A stretch of DNA of 64,000 nt from positions 1-64,000 of the forward strand of contig JAFZBE010000069.1 of assembly GCA_017561935.1 (NCBI GenBank), in the 5' to 3' direction. The notes under the pieces were generated by a model. It did no database searches. It was not told the DNA's origin and saw nothing but the letters and a program-made list of their open reading frames with translations. The position numbers and the translations under genes are program-made. Within the stretch, counting starts at the first letter, position 1; each line of letters starts with the position of its first letter. Origin of the DNA: Bacteroidales bacterium (lineage in GTDB: Bacteria; Bacteroidota; Bacteroidia; Bacteroidales; UBA3663). Positions 1 through 64,000 of this stretch are shown piece after piece.

Positions 1-30
1 GGCCTGTGGGGCCGCCTCTATAGGTAGGCG

Positions 31-972
31 CTAGAAGGTGAATTTCTTGGCGGTGGTGGACTTGGTGGTGTTGGTGGTCTTCTTGGTGGTGGACTTGGTG
101 GAAGTGGCTTTCTTGGTGGTGGAAGTCTTCGAGGTGGCTTGTCCTGCGGCCTTGGAGGCCTGGTAATACTGCTGGGCCTCGGGGAGCCACTTCTGGATGT
201 CGGTGATGCGCTTGGCATCGCTGGGGTGGCTGCTGAGGTAGCTGGTGGAGCCTCCGCCTGAGGCGGCACTCATACGCTGCCAGAACGAGACGGCTACAGC
301 GGGATCGTAGCCTGCCATGGCTGCGAAGACGAGGCCCATGTGGTCGGCTTCGCTCTCGTTCTCACGGCTGTAGTGGGCGTTGGCGAACTGCAGGCCGATG
401 GAAGCCATCGCGGTGGCCACTTGCGCTGCACCACTGCCTACGGCCGAGGATAGCACAGCTCCGCCAAGCTGGGTGAGTTGGCTCTGGTTGTATTTCTTCG
501 ACATCTGCTCGGCGCTGTGCTTGGCCACGGCATGTGCTATCTCGTGGCCGAGGACGATGGCGAGGGAGGCCTCGTCCTGCGTGACGGGCAGGAGTCCTTC
601 ATAGACGACGATCTTACCGCCAGGCATGCAGAAGGCGTTGACGGCATTGTCCTTGACGAGATTGAATTCCCAGTTGAAATACTGGAGTTCGTTGGCGAAG
701 CCATTCTCGCGGAGGTAGGTCTCGACGGCGGTGGCCAGACGCTGGCCGACGCGCTTGACCATGGCGGTGGCGTTGGCATCGGTGGACTTCTTGGCACTGG
801 CCATGTACTCCTGGTACTGGGAGTTGCTGAGACTGAGGACCTGTTCGTCGGAGACGGACAGACGGTGGGTTCGACCGGTGATGGGCACCTTGGATGCGGT
901 GCCGCAGGAGGTCATCACTAGCGCGGTGAGCGCGGTGAGGAGGAGGGAGCGGAGGAGGGAGCGGGGGTTCAT
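31..972 (-). CDS. M48-family zinc metalloprotease, lipoprotein
   Basis: Predicted periplasmic, membrane-anchored peptidase of the M48 (HtpX/BepA/LoiP) group, which act in envelope protein quality control. The N-terminus has a hydrophobic signal and a lipobox-like TSCG, giving a lipidated Cys at residue 23. The zinc motif HEIAH is at residues 143-147, and a downstream ESEAD (about 206-210) supplies the third ligand. The last 45 or so residues are a low-complexity Thr/Lys/Ser tail rich in KSTTKK-type repeats, unusual for the family and probably disordered. A 10-bp tandem repeat lies only a few bases upstream of the ATG. The family call is firm; the substrate is unknown. Confidence 0.9.
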   Translation of the reverse strand: MNPRSLLRSLLLTALTALVMTSCGTASKVPITGRTHRLSVSDEQVLSLSNSQYQEYMASAKKSTDANATAMVKRVGQRLATAVETYLRENGFANELQYFNWEFNLVKDNAVNAFCMPGGKIVVYEGLLPVTQDEASLAIVLGHEIAHAVAKHSAEQMSKKYNQSQLTQLGGAVLSSAVGSGAAQVATAMASIGLQFANAHYSRENESEADHMGLVFAAMAGYDPAVAVSFWQRMSAASGGGSTSYLSSHPSDAKRITDIQKWLPEAQQYYQASKAAGQATSKTSTTKKATSTKSTTKKTTNTTKSTTAKKFTF

Positions 973-977
973 GGGAA

Positions 978-1007
978 GGGGTTAAGAGGGGTTAAGAGGG
1001 GTTAAGA
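978..1007. repeat. 10-bp tandem repeat upstream of the M48 gene
   Basis: Three copies of ggggttaaga end five bases before the ATG of the minus-strand protease gene, so they would form part of its 5' leader (TCTTAACCCC in mRNA sense). The same repeat precedes the carboxylesterase gene at 4762-4797. Confidence 0.85.
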
Positions 1008-1010
1008 GGA

Positions 1011-1409
1011 GACCCTCTAAATCCCCCTGCTTAGGGGGACTTTTATATAGGGTCGGAACAGAACAATGTAAAGTAAAGTGAAAATGGATTTGAGACGTGG
1101 GCTTCAATAGCCCGTCGACCAGCAGTATTTTATGCGTCAGCAATTTTACCAAAATGATAATCTGAATTATTGCACATGATTATTTTGGTGAAAATGGATT
1201 TGAGACGTGGGCTTCAATAGCCCGTCTCAGAATCCGGAAAATTGCAGATTCAATATCTGCATAAAATTGCACTTCGTGCATAAAATATACAGCTTGTCGG
1301 GACTGAGTTCATCTTGCCGCACCCCCTCTATCCCCCGCTTCTCTCGGACGTGACCGAAGGGAACAACAGCGGGGGCAGAATACCTAAGCAGGGGGATTAG
1401 AGGGGGTCC
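1011..1409. repeat. Hairpin-rich intergenic element, copy A
   Basis: This fills the 447-bp gap between the protease and OmpA genes; I see no gene in it. It starts with a CCCCCTGCTTAGGGGG hairpin motif and ends with an inverted version of it (1383-1409). Inside are two direct copies of a 39-bp unit (1078-1116 and 1188-1226), each able to fold as gggct-tcaat-agccc; in the second the outer stem extends as tgagac/gtctca. Further hairpins are gcagat-tcaat-atctgc and tgcac-ttc-gtgca. A related copy lies at 2721-3132. It resembles a MITE or a REP-like element, but no transposase is present. Confidence 0.75.
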
Positions 1410-1419
1410 AGTCTGCCAC

Positions 1420-2583
1420 CTATTTCCTAAGGCGCTTGTAGATATCTACGCGGCGGGAGATGTCGGTGGAGTTGGCGGTCTTGTCGTTGACGACGTAGAT
1501 GTCGGACTTGATGCGGCTGGACTTGATGCCGTACTGGGTGACGAGCACCTGCTTGACGTGCTTGATGCGCTTGCGAGCTTCGGAAGCGTAGGACAAGGCG
1601 GACTTGTTGTTGGGAAGGTAGGTCTTGAGGATGATCTGACCTTTCTTGTGCGACTGGGCCCATTCGGCGAGGGTAGCGAGGTCGGCTTCGTAGTCGGGCA
1701 TGTTGTAGGCATCGGTGATAACATAGTAGAGCACCATGTCGGACTCCTTGGCCTTCGTCTTCTCGATCTGTTTGTCGAACTCGGCATCATGGCGTGCGAG
1801 ACGATCGGCTGCACGTTCGGCCTTCTGCTCGGCACGTTCGGCCAGACGCTGTTCCTCGCGAACGGTGATCTCGCGGTGACGGATCTCGTCGTCGAGGTTG
1901 AGATAGCGGGCCGGTGTGGCGGGTTTGCCACGGAAGTTGAAGCCAAGCTTGAGGGTAACGATGTGCTCGGGCTGGGCATAGAAGTAATCCTTGCCGTATT
2001 CCTCGCGTTGCTCTTCGCTCATGGCGTCGAGGTACTTCTGCTCGTAGTTGTGGACGGGACGCGTGTAGGCGTAGCCGAGGGAGACGCGGAAGTCGATGTT
2101 ACGGCGCGTACGGACATAGATGCCGGGCTGGATGTCGGCATAGAGGTGGTCGGAGAAGCGATAGTCGCGCAACTCGTGGAAGCGTTCGCGGTCGCTTTTG
2201 AGACCGAAGAGGTAGCCTGTGCGTCCTTCGAGGAAGAGGGAGAGACGCTCGGAACCGAAGTTCCAACGCCAGACGACATCACCAAGGACGGGGATCATGT
2301 TGTTGGACTCGCCGCCCCAGTGATACCAGAAGCCTGAAGCCATGCCGGCGTACCAGTTGCTGGTGAAGTTGTAGCCGATGCCGAGCTCGCCACCCATCGA
2401 CTCGTCGTAGTCGGTGAGGCCGTCGCCCACGTTTATGTCACCGCGACCGGCAACATTGCCGGTGACGTTGATCTTCAGTTCCCACTTCTTATTGATGCCA
2501 TCATCGTAGTTGTCGGGTTTGCTCTGGGCAAAGGCTGCGGAGCAAAGGGCCGCACATGCTATGAATGGAATGTATTTCTTCAT
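1420..2583 (-). CDS. OmpA-family outer-membrane protein, DUF3575-like barrel
   Basis: Predicted outer-membrane beta-barrel with a C-terminal OmpA-like domain. A signal peptide (MKKYIPFIACAALCSAAFAQ) is followed by aromatic, alternating strands typical of a barrel (roughly residues 40-240), a charged coiled-coil linker rich in Glu/Arg/Ala (about 245-285), and an OmpA-like end with ASEARKRIKHVKQVL, the stretch that in the family packs against peptidoglycan. An upstream in-frame ATG at 2616 is rejected because it overlaps the -7 box at 2614-2621; the ATG at 2583 starts a clean signal peptide. The gene is flanked on both sides by copies of the hairpin-rich element. The specific role is unknown. 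Confidence 0.85.
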   Translation of the reverse strand: MKKYIPFIACAALCSAAFAQSKPDNYDDGINKKWELKINVTGNVAGRGDINVGDGLTDYDESMGGELGIGYNFTSNWYAGMASGFWYHWGGESNNMIPVLGDVVWRWNFGSERLSLFLEGRTGYLFGLKSDRERFHELRDYRFSDHLYADIQPGIYVRTRRNIDFRVSLGYAYTRPVHNYEQKYLDAMSEEQREEYGKDYFYAQPEHIVTLKLGFNFRGKPATPARYLNLDDEIRHREITVREEQRLAERAEQKAERAADRLARHDAEFDKQIEKTKAKESDMVLYYVITDAYNMPDYEADLATLAEWAQSHKKGQIILKTYLPNNKSALSYASEARKRIKHVKQVLVTQYGIKSSRIKSDIYVVNDKTANSTDISRRVDIYKRLRK

Positions 2584-2613
2584 TTTTTCGTTAACGTTTC
2601 GCACTATAGAATG

Positions 2614-2621
2614 CAAAGATA
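2614..2621 (-). promoter_or_regulatory. Probable -7 box (TATCTTTG) for the OmpA gene
   Basis: Reads TATCTTTG on the minus strand, about 30 nt before the chosen start codon. No clear TTTG lies at the usual -33 distance, so only half of the Bacteroidetes consensus is seen. Confidence 0.5.
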
Positions 2622-2720
2622 GGGGATTTATTTGAAATACGGGCTCAATGAAAGAAGAATTGTGGACGAAAAGGGACTGAAATGGGCAATTTGACGTGTA
2701 GAGTGGGCAAATGAAGCAGT

Positions 2721-3132
2721 GGACCCCCTCTAATCCCCCTGCTTAGGGGGACTTTTTAAACGGGTCGAAAAAGAACAATGTAAAGTAAGGTGAAAATGGA
2801 TTTGAGACGTGGGCTTCAATAGCCCATCGACCAGCAGTATTTTATGCGTCAGCAATTTTATGCTGCCTATTGGAGGCAGCAATTTTGGGGCAACCAGGCT
2901 TGGCTATTGATGCCAAAGCCGTTGCCATTTTTGCCAAAATGTTAATCTGAATTATTGCAGTTGATAATTTTGGTGAAAATGGATTTGAGACGTGGGCTTC
3001 AATAGCCCGTCTCACAATCCGGAAAATTGCAGATTCAATATCTGCATAAAATTGCTATCGCATAAAATCCATCCGGACACTGATATTGAGCCCGCTGTCT
3101 CCTGCCATCTTCATAATTATCGGGACTGAGTT
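2721..3132. repeat. Hairpin-rich intergenic element, copy B
   Basis: Second copy of the element at 1011-1409, in the same orientation, filling most of a gap of about 550 bp without a gene. It shares the CCCCCTGCTTAGGGGG hairpin, the gaacaatgtaaagtaa leader, two 39-bp units (2790-2828 and 2973-3011), the gcagat-tcaat-atctgc hairpin and the final tcgggactgag. Between the two units it carries about 73 extra bases that themselves fold, with ctgcc/ggcag and ggcaac/gttgcc arms around ggctttggc-like inner arms. It lacks the terminal inverted motif found in copy A. Confidence 0.75.
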
Positions 3133-3134
3133 GC

Positions 3135-4754
3135 TTACTGGAGGAGCTTGCGGGCTTCGCGGTCGATGTCGTCAACGACTTTGCATTCGTCGTTGAGGAG
3201 CATGCTTTGGCCGGTTTCGGGGGTGTAGCGGGGCCACTCGGGGAGGGAGGCGCAGTTAGGATCGCCAGTGCGCATGAAGGCGAGGAGGGCGTCGGCCATC
3301 TTGTTGGAGAGGGCACGTGGACGTGCGCCGCCACCGGTGTGGGTGACCATGAGGTCGGTGTTGTGGAACCAGAAGCAGATGTCGAGGCAATGGAACGCAC
3401 GCATACGACCGTCGAAGAGCGGTGGCTCCCAACCGAACCAGGCGAGGTAGAGCGGTGCAGGCTGTACGGCCTTGGCATTGATGGAGCCGATGACGCGGTC
3501 GCGTGAGCTCATGATGTAGCCGAGGAGTTGGATGCCTGATACGTCGGGCAGTGCCTTGCGATAGGCTTCGATGATGGCCTTGGCGTCACGACCGGGCTTG
3601 GTGCGCTCGACGAAGGGGATGAGCTGCTCGTCGGTGAGCGTCTCGAGGGCGGCATTGGTGCGGCTGACGGAATTCTCGCAGGTAGTGGTGCAGAAGATCA
3701 TCGGGACGTTGGCAGATGCACCGTTGGGATCCTGGAAGAACGTGCCCTTGGGGATGTTGCGGCCGTCGGCTACGGGGCCGAAGGCACCACGCATCATGCC
3801 GTTGCCCTTGGTCTTCTGGTTGTACTCGGCGGCTGCCTCGTTGGCGAGCTTGAGGTATTCGATCCAGGGCATCGAGGTGAGCTTCTTCATGTTACGACCG
3901 GCTTTCTGATAGATGTATTTGCCGAGGGCGGAGCTGTAGTTCTGATCGATGGCACCATAGATATTGCCGCTGAGAGCCACGGCCTTGCTGATCAAGCCTT
4001 TGCAAGCGTCCATGGCCACGAGGGTGCAGACCTTAGCTCCACCACCCGACTGACCCATGATGGTGACATTGTCGGGGTCGCCTCCGAAGGCTTCGATGTT
4101 GTTCTTGACCCACTTGAGAGCCTCGACGAGGTCGAGGATGCCGACGTTACCGGAGTCGGCATAACGTGGATCGACGGCCGAGAAGTCGGAGAAGCCGATG
4201 GGGCCGAGACGGTGATTGACCGACACGAAGACGACATCGCCATAACGGCTGAGGTTCTCGCCGTGGTAGCCGTCCTGTTCGATGCCATTGCCATTGGTGA
4301 AGCCGCCGCCGTGGATCCAGAAGAGCACGGGACGCTTCTTGCCATCGGCAATGCCCTGGGTCCAGACGTTGAGCTTGAGGCAGTCCTCGCCTACGTCGTA
4401 GTAGTTCCAGTGGTCGGAGAAGGTGTAGTAGTTGTTACCATACTTGCCTTCGGTGAACTGCGGTGCGCAAGCGCCGTAGAACACGGTGGGCAGGGTGTCG
4501 GTCCAGGCTTCGGGAGCCTGGGCGGGGAGGAAGCGACCCTCACCTTCGGTGGTCTTTCCGTAAGGGATGCCGAGGTAGGTGTAGGTGCCGTGGAGGATGT
4601 AACCCTTGACGTAGCCGTACTGCGTCTTTGCTACGGCGATGTTGTCGCCGATATAGAGCTGCTGCTCATCGGCGGGGTCGGGAGACTGGGTGGGCTGCTG
4701 GGCGCAAGAGGCGAGCATGAGCAGCGCGAGGGGAAGGAAGTGGAGGGGTTTCAT
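3135..4754 (-). CDS. Type-B carboxylesterase, lipoprotein
   Basis: Alpha/beta-hydrolase of the carboxylesterase/lipase (COesterase, PnbA-like) family, which hydrolyses carboxylic esters. The N-terminus is a lipoprotein signal ending in LASC (Cys 17), so it is probably anchored in the envelope. The oxyanion-hole motif IHGGGF is at about 147-152, the nucleophile elbow is GQSGGG with Ser 236, and a FHCLDICFWF stretch near the C-terminus holds the expected catalytic His. At 539 residues it has normal family length. Its neighbourhood (GH28-like protein) makes removal of acyl groups from a plant polysaccharide plausible, but that is inference. Confidence 0.9.
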   Translation of the reverse strand: MKPLHFLPLALLMLASCAQQPTQSPDPADEQQLYIGDNIAVAKTQYGYVKGYILHGTYTYLGIPYGKTTEGEGRFLPAQAPEAWTDTLPTVFYGACAPQFTEGKYGNNYYTFSDHWNYYDVGEDCLKLNVWTQGIADGKKRPVLFWIHGGGFTNGNGIEQDGYHGENLSRYGDVVFVSVNHRLGPIGFSDFSAVDPRYADSGNVGILDLVEALKWVKNNIEAFGGDPDNVTIMGQSGGGAKVCTLVAMDACKGLISKAVALSGNIYGAIDQNYSSALGKYIYQKAGRNMKKLTSMPWIEYLKLANEAAAEYNQKTKGNGMMRGAFGPVADGRNIPKGTFFQDPNGASANVPMIFCTTTCENSVSRTNAALETLTDEQLIPFVERTKPGRDAKAIIEAYRKALPDVSGIQLLGYIMSSRDRVIGSINAKAVQPAPLYLAWFGWEPPLFDGRMRAFHCLDICFWFHNTDLMVTHTGGGARPRALSNKMADALLAFMRTGDPNCASLPEWPRYTPETGQSMLLNDECKVVDDIDREARKLLQ

Positions 4755-4761
4755 GGGTTGA

Positions 4762-4797
4762 AGGGTTAAGAGGGGTTAAGAGGGGTTAAGAGGGGTT
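4762..4797. repeat. 10-bp tandem repeat upstream of the esterase gene
   Basis: About 3.5 copies of ggggttaaga, the same unit as at 978-1007, again only 7 bases upstream of a minus-strand start codon. It fills most of the gap between the esterase and the next gene. Confidence 0.85.
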
Positions 4798-4801
4798 CTT
4801 A

Positions 4802-6244
4802 CTACAGGTCGAAGCAGGAGTCGAGGGTGAGCTCGGGGGCGGATTGGAGGCGGGAGCGCTGGGCTTCGTATTCCTTGGCTTTGATATTGGAAGAGGACGA
4901 CGCGGGAGCGACAATCTTCGAGTAGGTGTCGTTTTCGCGGAGGTAGGTGGCCTGGAGGCGGCTGTTCTTGATGAGGTAGATGGCCTCGGATTCGTAGCCG
5001 TTGGGGAAGCTCATGTAAGTGCGGAAGGCACCTGAAGAGGGATAGACGTGGGTGTTATCCAAGTTGTCGATGAAGAGGAGCTCATGCTGCTGGTTGCGGG
5101 CCGTGAAGACGGCGAGTCGGTCGTTGAGGTCCTTGCAGATGCGTTCGTCGATGCCATCGTCGTCAACATCGACAAACAAGATGCTCACAGGGGCAGCCAC
5201 ATAGTCGCCACGGCTGTTGAGGGCCTCCTGGAAACGCGTGAGGAGCTTCTGTTTCTCGAGCATCGGATTGCGCAGTTCGGTGTATCGCTTCGAGATGTAG
5301 AGCACCTGCTGCTTGAAGCGCACCTTGTAGAAGTCGCCCGACTGGCCGAGGTAGGCCAGGTTGTCGCCTGCCAGCGGATAGATGGGACGGCCCTTGGCAT
5401 CGGAGAAGATTGCGTGGTCGGTGGAGGGACCTCGGCGCAGACGCACACCACGACCTGTGACATGCACACAGCGGTCGAGGATGAGGTAGCGGTAGATGAT
5501 ATTATTGTAATCGACCACATATACCGTATCCTGCGTGCGTGTAGCCTCGATATACTGCGGTACAGAAGGCGTGGGCACATAGTCGAGGGCTACGCCTGTG
5601 CGACGATCGATGAGATAGACGTAGTCGTCGATGCCTGCTCCTCCGAAACCCGAGACAACGTATTTGTCGAGGACGTCGAACTGGCTATTGCACACCTCGT
5701 AGTTGGTGCGCCAGACGATGCGGTCGGCCTGGATGTCGAAGCAATAGAGCTGGTAGGAGAAATAGCCAAACTCGGTGAGGCGGTTCTCACTGCCCATGGC
5801 GAGGTAGAACCGGCCATCGGAATAGCGGAAGTCAACCACACGACCATCGGTGAAGACATCGCTGAGGAGGAACTGGCGGGTGGGTGTCTTTTCGTGGTTA
5901 TAGAGGACGAGGACGGTGCGTGGCTCGATGATGTTGCAGTCCGGCTCGTCGAAGACAGCGTAGTAGCCGAAGTCGGTCTTTTCGAAGAATGAGACCTGTA
6001 GGCCGGCCACCTCGTCGGGAGGGGTGAGACTTGCGTCGCGGAACCAGATGCCCGAGATGATGCTGCCCTTGACCTCATTTCGGCCGGTGATGCCGAAGTT
6101 GTCCTCGTAGATCATCGATATCTCGACGTCGTAGTAGCCCTCACCAATCTGCTCGAGGGTCCAGAAGTCGTCCTTGACGAGGTGCTGGGCGGAGGCAGCG
6201 GGGAGGATGAGGAGGGCGAGGATGAGGGTGAGGGTTGTTTTCAT
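4802..6244 (-). CDS. Secreted protein with propeller-like N-half and SH3b-like domain
   Basis: I do not recognise a named family. A signal peptide (MKTTLTLILALLILPAASAQ) leads into about 230 residues of repeated aromatic/acidic strands (for example YLIDRRTGVALDY and VYVVDYNNIIYRYL) resembling a beta-propeller. Around residues 265-330 is an SH3b-like segment (GVRLRRGPSTDHA ... GDFYKVRF ... LYISKRYTEL), a fold that often binds peptidoglycan or peptides. The C-terminal part (VDVDDDGIDERICKDL) resembles an Asp-rich calcium-binding repeat. A GTG four bases upstream of the preceding gene's last base could also start it; the ATG giving the cleanest signal peptide is chosen. It directly follows the GH28-like gene, probably in one operon. 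Confidence 0.6.
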   Translation of the reverse strand: MKTTLTLILALLILPAASAQHLVKDDFWTLEQIGEGYYDVEISMIYEDNFGITGRNEVKGSIISGIWFRDASLTPPDEVAGLQVSFFEKTDFGYYAVFDEPDCNIIEPRTVLVLYNHEKTPTRQFLLSDVFTDGRVVDFRYSDGRFYLAMGSENRLTEFGYFSYQLYCFDIQADRIVWRTNYEVCNSQFDVLDKYVVSGFGGAGIDDYVYLIDRRTGVALDYVPTPSVPQYIEATRTQDTVYVVDYNNIIYRYLILDRCVHVTGRGVRLRRGPSTDHAIFSDAKGRPIYPLAGDNLAYLGQSGDFYKVRFKQQVLYISKRYTELRNPMLEKQKLLTRFQEALNSRGDYVAAPVSILFVDVDDDGIDERICKDLNDRLAVFTARNQQHELLFIDNLDNTHVYPSSGAFRTYMSFPNGYESEAIYLIKNSRLQATYLRENDTYSKIVAPASSSSNIKAKEYEAQRSRLQSAPELTLDSCFDL

Positions 6245-6252
6245 AATGGTCA

Positions 6253-7695
6253 CTAAGGACGAGGGCGGTTGCCGAACCAGCGGTAGGTGAGGTTGCTGGT
6301 TTGGACATTGTCGGCGTTGGCGACGCGGGAGACGAAGGAGACGAGGCTATCGGCGGAGACATTCTGAATGGTGATGTCCTTGGCGTGGCGGACAGCGGGA
6401 CCATTGATCTCGACCAGACCGACGGCACGACGGCACTTCACGTCGCGCATGACGATGCCACCGATGGTGGCGACAGTGTCCTTGCCTGAGGAAGAGACGT
6501 TGCCCCAATCGCCCCAAACATTGTCCTCGAGGGCGAAGACACGGTTGACGCCAGCGACTTCGCAACGTTCGACGAAAATGCTATCGACTTCGGCCTCCTG
6601 GCGCTTGTTGGTCTTGACAAAGAGGAAGTCCTCGAGGTCGCCTGTTGCCTTGCAGTCGTGCATGCTGATGAAATGTGCACCGTGCGACATCTCCTCGCCA
6701 ATGCTGAGGAATGCCTTGCCGTGCTTGGCTTCGCAGCGGCGGATGAGGATAAAGCGGGATGCATCGGGGTTATTCCACGTCTCGTGGACGCGACCAGACT
6801 TGATGGAGATGACATCGCCTCCCTGATCGAAGACACAATCCTCGACGATGAAGTGGCGCGTCATCTCGAGATCGATGCCGTCGTTCTTTCTACCATTGGC
6901 CGAGAGATCGAGACGACGGATCACACCCTCTTCGCATCCGAAGCAATGGATGGTCCAATGGGGGGACTGGCGCACCTTGAAGTCCTGCAGAAGGATGTGG
7001 GTGCACTGATAGAACTGGATGAGCGGAGGGCTCAGCTTGAAGGTGCGGCTGGAGATACTACGCTGGAAGAAGGTATAGTTGAAGGTTCCCCAACGGTCGA
7101 GGATCTGAAGACCCCTCTCATGCTCAGGCGTAGGTTCGAACCACTTCTCCCATACCGTCATCAAGGGGCGGATGGTACCCGTGCCGGAGATGCCCAGGTT
7201 GGTCTGACGCCAAGCATAGATGAGCGGACGATAGTTGTAGCACTCGATACCCTCGTAGGTGGTCATGTGTTCGGGCAAATAATCGTCGGGATTGGCACTA
7301 AAGACGAGCTCGGCGCCTTCGGAGAGATAGAGGTCGCAGTTGCTGCTGAAAACGACGATACCTGTCAGCCACTCTCCCTTGGGCACCACCACATGGCCAC
7401 CACCGGAAGCCGAACAGGCATTCATGGCACTCTCGATGGCCTGGCTATTGGTGCGAATGATGCGCGACGAATCGGCAGCCGAGGCATAGCCGCCTGCAGG
7501 CATAGGACGTGCTCCGTAGTCGGTGATCGGGAAATAACGGTCGGGGAAAATAGGAGCCAACACTTCGGTCATGTGAAACGGCGCGTCGTCGGCAAGGACA
7601 GACTCGTAGGAGATGCCTTGCCATACTACAGTCTGCTTCTTGCAAGAAACCGTGAGAATGGCAAGAGAGAGAAGAAACGCTGATAAATATTTCAT
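6253..7695 (-). CDS. GH28-like (polygalacturonase fold) lipoprotein, altered active site
   Basis: Right-handed beta-helix protein of glycoside hydrolase family 28, whose members cleave polygalacturonan or rhamnogalacturonan. It has a lipoprotein signal (LTVSCKK) and the family opening FPITDYGA with SGGGHVVVPKGEWLTG. The catalytic stretch reads NDGID, then DQGGDVISIKSG where family members have DTGDDCIAIKSG, so the first Asp of the usual DD pair is Gly. The usual GHG appears as GKA and the RIK motif as FVK. The fold is secure, but several catalytic residues are changed, so it may have a different activity or only bind. A good promoter lies just upstream. Confidence 0.8.
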   Translation of the reverse strand: MKYLSAFLLSLAILTVSCKKQTVVWQGISYESVLADDAPFHMTEVLAPIFPDRYFPITDYGARPMPAGGYASAADSSRIIRTNSQAIESAMNACSASGGGHVVVPKGEWLTGIVVFSSNCDLYLSEGAELVFSANPDDYLPEHMTTYEGIECYNYRPLIYAWRQTNLGISGTGTIRPLMTVWEKWFEPTPEHERGLQILDRWGTFNYTFFQRSISSRTFKLSPPLIQFYQCTHILLQDFKVRQSPHWTIHCFGCEEGVIRRLDLSANGRKNDGIDLEMTRHFIVEDCVFDQGGDVISIKSGRVHETWNNPDASRFILIRRCEAKHGKAFLSIGEEMSHGAHFISMHDCKATGDLEDFLFVKTNKRQEAEVDSIFVERCEVAGVNRVFALEDNVWGDWGNVSSSGKDTVATIGGIVMRDVKCRRAVGLVEINGPAVRHAKDITIQNVSADSLVSFVSRVANADNVQTSNLTYRWFGNRPRP

Positions 7696-7741
7696 TTGAA
7701 TAATGATTATTGTCGGGTATCTTGTTTATTATTTTGCGCGG

Positions 7742-7773
7742 CAAAGATAGCAATTATTCCGATTCGTTCCAAA
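7742..7773 (-). promoter_or_regulatory. Bacteroidetes-type promoter for the GH28-like gene
   Basis: On the minus strand, TTTG (7770-7773), a 20-nt spacer, then TATCTTTG (7742-7749). This matches the -33/-7 consensus and lies about 47 nt before the start codon. Confidence 0.75.
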
Positions 7774-7842
7774 TTTTCGGGGGAGAGAGTTGACAAAACA
7801 CGCAAATATTTATTATTTTTTGCAAAAAAGACGGCTACAAAC

Positions 7843-7875
7843 AAAAAAAAGGTTGCAAGGATTGACCTTACAACC
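7843..7875 (-). terminator. Intrinsic terminator of the tRNA-Pro gene
   Basis: In minus-strand sense GGTTGTAAGG-TCAAT-CCTTGCAACC is followed by eight T. It begins on the base after the encoded CCA end of the tRNA. Confidence 0.85.
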
Positions 7876-7951
7876 TGGTCGGGATGACCCGATTCGAACG
7901 GGCGACCTCGCGCCCCCCAGACGTGTACTCTACCGACTGAGCTACATCCCG
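7876..7951 (-). tRNA. tRNA-Pro, anticodon GGG
   Basis: A full cloverleaf can be folded: acceptor CGGGATG/CATCCCG with the C1-G72 pair characteristic of bacterial tRNA-Pro, D-stem GCTC/GAGT, anticodon loop CTGGGGG (U33, anticodon GGG, G37), T-arm GCCCG-TTCGAAT-CGGGT, discriminator A and a genome-encoded CCA. The anticodon stem CACGT/GCGCG holds one A-C mismatch and one G-U pair. It has its own promoter and terminator, so it is a single-gene transcript. Confidence 0.93.
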
Positions 7952-7980
7952 AACTGCTCCATCTTTCGATTTTGCGGGTG

Positions 7981-8012
7981 CAAAGATAGGGGTTTATTTC
8001 GTAAGTTCCAAA
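7981..8012 (-). promoter_or_regulatory. Promoter of tRNA-Pro
   Basis: Minus-strand TTTG (8009-8012), 20-nt spacer, TATCTTTG (7981-7988). The predicted transcript would start about 20 nt before the mature tRNA 5' end. Confidence 0.75.
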
Positions 8013-8084
8013 TTTTTTGTGTGAAAATTTGTAAATTTTCGTAGTTTTTGGGCGCAAGGATGCTATATTCTCAATTTAATTGCG

Positions 8085-8092
8085 TATCTTTG
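8085..8092 (+). promoter_or_regulatory. -7 box (TATCTTTG) for the S4-domain gene
   Basis: TATCTTTG followed by caccg, 21 nt before the ATG. No TTTG is visible at the -33 distance. Confidence 0.5.
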
Positions 8093-8112
8093 CACCGATA
8101 AAATTATAAACT

Positions 8113-8721
8113 ATGGAAAAAATCGAACGTATCAACAAATACTTGAGTGAAGCGGGTGTGTGCAGTCGCAGAGAGGTCGATGGACTGATTGCCGACGGAC
8201 GTGTGGAAGTGAACGGACAGCCCGCCCGTATCGGCATGCAGATTGACACCGAGCATGACGTGGTGACCGTGGATGGCCAGAAGGTGGACCCTTCGAACCC
8301 CTACAAGAATGCCATCTCGCAGGAGGCGTTGGACGAGCTGGAACGCAAGCGCAACCCCTGGTGGGCCCAGCATAACGAACAAAAGCGCCAGCGGGAGGAG
8401 GCTAAGAAGCAGAACCCCAAGAGCAAGCTCCTGCGCAAAAAAGCAAAGAGCGGCACAGCCGGCGAGCGACGTGTGCTGAGAAACAATGCCGAAGCGATGG
8501 ACATGGACGAAGCCCAGCTGAAGCAGGCTGTGAAGAAGGAGAACAGGAAGGCGAAGTCGTTCAGCGATGTCTTTGCCAACGACAAGCAGGGACTGATGAA
8601 CGTGAAGACCCGTCGCGTGGAAGGCGTGAATCCGAAGGCGAAGGAGAAGAGGGGTTCGAAGGGTTTGAGGGGTTTGAAGGGTTTGAAAGGTTCGAGAGGT
8701 TCGAGGGGTTCGAAAGGTTAA
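8113..8721 (+). CDS. S4 RNA-binding domain protein with repeat-encoded tail
   Basis: The first 60 residues are an S4 RNA-binding domain (INKYLSEAGVCSRREVDGLI, DGRVEVNGQ) like the N-terminus of RsuA/RluB-type rRNA pseudouridine synthases. The catalytic synthase domain that should follow is absent; instead there are about 120 Lys/Arg/Glu-rich residues. The final 21 residues are seven X-(Lys/Arg)-Gly tripeptides, encoded by a 9-bp tandem repeat that also occurs outside genes (12890-12952). It probably binds RNA or ribosomes. A truncated pseudouridine synthase is the main alternative, but the long basic region does not resemble remnants of one. Confidence 0.8.
   Translation: MEKIERINKYLSEAGVCSRREVDGLIADGRVEVNGQPARIGMQIDTEHDVVTVDGQKVDPSNPYKNAISQEALDELERKRNPWWAQHNEQKRQREEAKKQNPKSKLLRKKAKSGTAGERRVLRNNAEAMDMDEAQLKQAVKKENRKAKSFSDVFANDKQGLMNVKTRRVEGVNPKAKEKRGSKGLRGLKGLKGSRGSRGSKG
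8655..8717 (+). repeat. 9-bp tandem repeat inside the S4-domain gene
   Basis: Seven units of tt(c/t)ga(a/g)(g/a)gg in frame at the end of the coding region, immediately followed by TAA. It is the same repeat as the intergenic one at 12890-12952. Confidence 0.9.
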
Positions 8722-8733
8722 CTTTTTAATGAT

Positions 8734-10800
8734 ATGGCGAAGAAGACGAAGACAACGAAGATATTTGAGGATTATGGGCTGCTGCGCGTAGCTACGGCTA
8801 TTCCGACAGTGAAGGTGGCCGATGTGGAGTATAACCTGAAGCAGCATATCCAGCTGATCCGTGAGGCACACGAAGAGGGTGTGCAGTTGCTGGCATTCCC
8901 TGAGCTGTCGCTCACGGGCTACACCTGTGCGGACCTTTTTCATCATGAGCCGCTGCTGAATGCAGCACGCGAGGGGCTGAAGCACCTGGCCGAAGCCACA
9001 CGCGGCATCGATATGGCCGTGATTGTGGGGGCACCCCTCCCCTACCGCAACCGTCTGTACAACTGTGCAGTGCTGCTGGGTGACGGCAACATCGTGGGCA
9101 TTGTGCCGAAGGTCTATCTGCCCAACTACAGCGAGTTCTACGAGGCGCGCTGGTTTGCCAGCGGAGCTGAAGTGCCCCCTGGAGCACGTATCGACCTGGG
9201 TGCACTGGCCGACAAGCGCTTCGACAGCATCATCTTCGGCCAGAACCTGCTGTTCGGCTTCGAAGGATTCACCCTGGGCATCGAGATCTGCGAGGACCTA
9301 TGGGTTCCCATTCCGCCATCGAGCCGCATGGCATTGGCAGGTGCCCACGTCATCGTGAACCTCTCCTGCTCGGACGAAGTGACCTGCAAGCATGCTTACC
9401 TGCGCCAGATGATACAGTCGCACAGCGGACGACTTATCTGCGCCTACGTCTATGCCTCGTCGGGGTTCGGCGAATCGACCACCGACCTCGTCTTTGCGGG
9501 CAAGGGAATGATTGCCGAGAATGGCGCCATGCTGGGCGAGAGCGAACGCTTCAAGATGGAGTCGAGTCTGCTGGTGCGTGATGTAGATATCGAGAAACTG
9601 AAGGTGCTGCGTCGCACACAGACGTCGTTCACACAACTGCAGCCCGACATGGGGCAGCAGCCCGAGAAGTTGGTGTATGGCGACAGGCACCACACCTGCG
9701 AACCCACACAGAACGGCTACTACACCGTGGAACTCACCACGCTGCCATCGCCCGACTTTGCATCGAAGCTGTACCGATACATCGCCCCACGTCCCTTCGT
9801 GCCCTCGAACGACGACGACATGGAAGAACGTTGCTCGGAGATCTTCAACATACAGGTGCAAGGCCTCGTGACGCGTTTGAACCACATCAATGCGAAGACC
9901 GCCGTCATCGGCATCTCGGGCGGTCTGGATTCGACGTTGGCGCTGCTCGTCGTGGTGCGTGCCTTCGACAAACTGGGCTGGGACCGCCAGCGTATCCTGG
10001 GCATCACAATGCCCGGCTTCGGCACTTCGGGACGCACCTACCGCAATGCGCTGGGACTGATGACTGCCCTGGGCATCACACAGCGCGAGATCTCGATCAA
10101 GGAGGCCGTGCTGCAGCACTTCAAGGACCTCGGCATCGACCCTAACAACAAGGATGTGACCTACGAGAACTGCCAGGCACGCGAGCGGACACAGATCCTG
10201 ATGGATGCTGCCAACCAGACCGGTGGACTCGTGATCGGCACGGGCGACCTGTCGGAGCTAGTGCTGGGATGGTGTACCTACAACGGTGACCACATGTCGA
10301 TGTATGCCGTCAACACCTCGATACCCAAGACGCTCGTCAAGTACCTGGTGAGATACGTGGCCATGAAGGGCGACGAGGAAGCACGGCCCTACCTGCTGGA
10401 CATCATCGACACACCCATCTCGCCCGAACTGACCCCCACCAACAGCGAAGGAGAGATCGAGCAGAAGACCGAGGACTTCATCGGGCCGTACGAGCTGAAT
10501 GACTTCTTCCTCTATCATTCGTTCCGTTTCGGCGCCAGTCCGAAGAAGATCTTCATGCTCGCCAAGGAAGCCTTCCAGAAGGACAAATATAAAGATGTTC
10601 GCGAAGGGACCTACGACGACGAGACCATCAAGAAATGGATGAGGAGCTTCTTCCGCCGGTTCTTCCAACAGCAGTTCAAGCGTTCGTGTCTGCCCGATGG
10701 CCCAAAGGTGGGTACCGTGAGCATCTCACCACGCGGAGACCTGAGGATGCCGAGCGACGCCTGTGCGACAATTTGGCTGAATGAGTGCGATAAACTGTAG
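8734..10800 (+). CDS. nadE: Glutamine-dependent NAD+ synthetase
   Basis: Catalyses the last step of NAD biosynthesis, amidating deamido-NAD with glutamine-derived ammonia and ATP, in the cytosol. The N-terminal nitrilase-type glutaminase domain shows the triad Glu 57 (FPELSL), Lys 126 (VPKVYLPNY) and Cys 186 (GIEICEDLW). The C-terminal synthetase has the PP-loop SGGLDS at 395-400 and GTGDLSELVLGW. At 688 residues it is the long, two-domain form, as in Mycobacterium. It starts 12 bases after the S4-domain gene, so the two are probably cotranscribed, and it ends at a strong terminator. Confidence 0.96.
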   Translation: MAKKTKTTKIFEDYGLLRVATAIPTVKVADVEYNLKQHIQLIREAHEEGVQLLAFPELSLTGYTCADLFHHEPLLNAAREGLKHLAEATRGIDMAVIVGAPLPYRNRLYNCAVLLGDGNIVGIVPKVYLPNYSEFYEARWFASGAEVPPGARIDLGALADKRFDSIIFGQNLLFGFEGFTLGIEICEDLWVPIPPSSRMALAGAHVIVNLSCSDEVTCKHAYLRQMIQSHSGRLICAYVYASSGFGESTTDLVFAGKGMIAENGAMLGESERFKMESSLLVRDVDIEKLKVLRRTQTSFTQLQPDMGQQPEKLVYGDRHHTCEPTQNGYYTVELTTLPSPDFASKLYRYIAPRPFVPSNDDDMEERCSEIFNIQVQGLVTRLNHINAKTAVIGISGGLDSTLALLVVVRAFDKLGWDRQRILGITMPGFGTSGRTYRNALGLMTALGITQREISIKEAVLQHFKDLGIDPNNKDVTYENCQARERTQILMDAANQTGGLVIGTGDLSELVLGWCTYNGDHMSMYAVNTSIPKTLVKYLVRYVAMKGDEEARPYLLDIIDTPISPELTPTNSEGEIEQKTEDFIGPYELNDFFLYHSFRFGASPKKIFMLAKEAFQKDKYKDVREGTYDDETIKKWMRSFFRRFFQQQFKRSCLPDGPKVGTVSISPRGDLRMPSDACATIWLNECDKL

Positions 10801-10814
10801 AATTCCCTTCTGAT

Positions 10815-10846
10815 TATGCCACGAACGACCCCGTGGCATAGTTTTT
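10815..10846 (+). terminator. Intrinsic terminator after nadE
   Basis: tatgccacg and cgtggcata pair around an 8-nt loop, followed by gttttt. It lies 15 bases after the stop codon. Confidence 0.85.
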
Positions 10847-10901
10847 GCATTTTTCTGAATTGTTTTACAATTAGAAAACCAAAAACCCATTCGATAAAAA
10901 C

Positions 10902-12845
10902 ATGACATTAGAAGAATTCAAATCCTCACTGGACGCCAGCCTTCTGGACAAGGTGAAGGACGTTTGTGAAAAAGATAAGGATGTGACCGAGGCCGATGCC
11001 AAGGTGCTCTATGACTTCATCATCGACGTGGCTGTTCCCGCCCTGGGGGATGACCAGGTGGGCGAGCCGTTCCGATATCTGAGCAGCTCGACCAATGGTG
11101 TGCGCACCGAGGACCTGCAGGCCGTGATCGGCGAAGGCTTTGACGCCGGACTGTGGACAGAACTGCGCACAGGACTGGGTTTCGACCTGTTTGTGGAGCG
11201 CAACCTGACCTCCGACTGCAAGGTGACCGACTTCAGGTTCCCGCCCATGCGTGTGAACATGCAGAAGCTGATGGGCGATGGAGCCTATCGTGCCTGTGCG
11301 AGCGATCTGGGCTATCACCTGATGGAGCATTGCCAGGCAGGTGACCCTGTGCGCGACATCCAGACCCTGCACCTCCTGCTCGATGGTGACGAGGCAGCTG
11401 CTGCTGCCGAATACATCAGTCAGGCTGAGGGCGAAGCTTTGCGCCTGGCCACGATGACGATGGGCAATGCGCTGAAGGACGGTCCGGACTATGTGCAGCA
11501 ATGTGTCTATGACATGCCGCTGGTACAGAGCGAGAAGGCGGACCAGAAGAAGATCCTCATGCTGCAGCTGAACGACTGCATCGCCATCGTGGGCAATCCA
11601 GAGCGTCAGAAGACGGTGGCTGAGAAGCTCCACAACCTCATCGGCTCGATGATCCAGCAAGGCAACAGCGGCATCACCGTGCTGCTGGGCATTGCCAAGC
11701 TGCGTATCGCCCAAAGTGCACGCACGCGTGCTCAGATTGCGCATCAGCAGCAGAAGGAGGATGAGGCCAAGCAGTTGGAGCAACAGGCTCAGCAGACCTT
11801 CATCGGTGCCCTCAACTACCTCATGCCACCCCTGCAGCAGGCCGATCCCACCACCATCAGCGACGAACAGGTGCGCCAGTACTGGCTCTGCCTGAAGATC
11901 TGCCAGGAGATGGCACAACCCAAGGCCATCAGCCTCCTCTTCGAGGCCATCGTGAAGGTGGAGCAGGCACAGATCGCCGCCCTCGACAACGAGCATGCCG
12001 ACCAGCTCAAAATAAGCATCATCGACCAGCATATCGACATGTCGAAGCTGTTCTACCAGATGCCGCAACCCCTGCAGGAGCAGTTCACCAACTATTCGGA
12101 GGGCTGCATCTCGCTGATCCAAACTTACCTCGAAGGTTTGAACAACGAAGAGGAAGACAAGTACAAAGGCCACGATGAAGAGTTGCGCCTCTGCAACTAC
12201 TACCAGACGCTGGGCGAGCTCTACGACCACCTTGGCAAGACCGAGGAGAGCTACGACGCCTACACCGAGGCACAGATACGCCAGATGCGCTACCTCGCTG
12301 CCCTCAAGAAGGAGGACGAGGAAGCTGGCATACAGATGTCGCCACGCGCACTCATTGCTCGCCTTACCTTGAGCGTCACCAACCACAACCTGGGCATGTA
12401 CTATCGGAAGGAGGGCAAGTCGCAGCGAGACCTGTCGGTGCTGCTGCGTTCGAACATGGATCTTGCCCTGGATTGCTTCAAGGCCTATCCACGTGACGGC
12501 AGGGTGATCCACTTTGTGATCAATGCTGCCCTTGAGCTGGGAGATCTCCAGCACAAGAGCAAGGGCATCAAGGCCGAGGTGGACACCTATACCAGGGTGA
12601 TCAGCCAATTTGTCGTGCTCAACAACCTGCGTCTCGACCAGCAGCTTTGCGTCGATATGGCGATGATCCACACCAAGTGCGGACAGTGCCAGGCCGACAA
12701 CAACATCCGCAGGTACAAGGATGCCCTGCGCAACCTTGACGTGGCGCAGAAGCTGTGGTCAACGCTGGCTAACAACACCAAGAACCCCGAGTTCCAGAAG
12801 AACGCCGACGCGGTGGCCAAGATGATCAAGCAGCTGGGGAAGTAA
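10902..12845 (+). CDS. Large helical TPR-like protein of unknown function
   Basis: A 647-residue soluble protein without signal peptide or membrane segment. It is almost wholly helical and rich in Gln, Ala and Leu. A Gln-rich coiled-coil run (HQQQKEDEAKQLEQQAQQ) lies around residue 285-305, and a TPR-like unit (YYQTLGELYDHLGKTEESYDAYTEA) lies around 430-455; other parts look like degenerate helical repeats. It stands alone behind the nadE terminator with no clear promoter consensus. I do not recognise the family; a scaffold or protein-binding role is only a guess from the helical repeats. Confidence 0.75.
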   Translation: MTLEEFKSSLDASLLDKVKDVCEKDKDVTEADAKVLYDFIIDVAVPALGDDQVGEPFRYLSSSTNGVRTEDLQAVIGEGFDAGLWTELRTGLGFDLFVERNLTSDCKVTDFRFPPMRVNMQKLMGDGAYRACASDLGYHLMEHCQAGDPVRDIQTLHLLLDGDEAAAAAEYISQAEGEALRLATMTMGNALKDGPDYVQQCVYDMPLVQSEKADQKKILMLQLNDCIAIVGNPERQKTVAEKLHNLIGSMIQQGNSGITVLLGIAKLRIAQSARTRAQIAHQQQKEDEAKQLEQQAQQTFIGALNYLMPPLQQADPTTISDEQVRQYWLCLKICQEMAQPKAISLLFEAIVKVEQAQIAALDNEHADQLKISIIDQHIDMSKLFYQMPQPLQEQFTNYSEGCISLIQTYLEGLNNEEEDKYKGHDEELRLCNYYQTLGELYDHLGKTEESYDAYTEAQIRQMRYLAALKKEDEEAGIQMSPRALIARLTLSVTNHNLGMYYRKEGKSQRDLSVLLRSNMDLALDCFKAYPRDGRVIHFVINAALELGDLQHKSKGIKAEVDTYTRVISQFVVLNNLRLDQQLCVDMAMIHTKCGQCQADNNIRRYKDALRNLDVAQKLWSTLANNTKNPEFQKNADAVAKMIKQLGK

Positions 12846-12854
12846 AGGACCAAG

Positions 12855-12885
12855 ACCCCCTCGGTCCCCCTGCTTAGGGGGAGGA
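12855..12885. repeat. Dispersed CCCCCTGCTTAGGGGG hairpin motif
   Basis: The motif gaccccctcggtccccctgc, then ttaggggga, forms a short hairpin after the helical-protein gene. Related copies stand at 1011-1040, 2721-2752 and, inverted, 1383-1409. It could act as a weak terminator, but no T-run follows. Confidence 0.7.
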
Positions 12886-12889
12886 CTTG

Positions 12890-12952
12890 TTCGAAGGGTT
12901 CGAGAGGTTCGAGAGGTTCGAGGGGTTCGAGAGGTTCGAGAGGTTCGAAAGG
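12890..12952. repeat. 9-bp tandem repeat, intergenic
   Basis: Seven uninterrupted units of ttcga(g/a)(a/g)gg in the gap before the nitroreductase gene. This is the noncoding counterpart of the repeat that encodes the tail of the S4-domain protein. Confidence 0.9.
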
Positions 12953-13005
12953 TGCGGCGGACGGGAACACGAATGGCAACTAGAAATGAATAAAAAAAGT
13001 GAGAG

Positions 13006-13533
13006 ATGGACAGTTTTCATGATTTAGTGATACATCGGCGGAGCATCAGGAAATATACGGGGGAGCTCATTGACCCCGATCAGGTGAGGCTCATCCTGGA
13101 AGCTGGGCTGATGGCGCCGGCGGGAAAGCGGCGCAATCCGTGGCATTTCGTTGTGGTGGACGACCCAGAGAAACTGAAGGCTCTCAGCGAGGCTCGCGCG
13201 ATGGGTACAGCACAGATTGCACACTGTGCGATGGCCATTGTGCTTTGCGCCAATCCTGCGGAGTCGGACACCTGGGTGGAAGACCTCTCGATAGCCAGCA
13301 TCCAGATGCAGCTGCAATGCACCGACCTGGGCTTGGGCAGCGTGTGGTGCCAGATGCGTAATCGAGAGAATGCCGACGGTGTACCTGCACCTTATACGGT
13401 ACGGCAAATCCTGGGCATCCCTGAAGAATATGAGGTGCTCAACATCATTGCCATCGGCCATATAGGCGAAGAACGCAAGCCTTACGACACTGCCAAGCTA
13501 CAGTGGGAGAAGGTGCATGTGGAGAAGTGGTGA
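13006..13533 (+). CDS. Nitroreductase-family flavoprotein
   Basis: A 175-residue member of the FMN-dependent nitroreductase family, cytosolic NAD(P)H oxidoreductases. Typical features are the N-terminal RRSIRKYTGE phosphate-binding stretch, APAGKRRNPWHFVVV at about 32-46, and the C-terminal LGIPEEYEVLNIIAIGHIGEE. It is at the short end for the family. The substrate cannot be told from sequence. The gene converges on the nucleoside kinase, with a shared terminator between them. Confidence 0.9.
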   Translation: MDSFHDLVIHRRSIRKYTGELIDPDQVRLILEAGLMAPAGKRRNPWHFVVVDDPEKLKALSEARAMGTAQIAHCAMAIVLCANPAESDTWVEDLSIASIQMQLQCTDLGLGSVWCQMRNRENADGVPAPYTVRQILGIPEEYEVLNIIAIGHIGEERKPYDTAKLQWEKVHVEKW

Positions 13534-13554
13534 GCATCACCACAAAAATAAAGA

Positions 13555-13592
13555 CGGGCAGTGGAGGGTGACCTTCGCTGCCCGATGCTTTT
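13555..13592. terminator. Terminator between the nitroreductase and nucleoside kinase genes
   Basis: cgggcag/ctgcccg stem with outer gcatc/gatgc pairing, followed by a run of seven T on the plus strand. On the minus strand the tail is T-rich but less regular, so it is strongest for the nitroreductase. Confidence 0.75.
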
Positions 13593-13594
13593 TT

Positions 13595-15274
13595 TCAGTA
13601 CTTGAAAGAGGATCCACCGACGAACTCGCGCATGATGGAAGTAGGAGGAATCTCCTTGTCGCTCACTGCGACGAAGTAGTGGATGAACTTGAGCAGGCGA
13701 TGTGCCTCGCAGTATTCGGGGCTATTCTTAGGCACGGATGCCAAGATGGGTTCGGCATGATTGCGGAGCACCGCAAATTCGATATGGAGTGCCGAATTGA
13801 ACATCACATCGGCCGTCTCCTGATAGGGGAAGATCCACTTCATCTCACCCTCACATACCGAAGGCCATTGGGCGATGGTCTGCTGGGCCGTGAATGCACC
13901 GACGTTGTAGTCGCGGATGATGCGACGCAGCAGACGGCAGTCGCTGGTGGGTATCCAGTTGTGGTCGTCGAGCGAGATGCTGGTGAGACAGGAGATATAG
14001 ATACGGAACTTGAGCGACTCCTCGATCTGCGAGGTGAGCGCCGGGTTGAGCGCATGGATGCCCTCGATGAGGAGCAGGGAGTTGCGTCCCATCTTGAGTT
14101 TCTTGCCGTTGTATTCGCGCAGACCGGTCTTGAAGTTGAACTCGGGCACCTCGACACGTTCACCGCGCAGCAGGGCATTCAGGTCGCGCACCATCGTCGT
14201 GCTATCGACAGCCGAGATGTTGTCGAAGTCATACCTGCCATCGGGGAACTTGGGTGTATCGACACGATTGACGAAGTAATCGTCGGTAGAGATGCTCATC
14301 GGCTTGAGACCGCAGGCCTTGAGCTGGATGGACAGACGTTTGCAGAACGTGGTCTTACCGCTTGAAGAAGGACCGGTGATGAGGACTACGCGGCAGGGCC
14401 GGTCGGGATCCTGGTAACGGCGGTTGATCTCTTCGGCAATCTGCACAATCTTCTTCTCCTGCAATGCCTCGCTGACCTGGATAAGTTCGCTGGCGTGACC
14501 TGCCTTGATGGCCAGGTTGACATCGCCCACGTTCGACAAGCCCATGATGACGCTCCATCGCACATATTCGGCAAACGTCTCGAAGGTGCGAGGCTGATCG
14601 ACCTTGGGAGCCAGCTGCGTGGGGTTCCTCATGTCGGGCACACGCAACAAGAGACCGTCCTGGTACTTCTCGAGCCCCCACACCTTGATGTAGCCGGTGG
14701 AGGGCAGCAAAGCACCGTAGTAGTAATCGACGGTGTCGTCTAGCAGATAGTAGTCGCTATAGACGCGGTCGCTGGTCTCGAGCAGCTTCACCTTGTCGAT
14801 GTTGCCGTGTTCGCGGAAGATGCGTACAGCATCCTCGGTGGGAGCCTCACGATGATGGAACGCCATGTCGCTGTCGATGATCTCCTGCATGCGCTGACGT
14901 ATCCGCTCGACGTCGTCGGCAGTTGCATGGTCGGCCGCGCGGGTGTAGAAGTTGCAGTAGAAGCCGTTCGAGATGCTGTGCTCGATGTAGAGACGGCCCT
15001 CGGGGAAAATCTCGGAGCAGGCCTTGTACAACACAAAACATAATGAACGCACATATATGCGCATACCCGAGGTATCGTTTAGTCCGACAAAACCGACGTC
15101 ACGACTCTGATACACGCGGAAGCGCAGTCCCTGCGACGCATTGTTGACCTTCGCCGAAACGACCTGGTAAGGAATCTGGAGCTCGGGCTGAAGGCTCTGG
15201 TAGATTTCAAGCAATGTACTACCCTCTTGAAATGAATAGGTCTTGTTGTTGTTCTTGCAACGTATTTGTATCAT
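13595..15274 (-). CDS. Nucleoside kinase, uridine-kinase/PRK fold with TGS-ThrRS-like N-half
   Basis: The C-terminal half is a phosphoribulokinase/uridine-kinase domain with the P-loop GPSSSGKTTF and downstream STDDYFVNR and FDFKTG-like motifs (seen as PEFNFKTGLREY), so ATP-dependent phosphorylation of a nucleoside is likely. The N-terminal half begins with a TGS-like segment (YSFQEGSTLLEIYQSL) and continues with a region resembling the second additional domain of threonyl-tRNA synthetase (EHSISNGFYCNF). This fusion is widespread in Bacteroidetes and Firmicutes. The ATG at 15274 is used because the longer reading frame would run through the promoter at 15307-15338. Confidence 0.87.
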   Translation of the reverse strand: MIQIRCKNNNKTYSFQEGSTLLEIYQSLQPELQIPYQVVSAKVNNASQGLRFRVYQSRDVGFVGLNDTSGMRIYVRSLCFVLYKACSEIFPEGRLYIEHSISNGFYCNFYTRAADHATADDVERIRQRMQEIIDSDMAFHHREAPTEDAVRIFREHGNIDKVKLLETSDRVYSDYYLLDDTVDYYYGALLPSTGYIKVWGLEKYQDGLLLRVPDMRNPTQLAPKVDQPRTFETFAEYVRWSVIMGLSNVGDVNLAIKAGHASELIQVSEALQEKKIVQIAEEINRRYQDPDRPCRVVLITGPSSSGKTTFCKRLSIQLKACGLKPMSISTDDYFVNRVDTPKFPDGRYDFDNISAVDSTTMVRDLNALLRGERVEVPEFNFKTGLREYNGKKLKMGRNSLLLIEGIHALNPALTSQIEESLKFRIYISCLTSISLDDHNWIPTSDCRLLRRIIRDYNVGAFTAQQTIAQWPSVCEGEMKWIFPYQETADVMFNSALHIEFAVLRNHAEPILASVPKNSPEYCEAHRLLKFIHYFVAVSDKEIPPTSIMREFVGGSSFKY

Positions 15275-15306
15275 AGTATTTGCAAAGTGAGGTAATAAAT
15301 GTGGTG

Positions 15307-15338
15307 CAAAGGTAATGCTTTTCTTCAAAAAAAACAAA
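15307..15338 (-). promoter_or_regulatory. Promoter of the nucleoside kinase gene
   Basis: Minus-strand TTTG (15335-15338), 20-nt spacer, TACCTTTG (15307-15314), 32 nt before the chosen start. Confidence 0.7.
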
Positions 15339-15363
15339 AAAAATCCTCAAATCTTTGCTAAAA

Positions 15364-15395
15364 TTTGGTCAATTCTTTTTAAATATGTATATTTG
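15364..15395 (+). promoter_or_regulatory. Promoter of the TPR-topA-GH3 operon
   Basis: TTTG (15364-15367), 20-nt spacer, TATATTTG (15388-15395), 20 nt before the TPR gene's ATG. It is divergent from the nucleoside kinase promoter. Confidence 0.75.
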
Positions 15396-15415
15396 CACCC
15401 CAAAATAGAGAAAGA

Positions 15416-16309
15416 ATGATGAAAACTTCTGCAATATCCATATTGTATATCCTGTCGGTTGGCTTCATTTTGACCGCCGAAGCACAGGATCGTGCACAAC
15501 TAGAGCATGAGTTGGCCGTCACCGCCTATAATTACTCGGTAGGCTGTGCCGAACGTGGCAAATACTCTGAGGCCCTTGAGGGGCTCACCCACATTCCAGG
15601 CGGGCATCTGACCCCACAACAACTGGGTTGGGTAGATAGCCTTCGCACCCAGTGTGAGCTGTTGGCAGGTCATCCGGCACCAGCTCATGAGATTCCGCTG
15701 GCAGAGTCGGAGCTCATCGACATCGATGACCAGAGTGCCGCTTTCATTCACGGTATCCAGGCCTACAGGAACGGCGATTACGCTAACGCCAAGAAGCTCT
15801 TCGGCGAGGCCATCGAACTAGATGACGGACCGCGCGAGCAGGTGCTGATCGAAGCCTTCTTCTGGCTTGGACAATGCGAATACCAGCTGGGCAATTATGC
15901 TACCTGCTGCGAGGATCTGATTGCGTTCAACGACTTGAAGAACGAGAATACGGAGATCCAATATTTCGCCCTGGCCTACTACACAATGGGCTATGCACGC
16001 ATGCATGAGAAGAAATGGCGTCACTCGCGCATCAACTTCGAGCGTTACCTTGACAGTCAGCCCAACCAGTATCTCGACTCCTACAAGGATGCCGAAAAAC
16101 GACTGAAGGAATGCAAGGCCCTGGAGGCTCGCACCACGACGAGCTACAAGCAGCCGCTCAATATGTTGCCTATCGATGCCAACATCGGCGAGATAGTAGC
16201 CATCACTGAATCGATCCGAAAGGTGGATCAGCAGAAGTCGAAGGAAGAGATGGAGCGTGCCCAGGCCATTGAGAAGTGGCGCAACTGGCGTGCCCCGTAC
16301 ATTCAATAA
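15416..16309 (+). CDS. Exported tetratricopeptide-repeat protein
   Basis: A 297-residue protein with signal peptide (ISILYILSVGFILTAEAQ) and several TPR-like helix pairs, including IQAYRNGDYANAKKLFGEAIEL (shown in part) and FFWLGQCEYQLGNYATCCEDL near residues 120-175. It is probably periplasmic and would mediate protein-protein contacts. It is followed after 30 bases by topA, probably in the same transcript, although no functional link is evident. A second ATG one codon later could equally be the start. Confidence 0.8.
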   Translation: MMKTSAISILYILSVGFILTAEAQDRAQLEHELAVTAYNYSVGCAERGKYSEALEGLTHIPGGHLTPQQLGWVDSLRTQCELLAGHPAPAHEIPLAESELIDIDDQSAAFIHGIQAYRNGDYANAKKLFGEAIELDDGPREQVLIEAFFWLGQCEYQLGNYATCCEDLIAFNDLKNENTEIQYFALAYYTMGYARMHEKKWRHSRINFERYLDSQPNQYLDSYKDAEKRLKECKALEARTTTSYKQPLNMLPIDANIGEIVAITESIRKVDQQKSKEEMERAQAIEKWRNWRAPYIQ

Positions 16310-16339
16310 CCCGAAACCAAAGAACTGTTTTTATAAACT

Positions 16340-18709
16340 ATGAACCTAGTAATCGTTGAGTCGCCTGCCAAGGCAAAGACCATCCAGAAATTCCTTGGCA
16401 ACGACTATAAAGTCACCTCGAGCTACGGTCATATCAGGGACCTGAAGAAGCGTGACTTCAGTATTGATCTAGATCATCAATACCAACCCATATACGAAAT
16501 TCCCGACGACAAGAAGGAGCTCGTCGCCAACCTTCAGAAAGAAGCCCGCAAGGCCGACATGGTGTGGCTGGCATCGGATGAAGACCGCGAGGGAGAGGCC
16601 ATCTCGTGGCACCTGTTCGAGGTGCTGGGGCTCGAACCTGAGCGGACCCGACGTATCGTCTTCCACGAGATCACCAAGCCTGCCATTCTGGCAGCTATCG
16701 AGTCGCCCCGCAAGATCGACATGGATCTGGTGAATGCCCAACAGGCACGGCGCGTGCTGGACCGCATTGTAGGCTTTGAGCTCTCCCCTATCCTCTGGCG
16801 CAAGGTGAAGCCTGCCCTTTCGGCTGGACGAGTGCAGTCAGTGGCCGTACGTCTCATCGTGGAGCGTGAGCGAGAGATCGAGAACTTCAAGGCAGAGCCT
16901 TTCTATCGCGTAGCCGGCACCTTTGCCACCCTTGACCCACAAACCCATCAGACGGTGCTCTTCAATGCCGAACTGTCGCACCGCTTCAAGACCAAGGAAG
17001 AAGCCCAAGCCTTCCTCCAGAAGGCAGCCACGGCCACCTATACGGTGAGCGACATCCAGCAAAAGCCCATCAAGCGACAGCCTGCCCCACCGTTCACCAC
17101 CTCAACACTGCAACAGGAGGCAGCACGCAAGCTTCGTTACACCGTCAGCCAGACCATGAGCATCGCCCAACGTCTCTATGAGGCCGGACAAATCACCTAC
17201 ATGCGTACCGACTCGGTCAACCTCTCGTCGCTCTGCCTGGGTGCTTCGAAGGAACAGATCCTCAAGACGATGGGCAAGGAATATCTGGAGACTCGCAACT
17301 ATGTGACCCACACCAAAGGTGCGCAAGAGGCTCACGAGGCTATCCGTCCGACGTATATGGACCAACAGACCATCGAAGGCTCGACACCCGAACAGCGCTT
17401 GTATGAACTCATCTGGAAGCGCACCATCGCCAGCCAGATGGCTGATGCCATCATCGAGAAGACGCAAGCCGAGATAAGCATCTCGGGAGAAGACGAGATG
17501 AAGTTTATTGCCACGGGCGAGGTGATCAAGTTCGACGGCTTCCTGAAGGTGTATATTGAAAGCGATGACGAAGAGCTGGACAACGAGAATGAAGGAGAAA
17601 GCCGCCTGCCAGTGCTCGTGAACGGCCAGGCACTCGACCTTGATGCCGCTGATGCTGTGGAGCGTTATCCCTTGCATCCCCAGCGCTACACCGAGGCTTC
17701 GCTCGTGAAGAAGATGGAGGAACTCGGCATCGGACGTCCTTCAACCTACGCTCCCACCATCTCGACCATCCAGGCCCGCGATTATGTGGTCAAGAGCGAC
17801 CATCCTGCCGAGAAACGCAACATCACACGTCTGCACCTCGATGCGAAAACCCGGAAGATCAACTGCAAGACCAGCGAGGAGACCTACTGCAATGACAAGG
17901 GCAAGCTCATCCCCACCGATATCGGTGTGGTGGTAAACGACTTCCTTACCCAGCACTTCCCCGAGATCATGAGCTACAACTTCACAGCTACGGTCGAGGG
18001 TGAGTTTGACGAGATTGCCGAAGGCAAGGAGCAGTGGGCCAACTGCATCGACTCGTTCTACAAGCTCTTCCATCCACTCATCACCACGACGCTCGAAGAA
18101 CGTTCGGACCACAAGGCCGGTGAGCGCGTGCTTGGCGTTGATCCTAAGAGCGGACATACCGTCTCGGTAAAGATCAGCCGGTATGGCCCCGTCGTACAGA
18201 TCGGTGCCGCCGACGAAGTGAGCAAGCCGCAGTTTGCAGCCCTGCAGAAAGGCATGAGCATTGCCACCATCACCCTCGAAGAAGCGCTTAAGCTCTTCGA
18301 CCTTCCGAAGGACCTGGGTGAATTTGAAGGCAAGACCATCAGCGTCGGCATTGGCAAGTTCGGTCCTTACGTTCGCCATGACAACAAGTTCATCTCCATC
18401 CCCAAGGGTACCGACCCATTGGCCATCTCGCTCGAAGAGGCTATAAGCCTCGTCGAAGAGAAACGTGACGAGGATCGAAAGCGCGTGCTTCATACCTTTG
18501 CCGAAGATCCTGAACTGCAGCTCCTGAACGGACGCTATGGGCCGTACCTTTCGAAAGGCGGCAAGAACTACAAACTGCCACGCAGCAAGAATACCGACAA
18601 ACTCTCCTACGAGGATTGCTTGGCCATCATACAGGAAGCTGAGGCTGCCGCCGACACAGAAGGCGGTGAGAAGAAAGTCAGAAGGGGCAGGAAAAGTTCG
18701 AATGGATAA
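16340..18709 (+). CDS. topA: DNA topoisomerase I (type IA)
   Basis: Relaxes negative supercoils by transient single-strand cleavage. The Toprim domain starts at MNLVIVESPAKAKTIQ (Glu 7) and has ASDEDREGE with Asp 80 and Asp 82 as metal ligands. The catalytic tyrosine is Tyr 287 in ITYMRTDSVNLS. The C-terminal third consists of repeated Toprim-associated modules (GRYGPYLSKGGKNYKLP) instead of the tetracysteine zinc ribbons of the E. coli enzyme. Length 789 is normal for Bacteroidetes. Confidence 0.97.
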   Translation: MNLVIVESPAKAKTIQKFLGNDYKVTSSYGHIRDLKKRDFSIDLDHQYQPIYEIPDDKKELVANLQKEARKADMVWLASDEDREGEAISWHLFEVLGLEPERTRRIVFHEITKPAILAAIESPRKIDMDLVNAQQARRVLDRIVGFELSPILWRKVKPALSAGRVQSVAVRLIVEREREIENFKAEPFYRVAGTFATLDPQTHQTVLFNAELSHRFKTKEEAQAFLQKAATATYTVSDIQQKPIKRQPAPPFTTSTLQQEAARKLRYTVSQTMSIAQRLYEAGQITYMRTDSVNLSSLCLGASKEQILKTMGKEYLETRNYVTHTKGAQEAHEAIRPTYMDQQTIEGSTPEQRLYELIWKRTIASQMADAIIEKTQAEISISGEDEMKFIATGEVIKFDGFLKVYIESDDEELDNENEGESRLPVLVNGQALDLDAADAVERYPLHPQRYTEASLVKKMEELGIGRPSTYAPTISTIQARDYVVKSDHPAEKRNITRLHLDAKTRKINCKTSEETYCNDKGKLIPTDIGVVVNDFLTQHFPEIMSYNFTATVEGEFDEIAEGKEQWANCIDSFYKLFHPLITTTLEERSDHKAGERVLGVDPKSGHTVSVKISRYGPVVQIGAADEVSKPQFAALQKGMSIATITLEEALKLFDLPKDLGEFEGKTISVGIGKFGPYVRHDNKFISIPKGTDPLAISLEEAISLVEEKRDEDRKRVLHTFAEDPELQLLNGRYGPYLSKGGKNYKLPRSKNTDKLSYEDCLAIIQEAEAAADTEGGEKKVRRGRKSSNG

Positions 18710-18720
18710 GACAGGAATGA

Positions 18721-20292
18721 ATGGCTAATCCTACAAGACTCATCTACAAACTGGCGTTCGAGCGGCGATACAAGCAGCTCGAACGTTATGCTACACATAC
18801 CCACGAACTGCAACAGGAACAACTGGCTTGGGTGGTGGATCGTGCCAAGGACACCGACTTCGGCCAACAACATGGCTTTTCGACCATGCTCAAGGAGGAA
18901 GGACATGGCTTGAAGGCCGACTATCGCGTCTTTGCCAAACGCGTACCTCTTTCGAACTACGACCAGCAGAAACCCTGGATCGAACGCATGGTGCAAGGCG
19001 AAGAGAACGTGCTGTGGCCGGGACTCTGCAAGTGGTTTGCCAAGTCGTCGGGCACCACGTCGGACAAGTCGAAATACATCCCCGTCACCGACGATGGACT
19101 GAAGCTCTGCCACTATCGTGGAGCCACCGACTCGATGGTCATCTACCTGGCCCTCAATCCCGAGTCGAGGATATTCAGCGGCAAGGGACTCATCCTGGGC
19201 GGGTCGTTCTCGAACGAGCCATTGCCCAAAGGCATCCATGCAGGCGACCTTTCGGCCACTTTGATCCAGAACGTCACACCAGCCGTCAACTTCATCCGCA
19301 CGCCCAGCAAGGAGGTAGCCCTGATGGGCGAATGGGAAGCAAAGCTGAAGGCGCTGTGCGCCACGACGAAGCATGTGAACGTGACGAACATCTCGGGAGT
19401 GCCGTCGTGGATGATGGGTGTGTTGAAGAACATCCTCGCAGAAACCGGCAAGAAGAACATCACCGAAGTGTGGCCCAACCTGGAGTGCTTCTTCCACGGA
19501 GGCATTGCCTTCACTCCCTATCGCGAGCAGTATGAGCAGCTGATCCCTTCAGACAAGATGCACTACCTTGAGACCTACAACGCTTCGGAAGGGTTCTTCG
19601 GCGTACAATCGTCGTGGGACAGCAAGGACCTGCAGCTCGTGATCGACAACAAGATCTTCTACGAGTTCATCCCGATGGACGAGTTTGAAGAAGGGAGCAC
19701 CACGATGCATGCCGTGCCGTTGACCGAGGTGGAGCTTGGCAAGAACTACGCCATGGTGATCACCACACCCGGCCTTTGGCGCTATATCATCGGCGACACC
19801 ATACGCTTCACGCAACGCGACCCCTACAAGTTCTTCATCACCGGACGAACGAAAGCCTTCATCAATGCCTTTGGAGAAGAGCTGATGGTGAGCAACGCCG
19901 ACGAGGCGCTGGCAACGACCTGCTCGGAGACGGGCGCACGCATCCTGGACTATACTGCTGCCCCCACCTTCGCCGTGCTAGACAAGGAAGACGCTGCCCA
20001 CGGCTCAAAGGCACGGCACACATGGATGATCGAGTTCGCAAAGGCTCCTGCCGACCTTGAGGACTTCGCAGAGCGCCTTGACAAACACCTTCAGGAGGTG
20101 AACTCCGACTACGAAGCCAAGCGTTACAAGGGCATCTTCCTCGACCGCCTGGAACTCATCGTGGCACGAACGGGCCTCTTCACCGACTGGCTCGCGCAAA
20201 AGAAAGGCAAGCTGGGCGGACAGCTCAAGATACCACGTCTGAGCAATTCGCGCACGTATCTGGAGGAGCTGATGAAGATGAATGGAGAGTAA
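18721..20292 (+). CDS. GH3-family acyl-adenylating enzyme
   Basis: A 523-residue member of the GH3 family, named after plant auxin-conjugating enzymes and also found in Bacteroidetes. These are ANL-type enzymes that activate a carboxylate with ATP and join it to an amine or amino acid. Conserved features are FAKSSGTTSDKSKYIP (about 100-115, phosphate-binding), YNASEGFFGVQ (about 286-296) and FITGRTKAFINAFGEEL near 377. The bacterial substrate is not known. It starts 11 bases after topA. Its last 68 bases are antisense to the end of miaA. Confidence 0.88.
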   Translation: MANPTRLIYKLAFERRYKQLERYATHTHELQQEQLAWVVDRAKDTDFGQQHGFSTMLKEEGHGLKADYRVFAKRVPLSNYDQQKPWIERMVQGEENVLWPGLCKWFAKSSGTTSDKSKYIPVTDDGLKLCHYRGATDSMVIYLALNPESRIFSGKGLILGGSFSNEPLPKGIHAGDLSATLIQNVTPAVNFIRTPSKEVALMGEWEAKLKALCATTKHVNVTNISGVPSWMMGVLKNILAETGKKNITEVWPNLECFFHGGIAFTPYREQYEQLIPSDKMHYLETYNASEGFFGVQSSWDSKDLQLVIDNKIFYEFIPMDEFEEGSTTMHAVPLTEVELGKNYAMVITTPGLWRYIIGDTIRFTQRDPYKFFITGRTKAFINAFGEELMVSNADEALATTCSETGARILDYTAAPTFAVLDKEDAAHGSKARHTWMIEFAKAPADLEDFAERLDKHLQEVNSDYEAKRYKGIFLDRLELIVARTGLFTDWLAQKKGKLGGQLKIPRLSNSRTYLEELMKMNGE

Positions 20293-21220
20293 AGTCCTCA
20301 TATAGTTCCTGAACACGGGCGACCTTCTCTTCGCGGGAGAGTTCGGCGGGAATCCAGTGGATGGGGATGCCGCGGCGCTCCATGCCACGGAACCAGGTCA
20401 TCTGGCGCTTGGCAAACTGATGGATGGCAATCTCGAGCTGGCGCTCCATCTCGTCGTAGGTGAGTTCGCCTGTGAGGTAGAGAGTGAGGTATTTGTACTC
20501 GAGGCCGTAGTAAATCAGGTCCTGTGGTGGAATGTGACGCTCGTCCAATAGCCGGCGTACCTCATCGACCATCCCTGCATCGAGACGCTCGCGCAGACGG
20601 CGGGAGATGCGCTCACGACGTACATCACGATCGACTTCGGTACCCACGACGAGACTCTTGACGGCGGGATAGCCTGTGAGCTGCTCGGCATGGGTGCGAT
20701 AATAGTCGCGTATCTCAATCTCGCGGATAGCACGTTTGCGGGTGTCGGTATCGGTCTGGTTGTGGAGGGTCTTGTAGGTCTTGAGTATTTCAGTGAGTTC
20801 TTCCAAGGATTTATCTTCGAGGCGTTGGCGCAGTTCGGGATTTTCGGGCACCTCATGCATCTCGTAGCCTCGCAGTATCGACTCGACATAGAGCCCCGAA
20901 CCGCCACACATTACCGGTAGCAGGCCGCGATGGAGCATGCCGGCGTAAACACGATGGAAGTCGCGTTGAAACTCGTAGATGGAGTATTTGTAGCCCGGCT
21001 CACGGATGTCGATGAGATGGCATTTCACCTCCTTGATTACGTTGCCATCATCATCGCGCACGAGATAGTCCTCGAGGTCCTTCCCTGTGCCCAATGTCAT
21101 GTCGCGATAGACCTGACGCGAGTCGGCCGAGATGACTTCGGTATCGTAGGCCAAAGCTACATCGACGGCCAATCGGGTCTTGCCGCTGGCGGTGGGTCCA
21201 ACTATCGTAATCATGGACAT
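20225..21220 (-). CDS. miaA: tRNA dimethylallyltransferase
   Basis: Transfers a dimethylallyl group to A37 of tRNAs reading UNN codons. The P-loop GPTASGKT is at the N-terminus, followed by EVISADSRQVYRDMTLGTGK. The GKDLEDY and CHLIDIREPGYKYSIYEF wording is the form I associate with a second Bacteroidetes paralogue, so another miaA may exist elsewhere in the genome. The start is placed at the MSM codons, because upstream residues (MLIVNCN) lie in AT-rich spacer. The last 20 or so residues are read from the opposite strand of the GH3 gene's end. It is the final gene of a five-gene operon. Confidence 0.93.
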   Translation of the reverse strand: MSMITIVGPTASGKTRLAVDVALAYDTEVISADSRQVYRDMTLGTGKDLEDYLVRDDDGNVIKEVKCHLIDIREPGYKYSIYEFQRDFHRVYAGMLHRGLLPVMCGGSGLYVESILRGYEMHEVPENPELRQRLEDKSLEELTEILKTYKTLHNQTDTDTRKRAIREIEIRDYYRTHAEQLTGYPAVKSLVVGTEVDRDVRRERISRRLRERLDAGMVDEVRRLLDERHIPPQDLIYYGLEYKYLTLYLTGELTYDEMERQLEIAIHQFAKRQMTWFRGMERRGIPIHWIPAELSREEKVARVQELYEDFTLHSSSSAPPDTCANCSDVVS

Positions 21221-21234
21221 ATTACAATTAACAA

Positions 21235-22041
21235 TTAACAATTAAGAATGATTTCCTGTTGATCGTAGGCGAGATGAACGGTATCGAGGAGCTCCTGTGG
21301 GAAAAGGTTGGATAGTTCATGGCTCAGCCGACGTTCGAAGTCGGCATGGAGACCCATATCGTGGCTCATGTGGGTGAAGAACGTCTGACGCGGCTTGAGA
21401 TGCTCGACAATCACCATGGCTTGTGCCACGCTGTAGTGGGTAGGATGCTCGGTCCAGCGCAGGGCATCGATGATCAGCGTGTCAATCCCTTCAAGTTTCG
21501 GCAAGTCGCGTTCGTGAATCCTGGTACAATCGGTGATATAGCCTAAGGCACCGACACGATAACCCAGGATAGGAAGCTGTCCGTGATAACAACGAATGGG
21601 CACAATCGTGGTCTCCCCAACCTGAAAGACATCGCCTTGACTGGGATGCACGGTATGGAGGATAAGTTTGGGTACGCCAGGGTATTGATGCACGAAGATA
21701 TAATCCCAGCGCGTGAGCAGCGAGTGGCTCATCCCCTTGTCGGCATAGGTCGGCAAGGGTGTCCAATAGGCCCAAGGGCGCAGATCATCGAGACCATAGC
21801 AATGGTCGAAATGATTGTGCGTGAGCAATAGCGCGTCGAGCTTGGTGATGTCGGCACGCAAGGCCTGCAGGCGGAAGTCGGGACCACAGTCGATGAGGAT
21901 GTCCTTGTCGTCGTCGGTATGAACCAATGCACTGCAACGCCAGCGGTTGTCCTTCGGATCCTTGCTCGTACATACTTCACACTTGCAGGTCGGCATGGGG
22001 ACACCGATGCTTGTGCCACTTCCTAGGATAGTTAGCTTCAT
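21235..22041 (-). CDS. MBL-fold phosphodiesterase, PhnP-like
   Basis: Metallo-beta-lactamase-fold hydrolase with the metal motif THNHFDHCYGLDD and later ligands in ITDCTR and FTHMSHD. The N-terminal GSGTSIGVPMPTCKCEVC, with paired cysteines, resembles the PhnP-type cyclic phosphodiesterases that bind a structural zinc there. The likely reaction is hydrolysis of a phosphodiester, possibly a cyclic nucleotide or ribosyl phosphate. There are no phosphonate genes nearby, so a role in phosphonate use is not supported. It is 14 bases upstream of miaA. Confidence 0.87.
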   Translation of the reverse strand: MKLTILGSGTSIGVPMPTCKCEVCTSKDPKDNRWRCSALVHTDDDKDILIDCGPDFRLQALRADITKLDALLLTHNHFDHCYGLDDLRPWAYWTPLPTYADKGMSHSLLTRWDYIFVHQYPGVPKLILHTVHPSQGDVFQVGETTIVPIRCYHGQLPILGYRVGALGYITDCTRIHERDLPKLEGIDTLIIDALRWTEHPTHYSVAQAMVIVEHLKPRQTFFTHMSHDMGLHADFERRLSHELSNLFPQELLDTVHLAYDQQEIILNC

Positions 22042-22054
22042 ATTAATTAATTAA

Positions 22055-22492
22055 TCAATCTTCCTCGCCCTTTATTTCGAGCAATGACTTGTACTCCTCG
22101 TTGTCGGGATCGAGTTCGGCGTAGATGGTGATGGGCAGTTCGGGAAGACCTGCCAAGGCCTCGTTGAGGCGTTCGCCAAAAGCCTTGTTATTGCGACAGA
22201 TGAAGATCATGTCGCGCTTTCCCTGCCCGGTATAGACACCCGTGAGGATAGCGAGCTTGTCCTTCTCCATGGCCGCCTGCAGACGGTCCTGTACCGCCTC
22301 CATAATCTGGGCTTCCTTGTCGTTGGCAGGGAGGCCTTGTTCGTCTTTCTCGTAATGCCAGCTCACTTCGATACGCTCCTTCATCTTGCCTTGCTGAATC
22401 CAAGCATCGATGTCGGAACGGCCCGAAATGTAGGTGATCGTGTTGTCGTCGTTCTGCGAGATTGCAGTGAACCATTTGTCGGAAAGTTGCAT
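22055..22492 (-). CDS. DUF695 domain protein
   Basis: A 145-residue soluble protein matching the DUF695 pattern: N-terminal DKWFTAISQND, central IEVSWHYE, and a C-terminal ITIYAELDPDNEEYKSLL. No catalytic residues can be named and the function of the family is unknown. It sits between the DUF4922-SpoIID gene and the MBL hydrolase, 13 bases from the latter. Confidence 0.8.
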   Translation of the reverse strand: MQLSDKWFTAISQNDDNTITYISGRSDIDAWIQQGKMKERIEVSWHYEKDEQGLPANDKEAQIMEAVQDRLQAAMEKDKLAILTGVYTGQGKRDMIFICRNNKAFGERLNEALAGLPELPITIYAELDPDNEEYKSLLEIKGEED

Positions 22493-22530
22493 GGATATAT
22501 CAATTAAGAATTAATAGTTAGAAGAAACAA

Positions 22531-24627
22531 TCAGTAGCGGGTGGTGAGGTGGGCACCGGGGTAATAATGGGCGAGAATCTCTTCGGCAGAGAAACCCTTA
22601 AGGGCCATGGCTGCTGCGCCTATTTGGCAAAGACCCACACCGTGTCCCCAGCCGTGTCCCTTGAGGAGAAAGTGTCGCGTTCCACCAACCATGGGTTGGG
22701 TCTCCACCACGTCGAACCACGAGCTATAGAGATGGCTCTTGGACAATGCCTTGCGTATGAGCAACTCCTTCCCTATTTCGACCGTCTTCCTGCTACCGAT
22801 GATCTTCAGCAGCTTTATTCGCCCCGAGGCACCACGTTCGATGGGCAATAGATGCTCGATGGTGCCCACACCCAGGGATAACTTCGTTTCCACGAGCTCG
22901 GATAACTCGTCTTGCGAATAATCGACCTGCCAATCGTGGAAGTCGATGGTCTGCTGATCGTAGTTGTTCAACACCTGTTTCAAGACCGCCTGCATGCCGC
23001 CTGGAAGCGTTTCGATGAAGGCAGGGGAGCAATACGGATCGTCGATGGCACGGAGGTAGTCGAAATCGACATCCTGCCAGCAGGAACTGAACAGTTCGGT
23101 ACGACCTCCGCAGCATTTGCTGAAGCGGGCATCGCAGATTTCGCCATCGGCATCGGTCAGGACGATACCACGGGTGGCACGGATAGCCTCTTCGACGAGT
23201 GGAGACACCTGACGTGTGATGCCTTGGTATCGCTGACAATGATCGTCGGCACAGACATCGTAGAGATGGTGGTCGGTGTGGTCCCAGATCTTGACAATGC
23301 GGGATGCTTCACCCCCATCCCCTCTCCCACTGAAAAGAGAGAACGACTCTTTCTGACGCGGGCGCTTCGCGTTGCGTATTTGCCTCAGCACCCAGCTGCG
23401 ACTGATGATGGCATGGGCCTTGAGAAGCTCCAGGCTATTGGTGGCGGCCATCTCGGACGAGATGACACTGGCCAGATATTGTTCGACAGGAACGACATTA
23501 ATGGCATGGAGCTGGCCTTCGCGTGCGATGATATGCAGGGAGCCCCGGAACACCTGGTCCTCGCGTTGCTGCCAATGGAACTGCTTGCCAATGGTTACAC
23601 CTTCGAGGGTGAACGGCTCAACATGGGTCCAATACTCATTCATCTCCTGCATCTCAGCACGATTGGAGCTATAGTCCATCACGTCTTTCATACGATCTTC
23701 GCCCACGTAATGCATGGCATGAACACGTTCGTCGGCCGAAAAACGCAACTCCTTGCCCTCAGTCACACCCACGTGGAGCATGGGCTCGACCTTATAACAC
23801 TGGTCCAACATGTCGCGTAAGATCTCGGGCGTAAGCTTGACAAAATCCTCTTCGCGACAAAGAGGTATCAATCCGCAGTACTCCAGGCTTGCCGGACTGC
23901 AAATAACCTTGTTGGGATCGGAGTCGGGCAGGAAATACTGTGAGGGGCGATGTGCCTTGCGGTCGATGACCAGCCAATAGGCTACACTGCCTTCAGTCCA
24001 TGTGACGATGTTCTTGTGGTCGGACTCTTCGACATGAGGCACATGCTGAGTGACGCCCAGTTGTGTGCGAACGTCCTCGCTCCAGCCAATCAAAGGCACG
24101 CAACTTTTTGGCACTGCCTGGAAATGCATGTGGTCGGGGGCACTGGCTCCAGAGCAGGCGCCATTGAAGAAGATGAGGTAATCGGGGAAAAGGTCGGCGA
24201 AGAATGCCATATCCCACATCCTACCCGTGAAATCCTGACGCACATGTTCCTTGCAGATGATCGTGAAATGATGATCGACAATCGGGAACGGGTTGACGGC
24301 TACCAGGTACTGGTGATGCATGGGCAGGGTATCGACAGTGGTACGAATCTGCTGCACGGGCAAAGCATCTTCGCAAAGGAAACAAGGGCGCACATCATCC
24401 TTCTGCTCGACACTCATTGACACGAGCTTTCCGTTGACGATGAGTGCCTTTGCACTTTTTGAACGTCCTGGATTGAATGACAGTACATATTCCCGGCCAT
24501 CGAGGACAAGACTGCGACGCCCTGCACCCGACAGCTGCTCATACCGCTCGCGGCAATCAGGCCACTGGGCCAGCTGTTGTTCAAAAAGTCGATTCAGATC
24601 AAGCATGATAGGTCGTTGGTTATTCAT
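22531..24627 (-). CDS. DUF4922 (HIT-like) fused to SpoIID/LytB domain
   Basis: The N-terminal half (about residues 1-300) is a DUF4922 domain related to HIT-type nucleotide transferases: it has CFLCEDALP, NPFPIVDHHFTII and the histidine motif DHMHFQAVPK. The C-terminal half (about 370-698) is a SpoIID/LytB domain, beginning near HAINVVPVEQYLASVISSEM and ending with KGHGWGHGVGLCQIGAAAMA; SpoIID is a lytic transglycosylase or amidase enhancer. No signal peptide is seen, which is odd for a cell-wall domain. The start is the ATG overlapping the upstream stop as ATGA, implying translational coupling to the glycosyltransferase. The combination occurs in other Bacteroidales; the joint role is unknown. 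Confidence 0.83.
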   Translation of the reverse strand: MNNQRPIMLDLNRLFEQQLAQWPDCRERYEQLSGAGRRSLVLDGREYVLSFNPGRSKSAKALIVNGKLVSMSVEQKDDVRPCFLCEDALPVQQIRTTVDTLPMHHQYLVAVNPFPIVDHHFTIICKEHVRQDFTGRMWDMAFFADLFPDYLIFFNGACSGASAPDHMHFQAVPKSCVPLIGWSEDVRTQLGVTQHVPHVEESDHKNIVTWTEGSVAYWLVIDRKAHRPSQYFLPDSDPNKVICSPASLEYCGLIPLCREEDFVKLTPEILRDMLDQCYKVEPMLHVGVTEGKELRFSADERVHAMHYVGEDRMKDVMDYSSNRAEMQEMNEYWTHVEPFTLEGVTIGKQFHWQQREDQVFRGSLHIIAREGQLHAINVVPVEQYLASVISSEMAATNSLELLKAHAIISRSWVLRQIRNAKRPRQKESFSLFSGRGDGGEASRIVKIWDHTDHHLYDVCADDHCQRYQGITRQVSPLVEEAIRATRGIVLTDADGEICDARFSKCCGGRTELFSSCWQDVDFDYLRAIDDPYCSPAFIETLPGGMQAVLKQVLNNYDQQTIDFHDWQVDYSQDELSELVETKLSLGVGTIEHLLPIERGASGRIKLLKIIGSRKTVEIGKELLIRKALSKSHLYSSWFDVVETQPMVGGTRHFLLKGHGWGHGVGLCQIGAAAMALKGFSAEEILAHYYPGAHLTTRY

Positions 24628-25988
24628 TGTAGGCAACGACGTGCCATGAGTTCGATGGTACGGATACGATCCTTGTAAAGATTGTTGCGGTTCACCTTCT
24701 CGCGGCTCAACGCAGCATCGCTATTGCCACTCCAACGACGGCAGTCGTAGAGCGACTCGTAGATACGACCCAAGCGATATTCACGCGTGATGCGGAGCAT
24801 TGCGGCATAGTCCTCGCCATAACTTGTATTGGGCAATGGATACTGGAGCAACAGATCACGACGGAATGCACGAGGAGCGCCCAGCCCGTTGATGCGGAGG
24901 GCGTTGTTCATTCCGTTTTCGGGAGTCCATTCGCGGTGATCGATGATGCCTGGAGGAAGTTCGTTCAAATCGAAATCGGTGAGGCGATAACTGCCCACCA
25001 CTGCCATGCAATTCTGCTCGCCAAAGGCATCGACCATCCGCTGCAAAGTCGTTGGGGCAGAATACATGTCGTCGCTATCGAGTTGCACGACAAACTGTCC
25101 GCATTGGGGCGAGTTGACGGCCTTGTTCCAGCAACCTCCGATGAGGAGCGTTGTCTCTTCGGGAATGAGATGCACGACACGGCGATCGTGTTCGGCCAAG
25201 GCGGAAAGAACGTCAGTCGTTCCGTCGGTACTGTGGTTGTCGACCACAATGACATTGAAGTCGAAATCGGTGGCCTGCTGAAGTGCAGAACGCACCGCAT
25301 CGCGTATGGTGTGCACACGGTTGAAGACGGGGATGACTACACTTGCCAAGGGGCGATCGTCTTCTTTACGCAGGGGCTCGGCTGACTTGAGTCGGCAGGA
25401 GTCGATCAGACCTCCATTTGCCTGAAGCCAATGGGTCAGAGCCACCTCATATTCAAGCTGAACCTCACGGTTACGAGGATTGACGTAATCGAACTGCGAA
25501 CCTCCAGCGTTCTCTGCTGGAGTGAACGTGTAGAGGTATTCATTCAGATGGAACGGCAGGTAAGGAACACATCCACAACTCTTGAGTCGCAGGGCATAGA
25601 AGGCGGCAAAACGGTATTGTGCAAAATCATCGACACTATCGAGAGCCTCCACCTTGAGCAAGACGACTGGCCCAAAATCGAAGTCATCGCGCAAAGAGCC
25701 CTCCTGATAGTCGATGCACTCACATCGTTCATCGGCTTGGCGATAGTCGGTATATAACATACGCCGTCCAGTATCTTTTAAGACAGACAACATACGCAGC
25801 AGCTCCTGCATGGTCAACTCCAGTGTTCCTGGTACGAGCTGCAGGATGACCCAGCGCGCGTCGAGGTCGCCTAGACGTTGACGCAAGGCATGAACATTAT
25901 CGGAAGAACACACTACAGGCAACATCGCCAATGCGCAATGCTCAGCTTCATGGATAAGGACAGGTTTCTCGGTAGCGTGAAGTATCAT
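24624..25988 (-). CDS. Glycosyltransferase family 2 with N-terminal extension
   Basis: A GT-A-fold glycosyltransferase domain spans about residues 190-430, with ASVVIPVFNRVHTI, VVDNHSTDGT and the metal-binding LDSDD. The first 185 residues form a separate domain I cannot name (acidic, with CALAMLPVVCSSDN and WVILQLVPGTLEL). There is no membrane segment, so it is cytosolic. Donor and acceptor are unknown. It heads the operon to miaA and overlaps the next gene by four bases. Confidence 0.85.
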   Translation of the reverse strand: MILHATEKPVLIHEAEHCALAMLPVVCSSDNVHALRQRLGDLDARWVILQLVPGTLELTMQELLRMLSVLKDTGRRMLYTDYRQADERCECIDYQEGSLRDDFDFGPVVLLKVEALDSVDDFAQYRFAAFYALRLKSCGCVPYLPFHLNEYLYTFTPAENAGGSQFDYVNPRNREVQLEYEVALTHWLQANGGLIDSCRLKSAEPLRKEDDRPLASVVIPVFNRVHTIRDAVRSALQQATDFDFNVIVVDNHSTDGTTDVLSALAEHDRRVVHLIPEETTLLIGGCWNKAVNSPQCGQFVVQLDSDDMYSAPTTLQRMVDAFGEQNCMAVVGSYRLTDFDLNELPPGIIDHREWTPENGMNNALRINGLGAPRAFRRDLLLQYPLPNTSYGEDYAAMLRITREYRLGRIYESLYDCRRWSGNSDAALSREKVNRNNLYKDRIRTIELMARRCLQ

Positions 25989-26020
25989 TACAATCTATTA
26001 TATAATGTATAATTTAGGTG

Positions 26021-26028
26021 CAAAGATA
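26021..26028 (-). promoter_or_regulatory. -7 box (TATCTTTG) of the glycosyltransferase-miaA operon
   Basis: Minus-strand TATCTTTG, 32 nt before the start codon. A -33 element is not clear. Confidence 0.5.
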
Positions 26029-26092
26029 ATGTTTTTTTCGAAACAACGGTCAACTTTGCACAAAATTTTGAGTTTTCGTCACAAAAAACAAG

Positions 26093-26133
26093 AAAAAAGG
26101 GCATTGAAGAACTTGAAACAGCTCTTCAATGCC
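26093..26133 (-). terminator. Terminator of the barrel-OmpA-LRR cluster
   Basis: On the minus strand an 11-bp perfect stem (GGCATTGAAGA with TCTTCAATGCC) is followed by six T. It lies about 27 bases after the LRR gene's stop. Confidence 0.88.
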
Positions 26134-26159
26134 ACATTAAGGATTGACGAAGTATCTAA

Positions 26160-27074
26160 TCAACGATAGGAGCCCATCCAGCGACGTGTCCTCGTACCCG
26201 GATAAATGGTCGGGAAGATGCTCCATGCGGACTTCTTATATTTGTTGACAGCATCCACCGGGACATAGAGACGGGTGTAGTTCATATCGTTACCGAATAC
26301 ATCATCGCCCATTTCAGCTGGCTTGCTGCCACGACAGATGCACTCGACCATAGAACTGCGTTCGAAGGCATGGCTGCCAATGCTCTTCAAGTTCTTGCCG
26401 AAGTCGAGGAACTGAAGGATGGTGCCATCGAAGGCGTAAGGTCCAACAGACTCGAGCGAAGCGGGGAACTTGACATCGGCCAAACCCCAGCACTCGTAGA
26501 AGGCATAACCGGGCACTTCTTTAAGTCCTTCAGGTAGCGTCACCTTACTAAAGTTCTTGCAAGTCGAGAAAGCTGCGGGTGCCAATGCTTTCACACCATC
26601 GGGAACAATATATTCACCGCTCTTGCCCGTAGGACAGCTGACGAGTGTCTTGCCATCGGCAGAGAAGAGCACACCATCGACAGTCTTGAAGTACTGCGAT
26701 CCTGAAGCTACCTCGTAGCGCACCATGTTGAAGCAATGATCGATGGCGTGAGCACCATAGCGCTGGAGGCTAGCTGGAAGAACGAGCACATCGATGAGGT
26801 CGCAGCCCTTGAACGCAGTATCGGCCACAGCAACGACCTTATAGACCATGTCGTCGGCAGGATTGACAATCTGCTCAGGGATAACTACACGTCCCGAGAG
26901 GAAGAGCGAATCCTCGTCGTCATAGCGGACACTTACATTCTGTCCGTCGAGCACTTGGTAGCGCAGACCGTCCTTAGCGAACGTTATCTGTGCCCAAGCC
27001 TGACTCGTTGAGAACACCATACAGAGGACGGCAACTAGTATAGATGAAATATTTTTCATAATGCTTGTTTTCAT
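26160..27074 (-). CDS. BspA-like leucine-rich repeat protein, secreted
   Basis: The signal peptide (SSILVAVLCMVFSTSQAWAQ) is followed by repeated BspA-type LRR units (LRR_5), seen as AFSTCKNFSKVTLPEGLKEV, AFYECWGLADVKFPASL and AFDGTILQFLDFGKNLKSIG. BspA-like proteins are surface adhesins in oral and gut Bacteroidales. The C-terminus (LYVPVDAVNKYKKSAWSIF) is the usual end of this type. The start is one of two close ATGs (27074 or 27059); longer readings run into the upstream gene. It is last in the barrel/OmpA cluster and precedes a strong terminator. Confidence 0.88.
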   Translation of the reverse strand: MKTSIMKNISSILVAVLCMVFSTSQAWAQITFAKDGLRYQVLDGQNVSVRYDDEDSLFLSGRVVIPEQIVNPADDMVYKVVAVADTAFKGCDLIDVLVLPASLQRYGAHAIDHCFNMVRYEVASGSQYFKTVDGVLFSADGKTLVSCPTGKSGEYIVPDGVKALAPAAFSTCKNFSKVTLPEGLKEVPGYAFYECWGLADVKFPASLESVGPYAFDGTILQFLDFGKNLKSIGSHAFERSSMVECICRGSKPAEMGDDVFGNDMNYTRLYVPVDAVNKYKKSAWSIFPTIYPGTRTRRWMGSYR

Positions 27075-27102
27075 TTTTAGGTCATCTGAACTCATGTAGG
27101 AA

Positions 27103-28443
27103 TCAGTATGCAGAACGTGTATCCGTGCTGTCGGTCTCCTTGAGACGCCTCGACTCGTGCGAGTTAGGCTTGACGGGGTCATGCTGCGGAACAGGCTTGA
27201 GTTGATCAAGCGGCAAGATATAGAACACTACGGCACGGTTCCATTCGTTGACGATCTTAAACGGCTGCTCCTCGTCGCCCCTGAAGTCCATACTCAAACG
27301 GCTGGGATCGACGCCAAATTCGTCGACAAGCATCGTATAGACAGCCTGGGCACGCTTCTGCGACAACATCATATTGTACTTGGGATAGGCGGTCTGGGCA
27401 TCGGCGTAGCCTGTGATAACCAAGCCCACTTCGGGATGATTTTCCATAAACTTGGCCACCGAACGCACATTACGACGCTGTGCATCGGTCACGAAAGTCT
27501 TGTCGATATAGAACGACACAGTGGTTTCCAACCTCTCTTTGTAGTGCACTACCTCGAAAGGGGTATTATGTGGCACGATATCTTCGTCAACTCCATCGAT
27601 GTAGATATATCTTGGCCTCTGATGACGATAGCCGGAAGCATCCTTCAGATAATAGAGGGCACCCAGCATCACATCGACGTAAGAGTCATAGACGCGGCGG
27701 AAACGCATGCCGTTGTAGGCATCATCGGTGCCATTGAATGACACATCGAGATTGACACTCCACGCTGGAGAAAGGTGGAGTTCGCCAATGAGTCCCACGT
27801 GACCGGCATAGTACCACCTGTTCTTAGTCTTCACATTATAACCATAGCCACTGGCAAGAGGATCGCCCGCATTGTGATGGACACCATTATAGTTACAATC
27901 GCGCCAAGTGGGATGGGCCAGCCAGTCGGTTTTGTCTTTATCGAAACCAAAAGTGTAGAAAGCGCCAAGGCCTACATAACCCTTCAGACTGAACCGGCGG
28001 TCTTCCTTATAGCCCCAAAAAATATTGTGGAAATCGAACACACCATCGACGAAACCAGCAGCCATCGAGTAATCATAGTTGCCGTCATGCTCAGCCCATT
28101 TCTCGAGGAATTCGGAGGTGGACCATTCGCCACGGCCTTCCTGGGCCAAGTAATTAAACGTCATACGCACGCCAAACTGGGGGAAGAAGCTCCTGCCAAC
28201 CTGAATCTGGAAACTGGGGCGTGTCATATCGAAGAAATTACCGAAACGTGTATTCTCGCTCATAGAGTACGAGCCTCCTATAGAAGCGCCGATGAACCAG
28301 TTGGAGACATTCTCGGTCAGATAGACGATACTGTCTGTCTTCTGTTTCCAATAAATCGTATCGGTCTGCAAGCCATCCTGGGCGTATGCACCTGTCATCA
28401 TGCCCACAACGGCGAAACTGAAAGTAAGGATAATCTTTTTCAT
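27103..28443 (-). CDS. OmpA-family outer-membrane barrel protein
   Basis: Signal peptide MKKIILTFSFAVVGMMTGAYAQ, then a barrel domain to about residue 270 and an OmpA-like domain (about 290-410) with VSFYIDKTFVTDAQRR and LSQKRAQAVYTMLVDEFGV. The barrel N-terminus, NWFIGASIGGSYSMSENTRF, is plainly related to that of the gene at 29840 (NWFVGIDVGMGFSMAENTRN). It would link outer membrane and peptidoglycan. An alternative ATG at 28458 overlaps the upstream stop, so translation is likely coupled either way. The C-terminal 30 residues are polar and rich in Ser, Asp and Arg. Confidence 0.87.
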   Translation of the reverse strand: MKKIILTFSFAVVGMMTGAYAQDGLQTDTIYWKQKTDSIVYLTENVSNWFIGASIGGSYSMSENTRFGNFFDMTRPSFQIQVGRSFFPQFGVRMTFNYLAQEGRGEWSTSEFLEKWAEHDGNYDYSMAAGFVDGVFDFHNIFWGYKEDRRFSLKGYVGLGAFYTFGFDKDKTDWLAHPTWRDCNYNGVHHNAGDPLASGYGYNVKTKNRWYYAGHVGLIGELHLSPAWSVNLDVSFNGTDDAYNGMRFRRVYDSYVDVMLGALYYLKDASGYRHQRPRYIYIDGVDEDIVPHNTPFEVVHYKERLETTVSFYIDKTFVTDAQRRNVRSVAKFMENHPEVGLVITGYADAQTAYPKYNMMLSQKRAQAVYTMLVDEFGVDPSRLSMDFRGDEEQPFKIVNEWNRAVVFYILPLDQLKPVPQHDPVKPNSHESRRLKETDSTDTRSAY

Positions 28444-28458
28444 ATCTTTGTCGGGCAT

Positions 28459-29745
28459 TTATTCTTCGTTAATGATAAATATGATATACGTCTTCACTTT
28501 TGGCAACTGTAGTCGCTGAATATGATCCTCGTCGGCATCTACCCAAATGTTCTCATAAGGAATCTGCCAGCGCTGATGCAGCAGTTTGCTGATCGCCCAA
28601 GCGCGCTGGTGGAACGTCTTGTCATCCAGTTTGTTGCTGTTGGTGATGAAGATATTGCTCTTAGGGTTATTCTTGTAGGCAAGTGCGGTCTGATAGACAT
28701 TGTTCTGCTGCAGACGTGGCACTTCCGTAATGCCCTCATCAAACGAGATAAGCGTATAGAGCACATTCTTGTCCACATCAACATAAGTTGTGTCGTACTG
28801 ATCAATAATATCGATGAAGGGACCATGCATGTAGAATTCTCCCTCAGGCTCCTTTTTCGGCTTTCCAGGAACGAAATAGGTCATGCCAAGCAGGATGTCG
28901 AGGTGTCCATCCCACTTCTGGTCGGATACCAGGCCATCGAAAGTGTCGTCGAGGAACCTGTCGGTAACCTCGAGGTTGAGGAACCACCTGTTGCTGAGCT
29001 TGAAGTCGGCTACGGCACCGAACTCCAAGTCAACGAGGTTGCGGGGCGAGGCTGACTTGCGTTTCTCAGCCCACACACTCACAATCGACAACTCCTTTTC
29101 ATTATACGACCAAGTGTGCTCCAAGCCAATGCCTAACAATCCGCTGATGGTGAGTCGGCGCTCGGGATTATATCCCAAGATTAGATTGGTGAAGTTGGGC
29201 AACCACTGGATAGAGATACCCGCGGTGTGCCAATTGTAGGTGTGGAAGTCGGCCAACGCCTTCTCATGTGCAAGGTTGTAGGGATAAAAACTAGCATCGT
29301 ACTTGTTGTCAGCACCACGCACACCCGTTCCACGCCCATAGAAAAGCTGGAATCGCAGGTCGTTGACTGGTGTAAGGTACTTGCCGAAAGTCAGGCCAGC
29401 TGCGAAATTTGTGCGCTTCAGCCAGCCTGCCTCGCTGTCATAGCTTCCCCACGAGTGCATAGCACCCAACTGAAGGCCCAGATGCCAGTTGTGGCGGATG
29501 TCCATCGGGAATTCATATTCCTCAGTCTTGAACAAGTTGGCAATCTGCTCGACCTCCTCATCGGTCGGGAGTGACTGGAGGAGTGCTTCCTCTTCCGATC
29601 TCATCCCTTCATCGACAGCATATTGGCCACCACGATTCCCCCAGATGCTTGTTCTGCTCTCTTGGGCATTGGCAATGAAGTCACTCGATGCCAACAACAA
29701 AGCGATGGCAGCAAATCGAATGATGATGGATTTCATTTTCCTCAT
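28459..29745 (-). CDS. Outer-membrane barrel protein with divergent OmpA-like end
   Basis: Signal peptide ending near LLASSDFIANAQ, then aromatic beta-strand-rich sequence (HNWHLGLQLGAMHSWGSYDS, LTFGKYLTPVNDLRFQLFYG) typical of a barrel. The C-terminal 130 residues (LYTLISFDEGITEV ... IFITNSNKLDD ... RAWAISKLLHQRW) follow the OmpA pattern but lack the usual Asp and Arg peptidoglycan contacts. The start is the ATG before RKMKSIII; an upstream ATG at 29775 gives a less typical signal. It is cotranscribed with the two neighbouring barrel proteins. Function unknown. Confidence 0.8.
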   Translation of the reverse strand: MRKMKSIIIRFAAIALLLASSDFIANAQESRTSIWGNRGGQYAVDEGMRSEEEALLQSLPTDEEVEQIANLFKTEEYEFPMDIRHNWHLGLQLGAMHSWGSYDSEAGWLKRTNFAAGLTFGKYLTPVNDLRFQLFYGRGTGVRGADNKYDASFYPYNLAHEKALADFHTYNWHTAGISIQWLPNFTNLILGYNPERRLTISGLLGIGLEHTWSYNEKELSIVSVWAEKRKSASPRNLVDLEFGAVADFKLSNRWFLNLEVTDRFLDDTFDGLVSDQKWDGHLDILLGMTYFVPGKPKKEPEGEFYMHGPFIDIIDQYDTTYVDVDKNVLYTLISFDEGITEVPRLQQNNVYQTALAYKNNPKSNIFITNSNKLDDKTFHQRAWAISKLLHQRWQIPYENIWVDADEDHIQRLQLPKVKTYIIFIINEE

Positions 29746-29839
29746 ATGATTTTTAGTTATATTTTTATAACGCAATAATTAGCGAATTATTACAATCCCA
29801 AAAGTTAATTAATCAAAATAACCAGGGAAAGGGGCATGA

Positions 29840-30601
29840 TCAATTCAATTCCGTCCAGTAACGATGATATTTTCTAGGATTAGCAAAGCGCTGACGATGT
29901 TGACTGTTAGGAATATAGTAAACAATACCCAGCTTTGCCATCACAAAGAAGTCCAGAGACTGTGAACCGCCCGTCACGCCATTGTATGCATTGTCGGTGG
30001 CATGGAAATCGACTTCGAACGTCAGGTCGCAAGCTCTCATGATGTGGAAGGCAGCTTCGTAGCCTAATTTCGCTGTCCAGTACCATGCCTTCGAACGATC
30101 GACCACGTAGATATCCTCGTACCAATCGTCGACCTTGTCGTCGACATAGAATCTATAAAGTTCTCCACCACCAAGGACCAGATAACCGTCGTACCAGTTG
30201 CGTGAATTGTATTTGCGAAAACAATTCGCGAGATTTAGCATCACGTCGAATGTCCCAACGCCTAATACAAACTGATAAGGAGAATACATATCGCGAAGGT
30301 ATTTCATGGCGGCTGCCGGTGGACGCCCTAACTGGGAAGAAATACCGCCCATCAACCTGAGACTCCACTTCGGAGTGAGTGTTCGACCTATCTGAATCGT
30401 TCCACTGGGAAGCTCTGTCTTGAAGAAGTTGCCATTCCTGGTATTCTCAGCCATCGAAAACCCCATGCCTACATCGATACCAACGAACCAATTACCGGGA
30501 CCCAGATAAGTACGGTCCGACGTCTGTGCCCGACAAACGGAAACAGAAGCCAACGATAGCAGCAACGCGGTAATGCGACAAAAGCGCAAAAATGTACTCA
30601 T
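29840..30601 (-). CDS. Outer-membrane barrel protein without OmpA domain
   Basis: A 253-residue exported protein (ITALLLSLASVSVCRAQ) whose whole length corresponds to the barrel part of the protein at 27103. Shared features include GNFF, IQIGR/IQVGR, FEVDFHATDNAYNG against VDVSFNGTDDAYNG (both mid-barrel), and a C-terminal YYIPNSQHRQRFANPRKY against YYLKDASGYRHQRPRY. It is thus a paralogue that never gained, or has lost, the peptidoglycan-binding end. Its ATG lies only 8 bases after a TATCTTTG box, so the transcript may be nearly leaderless. It is first in the cluster. Confidence 0.8.
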   Translation of the reverse strand: MSTFLRFCRITALLLSLASVSVCRAQTSDRTYLGPGNWFVGIDVGMGFSMAENTRNGNFFKTELPSGTIQIGRTLTPKWSLRLMGGISSQLGRPPAAAMKYLRDMYSPYQFVLGVGTFDVMLNLANCFRKYNSRNWYDGYLVLGGGELYRFYVDDKVDDWYEDIYVVDRSKAWYWTAKLGYEAAFHIMRACDLTFEVDFHATDNAYNGVTGGSQSLDFFVMAKLGIVYYIPNSQHRQRFANPRKYHRYWTELN

Positions 30602-30609
30602 AATCGTGG

Positions 30610-30643
30610 CAAAGATACGAAAAATAATTGTTAAGTGGTCAAA
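30610..30643 (-). promoter_or_regulatory. Promoter of the barrel-OmpA-LRR cluster
   Basis: Minus-strand TTTG (30640-30643), 22-nt spacer, TATCTTTG (30610-30617). The start codon follows after only 8 bases. Confidence 0.55.
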
Positions 30644-30722
30644 ATACCCTCGTTTTTGCCTTATATTGTCACCTTTTTTTATTATTAAATCAATAAAATG
30701 CTATCTTCAGTCGCTATTTATA

Positions 30723-31328
30723 TCACTTCATCTTCAATTCTGACGAAGGTATCGTGCATACCAACTGCCACATTTCTTCCAACACGGAGTAGCAAACCGT
30801 GAGGCCACGGGCGGTGACACCGATCGAGAAATTCTCGGTTAGAGCCAAGAATTCCTCTTCGCCACCCAAGGCTTCGATCACCCAGGCATTTTCGAGTCGT
30901 GCATGGGAAAGAATCTTTTGGCCAAATGCATCCATGTCGTCGATCAGTTCGGCAACGCTCAGCACATGGCCATCCTTTCTGACGAAGGTCAACACGCGAT
31001 AACTGGTATCACCCTCATAATACTCAGTCGGAAGATTTTGCACATTAATACAATAGGTAAGATAATCCTGATCCTGATAGATCAGATGCACTTTGCACAA
31101 GGCCTGAGGGTCTTCTTCGCGATATGCTATCTTGATGCTGTCGAGCCAAGCCGTTACCGCCTTGCATCCCACATCATGACCAAGCAGGTAATCCAATTGC
31201 ACCGTACCCTGTGGCGAATACCAAGTATCCACCTTCACCTCCGAATCGGACATTCGGCCCACACACGCTGTCAGTGCCAGGCCAAGGGAAAGCAAAGTCC
31301 AAACAAATAATGGTCTCATCGTAAACAT
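30723..31328 (-). CDS. Lipoprotein, DUF3298/RsiV-like
   Basis: A 201-residue lipoprotein with signal LLSLGLALTACVG. The body resembles the DUF3298/DUF4163 (RsiV, PdaC-like) pattern: an Asp-rich YLTYCINVQNLPTEYYEGD segment, the RVLTFVRKDGHVLSVAELID motif, and a C-terminal FSIGVTARGLTVCYS. Such proteins lie in the envelope, and one relative binds lysozyme, but the role here is unknown. ATGs at 31328 and 31319 are equally good starts. It follows the C1 peptidase by 22 bases. Confidence 0.65.
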   Translation of the reverse strand: MFTMRPLFVWTLLSLGLALTACVGRMSDSEVKVDTWYSPQGTVQLDYLLGHDVGCKAVTAWLDSIKIAYREEDPQALCKVHLIYQDQDYLTYCINVQNLPTEYYEGDTSYRVLTFVRKDGHVLSVAELIDDMDAFGQKILSHARLENAWVIEALGGEEEFLALTENFSIGVTARGLTVCYSVLEEMWQLVCTIPSSELKMK

Positions 31329-31350
31329 AATTTCTTAGAGTCAAGGTCGA

Positions 31351-32814
31351 TTACTCTTCTCCCAAAAACATAGGATCCCATGCCGGTAGCAAGGTAGGTT
31401 TCTGGTCAAGCATGTCGATGTACTTCTTGGCCACATATTCTTTGCGGATGACGAGTCGGAACATGTAATTGTCGAACCATTCGTCGGTCATGATCAGGTG
31501 TCCCTTATGTCCACTGGATGCGCCCCAACTGTTCTCCACCATCCACTTCTTGATGCGGAGCTTAGCTGGGTCCATCTCTGGTGAAACGGTGTTCAAAGGA
31601 CTCTGGACAGTATCGATATCCACTGCGACCATCGTCATGGCATGGCTCGAACCCGATGCATGCGTATAGACGCGCTGACGCTTGTCCATCTTGAAATCGG
31701 TTCCCAGAAGAGACTCGTAGTCGAAGTTATTGAGGTCGAGGGTGCCGTTCTTGCGGTTGAGGTACTTTGCCACGTCGCACGAGAAATACATAGCCGTGGA
31801 GTCACGCAAGGAAGCAACTGCCATCGGCTTGATCTCGTCGGCAGGCAGATTCAAATATACCCAGTCGTGGCCATCGTAAGTGTGACGATCGTAATCGATC
31901 TGATAGGTCTTGTAGTATTCGCGGAGCGGGTCATTCATCACCATGATGTAGTTGTCGTACAGCGCATCATCGTCCCAGTACTTGGCATAGAAGGATTGAG
32001 GAGTATAAGTCTCATTGCTGACAACCTCATCATTCGCCGATCGTTCGGTAAATGTGAATGATGTGGGGGGTACTCCGTAGGCAAGTGTGAGGATATGGTA
32101 GATGGTGCCCAACATCTCGACCTTGCGCTTCTCGAGTTGGGAAACTGGAGCTGCCTTCTTTCCCCTTTCGGTGGGATTGGCCATTGCACGAAGTTCGAGA
32201 CCCATTTCGCGGAGCTTCCACTTGAGCAACATGTTAATGTCGCGCGTATTGTTGGCCTGATAGTTGTCGGGCATCACGTCGTAGGGTACTACGCCATACT
32301 TCTGCACGAGGTCGGCTCCGCCACAGAATGTTCCGCCATCAGAGAGCGGGTTCTGGAAGAGCCAATCCACCATGCGATCATCGTCGGCCTTCTGACGCGT
32401 ATCGATGATACCCTGGAGGAAGAGGTTCGACTTCTCAAGCTGATCATAGAAGAAAAGATAGGTGCAAGACAACTCCAATCCCTTCAGGTTGTGCTTGTTG
32501 ATGGCCTTACTGCGCAGTACATTCATCGAAGTGAAAAGCCAACAGCGGCCCGAAGAAGCCTGATCGGTGATGCCTTTGTTGGGCACACGATAAGTGAAGT
32601 GATCGTCGGTGGCACTGAGTGTCGAGGCATCGGTAGCGAGCACAGAAATGCTGGTGCCAGCCAACGCATTGCGTACCACCTTATCTTGTGGCTGAACGGT
32701 CTGTTGCAACTGTTGGAGCACCTCGGGTGTGATGGCAGTTTGGGAAGAGACTTCAAAAGTCAAAACTGAAAGCGTAGCCACGAAGGCAGCGCATTTAAAT
32801 GAATTCTTTTTCAT
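31351..32814 (-). CDS. pepC: Exported aminopeptidase C / bleomycin-hydrolase family (C1B)
   Basis: Papain-fold cysteine peptidase of family C1B. The catalytic residues are visible: Cys 91 in QASSGRCWLFTSMNVLR, His in SGSSHAMTMVAVD, and Asn in VENSWG. Unlike the cytosolic PepC of Gram-positive bacteria it carries a signal peptide (KCAAFVATLSVLTFEVSSQ), as do many Bacteroidales homologues, and so works outside the cytoplasm, presumably on peptides in the periplasm. Length 487 is normal. Confidence 0.92.
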   Translation of the reverse strand: MKKNSFKCAAFVATLSVLTFEVSSQTAITPEVLQQLQQTVQPQDKVVRNALAGTSISVLATDASTLSATDDHFTYRVPNKGITDQASSGRCWLFTSMNVLRSKAINKHNLKGLELSCTYLFFYDQLEKSNLFLQGIIDTRQKADDDRMVDWLFQNPLSDGGTFCGGADLVQKYGVVPYDVMPDNYQANNTRDINMLLKWKLREMGLELRAMANPTERGKKAAPVSQLEKRKVEMLGTIYHILTLAYGVPPTSFTFTERSANDEVVSNETYTPQSFYAKYWDDDALYDNYIMVMNDPLREYYKTYQIDYDRHTYDGHDWVYLNLPADEIKPMAVASLRDSTAMYFSCDVAKYLNRKNGTLDLNNFDYESLLGTDFKMDKRQRVYTHASGSSHAMTMVAVDIDTVQSPLNTVSPEMDPAKLRIKKWMVENSWGASSGHKGHLIMTDEWFDNYMFRLVIRKEYVAKKYIDMLDQKPTLLPAWDPMFLGEE

Positions 32815-32836
32815 TATTATTCATGTATTATGGGTG

Positions 32837-32844
32837 CAAAAATA
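32837..32844 (-). promoter_or_regulatory. -7 box (TATTTTTG) of the C1 peptidase gene
   Basis: Minus-strand TATTTTTG, 22 nt before the ATG. A weak CTTG lies near the -33 position. Confidence 0.45.
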
Positions 32845-32905
32845 GGATAAAAAACCGAGTTTTCCAAGAAAACAAGGATTTTTTTGCAAATTATACGTCA
32901 AATGC

Positions 32906-32936
32906 TTTGCCGTTTCATGATTTTATGATATCTTTG
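32906..32936 (+). promoter_or_regulatory. Promoter of fkp
   Basis: TTTG (32906-32909), 19-nt spacer, TATCTTTG (32929-32936). The distance argues for the second ATG (32962) as the fkp start, because the first (32947) would leave almost no leader. Confidence 0.75.
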
Positions 32937-32961
32937 TGCGAAATTAATGCCTCAAAACCTC

Positions 32962-35739
32962 ATGAAAAAGTTGCTATCATTGCCCCCTAATCTGGTGGGA
33001 TGTTTCCACGATATCACAGGCAAGAGCCGCGACGAGTGGTTCTGTACCAACGATCCCATAGGAGCCAAGCTCGGAAGCGGTGGCGGTACTGCATGGGCCA
33101 TCAGCAAAGCACGCGAGGCACAATGGTTGCGTCCCGGAGAGCGTGCCATCCTGCTCCATGCGGGCGGACAGTCACGACGCCTGCCCGCCTATGCCCCATC
33201 GGGCAAAATCCTTACTCCCATACCCGTGTTCCGCTGGAAACGCGGTCAGCGTCTTTCGCAGACGCTGCTCGACCTGCAGTTACCGCTTTTCGAGAACATC
33301 ATGCAGCGCGCTCCCAAGTCGTTGACCACGATGATCGTAAGTGGTGACGTATATATCCGTGCTACGGGGCCTTTGCAGGCCATCCCTGAGGCAGATGTAG
33401 TCTGCTACGGACTTTGGGCGAGTTCGTCATTGGCACGCAATCATGGCGTCTTCGTCTCCAAACGTGCCACACCTGACGTTCTCGAATATATGCTCCAAAA
33501 ACCTTCGGTCGAGACACTGAGCCACCTCATGCGCGACAGCTTCTTCCTGATGGACATCGGCATCTGGCTCTTTTCCGACAAAGCTATTAACCTACTGATG
33601 AAACGTTCGCTGAAAGCGACGACCTCCGATACTGCGCTAAAGGCTGAGGATGTCGGGTTCTACGACATGTATTCAGAGTTTGGCATGGCCCTCGGTTCCC
33701 ATCCACGCATCGTGGACCCGGAACTGAACGAGCTGAAGGTGATGATACTTCCCTTGCCAGGCGGCGAGTTCCATCACTACGGCACGTCGCCCGAAATGAT
33801 TTCCTCGACACTCGCCGTCCAGAACTCCGTCATCAACCAGCACGAAATTTTGCGCAAGGGTCTCAAGCCCCATCCCAGCATCTTCATCCAGAATGCCGAA
33901 TGCCACGTCAAGCTCACCGAAGGCAACGCCAATACGTGGATTGAGAACTCCTACATCGGCCCGCATTGGCAGTTGCATGGCAGCAACATCGTCACAGGTA
34001 TACCCAGGAATGATTGGAAACTCGTCCTTCCCATGGGTATCTGCATCGACATCGTCCCCATCGGTGACAACGGTTGGGTTTTGCGCCCCTATGAATTCTC
34101 TGAGCCGCATCCCGCATGGCTACTGGAGCGCTTGGGTTGCAAAGACTGCGACAATCCTCAGCAGGAAGCGCGTGTCTACCCTGTCGTCGATGATGTCGAG
34201 CAAATGGAAGCCGTGCTTTTATGGATGATTCATGCCGACAACAAGGCTGGTGGGGAAACCATTTGGAACAAGAGTCGGAAGCTGACTGCTGAAGAGATCT
34301 CGGCATACGCCAACCTGCGTCGTCTCACCACCCAACGCGAGGAGTTCCGCAAATCCAACTGGCCAGAACTGGCACGCAACTGGGAGAAGTCGATCTTCTA
34401 TCAGCTCAACCTGAAGGATGCTGCAGAAGAGTTCAAGCGCTTCTGCATACCTGCCCCTGCCGCATTGCCCGACACGGCATCGAGGATGACCAAAATCAGC
34501 GATGCGATGTTCCGTGCACAACTCGCCGGCAATGAAGGCGCAGCCTACGAAGAGCGTGCCTTCGGGCTGATGCGCGAGGGTTTGACCGAAACACTGTTGC
34601 AGCAACAGATGCCCCAGCTCTGCGTTTATGCCGACCAAATCGTCTGGAGCCGTAGTCCTGTGCGCATCGACCTTGCTGGCGGATGGACCGACACACCGCC
34701 CTACTCCTTGATGCAAGGAGGCAATGTGGTCAACATTGCTATCGAACTGAATGGGCAACCTCCCCTGCAGGTTTATATGAAACCTTGCAGAGAAAAGCGT
34801 ATTATCCTTCGAAGCATCGACCTCGGTGCAAGTGAGGTGGTAGTGACGTATGACGATCTTCAGCAGTTCAATAAGGTCGGTTCACCGTTCTCCATTCCAA
34901 AAGCCGCATTGGTGTTGGCCGGCTTCTCGCCCAGGTTCAGCGCCCACAAGTTCGGTTCACTGAAGGAACAACTCGATGCGTTTGGAAGCGGCATCGAGAT
35001 GACGACCTTATCGGCTATCCCTGCAGGCTCTGGACTTGGCACGAGCTCGATGCTGGCAGCCACTGTGCTTGGTGCCGTGAATGACTTCTGCGGACTAGGG
35101 TGGGACAAATACGAGATCTCCAATCGAACGCTTGTTCTCGAACAGTTGCTCACCACCGGTGGCGGTTGGCAAGACCAATATGGTGGCGTACTACATGGCG
35201 TGAAGCTCCTGCAGACGCAACCCGGTTGGCAGCAGCAACCACTGGTGAGGTGGCTGCCCGACACGCTCTTCACAGCGTCAGAATATTCGAAGTGCCACCT
35301 ACTTTATTATACCGGTATCACCCGCACAGCCAAGGGCATCCTTGCCGAGATCGTTCGTGGCATGTTCCTCAACGAGACCGAACGCCTGGACATTCTGGCT
35401 GAGATGAAGCAGCATGCACTCGACCTCTACGACGTCATCCAACGCGGTGCCTTCGTTCCTATGGGACGCCTCATTCGAAAGACCTGGAGCCAGAACCAGC
35501 GTATCGACAGCGGCACCAATCCTCCCGCTGTGCAGGCTATCACTCAGTTGATCGATGACCTCTGCCTCGGCTACAAGTTGCCTGGTGCAGGCGGGGGAGG
35601 TTATCTTTATATGGTTGCCAAGGATGACGAGGCAGCTGCGCGCATCAGAAAGATCCTCCTCTCTTCACCACCCAACGACAAAGCGCGATTCGTTGAAATG
35701 ACCCTCTCGCAAAAAGGACTTGAAATCAGTAAGAGTTGA
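32962..35739 (+). CDS. fkp: Bifunctional L-fucokinase / GDP-L-fucose pyrophosphorylase
   Basis: Converts salvaged L-fucose to fucose-1-phosphate and then GDP-L-fucose for surface glycans, as in Bacteroides Fkp. The N-terminal pyrophosphorylase has WFCTNDPIGAKLGSGGGTAW and the C-terminal GHMP kinase has VRIDLAGGWTDTPPYS, the ATP loop AIPAGSGLGTSSMLAA and the closing LPGAGGGGYLYM. The start at MKKLLSLP matches the known Bacteroides N-terminus. Its stop codon overlaps the ATG of the next gene. Together with gmd and fcl near 50 kb, both routes to GDP-fucose are present. Confidence 0.96.
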   Translation: MKKLLSLPPNLVGCFHDITGKSRDEWFCTNDPIGAKLGSGGGTAWAISKAREAQWLRPGERAILLHAGGQSRRLPAYAPSGKILTPIPVFRWKRGQRLSQTLLDLQLPLFENIMQRAPKSLTTMIVSGDVYIRATGPLQAIPEADVVCYGLWASSSLARNHGVFVSKRATPDVLEYMLQKPSVETLSHLMRDSFFLMDIGIWLFSDKAINLLMKRSLKATTSDTALKAEDVGFYDMYSEFGMALGSHPRIVDPELNELKVMILPLPGGEFHHYGTSPEMISSTLAVQNSVINQHEILRKGLKPHPSIFIQNAECHVKLTEGNANTWIENSYIGPHWQLHGSNIVTGIPRNDWKLVLPMGICIDIVPIGDNGWVLRPYEFSEPHPAWLLERLGCKDCDNPQQEARVYPVVDDVEQMEAVLLWMIHADNKAGGETIWNKSRKLTAEEISAYANLRRLTTQREEFRKSNWPELARNWEKSIFYQLNLKDAAEEFKRFCIPAPAALPDTASRMTKISDAMFRAQLAGNEGAAYEERAFGLMREGLTETLLQQQMPQLCVYADQIVWSRSPVRIDLAGGWTDTPPYSLMQGGNVVNIAIELNGQPPLQVYMKPCREKRIILRSIDLGASEVVVTYDDLQQFNKVGSPFSIPKAALVLAGFSPRFSAHKFGSLKEQLDAFGSGIEMTTLSAIPAGSGLGTSSMLAATVLGAVNDFCGLGWDKYEISNRTLVLEQLLTTGGGWQDQYGGVLHGVKLLQTQPGWQQQPLVRWLPDTLFTASEYSKCHLLYYTGITRTAKGILAEIVRGMFLNETERLDILAEMKQHALDLYDVIQRGAFVPMGRLIRKTWSQNQRIDSGTNPPAVQAITQLIDDLCLGYKLPGAGGGGYLYMVAKDDEAAARIRKILLSSPPNDKARFVEMTLSQKGLEISKS

Positions 35740-36764
35740 TGAGAATAAACATGCATCAATGGCGTAAGCGTGTGATTGAAAGCTGCGAAGTCATCGCAGT
35801 ACCCGTCATGACGCACCCAGGCATCGTTGCCACAGGCCACACTGTGCGTGAATGTATCACCACAGGAGCCATCCATGCCCAAGCCATCCGATATCTGGCC
35901 GACCATTATCCCACGGGAGCAAGTTGCACTGCCATGGATCTCACTGTCGAAGCCGACTCCTTCGGTGCTCCCATCCTATTCCCCGACAACGAGATAGCCA
36001 CCGTCAGCGGACGTCTGCTCCACAATGCTGATGACATACACAACCTGAAAGTCCCTTCGCTTGACAGTGGGCGTATCCGCGAATTTCTGAAGGCCAATGT
36101 CATTGCCTCTCAAGAAGTGACCGATCGACCGGTCTTTGCAGGGTGTATCGGTCCATTCTCACTGGCAGGCAGACTCTATGACATGTCAGAAATCATGATT
36201 CTTGCCTATAGCGAACCAAAACTGACACATGAACTGCTCCATAAGTGTACGGAGTTCATCCTCCGCTATTGTCGAGCACTTAAGGAGACAGGTGCCAATG
36301 GAGTGTTGATGGCAGAACCTGCAGCAGGATTGCTATCGAACGAGGGTTGCATGGAATTCAGCTCGAGATATGTCAAGAAGATCGTGGATGCAGTACAAGA
36401 CGAACACTTCATGGTCATTCTCCACAACTGCGGCAATACAGGGCATTGCACCCGAGCAATGGTCGCCACAGGGGCCAATGCCTATCATTTTGGGAACAAG
36501 TGTGATATGGCAGAAGTGCTACGAGACATACCGGAAGATAAACTGGCCATGGGCAATCTGGATCCCGTCGGAATCTTCAAGCAAGGCACTGTGGACGAAA
36601 TGAAGCGAGCCACCACCGAACTGCTGAAGCACTGCGAGCGATACCCGAACTTCGTCTTGTCGAGTGGGTGTGACACTCCTCCAAACACTCCGTTGGCCAA
36701 CATTGATGCCTTCTTTGAGGCGCTTCAGAAATTCAATGATCGAAAGAACACTCACATACGATGA
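35739..36764 (+). CDS. Corrinoid-type methyltransferase, UroD/MtaA family
   Basis: Member of the uroporphyrinogen-decarboxylase superfamily, but of the methylcobamide methyltransferase branch (MtaA, MtbA, CmuA) instead of true HemE. The branch's zinc motif is seen: HNC at 229-231 (ILHNCGNTGHC) and Cys 311 in SSGCDTPPNTP. In that branch the protein moves a methyl group between a corrinoid protein and a thiol. The start overlaps the fkp stop (TGATG). The next gene encodes a B12-reactivation domain. No corrinoid-binding protein lies in this window. The methyl donor and acceptor are unknown. Confidence 0.82.
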   Translation: MRINMHQWRKRVIESCEVIAVPVMTHPGIVATGHTVRECITTGAIHAQAIRYLADHYPTGASCTAMDLTVEADSFGAPILFPDNEIATVSGRLLHNADDIHNLKVPSLDSGRIREFLKANVIASQEVTDRPVFAGCIGPFSLAGRLYDMSEIMILAYSEPKLTHELLHKCTEFILRYCRALKETGANGVLMAEPAAGLLSNEGCMEFSSRYVKKIVDAVQDEHFMVILHNCGNTGHCTRAMVATGANAYHFGNKCDMAEVLRDIPEDKLAMGNLDPVGIFKQGTVDEMKRATTELLKHCERYPNFVLSSGCDTPPNTPLANIDAFFEALQKFNDRKNTHIR

Positions 36765-37401
36765 GCTTGGTCTCACGACCGAGGAGATTCTCACGTCAAT
36801 GCCTTCCGATGCAGATTCACTTCGGGAGGTATGGACGTTGATTGACGAGATACGAGGCTTCCTACAAGCAAGTTTCGCCTTCGTCACCACAGGGGTTGAC
36901 ACCATCGACCGTTTCAAGCCTGGACCAATCATCATGAGTCAATTGAAGGGAAGCGAAGCACTTTGCTGGTTTGTAGCCACAGCGGGACAAGAGTTCGAGG
37001 CATTCCAACGCCAGTTGACACAAGAGGGAGATATAGTGCGCATCTATCTGGCCAACGAAATTGGCACCATCATTGCCGAGAAAGCCGCCGACAAGATGGA
37101 ATGCGTCCTGCAGGAGCAACTCACACCAAAAGGGCTGTACCGAACAAACCGATACAGCCCAGGCTATTGTGGCTGGCAAGTCAACGAGCAACCCATCCTA
37201 TTTGATTTATTCGAACCTAATGTCAAAGTGCAACAATCCGAAGCATCCCTTAAACCCTGCGGCATCCACTTGACCGACTCATGCCTGATGATTCCCATCA
37301 AATCGGTCAGTGGAGTGATTGGCATTGGGCACAAAGTAAGCAAGCGGGAATATATCTGCAAGAATTGTGGTTTTGACGCAACCTGTAGGCGAAGACGTTA
37401 G
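36736..37401 (+). CDS. Methionine-synthase activation-domain protein (cobalamin reactivase-like)
   Basis: A 221-residue stand-alone protein resembling the AdoMet-binding activation domain of MetH (Met_synt_B12): YRTNRYSPGYCGWQVNEQ (about 135-152) corresponds to the RxSPGY signature, followed by IPIKSVSGVIGIGHKVS. The C-terminus ends in a cysteine cluster CKNCGFDATC that could bind a metal or iron-sulfur centre. Such proteins would reactivate cob(II)alamin on a partner corrinoid protein. It overlaps the methyltransferase gene by 29 bases. The ATG is set at MIERTLTYDE, since the longer frame lies inside the upstream gene. Confidence 0.8.
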   Translation: MIERTLTYDELGLTTEEILTSMPSDADSLREVWTLIDEIRGFLQASFAFVTTGVDTIDRFKPGPIIMSQLKGSEALCWFVATAGQEFEAFQRQLTQEGDIVRIYLANEIGTIIAEKAADKMECVLQEQLTPKGLYRTNRYSPGYCGWQVNEQPILFDLFEPNVKVQQSEASLKPCGIHLTDSCLMIPIKSVSGVIGIGHKVSKREYICKNCGFDATCRRRR

Positions 37402-37402
37402 A

Positions 37403-38197
37403 CTACAGACAGACAGGTCGTACGGAACGACCATCGAAACGGTTGCTGTAGCCCCAATACCAGCCGTGAGTATCGAAATAGAGGCCAAAAGCGTCGTTAT
37501 TGAGTAAGTGAACCGTTGACGACCAGTAGTTGCCGCATGAGTTTTTACCGCCTATACTATCGTCTCTTCTAAAGCCTGCGGCAGGCAGGAAGATATTCTT
37601 ACCGTTCGGCCCCGTAACAAGCATGCCATTCACCCCGTGTTGTGAAGACCGACGTCGTTTGCAATTAACCATCAATTCCTTTATCTGATCAACTGTGGGC
37701 ATCCTCCAAGAGCCTCCCCAAAGAACGTAAGCCACATCAAAATCTGTGCCAGCTATATCTTCTCCGAAATGGATGTATGCATCATTTTCGTCAAGATAAG
37801 CGTAATTATCCCATGCATAGTGACTTTTCCCCTCAGTTTCTCCCCAAGAATAATAGTTTCCATATCCATCTGGGCCATCGGCTCCGATATTACAGCAAGC
37901 CCACTTAGTGCCAGAAGGCAGACCAAGATCGATGAAATGAGGATGGTTGTCGTCAGGACATGAAACAATGAAAATAAAAGCCAGGCTGTCAATTTCAGAA
38001 ACAGGTGTTTCTATCGTTCCAGCCTTTGTAACGATGGATTGCGCCGTATCATTATCGTGCAAGATGTATTCAACATCTTCCAATGGAATAGAGATGGGCT
38101 GTTCGAGGTTTTGTTTATAAAGGAGTATGTAAACTTGCGAATACAAGAACACGCAGGTCAACCACAATAATACCAACAATAAAATGTTCCTTTTCAT
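37403..38197 (-). CDS. Exported protein with FISUMP-like domain
   Basis: A signal or anchor helix (NILLLVLLWLTCVFLYSQVYILL) is followed by a short linker and a domain beginning FIDLGLPSGTKWACCNIGA, the usual opening of the Fibrobacter succinogenes major paralogous (FISUMP) type widespread in Bacteroidales. Other typical parts are YSWGETEGKSHYAWDNY, WRMPTVDQIKEL and the closing RFDGRSVRPVCL. The function of the family is unknown; surface or secreted location is likely. It converges with the reactivase gene with one base between stops. Confidence 0.8.
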   Translation of the reverse strand: MKRNILLLVLLWLTCVFLYSQVYILLYKQNLEQPISIPLEDVEYILHDNDTAQSIVTKAGTIETPVSEIDSLAFIFIVSCPDDNHPHFIDLGLPSGTKWACCNIGADGPDGYGNYYSWGETEGKSHYAWDNYAYLDENDAYIHFGEDIAGTDFDVAYVLWGGSWRMPTVDQIKELMVNCKRRRSSQHGVNGMLVTGPNGKNIFLPAAGFRRDDSIGGKNSCGNYWSSTVHLLNNDAFGLYFDTHGWYWGYSNRFDGRSVRPVCL

Positions 38198-38255
38198 TGT
38201 TTCATATTTTTGTATGTTAGACCATTAAACGTGATCATTCCTTGTGCTGTAACAT

Positions 38256-39620
38256 CTATTGCCCGAACTCGACAAGGCCGTAGGCACGGCTGACTTCATT
38301 ATAACGATCAATCAGTTCAGAGCGGTTGGGACATCGATCCTGGGTGAAACGACTATAGAGAATCTCGCGGATAGCGATAGGAATAGTCTTGTCCTGGTGC
38401 AGTGTGTCGTATTGGTAGGCACGCTCATACCATGGGAGTGCTTCGTTGTAGATGGGTTGCAACTCGCGGTTGATCTGCTTGAAACGTCGCTGGTCGTAGA
38501 GCTTGGATTTAAGAGCAACGGCCTTATTGTAGTGAATGCGCCCGATATAGGAGCAGACGTTGGCTTGCGTCGAATCGAGCGCATAGGACCTAAGATACTG
38601 AGTCATGGCATGCCCAACATCGCCTCGTATCTCGTAGAGCTGGCCACGCACGCAAATTGTCTGCGCATCGGTGCTATCGACAGCGATGCATCGGTCGGCT
38701 ATCCGCTCGGCCTCTTTCCAGTTTTGTCGATCGAGGTAGATCTGCAAAAGGTTGCGCTGGAACCACGTGTTGCGCGGTAACGTCTCGATGGCACTTATCA
38801 GCTCGGTGATAAGCATGACGGTATCCTTACGCGAAGAATAAATGGCAATGGTATTGCGAAAGACTTTTTCGGGCTCATAGCCTCGTAACTTGAGGCTGTC
38901 GTAATAAACCAACGATTCATCAAGCCGCCCGAGTGCACTCGACACTGTGGCACAATTATAGAGCGCACGGTTCTGGGTGCTATCGGCCAGAAACGTCTCG
39001 AACCCGGAGAAACGTTTGGCATCGGACTGATAAGCACTATTGAGAAACGAACTCTTACTGCCGTCGAAAGTCATTCGGAACTCGTCGAGCGTGGTGTTCA
39101 GGTCTCCCTTTTTGAAACTTTGTCCTGCATTGACCTGAAAACCATTGGTAAGCAGGAAATACTGCATGGCGGTTTGCGAGAGGCGACTCTGCTGCCGTAA
39201 TCCGTTCTTACCATAGTCCTTGGCTCCAGACAAATAGAGGTCGTAAGCCTTCTGATAATACTTGTAGCAAGACTTGGCGGCAGCAAGGGCCGTGGCTTCG
39301 TCCATCTTACCGCCTGAGGCGGGTTTGTTGCGCTCATAGTTGAATGCCAGGTCCTCGACATCGCCTGCAGCAGCATAATAGTCGGCATTCTGCAGATTGA
39401 GCGAGTCGGAAAGCTGTAGCACGCGAATAATATGGAGACGGGCGAGCTTGATGTCGGTGGTGCGTACATTGGTACTATATCTGCGCGCCAACTTGAGGCG
39501 CTCCTGAATGGTGTCACGGAGTGCCTTAGTGAGAACAGGGGTCTCCTGCTGTGCCTCTTCGGCATGCAGAAGACCCATATTGAGGATAATTAATAATAGT
39601 ATATTCAGAAATCGTTTCAT
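38256..39620 (-). CDS. Exported TPR protein, paralogue 1
   Basis: A 454-residue protein with a signal peptide (FLNILLLIILNMGLLHA) and TPR-like helix pairs through its length, such as IYLDRQNWKEAERIADRCIA and ALPWYERAYQYD. It is homologous to the next upstream gene: both share LNILFSIYLDR-like segments, GNHTLRNTWFQRNLLQIYLDR against PHENYFSNNLFSIYLDR, and the C-terminal RSELIDRYNEVSRAYG against RQALINEYNEVADAYG. The gap is three bases, so they are one operon behind gyrA. Periplasmic scaffold role likely. Confidence 0.82.
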   Translation of the reverse strand: MKRFLNILLLIILNMGLLHAEEAQQETPVLTKALRDTIQERLKLARRYSTNVRTTDIKLARLHIIRVLQLSDSLNLQNADYYAAAGDVEDLAFNYERNKPASGGKMDEATALAAAKSCYKYYQKAYDLYLSGAKDYGKNGLRQQSRLSQTAMQYFLLTNGFQVNAGQSFKKGDLNTTLDEFRMTFDGSKSSFLNSAYQSDAKRFSGFETFLADSTQNRALYNCATVSSALGRLDESLVYYDSLKLRGYEPEKVFRNTIAIYSSRKDTVMLITELISAIETLPRNTWFQRNLLQIYLDRQNWKEAERIADRCIAVDSTDAQTICVRGQLYEIRGDVGHAMTQYLRSYALDSTQANVCSYIGRIHYNKAVALKSKLYDQRRFKQINRELQPIYNEALPWYERAYQYDTLHQDKTIPIAIREILYSRFTQDRCPNRSELIDRYNEVSRAYGLVEFGQ

Positions 39621-39623
39621 TGA

Positions 39624-41015
39624 TTATTCCTTACGTGGACGGCCGTAAGCATCGGCAACCTCGTTGTACTCATTGATGAGTGCCTGACGGTTAACAGCCT
39701 TGGTAGGAGCGAACTTACGATAGAGAACCTGCATCAAGAGATTCGGGATATCGTTGTTCTCATGGTTGGTGTCGGCCTTGAAGGCATTGCGGAGCAATGG
39801 GAGAGCCTTCTCCATCTTCTCGTTCGAGAATGCGTCAATCTCTGCCTCACGAGCGTGGTTCTTGAGCATCTCGCTCTCGCCCTGTTCCATCTCTACGAGC
39901 CAAGTATAGCCATAGTAAAGGTTGGCATCGAGGTTGGTAGGATCGGAAGCAAGAGCTTTCTCGAAGTAACCCTTGGCGGTCTCGGTATCGCCCTTCTGGG
40001 TGTAAAGACGTGCGATGATGGTCAGGAGACCTGCATTGTCGGGATTGTTGGAAAGACTAGCCTTCATGGCGTTGATGGCACCATCGAGGTCATTGCGGTC
40101 GAGATAGATGCTGAAGAGGTTATTGCTGAAATAGTTCTCATGAGGAAGAGCCTCCATACCCTTCTGGAGCCAAGTGATCATATTGGTAGTATCCTGAAGC
40201 TGAGCATACTCACCTACGATAGAAGAGAATACAGGCACCTGAGGAGTGTTCTTGCCAATGAGCTGCTTGAAGGTCTCGATAGCTTTCAACTTATCAACCT
40301 CACCATAGCACGAACCAGCATAGAGAAGGTTCTGGTACTTCACTGAGTCAACCCTGAACTTATCAATCTCGGCGAGAATGATTGGGTTCTTCTTGGCAGC
40401 ATAATCGAGGATAGCCGACTCGGCACCGCTCGAGGCGAGCTCGAAGAACTTGGCAGCGCTGGCCCAGTCCTTCTGGTTGTAGGCCGTAAAACCGCAGTTG
40501 GCCAGACCATTGGACATCGAGAAGAGTTCCCAAGCCTTGGCAGCCATTTCGTCATTGAACTTGGTGTTCACCTTACCCTTGGCATCGGGGGTGGCAAATG
40601 CATCCCAAGCCTCCTGGAAATACTGGAAGCCCTTACCGCAGTTGCTGAAAAGGGTGTTGAGCGCCGTCTGATCGTTATTCTGTGCTTCAGGAAGAACGAC
40701 CTTCGACTGGTTGAACTCGATCAAAGCAGCTACACGCTTGATATCACCAAGCATGGTGCCAGCCTGTGGGTTGGAGAGAGCCTGCTGTACGAGAGCACGA
40801 GCAGCATCGAAGTCGATAGCCTTGGCCTTAGCCATATCCACCTGGCCCATAGCATCCTCGGGGAGCTTGGCAGCCTTCTCGGCTTCTTTAATAGCAGCGG
40901 TGATCACCTTCTGCTGTTCCTTGATGGCCTTCTGCTCCTCTTTTGAGAGCTCCTGGGCAACGACTGTACCGGCGCAAAAGCCGATAGCAAGAATTGAAAG
41001 AATGAATTTCTTCAT
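39624..41015 (-). CDS. Exported TPR protein, paralogue 2
   Basis: A 463-residue exported protein (SILAIGFCAGTVVAQ) with a charged helical N-terminus (KEEQKAIKEQQKVITAAIKE) and clear TPR units, especially LLTIIARLYTQKGDTETAKG and YFEKALASDPTNLDANLYYG. It is related along its length to the following gene, a tandem duplication. It begins 28 bases after gyrA with no visible promoter of its own. Confidence 0.85.
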   Translation of the reverse strand: MKKFILSILAIGFCAGTVVAQELSKEEQKAIKEQQKVITAAIKEAEKAAKLPEDAMGQVDMAKAKAIDFDAARALVQQALSNPQAGTMLGDIKRVAALIEFNQSKVVLPEAQNNDQTALNTLFSNCGKGFQYFQEAWDAFATPDAKGKVNTKFNDEMAAKAWELFSMSNGLANCGFTAYNQKDWASAAKFFELASSGAESAILDYAAKKNPIILAEIDKFRVDSVKYQNLLYAGSCYGEVDKLKAIETFKQLIGKNTPQVPVFSSIVGEYAQLQDTTNMITWLQKGMEALPHENYFSNNLFSIYLDRNDLDGAINAMKASLSNNPDNAGLLTIIARLYTQKGDTETAKGYFEKALASDPTNLDANLYYGYTWLVEMEQGESEMLKNHAREAEIDAFSNEKMEKALPLLRNAFKADTNHENNDIPNLLMQVLYRKFAPTKAVNRQALINEYNEVADAYGRPRKE

Positions 41016-41043
41016 AGCATTAATAATTTAAAATGTGTAGTGA

Positions 41044-43830
41044 TTATTCTTGATTTGGATCAACATTGGCTGGTTTCTCGGTGGAAGCAGTCTCGATTCC
41101 ATTGTCGTCAGACTGTTCGGTGGCCTCGATCTCTATCTCTTCTTCCTCACGTTCAGTGAGCACCTTGCATACGCTGGCGATGCTATCATTCTTCTTTGTG
41201 AGGTCGATGAGTTTGACGCCCTGAGCGGCACGACCCATAATGCGGATCCCCTGGCTCTTCTCGGCATCGTACTTGCAGTTCATACGGATGACGATACCCG
41301 ACTTGTTGATAATCATAAGGTCGTTCTCATCATTCACAAGCTTGATAGCGATGAGCGGGCCGGTCTTCTCGGTGATGGTGAGGGTCTTGACGCCCTTGCC
41401 ACCACGATTGGTAATACGGTAGTCGTAAACATAGCTTCGCTTTCCGTACCCCTTTTCTGACACGACAAGGATGGAATAGTTTAAAGGATTCTCGACATCT
41501 TGCGGGGCAATAGATGGCTCTTCGCTTTCTTCGACAAGGGTTTCTTCAGGTTCATCGGGCAGATCGAACAGGTTATCGAGAGTCACCTCAATCTCGGGAA
41601 CTGCATTCTCATCGTCCTCGACAGGAGTGTCGTTACCCTCCGACTGACCGAGGGTAATGCCAGGATACTTGACGGCAATCATACCGATACACTCATCGTC
41701 GCCTCCATCGAGACGCATACCACGCACACCGGTAGCCACACGGCCCATCATGCGAACCTTATCCTCGCCAAAGGTGATGGCACGGCCGTTACGGTTGGCC
41801 ATGATGAGATGGTCCTGACCGTCGGTCATAACTACGCTGACCACCTTGTCGCCTTCAGCAAGATTGATTGCATTGATACCATTGGCTCGCGGACGGCTAT
41901 AGGCTGCGAGTTTGGTCTTCTTGACCGTTCCGTTCTTGGTGGCAAAGACGAGGTAATGGGAGTCGTTGAACTCGGGATCTGCGAAGGTGACCACTTTTAG
42001 GAAGGCTGTGATGCGATTATTCTCGTTGACGTTGAGGATATTCTGAATTGCTCGTCCCTTCTGGTTCTTGGCTGCCTCAGGGATGTCATAAACCTTCATC
42101 CAGAATGCCTGACCTTGCTCGGTGAAGAACATAAGCCAGTTGTGGTTCTTTGCGGCATACATGTACTCGATAAAGTCGGAGTCGCGCGTGCCGGCACCTT
42201 TAGAGCCCACGCCTCCACGGCTCTGGGCCTTGATGTCGGAAAGCTTGGTGCGCTTGATGTAACCGAGATGGCTGATGGTGATAACCACATCATCATTGGG
42301 AATGAAGTCTTCGGCATTAAACTGAGCGCCACGATAGTCGATGACAGTACGGCGTTCGTCGCCATACTTCTCCTTAATCTCGATGAGCTCGTCACGAACG
42401 ACCTTCATACAAAGTGACTCATCGGCGAGAATCTGCTTGTAGTACTCGATCAGTTTAAGGATATCCTCGTACTGCTGCTTCAACTCCTCTATGCGAAGGC
42501 CGGTAAGCTGCGAAAGGCGCATATCGACAATCGCCTTCGACTGAATTTCATCAATTTCGAAGCGAGCTTCAAGGTTGCGCTGGGCATCGGCGGGCGTGCG
42601 ACTAGCACGGATGATATGAACCACCTCGTCGATGTTGTCGCAGGCGATAATCAGACCCTCGAGGATATGTGCCTTTTTCTCAGCTTCGGCCAAGTCGTAT
42701 TTAGTGCGACGGATAACTACCTCGTGACGATGTGCAACAAAGTATTCGATGAGCTCCTTCAGATTGAGGAGTTTGGGCATACCGAGGGCCTCTGGGTGAC
42801 CTGGAATGGGTACAAGTGCGATGTTGTTGACCGAGAAGTTGGCTTGCAACTCAGTCATCTTGTTGAGCTTATTGAGGATAACGTTCGAGTTGACATCCTT
42901 CTTGAGGTCGATGACGATGCGCATGCCTTGACGATCGGATTCGTCGTTAACATTGGCTATACCTTCGATCTTCTTCTCGTCGGCGAGCTGAGCAATATGC
43001 TTGATGAGCTCGGCCTTGTTGACGCCATATGGAATCTCGGTTACCACAATGCGGTCGTGCTGACCCTCGCTCTCTATCTCGGCTTTACTGCGAATCACGA
43101 CCTTGCCGCGACCCGTCTCGTAAGCCTGCTTGACACCATCATAACCGTAGATGATACCACCTGACGGGAAGTCAGGAGCCTTGATATACTGCATGAGCTC
43201 ATCGATGGTAATGTCGGGGTTGTCGATGTAGGCACAAATGCCATCAATACACTCAGAAAGGTTATGAGTAGGCATATTCGTTGCCATACCGACGGCTATG
43301 CCATTGGCACCATTGACGAGAAGGGTAGGTATGCGGGTCGGCAGCACCTTAGGCTCCATGAGGGTGCCGTCGAAGTTAGGCATCATATCGACAGTGTCCT
43401 TGTCGATATCGCGAAGCATCTCCTCGGAAATCTTCGAGAGACGTGCCTCGGTGTAACGCATAGCCGCGGCGCTATCGCCATCGACAGAACCGAAGTTGCC
43501 CTGACCATCGACCTGGAGATAACGAAGGTTCCAAGGCTGAGCCATACGGACGAGAGCTCCATATACTGAAGAGTCACCATGTGGGTGGAACTTACCAAGC
43601 ACCTCGCCAACGATACGGGCACACTTCTTGGTAGGTTTATCGTATGTATTGCCAATTTGCTCCATGCCGTAAAGCACACGGCGATGAACAGGCTTAAAGC
43701 CATCGCGCACGTCTGGTAAGGCACGTGCCACGATGACCGACATCGAATAATTGATATAGTTGGTGCGCATCTCTTCGTCGATGTTCACCCTGATAATTCG
43801 ATCGTGTTGTTGATTATTTATTTCTTCCAT
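41044..43830 (-). CDS. gyrA: DNA gyrase subunit A
   Basis: Subunit of the type II topoisomerase that introduces negative supercoils. Typical parts are YSMSVIVARALPDVRDGFKP, the active-site Tyr 126 in AMRYTEARL, and the QRDR-equivalent HPHGDSSVYGALVRMAQ. The C-terminal pinwheel domain has a GyrA-box-like QSRGGVGSKG and an acidic insertion of about 55 residues (roughly 729-784) between blades. The tail is also acidic (EREEEEIEIEATEQ). It is divergent from the PTS-like permease gene and has its own promoter. Confidence 0.97.
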   Translation of the reverse strand: MEEINNQQHDRIIRVNIDEEMRTNYINYSMSVIVARALPDVRDGFKPVHRRVLYGMEQIGNTYDKPTKKCARIVGEVLGKFHPHGDSSVYGALVRMAQPWNLRYLQVDGQGNFGSVDGDSAAAMRYTEARLSKISEEMLRDIDKDTVDMMPNFDGTLMEPKVLPTRIPTLLVNGANGIAVGMATNMPTHNLSECIDGICAYIDNPDITIDELMQYIKAPDFPSGGIIYGYDGVKQAYETGRGKVVIRSKAEIESEGQHDRIVVTEIPYGVNKAELIKHIAQLADEKKIEGIANVNDESDRQGMRIVIDLKKDVNSNVILNKLNKMTELQANFSVNNIALVPIPGHPEALGMPKLLNLKELIEYFVAHRHEVVIRRTKYDLAEAEKKAHILEGLIIACDNIDEVVHIIRASRTPADAQRNLEARFEIDEIQSKAIVDMRLSQLTGLRIEELKQQYEDILKLIEYYKQILADESLCMKVVRDELIEIKEKYGDERRTVIDYRGAQFNAEDFIPNDDVVITISHLGYIKRTKLSDIKAQSRGGVGSKGAGTRDSDFIEYMYAAKNHNWLMFFTEQGQAFWMKVYDIPEAAKNQKGRAIQNILNVNENNRITAFLKVVTFADPEFNDSHYLVFATKNGTVKKTKLAAYSRPRANGINAINLAEGDKVVSVVMTDGQDHLIMANRNGRAITFGEDKVRMMGRVATGVRGMRLDGGDDECIGMIAVKYPGITLGQSEGNDTPVEDDENAVPEIEVTLDNLFDLPDEPEETLVEESEEPSIAPQDVENPLNYSILVVSEKGYGKRSYVYDYRITNRGGKGVKTLTITEKTGPLIAIKLVNDENDLMIINKSGIVIRMNCKYDAEKSQGIRIMGRAAQGVKLIDLTKKNDSIASVCKVLTEREEEEIEIEATEQSDDNGIETASTEKPANVDPNQE

Positions 43831-43884
43831 TTAATATTATTTGACTGTATCTTTACAGTCAGTACTTTTTATTATATTTGGGTG

Positions 43885-43916
43885 CAAAGATACATTATTT
43901 TCGCGAATGTTCCAAA
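43885..43916 (-). promoter_or_regulatory. Promoter of gyrA
   Basis: Minus-strand TTTG (43913-43916), 20-nt spacer, TATCTTTG (43885-43892), about 55 nt before the start codon. Confidence 0.75.
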
Positions 43917-44005
43917 CAAAAACGCCGAAATTTGCGTTTTAAGGCCCCAAATTTCGATTTTAGTGTGAATTTCGACCCCCTATCGAAAGAATTATTCGGA
44001 TAAAA

Positions 44006-44037
44006 TTTGGCACATATATTTTTTTTGTTTATCTTTG
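44006..44037 (+). promoter_or_regulatory. Promoter of the permease-kduI-phosphatase genes
   Basis: TTTG (44006-44009), 20-nt spacer, TATCTTTG (44030-44037), 44 nt before the permease ATG. Between it and the gyrA promoter lies a spacer with repeated aaatttcg/cgaaattt words but no clear operator. Confidence 0.75.
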
Positions 44038-44081
44038 CCCCACATTAATAAGACAATCAACCCATCAATCTTATCACATCA

Positions 44082-45467
44082 ATGGAAGCAGTATTTAGTT
44101 ACATTATCGGTTTAGGCGCTGCGGTGATGATGCCGATCATCTTCACTATCCTTGGCGTCTGCATCAAGATTCCTTTTTCGAAAGCGCTGAAGAGCGGCCT
44201 GTTGGTAGGCGTCGGTTTCGTCGGCTTGAGTATCATCACTGCCCTGCTCGTTGACACGATGTCACCGGCATTGTCGAAGGTGGTGGAGATCTACAATCTT
44301 GAACTAGGCGTGTTCGACATGGGATGGCCTGCAGCCGCTTCGGTGGCCTACAATACTTTGGTAGGTTCGTTCATCATCCCCGTCTGCCTTGGTGTAAACC
44401 TCGTGCTTCTCCTGCTGGGTTGCACACGAACAGTGAACATCGACCTGTGGAACTACTGGCACTTTGCCTTCATCGGAGCGGTTTGCTACTTCATGACCGA
44501 TTCGATTGCCTGGGGCTTTTTTGCCGCTGTAATCTGCTACATCATCACGCTTGTGCTGGCCGACATCACTGCTAAACGTTTCCAGAAGTTCTATCCCGGT
44601 ATGGATGGAATCTCCATACCGCAGCCTTTCTGCCAGGGCTTCATGCCGTTTGCTGTCGCCATCAACAAATTGCTCGATTACATCCCCGGCATCAATAAAG
44701 TTCAGATCGATTCGGAGGGCATGAAGAAGAAGTTCGGTCTCTTCGGCGAACCGCTGTTTTTGGGCGTACTCATCGGCATCATCATCGGTTGCCTGGCCTG
44801 CAAGGACTGGAACGAGGTGGTGGCCAACATCCCGAAGACGCTGCAGATCGGCATTAAGATGGGTGCGGTGATGGAGCTTATTCCACGTATCACCAGCCTC
44901 TTCATCGAAGGTCTGAAACCCATTGCCGAAGCTACCAAGAGTCTCATCGCCGCTAAGTTCGGCGAGGACAAGGAGCTCTACATCGGTATGTCACCAGCAC
45001 TTGTCATCGGTCATCCAACCACGTTGGTTGTTTCTCTGCTTCTGATCCCTGTGACCCTCGTCCTCGCAGTAGTTCTTCCAGGCAACGAATTTCTGCCACT
45101 GGCTTCTTTGGCCGGCATGTTCTACGTCTTTGTCATGGTATTGCCCTATACCAATGGCAACGTCCTCCGTTCGTTCATAGTCGGACTAATCATGATGGCT
45201 GTTGGACTCTATTTCGTCACATGGATGGCCGGCGACTTCACCAGTGCAGCTCACACTGTAGCCGAGATTCACCCCGACGACAAGACTGTACAGGTACCGG
45301 CAGGATTCCAAGCTGGCGCTCTTGACTTTGCGTCAAGCCCACTATCCACGCTAATCTATGCCTGTGTGAAGTACCTCAAGTTCATCGGTGCCGCCATCCT
45401 CACCATCCTCGCTCTGGGCATGGTAGTTTGGAACAAGATGCTGCTGAGTAAGGCTGAAAAGAATTAA
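44082..45467 (+). CDS. Galactitol-type PTS IIC permease without IIA/IIB partners
   Basis: An integral membrane protein with about 11-12 predicted helices, matching the galactitol family of PTS IIC (GatC): MEAVFSYIIGLGAAVMMPI, KSGLLVGVGFVGLSIIT, and the central FGEPLFLGVLIGIIIG. In enteric bacteria GatC works with GatA and GatB to import and phosphorylate galactitol. No IIA, IIB, EI or HPr gene is in the window, and Bacteroidetes mostly lack sugar PTS, so this is probably a secondary transporter. It is followed by kduI after 30 bases, which suggests unsaturated-uronate derivatives as substrate (inference). Confidence 0.87.
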   Translation: MEAVFSYIIGLGAAVMMPIIFTILGVCIKIPFSKALKSGLLVGVGFVGLSIITALLVDTMSPALSKVVEIYNLELGVFDMGWPAAASVAYNTLVGSFIIPVCLGVNLVLLLLGCTRTVNIDLWNYWHFAFIGAVCYFMTDSIAWGFFAAVICYIITLVLADITAKRFQKFYPGMDGISIPQPFCQGFMPFAVAINKLLDYIPGINKVQIDSEGMKKKFGLFGEPLFLGVLIGIIIGCLACKDWNEVVANIPKTLQIGIKMGAVMELIPRITSLFIEGLKPIAEATKSLIAAKFGEDKELYIGMSPALVIGHPTTLVVSLLLIPVTLVLAVVLPGNEFLPLASLAGMFYVFVMVLPYTNGNVLRSFIVGLIMMAVGLYFVTWMAGDFTSAAHTVAEIHPDDKTVQVPAGFQAGALDFASSPLSTLIYACVKYLKFIGAAILTILALGMVVWNKMLLSKAEKN

Positions 45468-45497
45468 CAATGAACAATAAATAATAAACGTTTTTTT

Positions 45498-46451
45498 ATG
45501 AAGAAACTGTTTCTATTTGGCGCATTGGCCATTCTTGCTATGGGCGCCACAGCTCAGATTCACATGACCAAGCAGATCGCTTGTCATCCTGACGACGTGA
45601 AGCATTACGACACCAAGACCCTCCGCGAACGTTTCGTGATGGAGAAGGTCATGGTAGCCGACGAGATCAACCTCACCTATTCGATGTACGACCGCTTTAT
45701 CTTCGGTGGTGCCATGCCTGTGACAAAAGAGCTCAAGCTGGAGGTTACCCAGGAGATTCGTGATGTATTCTTGAAGCAAGACTATTTCCTCTTCAACCGC
45801 GAACTCGGCGTAATCAACTGCGGCCAGGGTGCAGGTGTTGTCATTGTAGATGGCGTGCAGTACCCGTTGGGTCCCAAGGAGGCGCTCTATGTGGGCCGTG
45901 AGAACAAGGAGGTATCTTTCAAGAGCAACGATCCCTCAAATCCAGCTAAGTTCTATCTCAACTCGGCTACTGCCCATAAGAAGTTCAAGAACCAGTGGAT
46001 CACCCTCGATGGGCGCAAGAACGGCAAGGTGCAGTCGCTGAAGGCTTCGGTATGGGGCCCTGTAGGCACGAAGGAAGAGGCCAACGGACGCACCATCTAT
46101 AAGCTCATCGTGAACGACGTCCTTGAAGAGGGTCCTTGCCAGTTGCAGATGGGTTTGACCCAGCTCGAACCGGGTGCAGTATGGAACACCATGCCTCCGC
46201 ATCTGCATGGTCGTCGTGTTGAGGCTTACTACTACTTCAACCTGCCTGAAGGTCAGACTATCGACCACGTAATGGGTGAGCCACAGGAGAGCCGCAACGT
46301 ATGGCTCCACAACGAACAGGCAATCATGAGTCCCGAATGGTCGATTCACGCTGCTGCTGGCACCTATTTCTATACCTTCATCTGGGGCATGGCCGGCGAG
46401 AACCTTGAGTACAACGACAAGGATCAGGTCGAGGTGATTGACATCCGCTAA
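45498..46451 (+). CDS. kduI: 5-keto-4-deoxyuronate isomerase with signal peptide
   Basis: KduI isomerises 5-keto-4-deoxyuronate (DKI) to 2,5-diketo-3-deoxygluconate in pectin and uronate breakdown. Conserved features are [19 protein letters not shown]-like opening (seen as [15 protein letters not shown]), the metal-binding [15 protein letters not shown] and the C-terminal [19 protein letters not shown] and FIWGMAGEN. Unlike the cytosolic E. coli enzyme it starts with a clear signal peptide ([17 protein letters not shown], 20 residues), so it probably acts in the periplasm. The gene sits between the permease and an exported phosphatase. Confidence 0.93.
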
Positions 46452-46478
46452 CCGGAAAGCGCCAAATTCTTCGAACGG

Positions 46479-47573
46479 ATGCGCCCCATATTCATCATAG
46501 CCACCTGTGCCCTCACCTCTACTGGAGTCTGGGCGCAGGTGGTTTTCAATTCGGTATCTGTCCATACCCGTAGTGGACAGACACACAGTTATGCCATCGA
46601 GCAGGTGGATAGCATTACCTTCGATACTGTACGAAGCGTTCAAACCGACAAGTGGTACCACATGCTTGAAAACCCTGGCGTTGCTGATTATCTGCGGGAC
46701 TTCGAATACGATCCGTCTGACTACACCTACCATCGGCTCTTTGATTACCGAGGAGCGCCATATCTCGACGCACGACAAGATTGGCCATATGGTGTAACTT
46801 TGGGCGATACGACTTATTACAATCTTATACCCAACAAGACCTATACCCTTCAAAAATGTGAAGACGGAGTGTTTTCACCCATCACTATCCAAACCTTGGG
46901 CCAGCTGCGCATGATCAAGGCCGAAGGCGTGGACAATGTGCGCGATCTGGGCGGTTGGCCTACCTCGGACGGTAAACACATACGTTACGGAAGGCTCTAC
47001 CGAGGCGTCGAAATGAACACACTCTACGCACCAGTGCCAGAGAATGCTCAGTCGGTTCACACCATCACCGACAATGACAAAAAGATACTGCGTGATGAGC
47101 TCGGCATTCGTGCTGAACTGGACTTGAGGGATAAAAAAGAGAATCCACTCAAAGACTGCTCGGCCCTCGGGCCTGACATCGTCTATGCCAATTACACCAT
47201 CAGATACGGCGAAATATCATCTACCGAGAACCGTACCCTACTACTCTCCTGCTTCCGATTCATTGCCGAGCAAGTCGAAGCTGAACGCCCGGTGTATATC
47301 CACTGCATCTGGGGTGCTGACCGCACGGGTTTGCTTTGCATGATGCTCGAAGGACTTTTGGGCGTCAGCCAAAGCAATTTAGACAAGGACTACGAACTGA
47401 CATCTTTCTGCGGGAACACACGCTATCGGAATGACATTACCTATCTGGGAGTCCTTCAAACAATAATTGCCATGGATGGGATAACATTACAAGACAAGTT
47501 CCGCAACTGTTGGAAACAATTCGGAGCAACAGATGCGGAACTGGATAAGTTCATCACGTTGATGACGGAGTAA
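46479..47573 (+). CDS. Exported tyrosine phosphatase (Y_phosphatase3-like)
   Basis: A 364-residue protein with signal peptide (MRPIFIIATCALTSTGVWAQ). The P-loop IHCIWGADRTG (Cys 276, Arg 282) fits the Cys-x5-Arg signature of dual-specificity or tyrosine phosphatases, and DNVRDLGGWPTSDGK with RYGRLYRG is the N-terminal signature of the Y_phosphatase3 group, whose members act on phosphotyrosine or phosphoinositides. The first 130 residues form a separate beta-rich domain. The substrate is unknown; a periplasmic location means it cannot act on cytosolic phosphoproteins. It follows kduI by 27 bases and converges on the EEP gene. Confidence 0.87.
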   Translation: MRPIFIIATCALTSTGVWAQVVFNSVSVHTRSGQTHSYAIEQVDSITFDTVRSVQTDKWYHMLENPGVADYLRDFEYDPSDYTYHRLFDYRGAPYLDARQDWPYGVTLGDTTYYNLIPNKTYTLQKCEDGVFSPITIQTLGQLRMIKAEGVDNVRDLGGWPTSDGKHIRYGRLYRGVEMNTLYAPVPENAQSVHTITDNDKKILRDELGIRAELDLRDKKENPLKDCSALGPDIVYANYTIRYGEISSTENRTLLLSCFRFIAEQVEAERPVYIHCIWGADRTGLLCMMLEGLLGVSQSNLDKDYELTSFCGNTRYRNDITYLGVLQTIIAMDGITLQDKFRNCWKQFGATDAELDKFITLMTE

Positions 47574-47581
47574 GGAGTATT

Positions 47582-48637
47582 TTAAGGATTGAACGTGAAG
47601 TCAGCGATGAGGGGACGATGATCGGAATAGGAGACCGTATCGACACGCACCGCTTGCAGTTCGAATTCCCGGGAATACAGAATATGATCCAGACGAAGAT
47701 GCAGTTTCTGATCGACAAACGTAAATCCCAAACCCGTGCCCCCACGCCACCATGCATCACTCAATCGATCGCGGTGATTCTCGTGAACATTTCGGCTGCG
47801 ACAATTCTGAATGGTACGCATACATCGGGCTCCGCTCATATCATTAAAATCTCCACAGACGATGAGTGGGTTGGGACAATTGCGCAGCGAATCGGCAATA
47901 GATTGCGACTCAATGCCACGATAGGCATAGCCGAATTGCAGGTTCTCGTAGATGTTATGGACTTTCTGACGTTTTCCTTTGCTTTGGCTTTTGGCAGAGT
48001 CGTAGGAATTGGTGCGCAGATGAACATGAACCAGAGTAACAGGAGTCCCATCGACATCGGCCGTAGCCTCATAGACAATCATATAGTTACCGATAAATTC
48101 CACAGCGTCCTGATCGAGATAGGGATAGTCACGCTTAATCTGCTCCATATCCAAATGATAGGTGCGGAAATTGCTAAGCGGATAGCGGCTGTAAATTGAG
48201 AGGTCGGCATACATGGCAACCAACTGTTCGAATGCCAGGAAATCATGAAGACTATAGGGATAGGTCTCGCGCAGCATCTTTTCGAATTCGTGTGCCGTGC
48301 CTGGAGTATTCTCGGGCAGGAACAAGATATCGGCATCGAGGTTTTTCACGTAATCGATGAACGGAGCACCATGCAGGGGAGCATATTCAACCTTTCCACA
48401 AATGTTATACTCGAGGATTCGTATTGTTCCTTCAGGCTTCTCGTCGGGTAATTCACCAGAAAGATGGAGTGGTATCTGCTCGGTACATCCATTGACGAGC
48501 AAGGTCAGGAATGCCATGATAAGTGTCGTCTTCCACTTGCGCAAAAGAAGCGACAAAAGCGTCACTCCCGCCAAGACAAGGACAACGACTGGCGCTGCCA
48601 ATATCGCCATCTCGAAAGTCTCCTGGGTTACTTGCAT
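47582..48637 (-). CDS. Endonuclease/exonuclease/phosphatase (EEP) family protein, membrane-anchored
   Basis: Two hydrophobic helices at the N-terminus (about residues 10-50) precede an EEP-fold domain with ILEYNICG, FLPENTPG, HVHLRTNSYDSAKS, VCGDFNDMSG and the closing SYSDHRPLIADF, which supply the metal and catalytic residues. The domain should face the periplasm. The family hydrolyses phosphodiesters in nucleic acids, lipids or inositides; the substrate here cannot be told. The start overlaps the stop of the glycosyltransferase gene by ten bases, so it is last in the fcl operon. Confidence 0.85.
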   Translation of the reverse strand: MQVTQETFEMAILAAPVVVLVLAGVTLLSLLLRKWKTTLIMAFLTLLVNGCTEQIPLHLSGELPDEKPEGTIRILEYNICGKVEYAPLHGAPFIDYVKNLDADILFLPENTPGTAHEFEKMLRETYPYSLHDFLAFEQLVAMYADLSIYSRYPLSNFRTYHLDMEQIKRDYPYLDQDAVEFIGNYMIVYEATADVDGTPVTLVHVHLRTNSYDSAKSQSKGKRQKVHNIYENLQFGYAYRGIESQSIADSLRNCPNPLIVCGDFNDMSGARCMRTIQNCRSRNVHENHRDRLSDAWWRGGTGLGFTFVDQKLHLRLDHILYSREFELQAVRVDTVSYSDHRPLIADFTFNP

Positions 48638-49755
48638 AACGTCGTGTACATTTTAATAAACTCGTCAGCTATACAGCGGGTATCGTAATTTTCTTCGACA
48701 AGTCTTCTTCCCCTCAGACCCATCTGCTTCAGTTCGTTCTCATCAAGATTTATAAACTGGCAAAGTGCAGACTTTATTGCATCGGCCGACACATCGACAC
48801 ACCAGCCACAACGTTCGGTGTCGAGTATGCTCCAAGGAGTGCCCTTCGTTGTCAAAACAGGTGTGCCTGAAGCCAATGCCTCGGCTACGACGATACCGAA
48901 GTTCTCGGAATGTGTGGGAAGCACAAAAAGGTCAGCCTCACGGAACAGACTCCATTTCATGTCGTCATAGATACCTCCGAGCCACTGGACATGTTGATTC
49001 AATCCGAGCCTATCGGCCAGCGAACGAAGACTATCGAGATAAGCGGAATCGCCATCCCCTGCAATTTGCAACACATAGTCACAAAGTAGCCCATCGTCCA
49101 ATAACAATTCTGAAAAAGCCAGTAGCAGCATTTCAATGCCCTTCTTGGGATGCACACGGCTCAGGAATAAAATCTTCCGTGTCCTACGCCAACTTGTTTT
49201 AATCTCAATGCCATCCGTATCGACTCCATTCACGATAACGAAAACCTTAGGATGCCAGTTGGACAAAAGCCTGCAATACTGCGAGATTCTTACAATATTC
49301 TGGCGCTCGCTTTCGGCAGTTGCATGAACCACATCTGATGCGAAGAGTGCTTTTCGCTGATAAGCAAGCAACGAAGGCAACTTACGGGTCCAATAATGAC
49401 GACGCACAATCCATGGTTCGAGCATGCCATGAGGCGAAAGGATGACGGGATAGCCCGCCTCCTTGGCCCAAAGGACTGCTAAAGCGAAATAAGGTTGCCA
49501 ACAACAATTGACATGGACAACGTCGGGACGAATCTCATCGAGCAGCCTCAAGTATTCAGTTCGCACACGCCATACCTTCCACGACCTGGGCAGATAATGC
49601 AATAGTGCATGACGCACCGGCAACTCATCTTGAGCTCGGTGCGCCACGATATGCATTTCCACCATTTTACCCAACGCCTCGGAAAGCGACTGCATATACA
49701 TGCTGGTGCCTCCATCTTGTCGGGACATGGAAGGGATGTAGTGAAGGACTTTCAA
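48628..49755 (-). CDS. Glycosyltransferase family 4
   Basis: A GT-B-fold transferase: the N-terminus YIPSMSRQDGGTSMYMQSL, the middle LSPHGMLEPW, and the donor-binding FLSRVHPKKGIEML and PTHSENFGIVVAEALASGTPV with the conserved Glu. Donor and acceptor are unknown, but its place directly behind fcl and gmd suggests a fucose- or mannose-containing glycan. There is no membrane segment. Confidence 0.9.
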   Translation of the reverse strand: MKVLHYIPSMSRQDGGTSMYMQSLSEALGKMVEMHIVAHRAQDELPVRHALLHYLPRSWKVWRVRTEYLRLLDEIRPDVVHVNCCWQPYFALAVLWAKEAGYPVILSPHGMLEPWIVRRHYWTRKLPSLLAYQRKALFASDVVHATAESERQNIVRISQYCRLLSNWHPKVFVIVNGVDTDGIEIKTSWRRTRKILFLSRVHPKKGIEMLLLAFSELLLDDGLLCDYVLQIAGDGDSAYLDSLRSLADRLGLNQHVQWLGGIYDDMKWSLFREADLFVLPTHSENFGIVVAEALASGTPVLTTKGTPWSILDTERCGWCVDVSADAIKSALCQFINLDENELKQMGLRGRRLVEENYDTRCIADEFIKMYTTLCK

Positions 49756-49767
49756 CGATATCTATGT

Positions 49768-50880
49768 TTACTTAACTACACCCTTTTCGAGGAACTCGGC
49801 CAGGTTAGTGCGCATGACAGAAGCCACATGATCGGCAGCCACCTTCTCCATATCATGTTTCACCATAATCTTGACAAGCTGTTCAAAGGTCGTCTTCTGA
49901 GGATCCCATCCTAATTCACGCTTTGCTTTCGATGGATCGCCCCAAAGGTTCACTACATCGGTTGGACGATAGAAGTCGGGACTCACTTCGACAAGTGTCT
50001 TGCCCACGAGGTCGGCGGGTCCAGCCACACAGACGCCCTTCTCGTCGAGACCTTCGCCATGGAACTCAAGCTCCATGCCTGCTGCCTTGAAGGCATAGTA
50101 GCAGAACTCGCGCACCGAATGCTGCACACCGGTAGCGATGACGAAATCATCGGGTTTGTCATGCTGGAGAATGAGCCACATGCACTCCACGTAGTCGCGA
50201 GCATAGCCCCAGTCGCGAAGACTAGAGAGATTGCCGAGATAGAGACGCTGCTGCTTCCCCTGTGCGATACGTGCGGCGGCAAGAGTGATCTTGCGGGTCA
50301 CAAAGGTTTCTCCACGACGCTCCGACTCGTGGTTGAAGAGGATGCCCGAGCAGCAGAACATATTGTAAGCCTCACGATACTCCTTTACGATCCAGTAGCC
50401 ATAGAGCTTGGCCACTGCGTAAGGAGAATAAGGATGGAAAGGTGTCTCCTCGTTCTGGGGAACCTCCTCCACCTTGCCATAAAGTTCGGAGGTAGATGCC
50501 TGATAGATGCGGCATGAAGATTCCAGATGATTCGCACGAACGGCTTCAAGGACACGAAGTACGCCCGTAGCATCGACATCGGCAGTGAACTCAGGAGCAT
50601 CGAAGCTTACCTGCACATGGCTCTGTGCAGCGAGGTTATAGATCTCGGTCGGCTTCACCTTGTCGATGACCTTCACAAGGCTCATCGAGTCGCCCATGTC
50701 TCCATAATGTAGATGGAACTGCGGATGACCTTCGAGATGAGCGATGCGCTCACGATAGTCAACGGAACTGCGGCGAATGACGCCGTGTACTTCATACCCC
50801 TTGCTGATAAGGAACTCCGACAAGTAAGAGCCATCCTGACCAGTGACGCCCGTGATGAGGGCTACTTTTCTTTCTGACAT
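49768..50880 (-). CDS. gmd: GDP-mannose 4,6-dehydratase
   Basis: First step of de novo GDP-L-fucose synthesis. This SDR-family enzyme has the nucleotide-binding [14 protein letters not shown], substrate-binding [20 protein letters not shown] and the catalytic Tyr-x3-Lys in [13 protein letters not shown]. Length 370 is normal. It is 26 bases after fcl and 12 before the glycosyltransferase. Confidence 0.97.
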
Positions 50881-50906
50881 AATATTTCGTCTTTTTTAAT
50901 TTTTTC

Positions 50907-52112
50907 TTATTCGATTGACTGTTTGTACCAGTCGAACAACTTACGGACACCATCTTCGATTTCCACCTTGTGGGTCCAACCCAACGAATGCAGCTTGGAG
51001 ACATCGATGAGTTTGCGCATTGTTCCATCGGGTTTGGAAGAGTCGAATTCCACTGTTCCCGTAAAGCCAACAGCCTTGACCACAAGTTCGGAGAGTTCGC
51101 GAATGGTCAATTCTTTACCTGTACCCACATTGATGTGGCAATTGCGAATCTCTCCCAGAGAAGGAATGGCACCACCACGTCCAGCCGAATGATTTCGATC
51201 GACAGCACCATCTGTGGTAGCTCCATAATGGACCGAAGAATACTTCTCGATGCCGATGATATCGCTGAAATCCACATTGAGGAGCACATGAACGGAAGCA
51301 TCGGCCATATCCTCACTCCAAAGGAACTCTCGCAGCGGCGTGCCCGTTCCCCAAAGAGTTACCTTATTATCCTCGATGCCATACCAAGCCAACACCTTGT
51401 GGATGATAGATTCGTCGGTCGTCTCATCGATCTGATAGCGCACCTTCCCGCCTTGTTCGGGGATGGTGGCACCTACAGGACGAATGGCCAAGTCTCGGCG
51501 GATGGATGCCCAATCGTTATCGTTGATGAGTTTCGAAAGATAGATCTTACGCATCATCGCTGGCATGACATGAGAATTCTCGAGATGGAAGTTGTCGTTG
51601 GGTCCATAGAGGTTGGTGGGCATTACAGCGATATAGTTCGTGCCGTATTGGAGGTTGTATGATTCACACATCTTCAGACCTGCAATCTTGGCAATGGCAT
51701 ATTCCTCATTGGTATATTCCAGGGGTGAAGTAAGCAGGCAATCCTCCCGCATCGGCTGGGGTGCATTCTTCGGATAGATACATGTCGATCCAAGGAATAA
51801 TAGTTTTTTCACATCATGTGAATAGGCCTCGGAGATAACATTGCATTGGATTTTCATGTTCATCATAATGAAGTCGGCACGATAAAGTGAATTAGCCATG
51901 ATACCACCTACGAAAGCGGCAGCCAAAACCACAGCGTCGGGCCGTTCTTCATCAAAGAAGCGACGTACGGCCAGCTGGTCGGTAAGATCCAGTTCCCTAT
52001 GGGTACGTCCTACGAGATTGGTATAACCTCTTGATAACAGATTATTCCAAATAGCAGAACCGACGAGACCACGATGTCCTGCCACATAAATCTTACAACT
52101 TTTATCCAACAT
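50907..52112 (-). CDS. fcl: GDP-L-fucose synthase
   Basis: Epimerase-reductase that turns the Gmd product into GDP-L-fucose. Seen are the NADP-binding GHRGLVGSAIWNNLL, the signature LFLGSTCIYPKNAPQPM and the catalytic Tyr-x3-Lys in YTNEEYAIAKIAG. At 401 residues it is longer than the E. coli enzyme (321); the extra sequence lies in the middle, around SDIIGIEKYSSVHYGATTD, as in other Bacteroidetes. It heads the operon. Confidence 0.95.
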   Translation of the reverse strand: MLDKSCKIYVAGHRGLVGSAIWNNLLSRGYTNLVGRTHRELDLTDQLAVRRFFDEERPDAVVLAAAFVGGIMANSLYRADFIMMNMKIQCNVISEAYSHDVKKLLFLGSTCIYPKNAPQPMREDCLLTSPLEYTNEEYAIAKIAGLKMCESYNLQYGTNYIAVMPTNLYGPNDNFHLENSHVMPAMMRKIYLSKLINDNDWASIRRDLAIRPVGATIPEQGGKVRYQIDETTDESIIHKVLAWYGIEDNKVTLWGTGTPLREFLWSEDMADASVHVLLNVDFSDIIGIEKYSSVHYGATTDGAVDRNHSAGRGGAIPSLGEIRNCHINVGTGKELTIRELSELVVKAVGFTGTVEFDSSKPDGTMRKLIDVSKLHSLGWTHKVEIEDGVRKLFDWYKQSIE

Positions 52113-52153
52113 ATCTTATCACTTATTTCCCGTAGATAATAAAAATTTGTGCG

Positions 52154-52184
52154 CAAATTTACAAAAATCATTTCAATTACGAAA
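52154..52184 (-). promoter_or_regulatory. Probable promoter of the fcl-gmd operon
   Basis: Minus-strand TTTC (52181-52184), 19-nt spacer, TAAATTTG (52154-52161). The -33 element differs by one base from TTTG. Confidence 0.5.
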
Positions 52185-52296
52185 ACAGATAATGGTTTTT
52201 CATCTAAAAAATGAATGATTTTGCAATATTTAGCACCCAATTGTCAATTCTACTAAAGAATTTTGAGCCAAATGAAAGTAAAAAACGAAAGGTAAT

Positions 52297-52328
52297 GTTG
52301 CACAAGAATGAAAAAATAAGTAACTTTG
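52297..52328 (+). promoter_or_regulatory. Promoter of the PIN/coiled-coil gene
   Basis: GTTG (52297-52300), 20-nt spacer, TAACTTTG (52321-52328), 41 nt before the ATG. Confidence 0.6.
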
Positions 52329-52369
52329 CACCGCGATTAAGTGTTGATTGCACATTTTATAATATTTAA

Positions 52370-54109
52370 ATGGAAGAACAGAACAATACTATCGCCTCCG
52401 TTGATGCACCCGTTGAAGCTGCAAATGTTCAGCCAGCGGTCGATGCGGCCCCCAAGAAAAAGAAGGTCACCCGCTCCCGCAAAAAGGTAGTTGCCCCGGA
52501 GGCAAAAGAAGAGACTAAAATTGAGGCTGCTCCAGAAGTAAAGAATGAGGAGCCCACAGTAGAAAACAAGACAACTGCAAAAAAGACTGCGAAGAGCAGC
52601 AAGCAGGAAGTTGCCAAAGAGGTAGAGAAGCCTGTCGAAAAACCGGCTACGAAGCCCATCCCCAAGATGCCGACCAATCTGGTGATCCGCGACTTCTGTG
52701 ACCTTGCCAATTCGGGAGGCTACATCCCGTTGCTCAGCGATCAGCAGATCCTGCAGCTCACCTATGAAGAAGCTTACGAGCGCAACCTCATCTTCGAAGC
52801 CATTATCTCAAATGTGCTCGATTATGACATCGTCCTCTCTGACACCAACATCTGGTTGGAGCTTCTCGTTGGTCACACTTCAAGCCATTCCGATCCACGC
52901 GTCAATGCACGTCTGATGTTTGAGCGTCAGCTGGAGTTTATCTCCAAGATGTGCAAGAAGATTGGTGGCAAGTTCACCATCATGAGCGAGACCTACGAAG
53001 AGGTCGATCGGTTTGCCACTATGCAGGAGCCCACCGACTACAAGTTGGCCGACTGGAAAGATCCGGCACTCTGTCTGAACGTCGCCGCCCGTCTGGCCAA
53101 ACGCCTGATGCTCTATCAGCAGAAAGAGAATCGTCTTCGTATCGAAGGCATTGGTTCAGAAAGCCATCATGCTTCGTTCGCCGATCCCGCCATTATTCGT
53201 CGCACCGTGGAACTCTTTGCCATGGGCAAGAAGGTTCTCCTTCTTACCAACGATGCATCGGTAGCCATTCGATCTCTGGGTATGTGCGATGACTTGCAGC
53301 GCACCAATGAAATCGGTGATGACGAATGGCGTGAGGTGTATGAACCACAACGTCCGATGGTTCTCACCATGGACGACCTTAAGCTTTTGGACCAATACAC
53401 GCGTCAGTACCATTTCCTGACCCTCGCAGCCGGACGTCAATGGATGCAGGACGTGCAGATGCGTAAGCCCGCCCAGATTGAGAAGCCTCTGGCACTTTGG
53501 GCCGAAGGGTTCCGTCCAGGTGATCGGCGTGAGCGTCGCAGTGACAGGCTTGAACAGCAAAAGAAGGAGTACGAAAAGCAGCGCCAGGAACAGGAACGTA
53601 AGGAGCAGGCACGACTCGAGCAGGAACGCAAGGAGCAGAACCGGCTTGAACAGGAACGTCGTGAGGCAGAGAAGCAGGCACGTCGCGAAGAGCAGGAGCG
53701 ACGAGAGCAAGAAAACCGCGAACGCAAGGAGCAGGCTCGTCTGGAACAACAGCGTCGCGAAGAACAACGTCGCGAAGAACAGCGCCGTGCCGATCGTGAA
53801 CGCGCTGCCGCAGAAAAGGCACTCCGCCTGGCCGCTGAAGAGGAAGCTCGCAAGCAGCAGGCCGCTGAGCAAGCAGCGAAAGCAGAAGAAACATTTGTGG
53901 TAGAGGTCCCTGCGGAAGCTGTCCTTGAGGCTCCCACAAAAGACGCTGCCCCCATTGAACCCGCTAAAGAAGAGGTTCCAGTGATCGAACTTCCACCCCT
54001 TTCGCCCGAAATGATGGAACTGATGGGCCCATCGTCGAGCGATAAGAAGCGCACCCGCCGCGGCGGTCGTCGTCGTAAGACAACTACCGAAACGGCAGAA
54101 CAGAAATAA
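52370..54109 (+). CDS. PIN-domain protein with long coiled coil and basic tails
   Basis: A 579-residue protein of unusual build. Residues 1-100 are low-complexity, Lys/Glu/Ala/Pro-rich with a KKKKVTRSRKK stretch. Residues 150-310 look like a PIN nuclease: VLSDTNIWLELLV (Asp 158), SETYEEVDR (Glu 211), FADPAI (Asp 272) and LLTNDASVAI (Asp 295) supply the four acidic metal ligands. Residues 390-525 are a charged coiled coil of repeated QEQERKEQ and RREEQRREEQ units. The end is very basic (KKRTRRGGRRRK), as in RNA-binding proteins. The likely role is a metal-dependent ribonuclease tethered to RNA or to partners. No antitoxin neighbour is seen. Confidence 0.78.
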   Translation: MEEQNNTIASVDAPVEAANVQPAVDAAPKKKKVTRSRKKVVAPEAKEETKIEAAPEVKNEEPTVENKTTAKKTAKSSKQEVAKEVEKPVEKPATKPIPKMPTNLVIRDFCDLANSGGYIPLLSDQQILQLTYEEAYERNLIFEAIISNVLDYDIVLSDTNIWLELLVGHTSSHSDPRVNARLMFERQLEFISKMCKKIGGKFTIMSETYEEVDRFATMQEPTDYKLADWKDPALCLNVAARLAKRLMLYQQKENRLRIEGIGSESHHASFADPAIIRRTVELFAMGKKVLLLTNDASVAIRSLGMCDDLQRTNEIGDDEWREVYEPQRPMVLTMDDLKLLDQYTRQYHFLTLAAGRQWMQDVQMRKPAQIEKPLALWAEGFRPGDRRERRSDRLEQQKKEYEKQRQEQERKEQARLEQERKEQNRLEQERREAEKQARREEQERREQENRERKEQARLEQQRREEQRREEQRRADRERAAAEKALRLAAEEEARKQQAAEQAAKAEETFVVEVPAEAVLEAPTKDAAPIEPAKEEVPVIELPPLSPEMMELMGPSSSDKKRTRRGGRRRKTTTETAEQK

Positions 54110-54118
54110 AATACGTCG

Positions 54119-55519
54119 TTGAAAAAGCTTTTTATCTTAAAACGATCTATTCTGACATTATTGATTATTCTTGGTTGCAGCCCGGTTGCAGCCAAGGATA
54201 TATCTATATATGTAGCTTCTGACCTGCACGTGATGAGTCCTGACCTCATCGTCAACGAAGGTTCCGCTTGGGATAACTACATCAGTTCTTCTCACAAACT
54301 GGAGGATTATAGTGTAGGCTTATTCCAGAATATGATCGATACTGTCCTGTCGCAGATGCCCGACATCGTCATGATACCTGGCGACATCACGAAAGATGGA
54401 GAAAAGCTATCTCACGAATATGTAACCCGTGAATTGTCAAGACTGACCAATGCCGGTATCAAGGTGTATGTCATTCCAGGGAATCACGATATAGGGAATA
54501 TCGAAAATGCCCAGTATTTCGACGGGAGCAAACAATACAAGGCCGAGAACATCACAGCAGCAGAATTTGCCAAGATATATGCATCGTTTGGTTATGAAGG
54601 TTCAACTAGGGATGAGAATTCATTAAGTTATGTTGCTGAACCTTTTGACGGTCTCGTCATCATCGGTATCGACTCTCATTCTCGCAAGATTAGCAAAAAG
54701 ACTTTGGACTGGATCTGCGAACAGTCGAAGAAGGCACACGAAGAGGACAAGCAGATCATCGCTATGATGCATCATCCGATTATGGAACATTTTAACGGGC
54801 AGATTGATATGAAGTCAGATGCCATCATCAAGGATGACGAAAACATTCGTTCTCGATTGATGGATGCAGGTATCCATACAGTCTTTACCGGACATTTCCA
54901 CACGACCGATATTGCAATGGCTTACAATGAGAATCGCACCGACTCAATTTTCGACATCACCACTGGTTCGAAGATCTCCTACCCTATGCATCATCGATGG
55001 GTAATCTTGAGCGATAATCTGAGCAGGATGTATATCAATACATTTGTCACCGAATCCATCGACGGACATCCTGAAATCATTGACGTGGCAAAAAAGAGAA
55101 TTGAGAGAACCATCAATGCAAAACTGGAAAACAAAGGTTTGTCATTCATGAGCTCGGTTGCATGCCAAGCCACCATCCTGCATTGTGAGGGCAATGAGAA
55201 CGAAGCGGATGGCGTAACCCTAATAGATTCCATTCCCTTTGTGGCATTTGTATTATATCCTGAAGCATGGGACGACATGAATAGTTTGCTTGATGACTTC
55301 TCGTCTTTTGGTGAAAACGACCAGAATCGCACAAACGACCTAAGACTATCCATAAAGCTTAAGAAAGTTGAGATAGAAGTTCCTGCGAGCATCTCTGATA
55401 TCGCGGCCGATAATAAAGATGAACGCCTCTACAATCTGATGGGTCAAAGGGTGGAACAAAAGACTCATGGAATAGTAATTCAAGGAGGAAAGAAAATTAT
55501 GTTACAGAAAAATCCGTGA
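54119..55519 (+). CDS. Secreted calcineurin-like phosphoesterase, TTG start
   Basis: Metallophosphoesterase with the full motif set: VASDLHV, MIPGDIT, VIPGNHDIGN, MMHHP and FTGHFHTTD. The N-terminal SILTLLIILGCSPVAAKD is a signal peptide, so it acts outside the cytosol on an unknown phosphoester. No ATG is available before the signal peptide, so TTG is used. It begins 9 bases after the PIN gene. The C-terminal YNLMGQRVEQKTHGIVIQGG resembles the type of C-terminal tail found on secreted Bacteroidetes proteins. The stop codon is part of the terminator stem. Confidence 0.88.
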   Translation: MKKLFILKRSILTLLIILGCSPVAAKDISIYVASDLHVMSPDLIVNEGSAWDNYISSSHKLEDYSVGLFQNMIDTVLSQMPDIVMIPGDITKDGEKLSHEYVTRELSRLTNAGIKVYVIPGNHDIGNIENAQYFDGSKQYKAENITAAEFAKIYASFGYEGSTRDENSLSYVAEPFDGLVIIGIDSHSRKISKKTLDWICEQSKKAHEEDKQIIAMMHHPIMEHFNGQIDMKSDAIIKDDENIRSRLMDAGIHTVFTGHFHTTDIAMAYNENRTDSIFDITTGSKISYPMHHRWVILSDNLSRMYINTFVTESIDGHPEIIDVAKKRIERTINAKLENKGLSFMSSVACQATILHCEGNENEADGVTLIDSIPFVAFVLYPEAWDDMNSLLDDFSSFGENDQNRTNDLRLSIKLKKVEIEVPASISDIAADNKDERLYNLMGQRVEQKTHGIVIQGGKKIMLQKNP

Positions 55520-55541
55520 CAGAAAAACTGCCACGGATTTT
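55509..55541. terminator. Bidirectional terminator overlapping the phosphoesterase stop codon
   Basis: aaaatccgtg and cacggatttt pair across a 13-nt loop, giving T-rich tails on both strands. It serves the converging phosphoesterase and winged-helix genes. Confidence 0.8.
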
Positions 55542-55561
55542 ATTATCAGAACCTGAATTGA

Positions 55562-55765
55562 TTACAGGAGAGTTACCTTAACGTCGTCCTCAACATCCTC
55601 GAGAACCACCTTGCCTTCACGTGCCAACCAACCGATAGCTGAAAAGAGGACCTTATCGGTCTTAATCTTAGTGGTCTTCTTAAGCTCCTTTACTGTCTGG
55701 CCATTCTTATTGCTGAGTGCATTCCAGACGAGGCCGGCGTTTGTGCCAATTGTTTCGTTGTTCAT
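55562..55765 (-). CDS. Winged-helix protein (DUF2582 type)
   Basis: A 67-residue protein with a winged helix-turn-helix pattern (GLVWNALSNKNGQTVKELKK, then VLFSAIGWLAREGKV), matching the DUF2582 proteins common in Bacteroidales and methanogens. DNA binding is presumed but not shown. It has its own promoter and lies between two converging or tandem transcripts. Confidence 0.8.
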   Translation of the reverse strand: MNNETIGTNAGLVWNALSNKNGQTVKELKKTTKIKTDKVLFSAIGWLAREGKVVLEDVEDDVKVTLL

Positions 55766-55818
55766 AATTCTATTAAAAATTTACCTTAAATAAATAACAC
55801 ATTGCTTAAAAAGCGGTG

Positions 55819-55851
55819 CAAAGGTACACATTTTATAAATACTATTGCAAG
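55819..55851 (-). promoter_or_regulatory. Promoter of the winged-helix gene
   Basis: Minus-strand CTTG (55848-55851), 21-nt spacer, TACCTTTG (55819-55826), 53 nt before the start codon. Confidence 0.55.
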
Positions 55852-55926
55852 TATTACTCAATTTTTATTAAATTTGCCTTCTTTTTTTGTAAATAAATGT
55901 AATTTTATAAAATGAAACTTACAATT

Positions 55927-56658
55927 TTACTTCGTTTCCACCTCAATATCAGAAGCAATGAGCTTATAACCCTTACCATGGATATTGATGATTTCGATGC
56001 TAGGATCATCCTTGAGATGCTTACGTAGCTTTGTGATATAGACATCCATCGAACGTGCGTTGAAATAATTGTCGTCAATCCAAATGGTCTTCAGGGCAAA
56101 GTTGCGCTCAAGTATTTCATTTGCATGTGCACAGAGAAGTCCGAGAAGGTCACTCTCCTTGGTAGTCAGTTTGATGGCCTTTTCGCCTTCGTCACCACGG
56201 TAAGTAAGCAATTGCTTCTGAACATCGAAAGTATAGCGACCCATGTGATAAGCCACCACATCCTTGCCCTTCTTTCCCTTCACGCGACGAAGGATAGCCT
56301 CGATACGAAAGAGGAGTTCCTCCATCGAAAATGGTTTTGTGATATAGTCATCGCCACCAATCTTGAAACCTTCGAGGATATCTTCCTTCAAGCTCTTTGC
56401 GGTAAGGAAAATGATTGGGATGTCTGTATTTAGTGTACGTATTTCCTGTGCCATGGTGAAACCATCCTTCTTGGGCATCATCACGTCGAGGATACAGAAG
56501 TCATAGCGACCCTTCAGATAAGCCTTATATCCGGCATCGCCATCTCCATAGAGATCGCAGAGATAGCCTTTGGCCTGTACGTACTCGCGAAGGAGCATAC
56601 CGAGGTTCTCATCATCTTCGCAAAGCAGGATGCGAAGTTTTTCAGGTGTTTGTGTCAT
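55927..56658 (-). CDS. rprY: OmpR-type response regulator, RprY-like
   Basis: A receiver domain with phospho-acceptor Asp 58 (FCILDVMMPKKDG), acidic pocket LCEDDENLG and conserved Lys in YITKPFSMEEL, followed by a winged-helix DNA-binding domain (ARSMDVYITKLRKHLKDD, INIHGKGYKLI). It resembles RprY of Bacteroides fragilis closely. It is 25 bases downstream of its kinase gene. Confidence 0.9.
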   Translation of the reverse strand: MTQTPEKLRILLCEDDENLGMLLREYVQAKGYLCDLYGDGDAGYKAYLKGRYDFCILDVMMPKKDGFTMAQEIRTLNTDIPIIFLTAKSLKEDILEGFKIGGDDYITKPFSMEELLFRIEAILRRVKGKKGKDVVAYHMGRYTFDVQKQLLTYRGDEGEKAIKLTTKESDLLGLLCAHANEILERNFALKTIWIDDNYFNARSMDVYITKLRKHLKDDPSIEIINIHGKGYKLIASDIEVETK

Positions 56659-56683
56659 AATAATAAAGTTTATAAGTTGTACA

Positions 56684-58273
56684 TTAATTATCTTCTCTCA
56701 TAAGCGGTATGGTGATGATAAAGGTAGTACCCTGTCCATAGGTGGATTCTACCTTGATGTCACCACCATGATCTTTCACAATTTTCCAAACGTAGGCCAG
56801 ACCGAGACCGAAGCCTTTCACGTTGTGTACATTTCCAGTGGGGACACGGAAGAACTTCTCGAAAATACGCTTCAGGTCCTCTTTCTTAATGCCGATACCA
56901 TTGTCCTTCACCCGTAATTCCATCTTATCTTTACCGACATTACGGGTGCTGATGACCAGATGCAGAGGCACATCCTCGCGTGAATACTTATAGGCATTGT
57001 CCATCAAATTAAAGATGACATTACCAAAATGCATTTCATCGACCATACAGATGTCGTCTTCTGCATCAAGGTGTGTTTCAATCTGTCCGCCAGCCTTCTC
57101 CACCTTGAGTCGAAATGTAGAACAGGCACTTTCCACAATGGCGTTCACCGGGATGTCCTGAAGCTTAAGGTTGGTCTTCTGACGATCGAACATCGACATC
57201 TGCAAAACCTTCTCGACCTGGAATCGCAGTCGCTTGGTCTCATCGGCTATCACTCCAGTAATATGTTTCACCATTTCGGGTGACTTCGAGACGGCAGGGT
57301 CATTGAGCATCTGTGAAGCAAGCGAGATGCTGGAGATTGGCGTCTTGAACTCATGAGTCATATTATTGATGAAGTCATTCTTAATCTCACTCAACTTCTT
57401 CTGACGGAATACCACATAGATGACGAAGATGAAAAGCATCAGCATCACGAGGGTAAACACAAACGAAGGAATCATGAAGTGTACACCATTGTTCATAAGA
57501 AACCTGTGACGTCCGGGGAAATACACCTCCATATAACTGATGCGCGAAGGCACCTTGCCATTGTCTTGAGCCATCTGTGACCTAGGGAAAAGCATCTGCA
57601 TATAACTGCCCTCCTTTTCTGCTTCCTCAGGGTTGTAGCCTGCCGAACGATAAGCGATCGAACCATCACGTTCAACAATACAAAACTCGTAGTCGAGATT
57701 GTAACCTGCCGACTGCATCTCTTCGGTCAATGTCCGACGAAGCTGCTCCAAGTCGAGTCGCTCCATAATGGGCTTGTCGTTAGTCTGGCTGATGATACGG
57801 AAAACGACATCGTCCAACAAATTGCGCTGATACATGTACTGGCCAAGCAACATGTCCTGCATCGCTCTCTGACGACTTTGTATCAGTCGGCTTCGTCCTG
57901 GTTGCATCTCAAAATGATGCTGGGTCAGCGTATCTCCAGTGACGTTACTTTGAAAGTTGAACGTACTGACAGATCCGTCTGGACCTTGCACAGAGATGCT
58001 TCCACTGGTGGTCACACCAGAATTGGTATTCTCTTGGTTCAATTGGCTCAAGGCCTGCTTCTCCGTATCATCGTAGTACTCGTCAAGATATTTCCGTGTC
58101 TCTTGACGCTCCAGTTGACGCATGGTGCCAAACAATGCACGCTTAGCAGCTTCGTCAAACTGTTCCTCACGAGTGCTGACAATCTCACTCAAATATGAGA
58201 ACTGCATGACAAGCAAGCCTGCAAATGCTATCAAGAGCACAATTCCAATCAACCAAATTGTCTGTTTTCTCAT
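56684..58273 (-). CDS. rprX: Sensor histidine kinase, RprX-like
   Basis: Two membrane helices (about 7-28 and 268-289) enclose a periplasmic sensor domain of about 240 residues with no recognised ligand-binding fold. The cytosolic part has the phospho-acceptor His 307 in NNMTHEFKTPISS, then the N, G1 and G2 boxes (LMDNAYKYSRED, VKDNGIGIKKEDL, GFGLGLAYVWKIV). It forms a two-component system with the downstream regulator. Confidence 0.9.
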   Translation of the reverse strand: MRKQTIWLIGIVLLIAFAGLLVMQFSYLSEIVSTREEQFDEAAKRALFGTMRQLERQETRKYLDEYYDDTEKQALSQLNQENTNSGVTTSGSISVQGPDGSVSTFNFQSNVTGDTLTQHHFEMQPGRSRLIQSRQRAMQDMLLGQYMYQRNLLDDVVFRIISQTNDKPIMERLDLEQLRRTLTEEMQSAGYNLDYEFCIVERDGSIAYRSAGYNPEEAEKEGSYMQMLFPRSQMAQDNGKVPSRISYMEVYFPGRHRFLMNNGVHFMIPSFVFTLVMLMLFIFVIYVVFRQKKLSEIKNDFINNMTHEFKTPISSISLASQMLNDPAVSKSPEMVKHITGVIADETKRLRFQVEKVLQMSMFDRQKTNLKLQDIPVNAIVESACSTFRLKVEKAGGQIETHLDAEDDICMVDEMHFGNVIFNLMDNAYKYSREDVPLHLVISTRNVGKDKMELRVKDNGIGIKKEDLKRIFEKFFRVPTGNVHNVKGFGLGLAYVWKIVKDHGGDIKVESTYGQGTTFIITIPLMREDN

Positions 58274-58298
58274 TGATTCTTTTGTTAAATCCGCTGCA

Positions 58299-58306
58299 AA
58301 ATTAAC
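58299..58306 (-). promoter_or_regulatory. -7 box (TAATTTTG) of the rprX-rprY operon
   Basis: Minus-strand TAATTTTG, 25 nt before the kinase start. Only a weak CTTG lies upstream. Confidence 0.4.
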
Positions 58307-58369
58307 TTAATTCGTTAAATTAACCAAGGAAAAAGTAAGAAAAATGCATTTGATTTAACATAATTAACT

Positions 58370-58402
58370 AAAAAAGGGCACTTTGTTAATCAAAGATGCC
58401 CC
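58370..58402 (-). terminator. Terminator of the secreted 205-residue protein gene
   Basis: The stem is gggca-ctttg on one side and caaag-a-tgccc on the other, with loop ttaat. On the minus strand it is followed by six T. Confidence 0.8.
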
Positions 58403-58431
58403 ATTTTAAAGAAAAGTATGAAGTAAAGATA

Positions 58432-59049
58432 CTATTCGTAATTCATCATCTGGTTATGAATCGTAATTAGATAACGGACATAATTCATTTCGCCGGTATC
58501 AGAATCGAACTGCTTGATTCGCGCGGCGAGTTCTGTATCCAACGACTTTTCGGTACCATCAGGCAACGTTACCTTCATCGAACCCGTACAATAGGTGCCA
58601 TCGGGATAGTAGTATTTGCGCAACTCGTAAACACCTTCTCCGCACACGGAATTGTCAAGCGGATGATCATCACTTTTCGTGAAGACGAACATAAGCGTGC
58701 TAGTACGAGGCTCTATCAGATACTCCGATACAGTAACACGAGCGCCCCAATTGTATTTCACACGAATAAAATAAGGGGACCATAACGAGACACCAAACTC
58801 AGGTTCTTCACCAGTAAAATCTCCGGAATAGTAGTCAATCGTATAATGCTGCATGCCGCTTCCCCCAAACATGCGACGCATCTCAATGTGCATCGAATTA
58901 TCCAGGTTGGGCTCTTCGATAGCCTGTAGCATCATCTGGTGGGCTTGAGCGTATGCACGACGGATTTCTATCAGTCGTTCCATCACTGATTGTGCCGAAA
59001 GAATGGTAAACGAAAACAAGAATAAACTTATGGAAATAATGCGTTTCAT
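58432..59049 (-). CDS. Secreted protein of unknown function
   Basis: A 205-residue protein with signal peptide (IISISLFLFSFTILSAQ). The rest is mixed alpha/beta with a strand-rich middle (RVTVSEYLIEPRTSTLMFVF) and a Tyr-rich YELRKYYYPDGTYC. I recognise no family. It is a single-gene transcript with its own promoter box and terminator, and shows no operon partner. Confidence 0.7.
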   Translation of the reverse strand: MKRIISISLFLFSFTILSAQSVMERLIEIRRAYAQAHQMMLQAIEEPNLDNSMHIEMRRMFGGSGMQHYTIDYYSGDFTGEEPEFGVSLWSPYFIRVKYNWGARVTVSEYLIEPRTSTLMFVFTKSDDHPLDNSVCGEGVYELRKYYYPDGTYCTGSMKVTLPDGTEKSLDTELAARIKQFDSDTGEMNYVRYLITIHNQMMNYE

Positions 59050-59098
59050 ACCGATGGTAGATTATTCAGTTATAGCAGAGCAGAGCCTATTTTTTGTA

Positions 59099-59106
59099 CA
59101 AAGGTA
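59099..59106 (-). promoter_or_regulatory. -7 box (TACCTTTG) of the secreted protein gene
   Basis: Minus-strand TACCTTTG, 50 nt before the start codon, without a clear -33 element. Confidence 0.4.
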
Positions 59107-59240
59107 CATATTATATTTTAAAGAAAGGGCATAATGAAACAAGAAAATAACAAACCAGAGCAAGTCAATGGTTATTTGTCACTTGCACCTTACAAATTAT
59201 ATACTTTATTGAAATTATTAAAATTTTTCCAAGAGTTTTG

Positions 59241-59271
59241 TTTGATTTATCGATTCTTTTTCGTATTTTTG
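59241..59271 (+). promoter_or_regulatory. Promoter of the primary sigma factor gene
   Basis: TTTG (59241-59244), 19-nt spacer, TATTTTTG (59264-59271), 61 nt before the ATG. Confidence 0.7.
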
Positions 59272-59332
59272 CACACTATTTTTCGAAAGGGATAACTATG
59301 TCCCAATCTCAAAAAAGAAGCAAGTAACAGAT

Positions 59333-60193
59333 ATGCGCCAAATCAAAATTACGCAGAACATCACCCGACGCACTGAAGAGTCGATCGAGTCGTACCTAAC
59401 CGCCATCAGCAAGGAGCACATGGTAACCCCAGATGAAGAAGTGGACCTGGCCCAAAGAATTCACAAAGGCGATCAACAAGCACTCGACAAACTCGTACGC
59501 GCCAATCTTCGTTTTGTGGTGTCTGTCGCAAAACTCTACCAGAACCAGGGGCTCTCACTGTCGGACCTTATCTCGGAAGGCAACGTTGGTCTTGTGAAGG
59601 CTGCGGAAAAGTTCGACGAAACCCGTGGTTTCAAATTCATCTCTTATGCTGTATGGTGGATTCGTCAGTCCATTATGCAGGCGCTTTCCGAACAGGCCAG
59701 AATGGTCCGTCTTCCCGGCAACCAGAACAATCTCATCCGTCAGATTCGCGTCATTCAAAACCGCTTCGAGCAGGAGCAGAACCGCCCCGCCACAATCGAA
59801 GAAATTGCAGAGGAACTGGATGTTGCCCCCGAAAAGGTACGCGAGACCATGGCAGCCAACAATCGCGGTGTCAGCCTCGACTCTCCGCTTCAGGATGATG
59901 AAGACGGAACGTTGCTCGACATCACTCCCGACACCAAACTCGATGCCACCGATTCTACGCTCAACAACGAGTCACTTCACATCGAACTTGACAATCTTCT
60001 CAAGTCAATGCTCAAGGATCGTGAGGCACTCATTATCAAAGAGACTTTCGGCATCGATTGTCCCGAGAAGTCACAGGAAGAAGTTAGCCAAGAACTTGGT
60101 CTTACTCGTGAGCGTGTCCGCCAGATTCGCGAACGTGCTCTCCTGAAGATACGCAAGTCGCCCAATGCTAAGCTTCTACTTGCATATCTCTAA
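59333..60193 (+). CDS. rpoD: Primary sigma-70 factor, short Bacteroidetes form
   Basis: A 286-residue sigma factor with complete regions 1.2, 2, 3 and 4: DLISEGNVGLVKAAEKFD and SYAVWWIRQSIMQALSEQ in region 2, ATIEEIAEELDVAPEKV in region 3, and SQELGLTRERVRQIRERAL in region 4. It lacks the long region 1.1 and non-conserved region of E. coli RpoD, matching sigma-ABfr of Bacteroides, which recognises the TTTG/TAnnTTTG promoters seen throughout this window. It ends at a strong terminator. Confidence 0.93.
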   Translation: MRQIKITQNITRRTEESIESYLTAISKEHMVTPDEEVDLAQRIHKGDQQALDKLVRANLRFVVSVAKLYQNQGLSLSDLISEGNVGLVKAAEKFDETRGFKFISYAVWWIRQSIMQALSEQARMVRLPGNQNNLIRQIRVIQNRFEQEQNRPATIEEIAEELDVAPEKVRETMAANNRGVSLDSPLQDDEDGTLLDITPDTKLDATDSTLNNESLHIELDNLLKSMLKDREALIIKETFGIDCPEKSQEEVSQELGLTRERVRQIRERALLKIRKSPNAKLLLAYL

Positions 60194-60218
60194 CAAAATT
60201 TTCAAACCATTCATTATG

Positions 60219-60269
60219 GAAAGGGGACGACGACAAGGCTTCAGCCTTCGCTCGTTCCCTTTCTTTTTT
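60219..60269 (+). terminator. Intrinsic terminator after the sigma factor gene
   Basis: A long stem (gaaaggg-gacga with tcgtt-ccctttc), containing an inner aaggc-ttca-gcctt hairpin, is followed by six T. Confidence 0.85.
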
Positions 60270-60353
60270 GTTTTCCATTTCGTTAATAGATATTACATTT
60301 TCGTCATTTCGTCCGACATAACAAGTCAAAAACGCCGCATTTTCAGGTCCAAA

Positions 60354-60385
60354 TTTGCAATTATGAAATAATTTATCTATCTTTG
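60354..60385 (+). promoter_or_regulatory. Promoter of the glnS operon
   Basis: TTTG (60354-60357), 20-nt spacer, TATCTTTG (60378-60385). It fixes the glnS start downstream, since the longest reading frame would begin inside the -7 box. Confidence 0.75.
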
Positions 60386-60415
60386 CGCCCAAATTATATA
60401 TACTACCAACTAAAA

Positions 60416-62107
60416 ATGACAACAATTATGGATAGTTTAGAAGTAGCTGTTGAAAAGAAAGCTTCGAACTTCGTCGAAGAATTCATCGAAGAGGACATTG
60501 CAGCCGGCAAGGTTGCTGCATCACCCACCCATATCGTCCACACACGTTTCCCACCAGAACCCAACGGATACCTTCACATCGGTCATGCCAAGGCTGTCTG
60601 CATGGACTTTGGTGCCGCCGAGAAGTACGGCGGACAGTGCAACCTGCGTTTCGATGATACCAATCCCAGCCGCGAAGATACAGAATATGTAGATGCCATC
60701 AAGGAGGACATCCACTGGCTCGGTTTTGACTGGGGCGATCGCCTCTATTATGCCTCCGACTATTTCCAGGAGCTTTGGGACCTTGCCGAAGAAATGATTC
60801 GCCGTGGTCTGGCCTATGTCGATGAGCAGAGCTCAGAGGTCATTGCACAGCAGAAGGGCACACCTACCCAGCCTGGTGTTGAAAGCCCATTCCGCAACCG
60901 TCCTTGGGAAGAGAGTCTCGACCTCTTCCGCCGCATGAACAAAGGTGAATTCGAAGAGGGTACCATGACGCTACGCGCCAAAATCGACATGGCCAATCCC
61001 AACATGCATTTCCGCGATCCCATCATGTATCGCATCATCAAATACCCCCACCACCGCACAGGCACCAAGTGGCAGGCTTACCCGATGTATGACTTCGCCC
61101 ATGGTCAGTCCGACTTCATCGAGGGTATCACTCACTCTATCTGCACCCTTGAGTTCGAGGTACACCGTCCTCTCTACAATTACTTCGCCCAGATCATGGC
61201 CGACATCCGTGGAACCGAATACAAGCCACGACAGATTGAGTTCAATCGTCTCAACCTCACCAACACCGTGATGTCGAAACGATATCTCCGCAACATGGTT
61301 GAGACTGGTGTAGTACGCGGATGGGACGACCCACGTATGCCAACCCTCTGCGGCCTGCGCCGTCGTGGTTATACCGCTCAAGCCATTCGCGACTTCATCA
61401 CCACCATTGGATATACCAAGTACGATGCCCTCAACGACATCAAGCTTCTTGAGAACGCCGGACGTAACGATCTCAACAAGATTGCTACCCGTGTGATGGG
61501 TGTGGTCGATCCTGTCAAGCTCACCATCACCAACTATCCCGAGGCTCAGGAGGAGATGTGCGAGATGGAGAACAATCCCGAGCAGGAAGGCAGCGGCACT
61601 CACCAGATGCCTTTCTCCCGCGAACTCTACATCGAACGCGAGGACTTCCAGGAGGTGGCTCAGAAGAAGTTCTTCCGCCTTACCATCGACAAGGAAGTGC
61701 GTCTCAAGAGCGCATATATCATCAAGTGCACCGGCATCGAGAAGGATGCTGAAGGGAATATAACAAATATCTTTTGCACCTACGATCCCGATTCGAAGAG
61801 TGGCATGCCTGGCGCCGACCGCAAGGTGAAAGGCACGCTCCATTGGGTAAGTGCAAAGCACGCCGTACCGGTTGAAGCCCGTCTCTACAACAATCTCTTC
61901 CTCGACGAGGAGGCAACGACCGATTCAGAACGCAATCCTGAGAGCGAGGTGGTAGTAACCGCCTACGTTGAACCTTTTGCTGTCAAAGATCCCGAAGTCG
62001 GCAAGAAGTTCCAGTTCCAACGCATCGGATACTTCTGTATCGACAAGGATACTACGCCTGAGAAGATTGTGTTCAACCGCACCGTTTCGCTTAAGGCATC
62101 CAAGTAA
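60416..62107 (+). CDS. glnS: Glutaminyl-tRNA synthetase
   Basis: Class I synthetase charging tRNA-Gln. The HIGH motif appears in PPEPNGYLHIGHAKAV and the KMSKS motif as VMSKRYL; RFDDTNP and the C-terminal anticodon-binding barrels (LYIEREDFQEVAQKKFFRL) are also present. The start is ATG at 60416, or the in-frame ATG four codons later; upstream codons lie in the promoter. Direct charging by GlnS means tRNA-Gln need not pass through the GatCAB route. It is first of a probable three-gene operon with a TPR and a DedA gene. Confidence 0.95.
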   Translation: MTTIMDSLEVAVEKKASNFVEEFIEEDIAAGKVAASPTHIVHTRFPPEPNGYLHIGHAKAVCMDFGAAEKYGGQCNLRFDDTNPSREDTEYVDAIKEDIHWLGFDWGDRLYYASDYFQELWDLAEEMIRRGLAYVDEQSSEVIAQQKGTPTQPGVESPFRNRPWEESLDLFRRMNKGEFEEGTMTLRAKIDMANPNMHFRDPIMYRIIKYPHHRTGTKWQAYPMYDFAHGQSDFIEGITHSICTLEFEVHRPLYNYFAQIMADIRGTEYKPRQIEFNRLNLTNTVMSKRYLRNMVETGVVRGWDDPRMPTLCGLRRRGYTAQAIRDFITTIGYTKYDALNDIKLLENAGRNDLNKIATRVMGVVDPVKLTITNYPEAQEEMCEMENNPEQEGSGTHQMPFSRELYIEREDFQEVAQKKFFRLTIDKEVRLKSAYIIKCTGIEKDAEGNITNIFCTYDPDSKSGMPGADRKVKGTLHWVSAKHAVPVEARLYNNLFLDEEATTDSERNPESEVVVTAYVEPFAVKDPEVGKKFQFQRIGYFCIDKDTTPEKIVFNRTVSLKASK

Positions 62108-62139
62108 TTATTTAATTATTCGTTCGATAATTTTCAAAA

Positions 62140-63483
62140 GTGCAACCGAAAAAAAGCCGCGCCTACTATCAATACATGCTTGACCTGACCGACAACAAGG
62201 TCAGCTACTACAGCTCCGACGACATCTCCCAGATCATCTATGACCTTCTGGATGACGGCGAAGCCGAAGAAGCTATGGCTGCATGCCAACGAGGTCTTGA
62301 CCAACATCCTGAAGATGACTATCTCGAACTCGTCGAGGCCAAGATACTCCTTCACATGAAACGGTATGACGAAGCCAAGAAACTGCTTAAGGGTAATCCT
62401 GACGAGCAGTCTCCTTTTGGCCTCGGCATACGTTTCGGTATCGATGTCATGACAGGCAATCAAAAAGAGGCCTTTGAAACACTTTTCAACCACCTGCAAA
62501 AAGGACGACTCACAGGGCTTGAGTTTGTCGAGATCATCGACGAGCTCTTCGATCATCTCCCCCATCACATCACAGCCGAATACCTCTCCAAAGCAGCCGA
62601 GGTTGTTTATGGCAGACCTTCGAAAGCCGAAGAGCAGGATGCCGAAGCTTTGGGCCGTATGGGAGCATTGCTGATGGATTGTAATTGCCATCACGACGCC
62701 ATTCCCGTGCTTGAACATGCCCTCGACATGGATGCCTACGACGTCTATTCCTGGCAGGATCTCTCTCGAAGCCAGTTCGAGCTACAGATGTTTGATGAAT
62801 GCCGTAACTCGTGCGAAATGGGTATCGCCATCGATCCCAAGAATCCTCTGTTCAACTTCGCTCTTGGCTACATCCTTTTCCAAGATGGTGAGAACGCCGA
62901 GGCTGTCGAACATCTCGAAATAGCACGTCAGTATGCAGAAGGCAAACTCCAACACGAAGCACCACACGTTGACCAGCAGGAAGCCGAACAGCAGACGAGC
63001 ATCACCTACGATCTGCTTGCCTCAGCATACATGGCCTTGGACGAATTTGACAAGGCACGCGAATGCTATGAGATGCTTGTGCAACGCGTCCCCAAATATG
63101 CTGATGCCTATTATCAGCTTTCTTCATTGTCGATGGACAAGGGTAATTCACCGGAGGCAATCGACTACATCCGTAAGGCGATTCAAATAGAGCCCGACAA
63201 CACTACCTTTCTTAGCTTCTATGTCACCCTACTGACCGAACTACATAGGTTTGACGAAGCTCTTAAAGTGCTGGACAAACTTATCGAGCTTGAGCCGAAA
63301 TCAAAAACCTACCTGCTCGCAAAGGCCGAATTGTCGCTCAACCTCCGCCATTATGAAGAGGCCGACAAGGCATACCGCCTGTTGCTCAAACTCAAACCCA
63401 AAGACTCTACGTCACGCGAATTGATGCGTGCCTATTTTGAAGCCATCGGCGACAATGAGGCTCTCAAGAAACTTAACAAGTAA
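62140..63483 (+). CDS. TPR protein, cytosolic
   Basis: A 447-residue protein without signal peptide, composed of TPR-like units, clearest from about residue 290 on (SAYMALDEFDKARECYEMLVQ, then YYQLSSLSMDKGNSPEAIDY). It is highly acidic. The frame starts at a GTG; the next ATG lies 12 codons on (MLDLTDNKVSYYSSD) and could be the true start. It is 32 bases after glnS and 2 bases before dedA. Role unknown; probably a protein-interaction scaffold. Confidence 0.82.
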   Translation: MQPKKSRAYYQYMLDLTDNKVSYYSSDDISQIIYDLLDDGEAEEAMAACQRGLDQHPEDDYLELVEAKILLHMKRYDEAKKLLKGNPDEQSPFGLGIRFGIDVMTGNQKEAFETLFNHLQKGRLTGLEFVEIIDELFDHLPHHITAEYLSKAAEVVYGRPSKAEEQDAEALGRMGALLMDCNCHHDAIPVLEHALDMDAYDVYSWQDLSRSQFELQMFDECRNSCEMGIAIDPKNPLFNFALGYILFQDGENAEAVEHLEIARQYAEGKLQHEAPHVDQQEAEQQTSITYDLLASAYMALDEFDKARECYEMLVQRVPKYADAYYQLSSLSMDKGNSPEAIDYIRKAIQIEPDNTTFLSFYVTLLTELHRFDEALKVLDKLIELEPKSKTYLLAKAELSLNLRHYEEADKAYRLLLKLKPKDSTSRELMRAYFEAIGDNEALKKLNK

Positions 63484-63485
63484 AA

Positions 63486-64000
63486 ATGGAAGAATTATAT
63501 AACTGGATAGCTCAGAACATGAGTTATGGCGTCATCACCCTGTTCATGGCTATCGAGAGTTCATTTATCCCTTTCCCCAGCGAGATTATCATCATCCCTG
63601 CCGCATATCTTGCTTATCACCAGGGCATACTCTCGCTGCCGCTCATCATCCTTTTCGGCACAGTGGGTGCACTCATCGGTGCGCTCGTCAACTATGGCCT
63701 TTCCGTATGGTTGGGTCGTCCCATCATCCATCGTTTTGCCGACACCAGGATTGCCCACATGCTCCTCATCGACCTTCCGGGCGTTGAAAAGGCCGAGAAG
63801 TTCTTTGCCGATCATGGCGCCGTTGGCACTCTCGTGGGACGACTCATTCCTGCCATACGTCAGCTCATCTCTATTCCAGCCGGTCTTGCCCGCATGAACA
63901 TGTCGGTTTTCTTGCTCTGCACATGCATTGGCGCTGGCGCATGGAACACCTTCCTGGCCTATCTGGGCTATTTCATCGGACAAACCGTAAGCGAAGAAGT
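63486..64000 (+). CDS. DedA-family membrane protein (partial, runs off the window)
   Basis: The start and first 171 codons are present; the gene continues past the right edge. The sequence matches the DedA/SNARE-associated family, which includes undecaprenyl-phosphate and other lipid flippases: AIESSFIPFPSEIIIIPA near the start, a re-entrant glycine-rich helix, FFADHGAVGTLVGRLIPAIRQ with the conserved Arg residues, and ISIPAGLARM. The ATG is two bases after the TPR gene's stop codon. Confidence 0.9.
   Translation, partial: MEELYNWIAQNMSYGVITLFMAIESSFIPFPSEIIIIPAAYLAYHQGILSLPLIILFGTVGALIGALVNYGLSVWLGRPIIHRFADTRIAHMLLIDLPGVEKAEKFFADHGAVGTLVGRLIPAIRQLISIPAGLARMNMSVFLLCTCIGAGAWNTFLAYLGYFIGQTVSEE

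Follow-up and report, generated by a model that had tools for sequence, protein, structure and literature searches.

ERIC and Correia elements are palindromic intergenic repeats of about 100-150 bp that can end up in mRNAs. REPINs and BIMEs, which are mobilised by RAYT enzymes, consist of an inverted pair of polar hairpin units, lie in extragenic DNA, show compensatory changes and are predicted to form hairpins as single-stranded DNA. Prokaryotic MITEs are short, noncoding and dispersed, end in inverted repeats and vary in occupancy between relatives. The BOX elements of Streptococcus (boxA-B-C) are folded and built of modular, swappable parts, can be transcribed as leaders and have an unknown mobiliser; they are over-represented between convergent genes (PMC3049150). 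In the attC sites of integrons, structure is conserved while sequence varies, and the stems carry bulges.

The repeat described here, element A, shares all of these features of REPINs, MITEs, BOX and attC except the convergent-gene setting of BOX, in place of which it is often found between a promoter and a start codon. With ERIC and Correia elements it has in common that it is palindromic and intergenic and can become part of mRNAs. Unlike REPINs and BIMEs, it measures about 240 bp, has three hairpins per arm instead of one and lacks the GTAG/CGTC tag; furthermore, its arms never share hairpin versions and RAYT does not track it. It differs from prokaryotic MITEs in that no autonomous parent or target-site duplication was found and in that the arm is a structured array, not a plain terminal repeat. 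Judged from the descriptions, no relation in sequence to BOX was noticed, the modules of element A, compared to those of BOX, are hairpin versions in mirror-image arms, and ERIC and Correia differ from it in sequence and organisation. In contrast to attC, it is accompanied by no cassette genes, and no integron integrase scored above cut-off in 15 genomes. The open-licence literature on Bacteroidetes palindromic repeats and MITEs and on REPIN/RAYT yielded no matching description. The family is previously undescribed, akin to REPINs, BOX and MITEs without being assigned to any of them.

Architecture of element A and of the window copies

The intact element is an inverted repeat, 225-290 bp long in most copies. 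Read from the end inward, each arm has the order GTGAAAATGG-HP1-CCGGAAAATTG-HP2-CAnAAAATTGC-HP3-GCAnAAAAT and is followed by a variable centre. Its three hairpins, of 36-41 nt (HP1), 17-22 nt (HP2) and 9-13 nt (HP3), are self-complementary and separate four boxes that contain AAAAT. The boxes beside the hairpins read AAAATGG, CCGGAAAAT and ATAAAATTGC. Over 81 parsed arms, 39 versions of HP1, 27 of HP2 and 19 of HP3 were counted; boxes, loops and bulge polarity are alike in both arms. Inverted-repeat ends, a length within about 100-400 bp and a noncoding nature, as required of MITEs, are all found in element A. In the left arm, AAGGAGG precedes a mini-ORF (MDLRRGLQ); a coding role was considered but is unsupported, as other arms carry other frames.

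The window, i.e. the whole stretch of 64,000 nucleotides that was analysed, contains two copies, A (1011-1410) and B (2720-3132), located where the original prediction had placed them. The copies are 1.7 kb apart and align in two blocks of 129-130 nt each, with 95% and 94% identity. The two share a 28-base hairpin core, of which the 64 kb contain exactly four occurrences (none expected), and both copies fold far below their shuffled counterparts (z -9.4 for A, -8.5 for B). Searching the window with Rfam at the gathering score gave zero matches. Both copies are degenerate members of the family, compounds of two element-A units within an outer inverted repeat (GACCCTCTAAATCCCCC...AGGGGG / CCTAAGCAGGGGGATTAGAGGGGGTC): a first element, in which the left arm is truncated inside HP1 and fused to the centre and right arm, is joined by a linker hairpin to a second element whose right arm is cut short (Table 1). 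A stretch of 73 bases in copy B (approximately 2861-2933) had been read as an insertion that folds into hairpins; the hairpins are there, but they are HP2' and HP1' of the right arm of unit 1, which copy A has lost. Likewise, the final TCGGGACTGAG is indeed common to A and B, but the family as a whole does not conserve it as a terminus. Since 1420-2583 has no Pfam match, the OmpA name of the gene between the copies rests on the original prediction and on the appearance of the sequence.

Table 1. Parts of the two window copies, flanking genes, and UG26 reverse transcriptase loci (positions are those of the window unless preceded by a locus handle)
Feature	Position	Strand	Remarks
A, outer inverted repeat, left half GACCCTCTAAATCCCCCTGCTTAGGGGG	1011..1038	+	1020-1035 complementary to 1383-1398
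A unit 1, arm box GTGAAAATGG and truncated HP1 (class 1a)	1078..1116	+	
A unit 1, right-arm remnant ATTTTATGC-GTCA-GCAATTTTA	1127..1148	-	HP3', loop GTCA 1136-1139; HP2' and HP1' deleted
A linker hairpin CCAAAATGATAATC...GATTATTTTGG	1149..1188	.	
A unit 2, complete left arm	1187..1286	+	Ends TAAAAT; box 1187-1197, HP1 1196-1235, HP2 1243-1261, HP3 1268-1280
A, outer inverted repeat, right half CCTAAGCAGGGGGATTAGAGGGGGTCCA	1383..1410	-	100% complementary to 2720-2747
B, outer inverted repeat, left half TGGACCCCCTCTAATCCCCCTGCTTAGGGGG	2720..2750	+	
B unit 1, arm box GGTGAAAATGG and truncated HP1	2789..2828	+	
B unit 1, right arm	2840..2935	-	End CCATTTTTGCC; includes the 73 bases first read as an insertion; HP3' 2845-2854 (loop GTCA), HP2' 2861-2881, HP1' 2889-2926
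B linker hairpin CCAAAATGTTAATC...GATAATTTTGG	2934..2973	.	
B unit 2, left arm	2972..3068	+	Ends TAAAAT; box 2972-2982, HP1 2981-3020, HP2 3028-3046, HP3 3053-3062
B unit 2, remnant of right-arm HP1' (class 1b) ATTGAGCCCGCTGTCTCCTGCCATCTTC	3083..3114	-	Compared with right arms of L007/L020
Peptidase M48 gene	31..972	-	Start 39 bp from copy A, which lies upstream
OmpA-like gene	1420..2583	-	Copy B upstream of likely promoter
Carboxylesterase gene	3135..4754	-	A copy like B lies upstream of the G005 version
UG26 reverse transcriptase	L208:2114-3455		RT-5 RNA upstream
UG26 reverse transcriptase	L209:2058-3387		RT-5 RNA upstream
UG26 reverse transcriptase	L210:2482-3690		
UG26 reverse transcriptase	L211:1-537		

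Distribution and site occupancy

Element A is a genus-specific, dispersed family of palindromic interspersed repeats in rumen bacteria. The 3.34 Mb draft genome to which the window belongs gave 65 blastn matches to copy A, corresponding to approximately 40 separate copies, and the element is present in 6 of 15 congeneric genomes. A search beyond the window, as the original prediction had proposed, thus shows the repeat genome-wide and in congeners, so that it is not confined to the window. It is absent from 45 genomes of other families, from all genomes outside the genus in a sample of 393 covering 206 genera of the order, and from the viral contigs, plasmids and phages searched. An exact-core scan with one genome per species matched just two further assemblies, both of them MAGs of Bacteroidales that come from the rumen or omasum of water buffalo. 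Every genome used is a draft MAG, which is the main weakness of the analysis, as palindromic repeats often lie at contig ends and assembly errors could mimic some of the differences between genomes.

The sites of the element turn over. In four relatives (G005, G007, G003 and G004) with flanking genes 94-73% alike, neither of the two window sites holds a copy; the gene order of M48 peptidase, OmpA-like protein and carboxylesterase is kept in the first three, and that of the first two genes in G004. Other small palindromes occupy those two sites in relatives. The orthologous intergenic regions of G005 and G007 (L141:1310-1499 and 2721-3067) hold another family of short palindromes, GGCGGCCAAGNNTGGCCGCC, with GACAAGGACGCGG spacers. 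The nearest relative, G005, with genes 94% identical, has a compound copy 93% like B upstream of its esterase gene, while the equivalent position in the window (4763-4802) is empty; this reciprocal occupancy implies gain or loss since the species split. Furthermore, one orthologous leader, with the flanks AATAACAAG and TTGTT...TAGAAG common to both genomes, contains element A in G005 (L091) and, in G000 (L123), an unrelated insert, C. Insertion polymorphism, another hallmark of MITEs, is therefore found for element A, in draft MAGs only. Together with the dispersed copies and inverted-repeat arms, the occupied and empty orthologous sites support the MITE-like origin that had been suggested. 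No clear target-site duplication was found at the window copies. At a locus with insert C (L105), a 30-bp direct repeat surrounds the insert. Direct and inverted repeats built on GGCCAAGATTGGTTATGGTC are seen in three species of the genus (L014:1716-2044, L035:1284-1689, L063:877-1162).

The 94-95% likeness of two copies lying only 1.7 kb apart could also have arisen from a local tandem or segmental duplication in which no mobile element took part. Such a duplication may be the reason for the strong likeness of A and B, but as a full explanation it is contradicted by the dozens of other copies across the genome and by the reciprocal occupancy in relatives, and it is extremely improbable.

Hairpin structure and arm exclusion

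The half-stems of HP2 are complementary at 94.6% of positions, compared to 49.5% with permuted partners (maximum 69% in 5000 permutations). Among eight HP2 versions of equal length all cells pair, both sides change in 4 of 7 pairs, and covariation scores 0.74, compared to 0.25 after shuffling, with none of 500 shuffles as high. Compensated stem pairs include GCTGCC/GGCAGC to GCTGTC/GACAGC, and GGCTC/GAGCC to both GGCAC/GTGCC and GGCTT/AAGCC. Each of the 39 versions of HP1 folds into a hairpin, and in nearly all of them a bulge of 1-3 nt sits on the same side near the loop. Stems thus vary in several compensated versions, whereas loops and bulges are conserved. The covariation check proposed in the original prediction has therefore turned up compensatory changes, and these sequence comparisons support selection on base-paired structure. 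Copies confined to this place and lacking covariation, which it had named as refuting, are not what was observed. Between the arms of one element, box position X matches in 12 of 22 cases and position Y in 19 of 22; given the low figure for X, covariation does not prove that the boxes pair across arms.

The two arms of an element exclude like hairpins. Among elements with both arms classifiable, the same version is found in both arms in 0 of 36 for HP1 (7-8 expected), 0 of 38 for HP2 (9-10 expected) and 0 of 36 for HP3 (3.6 expected, p about 0.01); for HP1 and HP2 such a result was not reached in 20,000 permutations, and as the copies are related by descent these p-values are optimistic. Part of the exclusion could itself be due to descent. 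Across arms, 8 combinations of versions were counted for HP1, 8 for HP2 and 27 for HP3, so the versions have been reshuffled, yet like pairs are missing.

The predicted DNA fold (z -9.0) mostly keeps HP1 and HP2 of the natural sequences local on a shared stem, giving two stacked crosses, while HP3 is more often paired across arms than folded locally. When the arms are made identical in silico, the local hairpins vanish completely. This points to unlike arm versions preserving local hairpins over cross-arm pairing. Long perfect palindromes are unstable in bacteria, and this instability offers a simple reason for arm exclusion, of which it would be the cause.

Promoter leaders and the choice between DNA and RNA

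Intact copies are in many cases placed shortly after a TTTG-N19-TAnnTTTGCAGC promoter and ahead of an ATG. Of 86 parsed copies, 35 have a TAnnTTTG promoter box no farther than 115 bp away on one side but not on the other, compared to about 8 expected from the density of the box in these loci, and in 13 of these 35 the box is 71-72 nt from HP1. An ATG-initiated ORF of at least 60 aa starts no more than 260 nt downstream in the direction of the promoter in 24 of the 35, and outward on the other side in 17 of the 35. A putative transcript start for leaders bearing element A is TTTGCAGC. At five other loci (L125, L126, L082, L087, L138), genes begin with the same initial transcribed stretch, TAnnTTTGCAGCGnnCATTTCGA, with no insert; this is possibly a genus-wide operator or start-site motif.

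The frame TTTGCAGCGTCCATTTCGA-N4-TCGAAAAC...ATAATAACAAG / TTGTTATATAGAAGCG also houses unrelated palindromes in G004 and G000, among which cassette B is marked by GAGCGAAGCGACC and cassette C by TTTTCGGAAT. In G004, about 40 promoter-leader frames hold families B and C (L063, L074, L080, L095, L099, L105, L117), family B being GGTCGCTTCGCTC...GAGCGAAGCGACC with a GCGAAGC mini-hairpin and family C GTTTTCGGAATNC...ATTCCGAAAA. It is conceivable, though doubtful, that cassettes A, B and C are swapped at a fixed dock, ATAACAA...TTGTTATATAGAAG, by a structure-recognising recombinase for which the mismatched arm hairpins act as a code. A pattern search for empty docks returned two near-matches only.

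The one-sided promoter boxes, the RNA fold (z -9.6) and the room that transcribed 5' positions leave for a role of the RNA would also agree with element A being a structured, cis-acting mRNA leader that has spread to many genes, with its transcript structure selected for stability, attenuation or translational control. The original prediction had likewise proposed selection on RNA structure, of which the selection on structure stands, but RNA in particular is not the best reading. Both the strand of the loop and the side of the bulge are equal in the two arms when each arm is read from its own end, so that in a transcript one arm would always bear the complementary loops. On the reverse strand, 77 of 81 arms show HP3 as either C-GNA-G or C-GNNA-G, and its polarity does not differ between the two arms. 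Most of its nine loop types (GAA, GCA, GTA, GATA, GTCA, GTAA, GTTA, GCAA and GCTA) do not follow the RNA GNRA rule, which 2 of the 6 tetraloops satisfy. In DNA, by contrast, GNA triloops (Yoshizawa 1997, as cited in PMC6479982) and d(cGNNAg) tetraloops (Nakano 2002, as cited in PMC8373063) are, according to the citing papers, exceptionally stable. Furthermore, element A is found in either orientation within leaders, the unrelated cassettes B and C occupy the same place, and the window copies lie outside the promoter-leader frame and antisense to their neighbours, with B upstream of a likely promoter. A leader RNA function is therefore unlikely, and the conservation of features in the frame of each arm, together with the DNA-stable loops of HP3, points to each arm being recognised as DNA, as far as sequence can tell.

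Candidate mobilising enzymes

Neither a mobilising enzyme nor an autonomous parent was found for element A. As in REPINs, the element is extragenic and is built of two polar hairpin units that have bulged stems and face each other in inverted orientation (PMC3116915), and one RAYT is encoded in G000. Movement of a REPIN-like element by this Y1 HUH enzyme is nevertheless improbable, as the GTAG/CGTC tag is missing at the hairpin foot, RAYT genes are present in three genomes without the element (G006, G010, G014) and were not found in the element-rich drafts G003, G005 and G007, and the G000 RAYT is flanked by different palindromes of its own, CCCTGAAAGGGCT. With gene presence failing to track the element, RAYT was rejected as mobiliser. 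The RAYT gene (L056:1300-2060, G000:C61) is preceded by the same promoter leader.

Retro-mobility by a UG26-type reverse transcriptase with RT-5 RNA was also considered. The enzyme scores 522-530 bits in G003, G005 and G007 and is partial in G011, all of them element-rich, and the Rfam RT-5 RNA lies directly upstream in G005 and G007. However, this co-occurrence is confounded by clade, the enzyme was not found in the genome of the window, which has most matches to the element (assembly 77% complete), UG26 is classed with defence reverse transcriptases and adjoins no element A, and the reverse transcriptase hits of element-less genomes are mostly unclassified. The link is a lead only, and as an explanation it is very improbable indeed. 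A group II intron with a reverse transcriptase is nearly the same in G000 and G005 (L206:1788-3639, L207:1884-3735).

An IS110-family transposase gene (L036:6092-7770), with a noncoding left part of about 290 nt, is inserted exactly in an HP3' loop, between GCGTA and AGC. As a single copy in one genome, inserted in a hairpin loop, it was rejected as a parent. Element A itself serves here as a target, and the insertion could be a bridge-RNA element targeting the HP3' loop. The integron integrase was dismissed, as TIGR02249 exceeded its cut-off in 0 of 15 genomes. The search for Y2/IS91 transposases gave no hit, with the controls silent as well.

Proposed mechanism and significance

The reading that we prefer, with a probability of roughly 0.6, is that element A is a mobile DNA repeat which is non-autonomous and is recognised via its secondary structure; for this we infer a folded intermediate and an enzyme acting on it. 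In single-stranded form or as an extruded cruciform, the element would pair its boxes across the arms and let its hairpins protrude, so that the DNA takes the shape of a stacked cross. A recombinase or transposase acting in trans may bind and cut this stacked cross and copy the element elsewhere. Identical arm hairpins would turn the element into a perfect palindrome with arms of about 100 bp each, in which the hairpins are lost and which is likely deleted, so that only mismatched pairs would persist. The palindromic cassettes, element A as well as the unrelated B and C, would preferentially occupy a dock just after promoters, and many of them would consequently be transcribed as 5' leaders.

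Bacteria commonly carry small palindromic repeats, but the forces that keep these repeats in shape are rarely visible. The natural variation of element A distinguishes between selection for local DNA hairpins and selection for a single long palindrome, and thereby offers a testable signature for the survival and movement of structure-recognised repeats. The occurrence of element A or an unrelated insert in an orthologous leader suggests that whole leader modules can be exchanged at promoters. If the docking of cassettes holds true, the dock lies directly downstream of promoters and the host would gain swappable 5' leaders.
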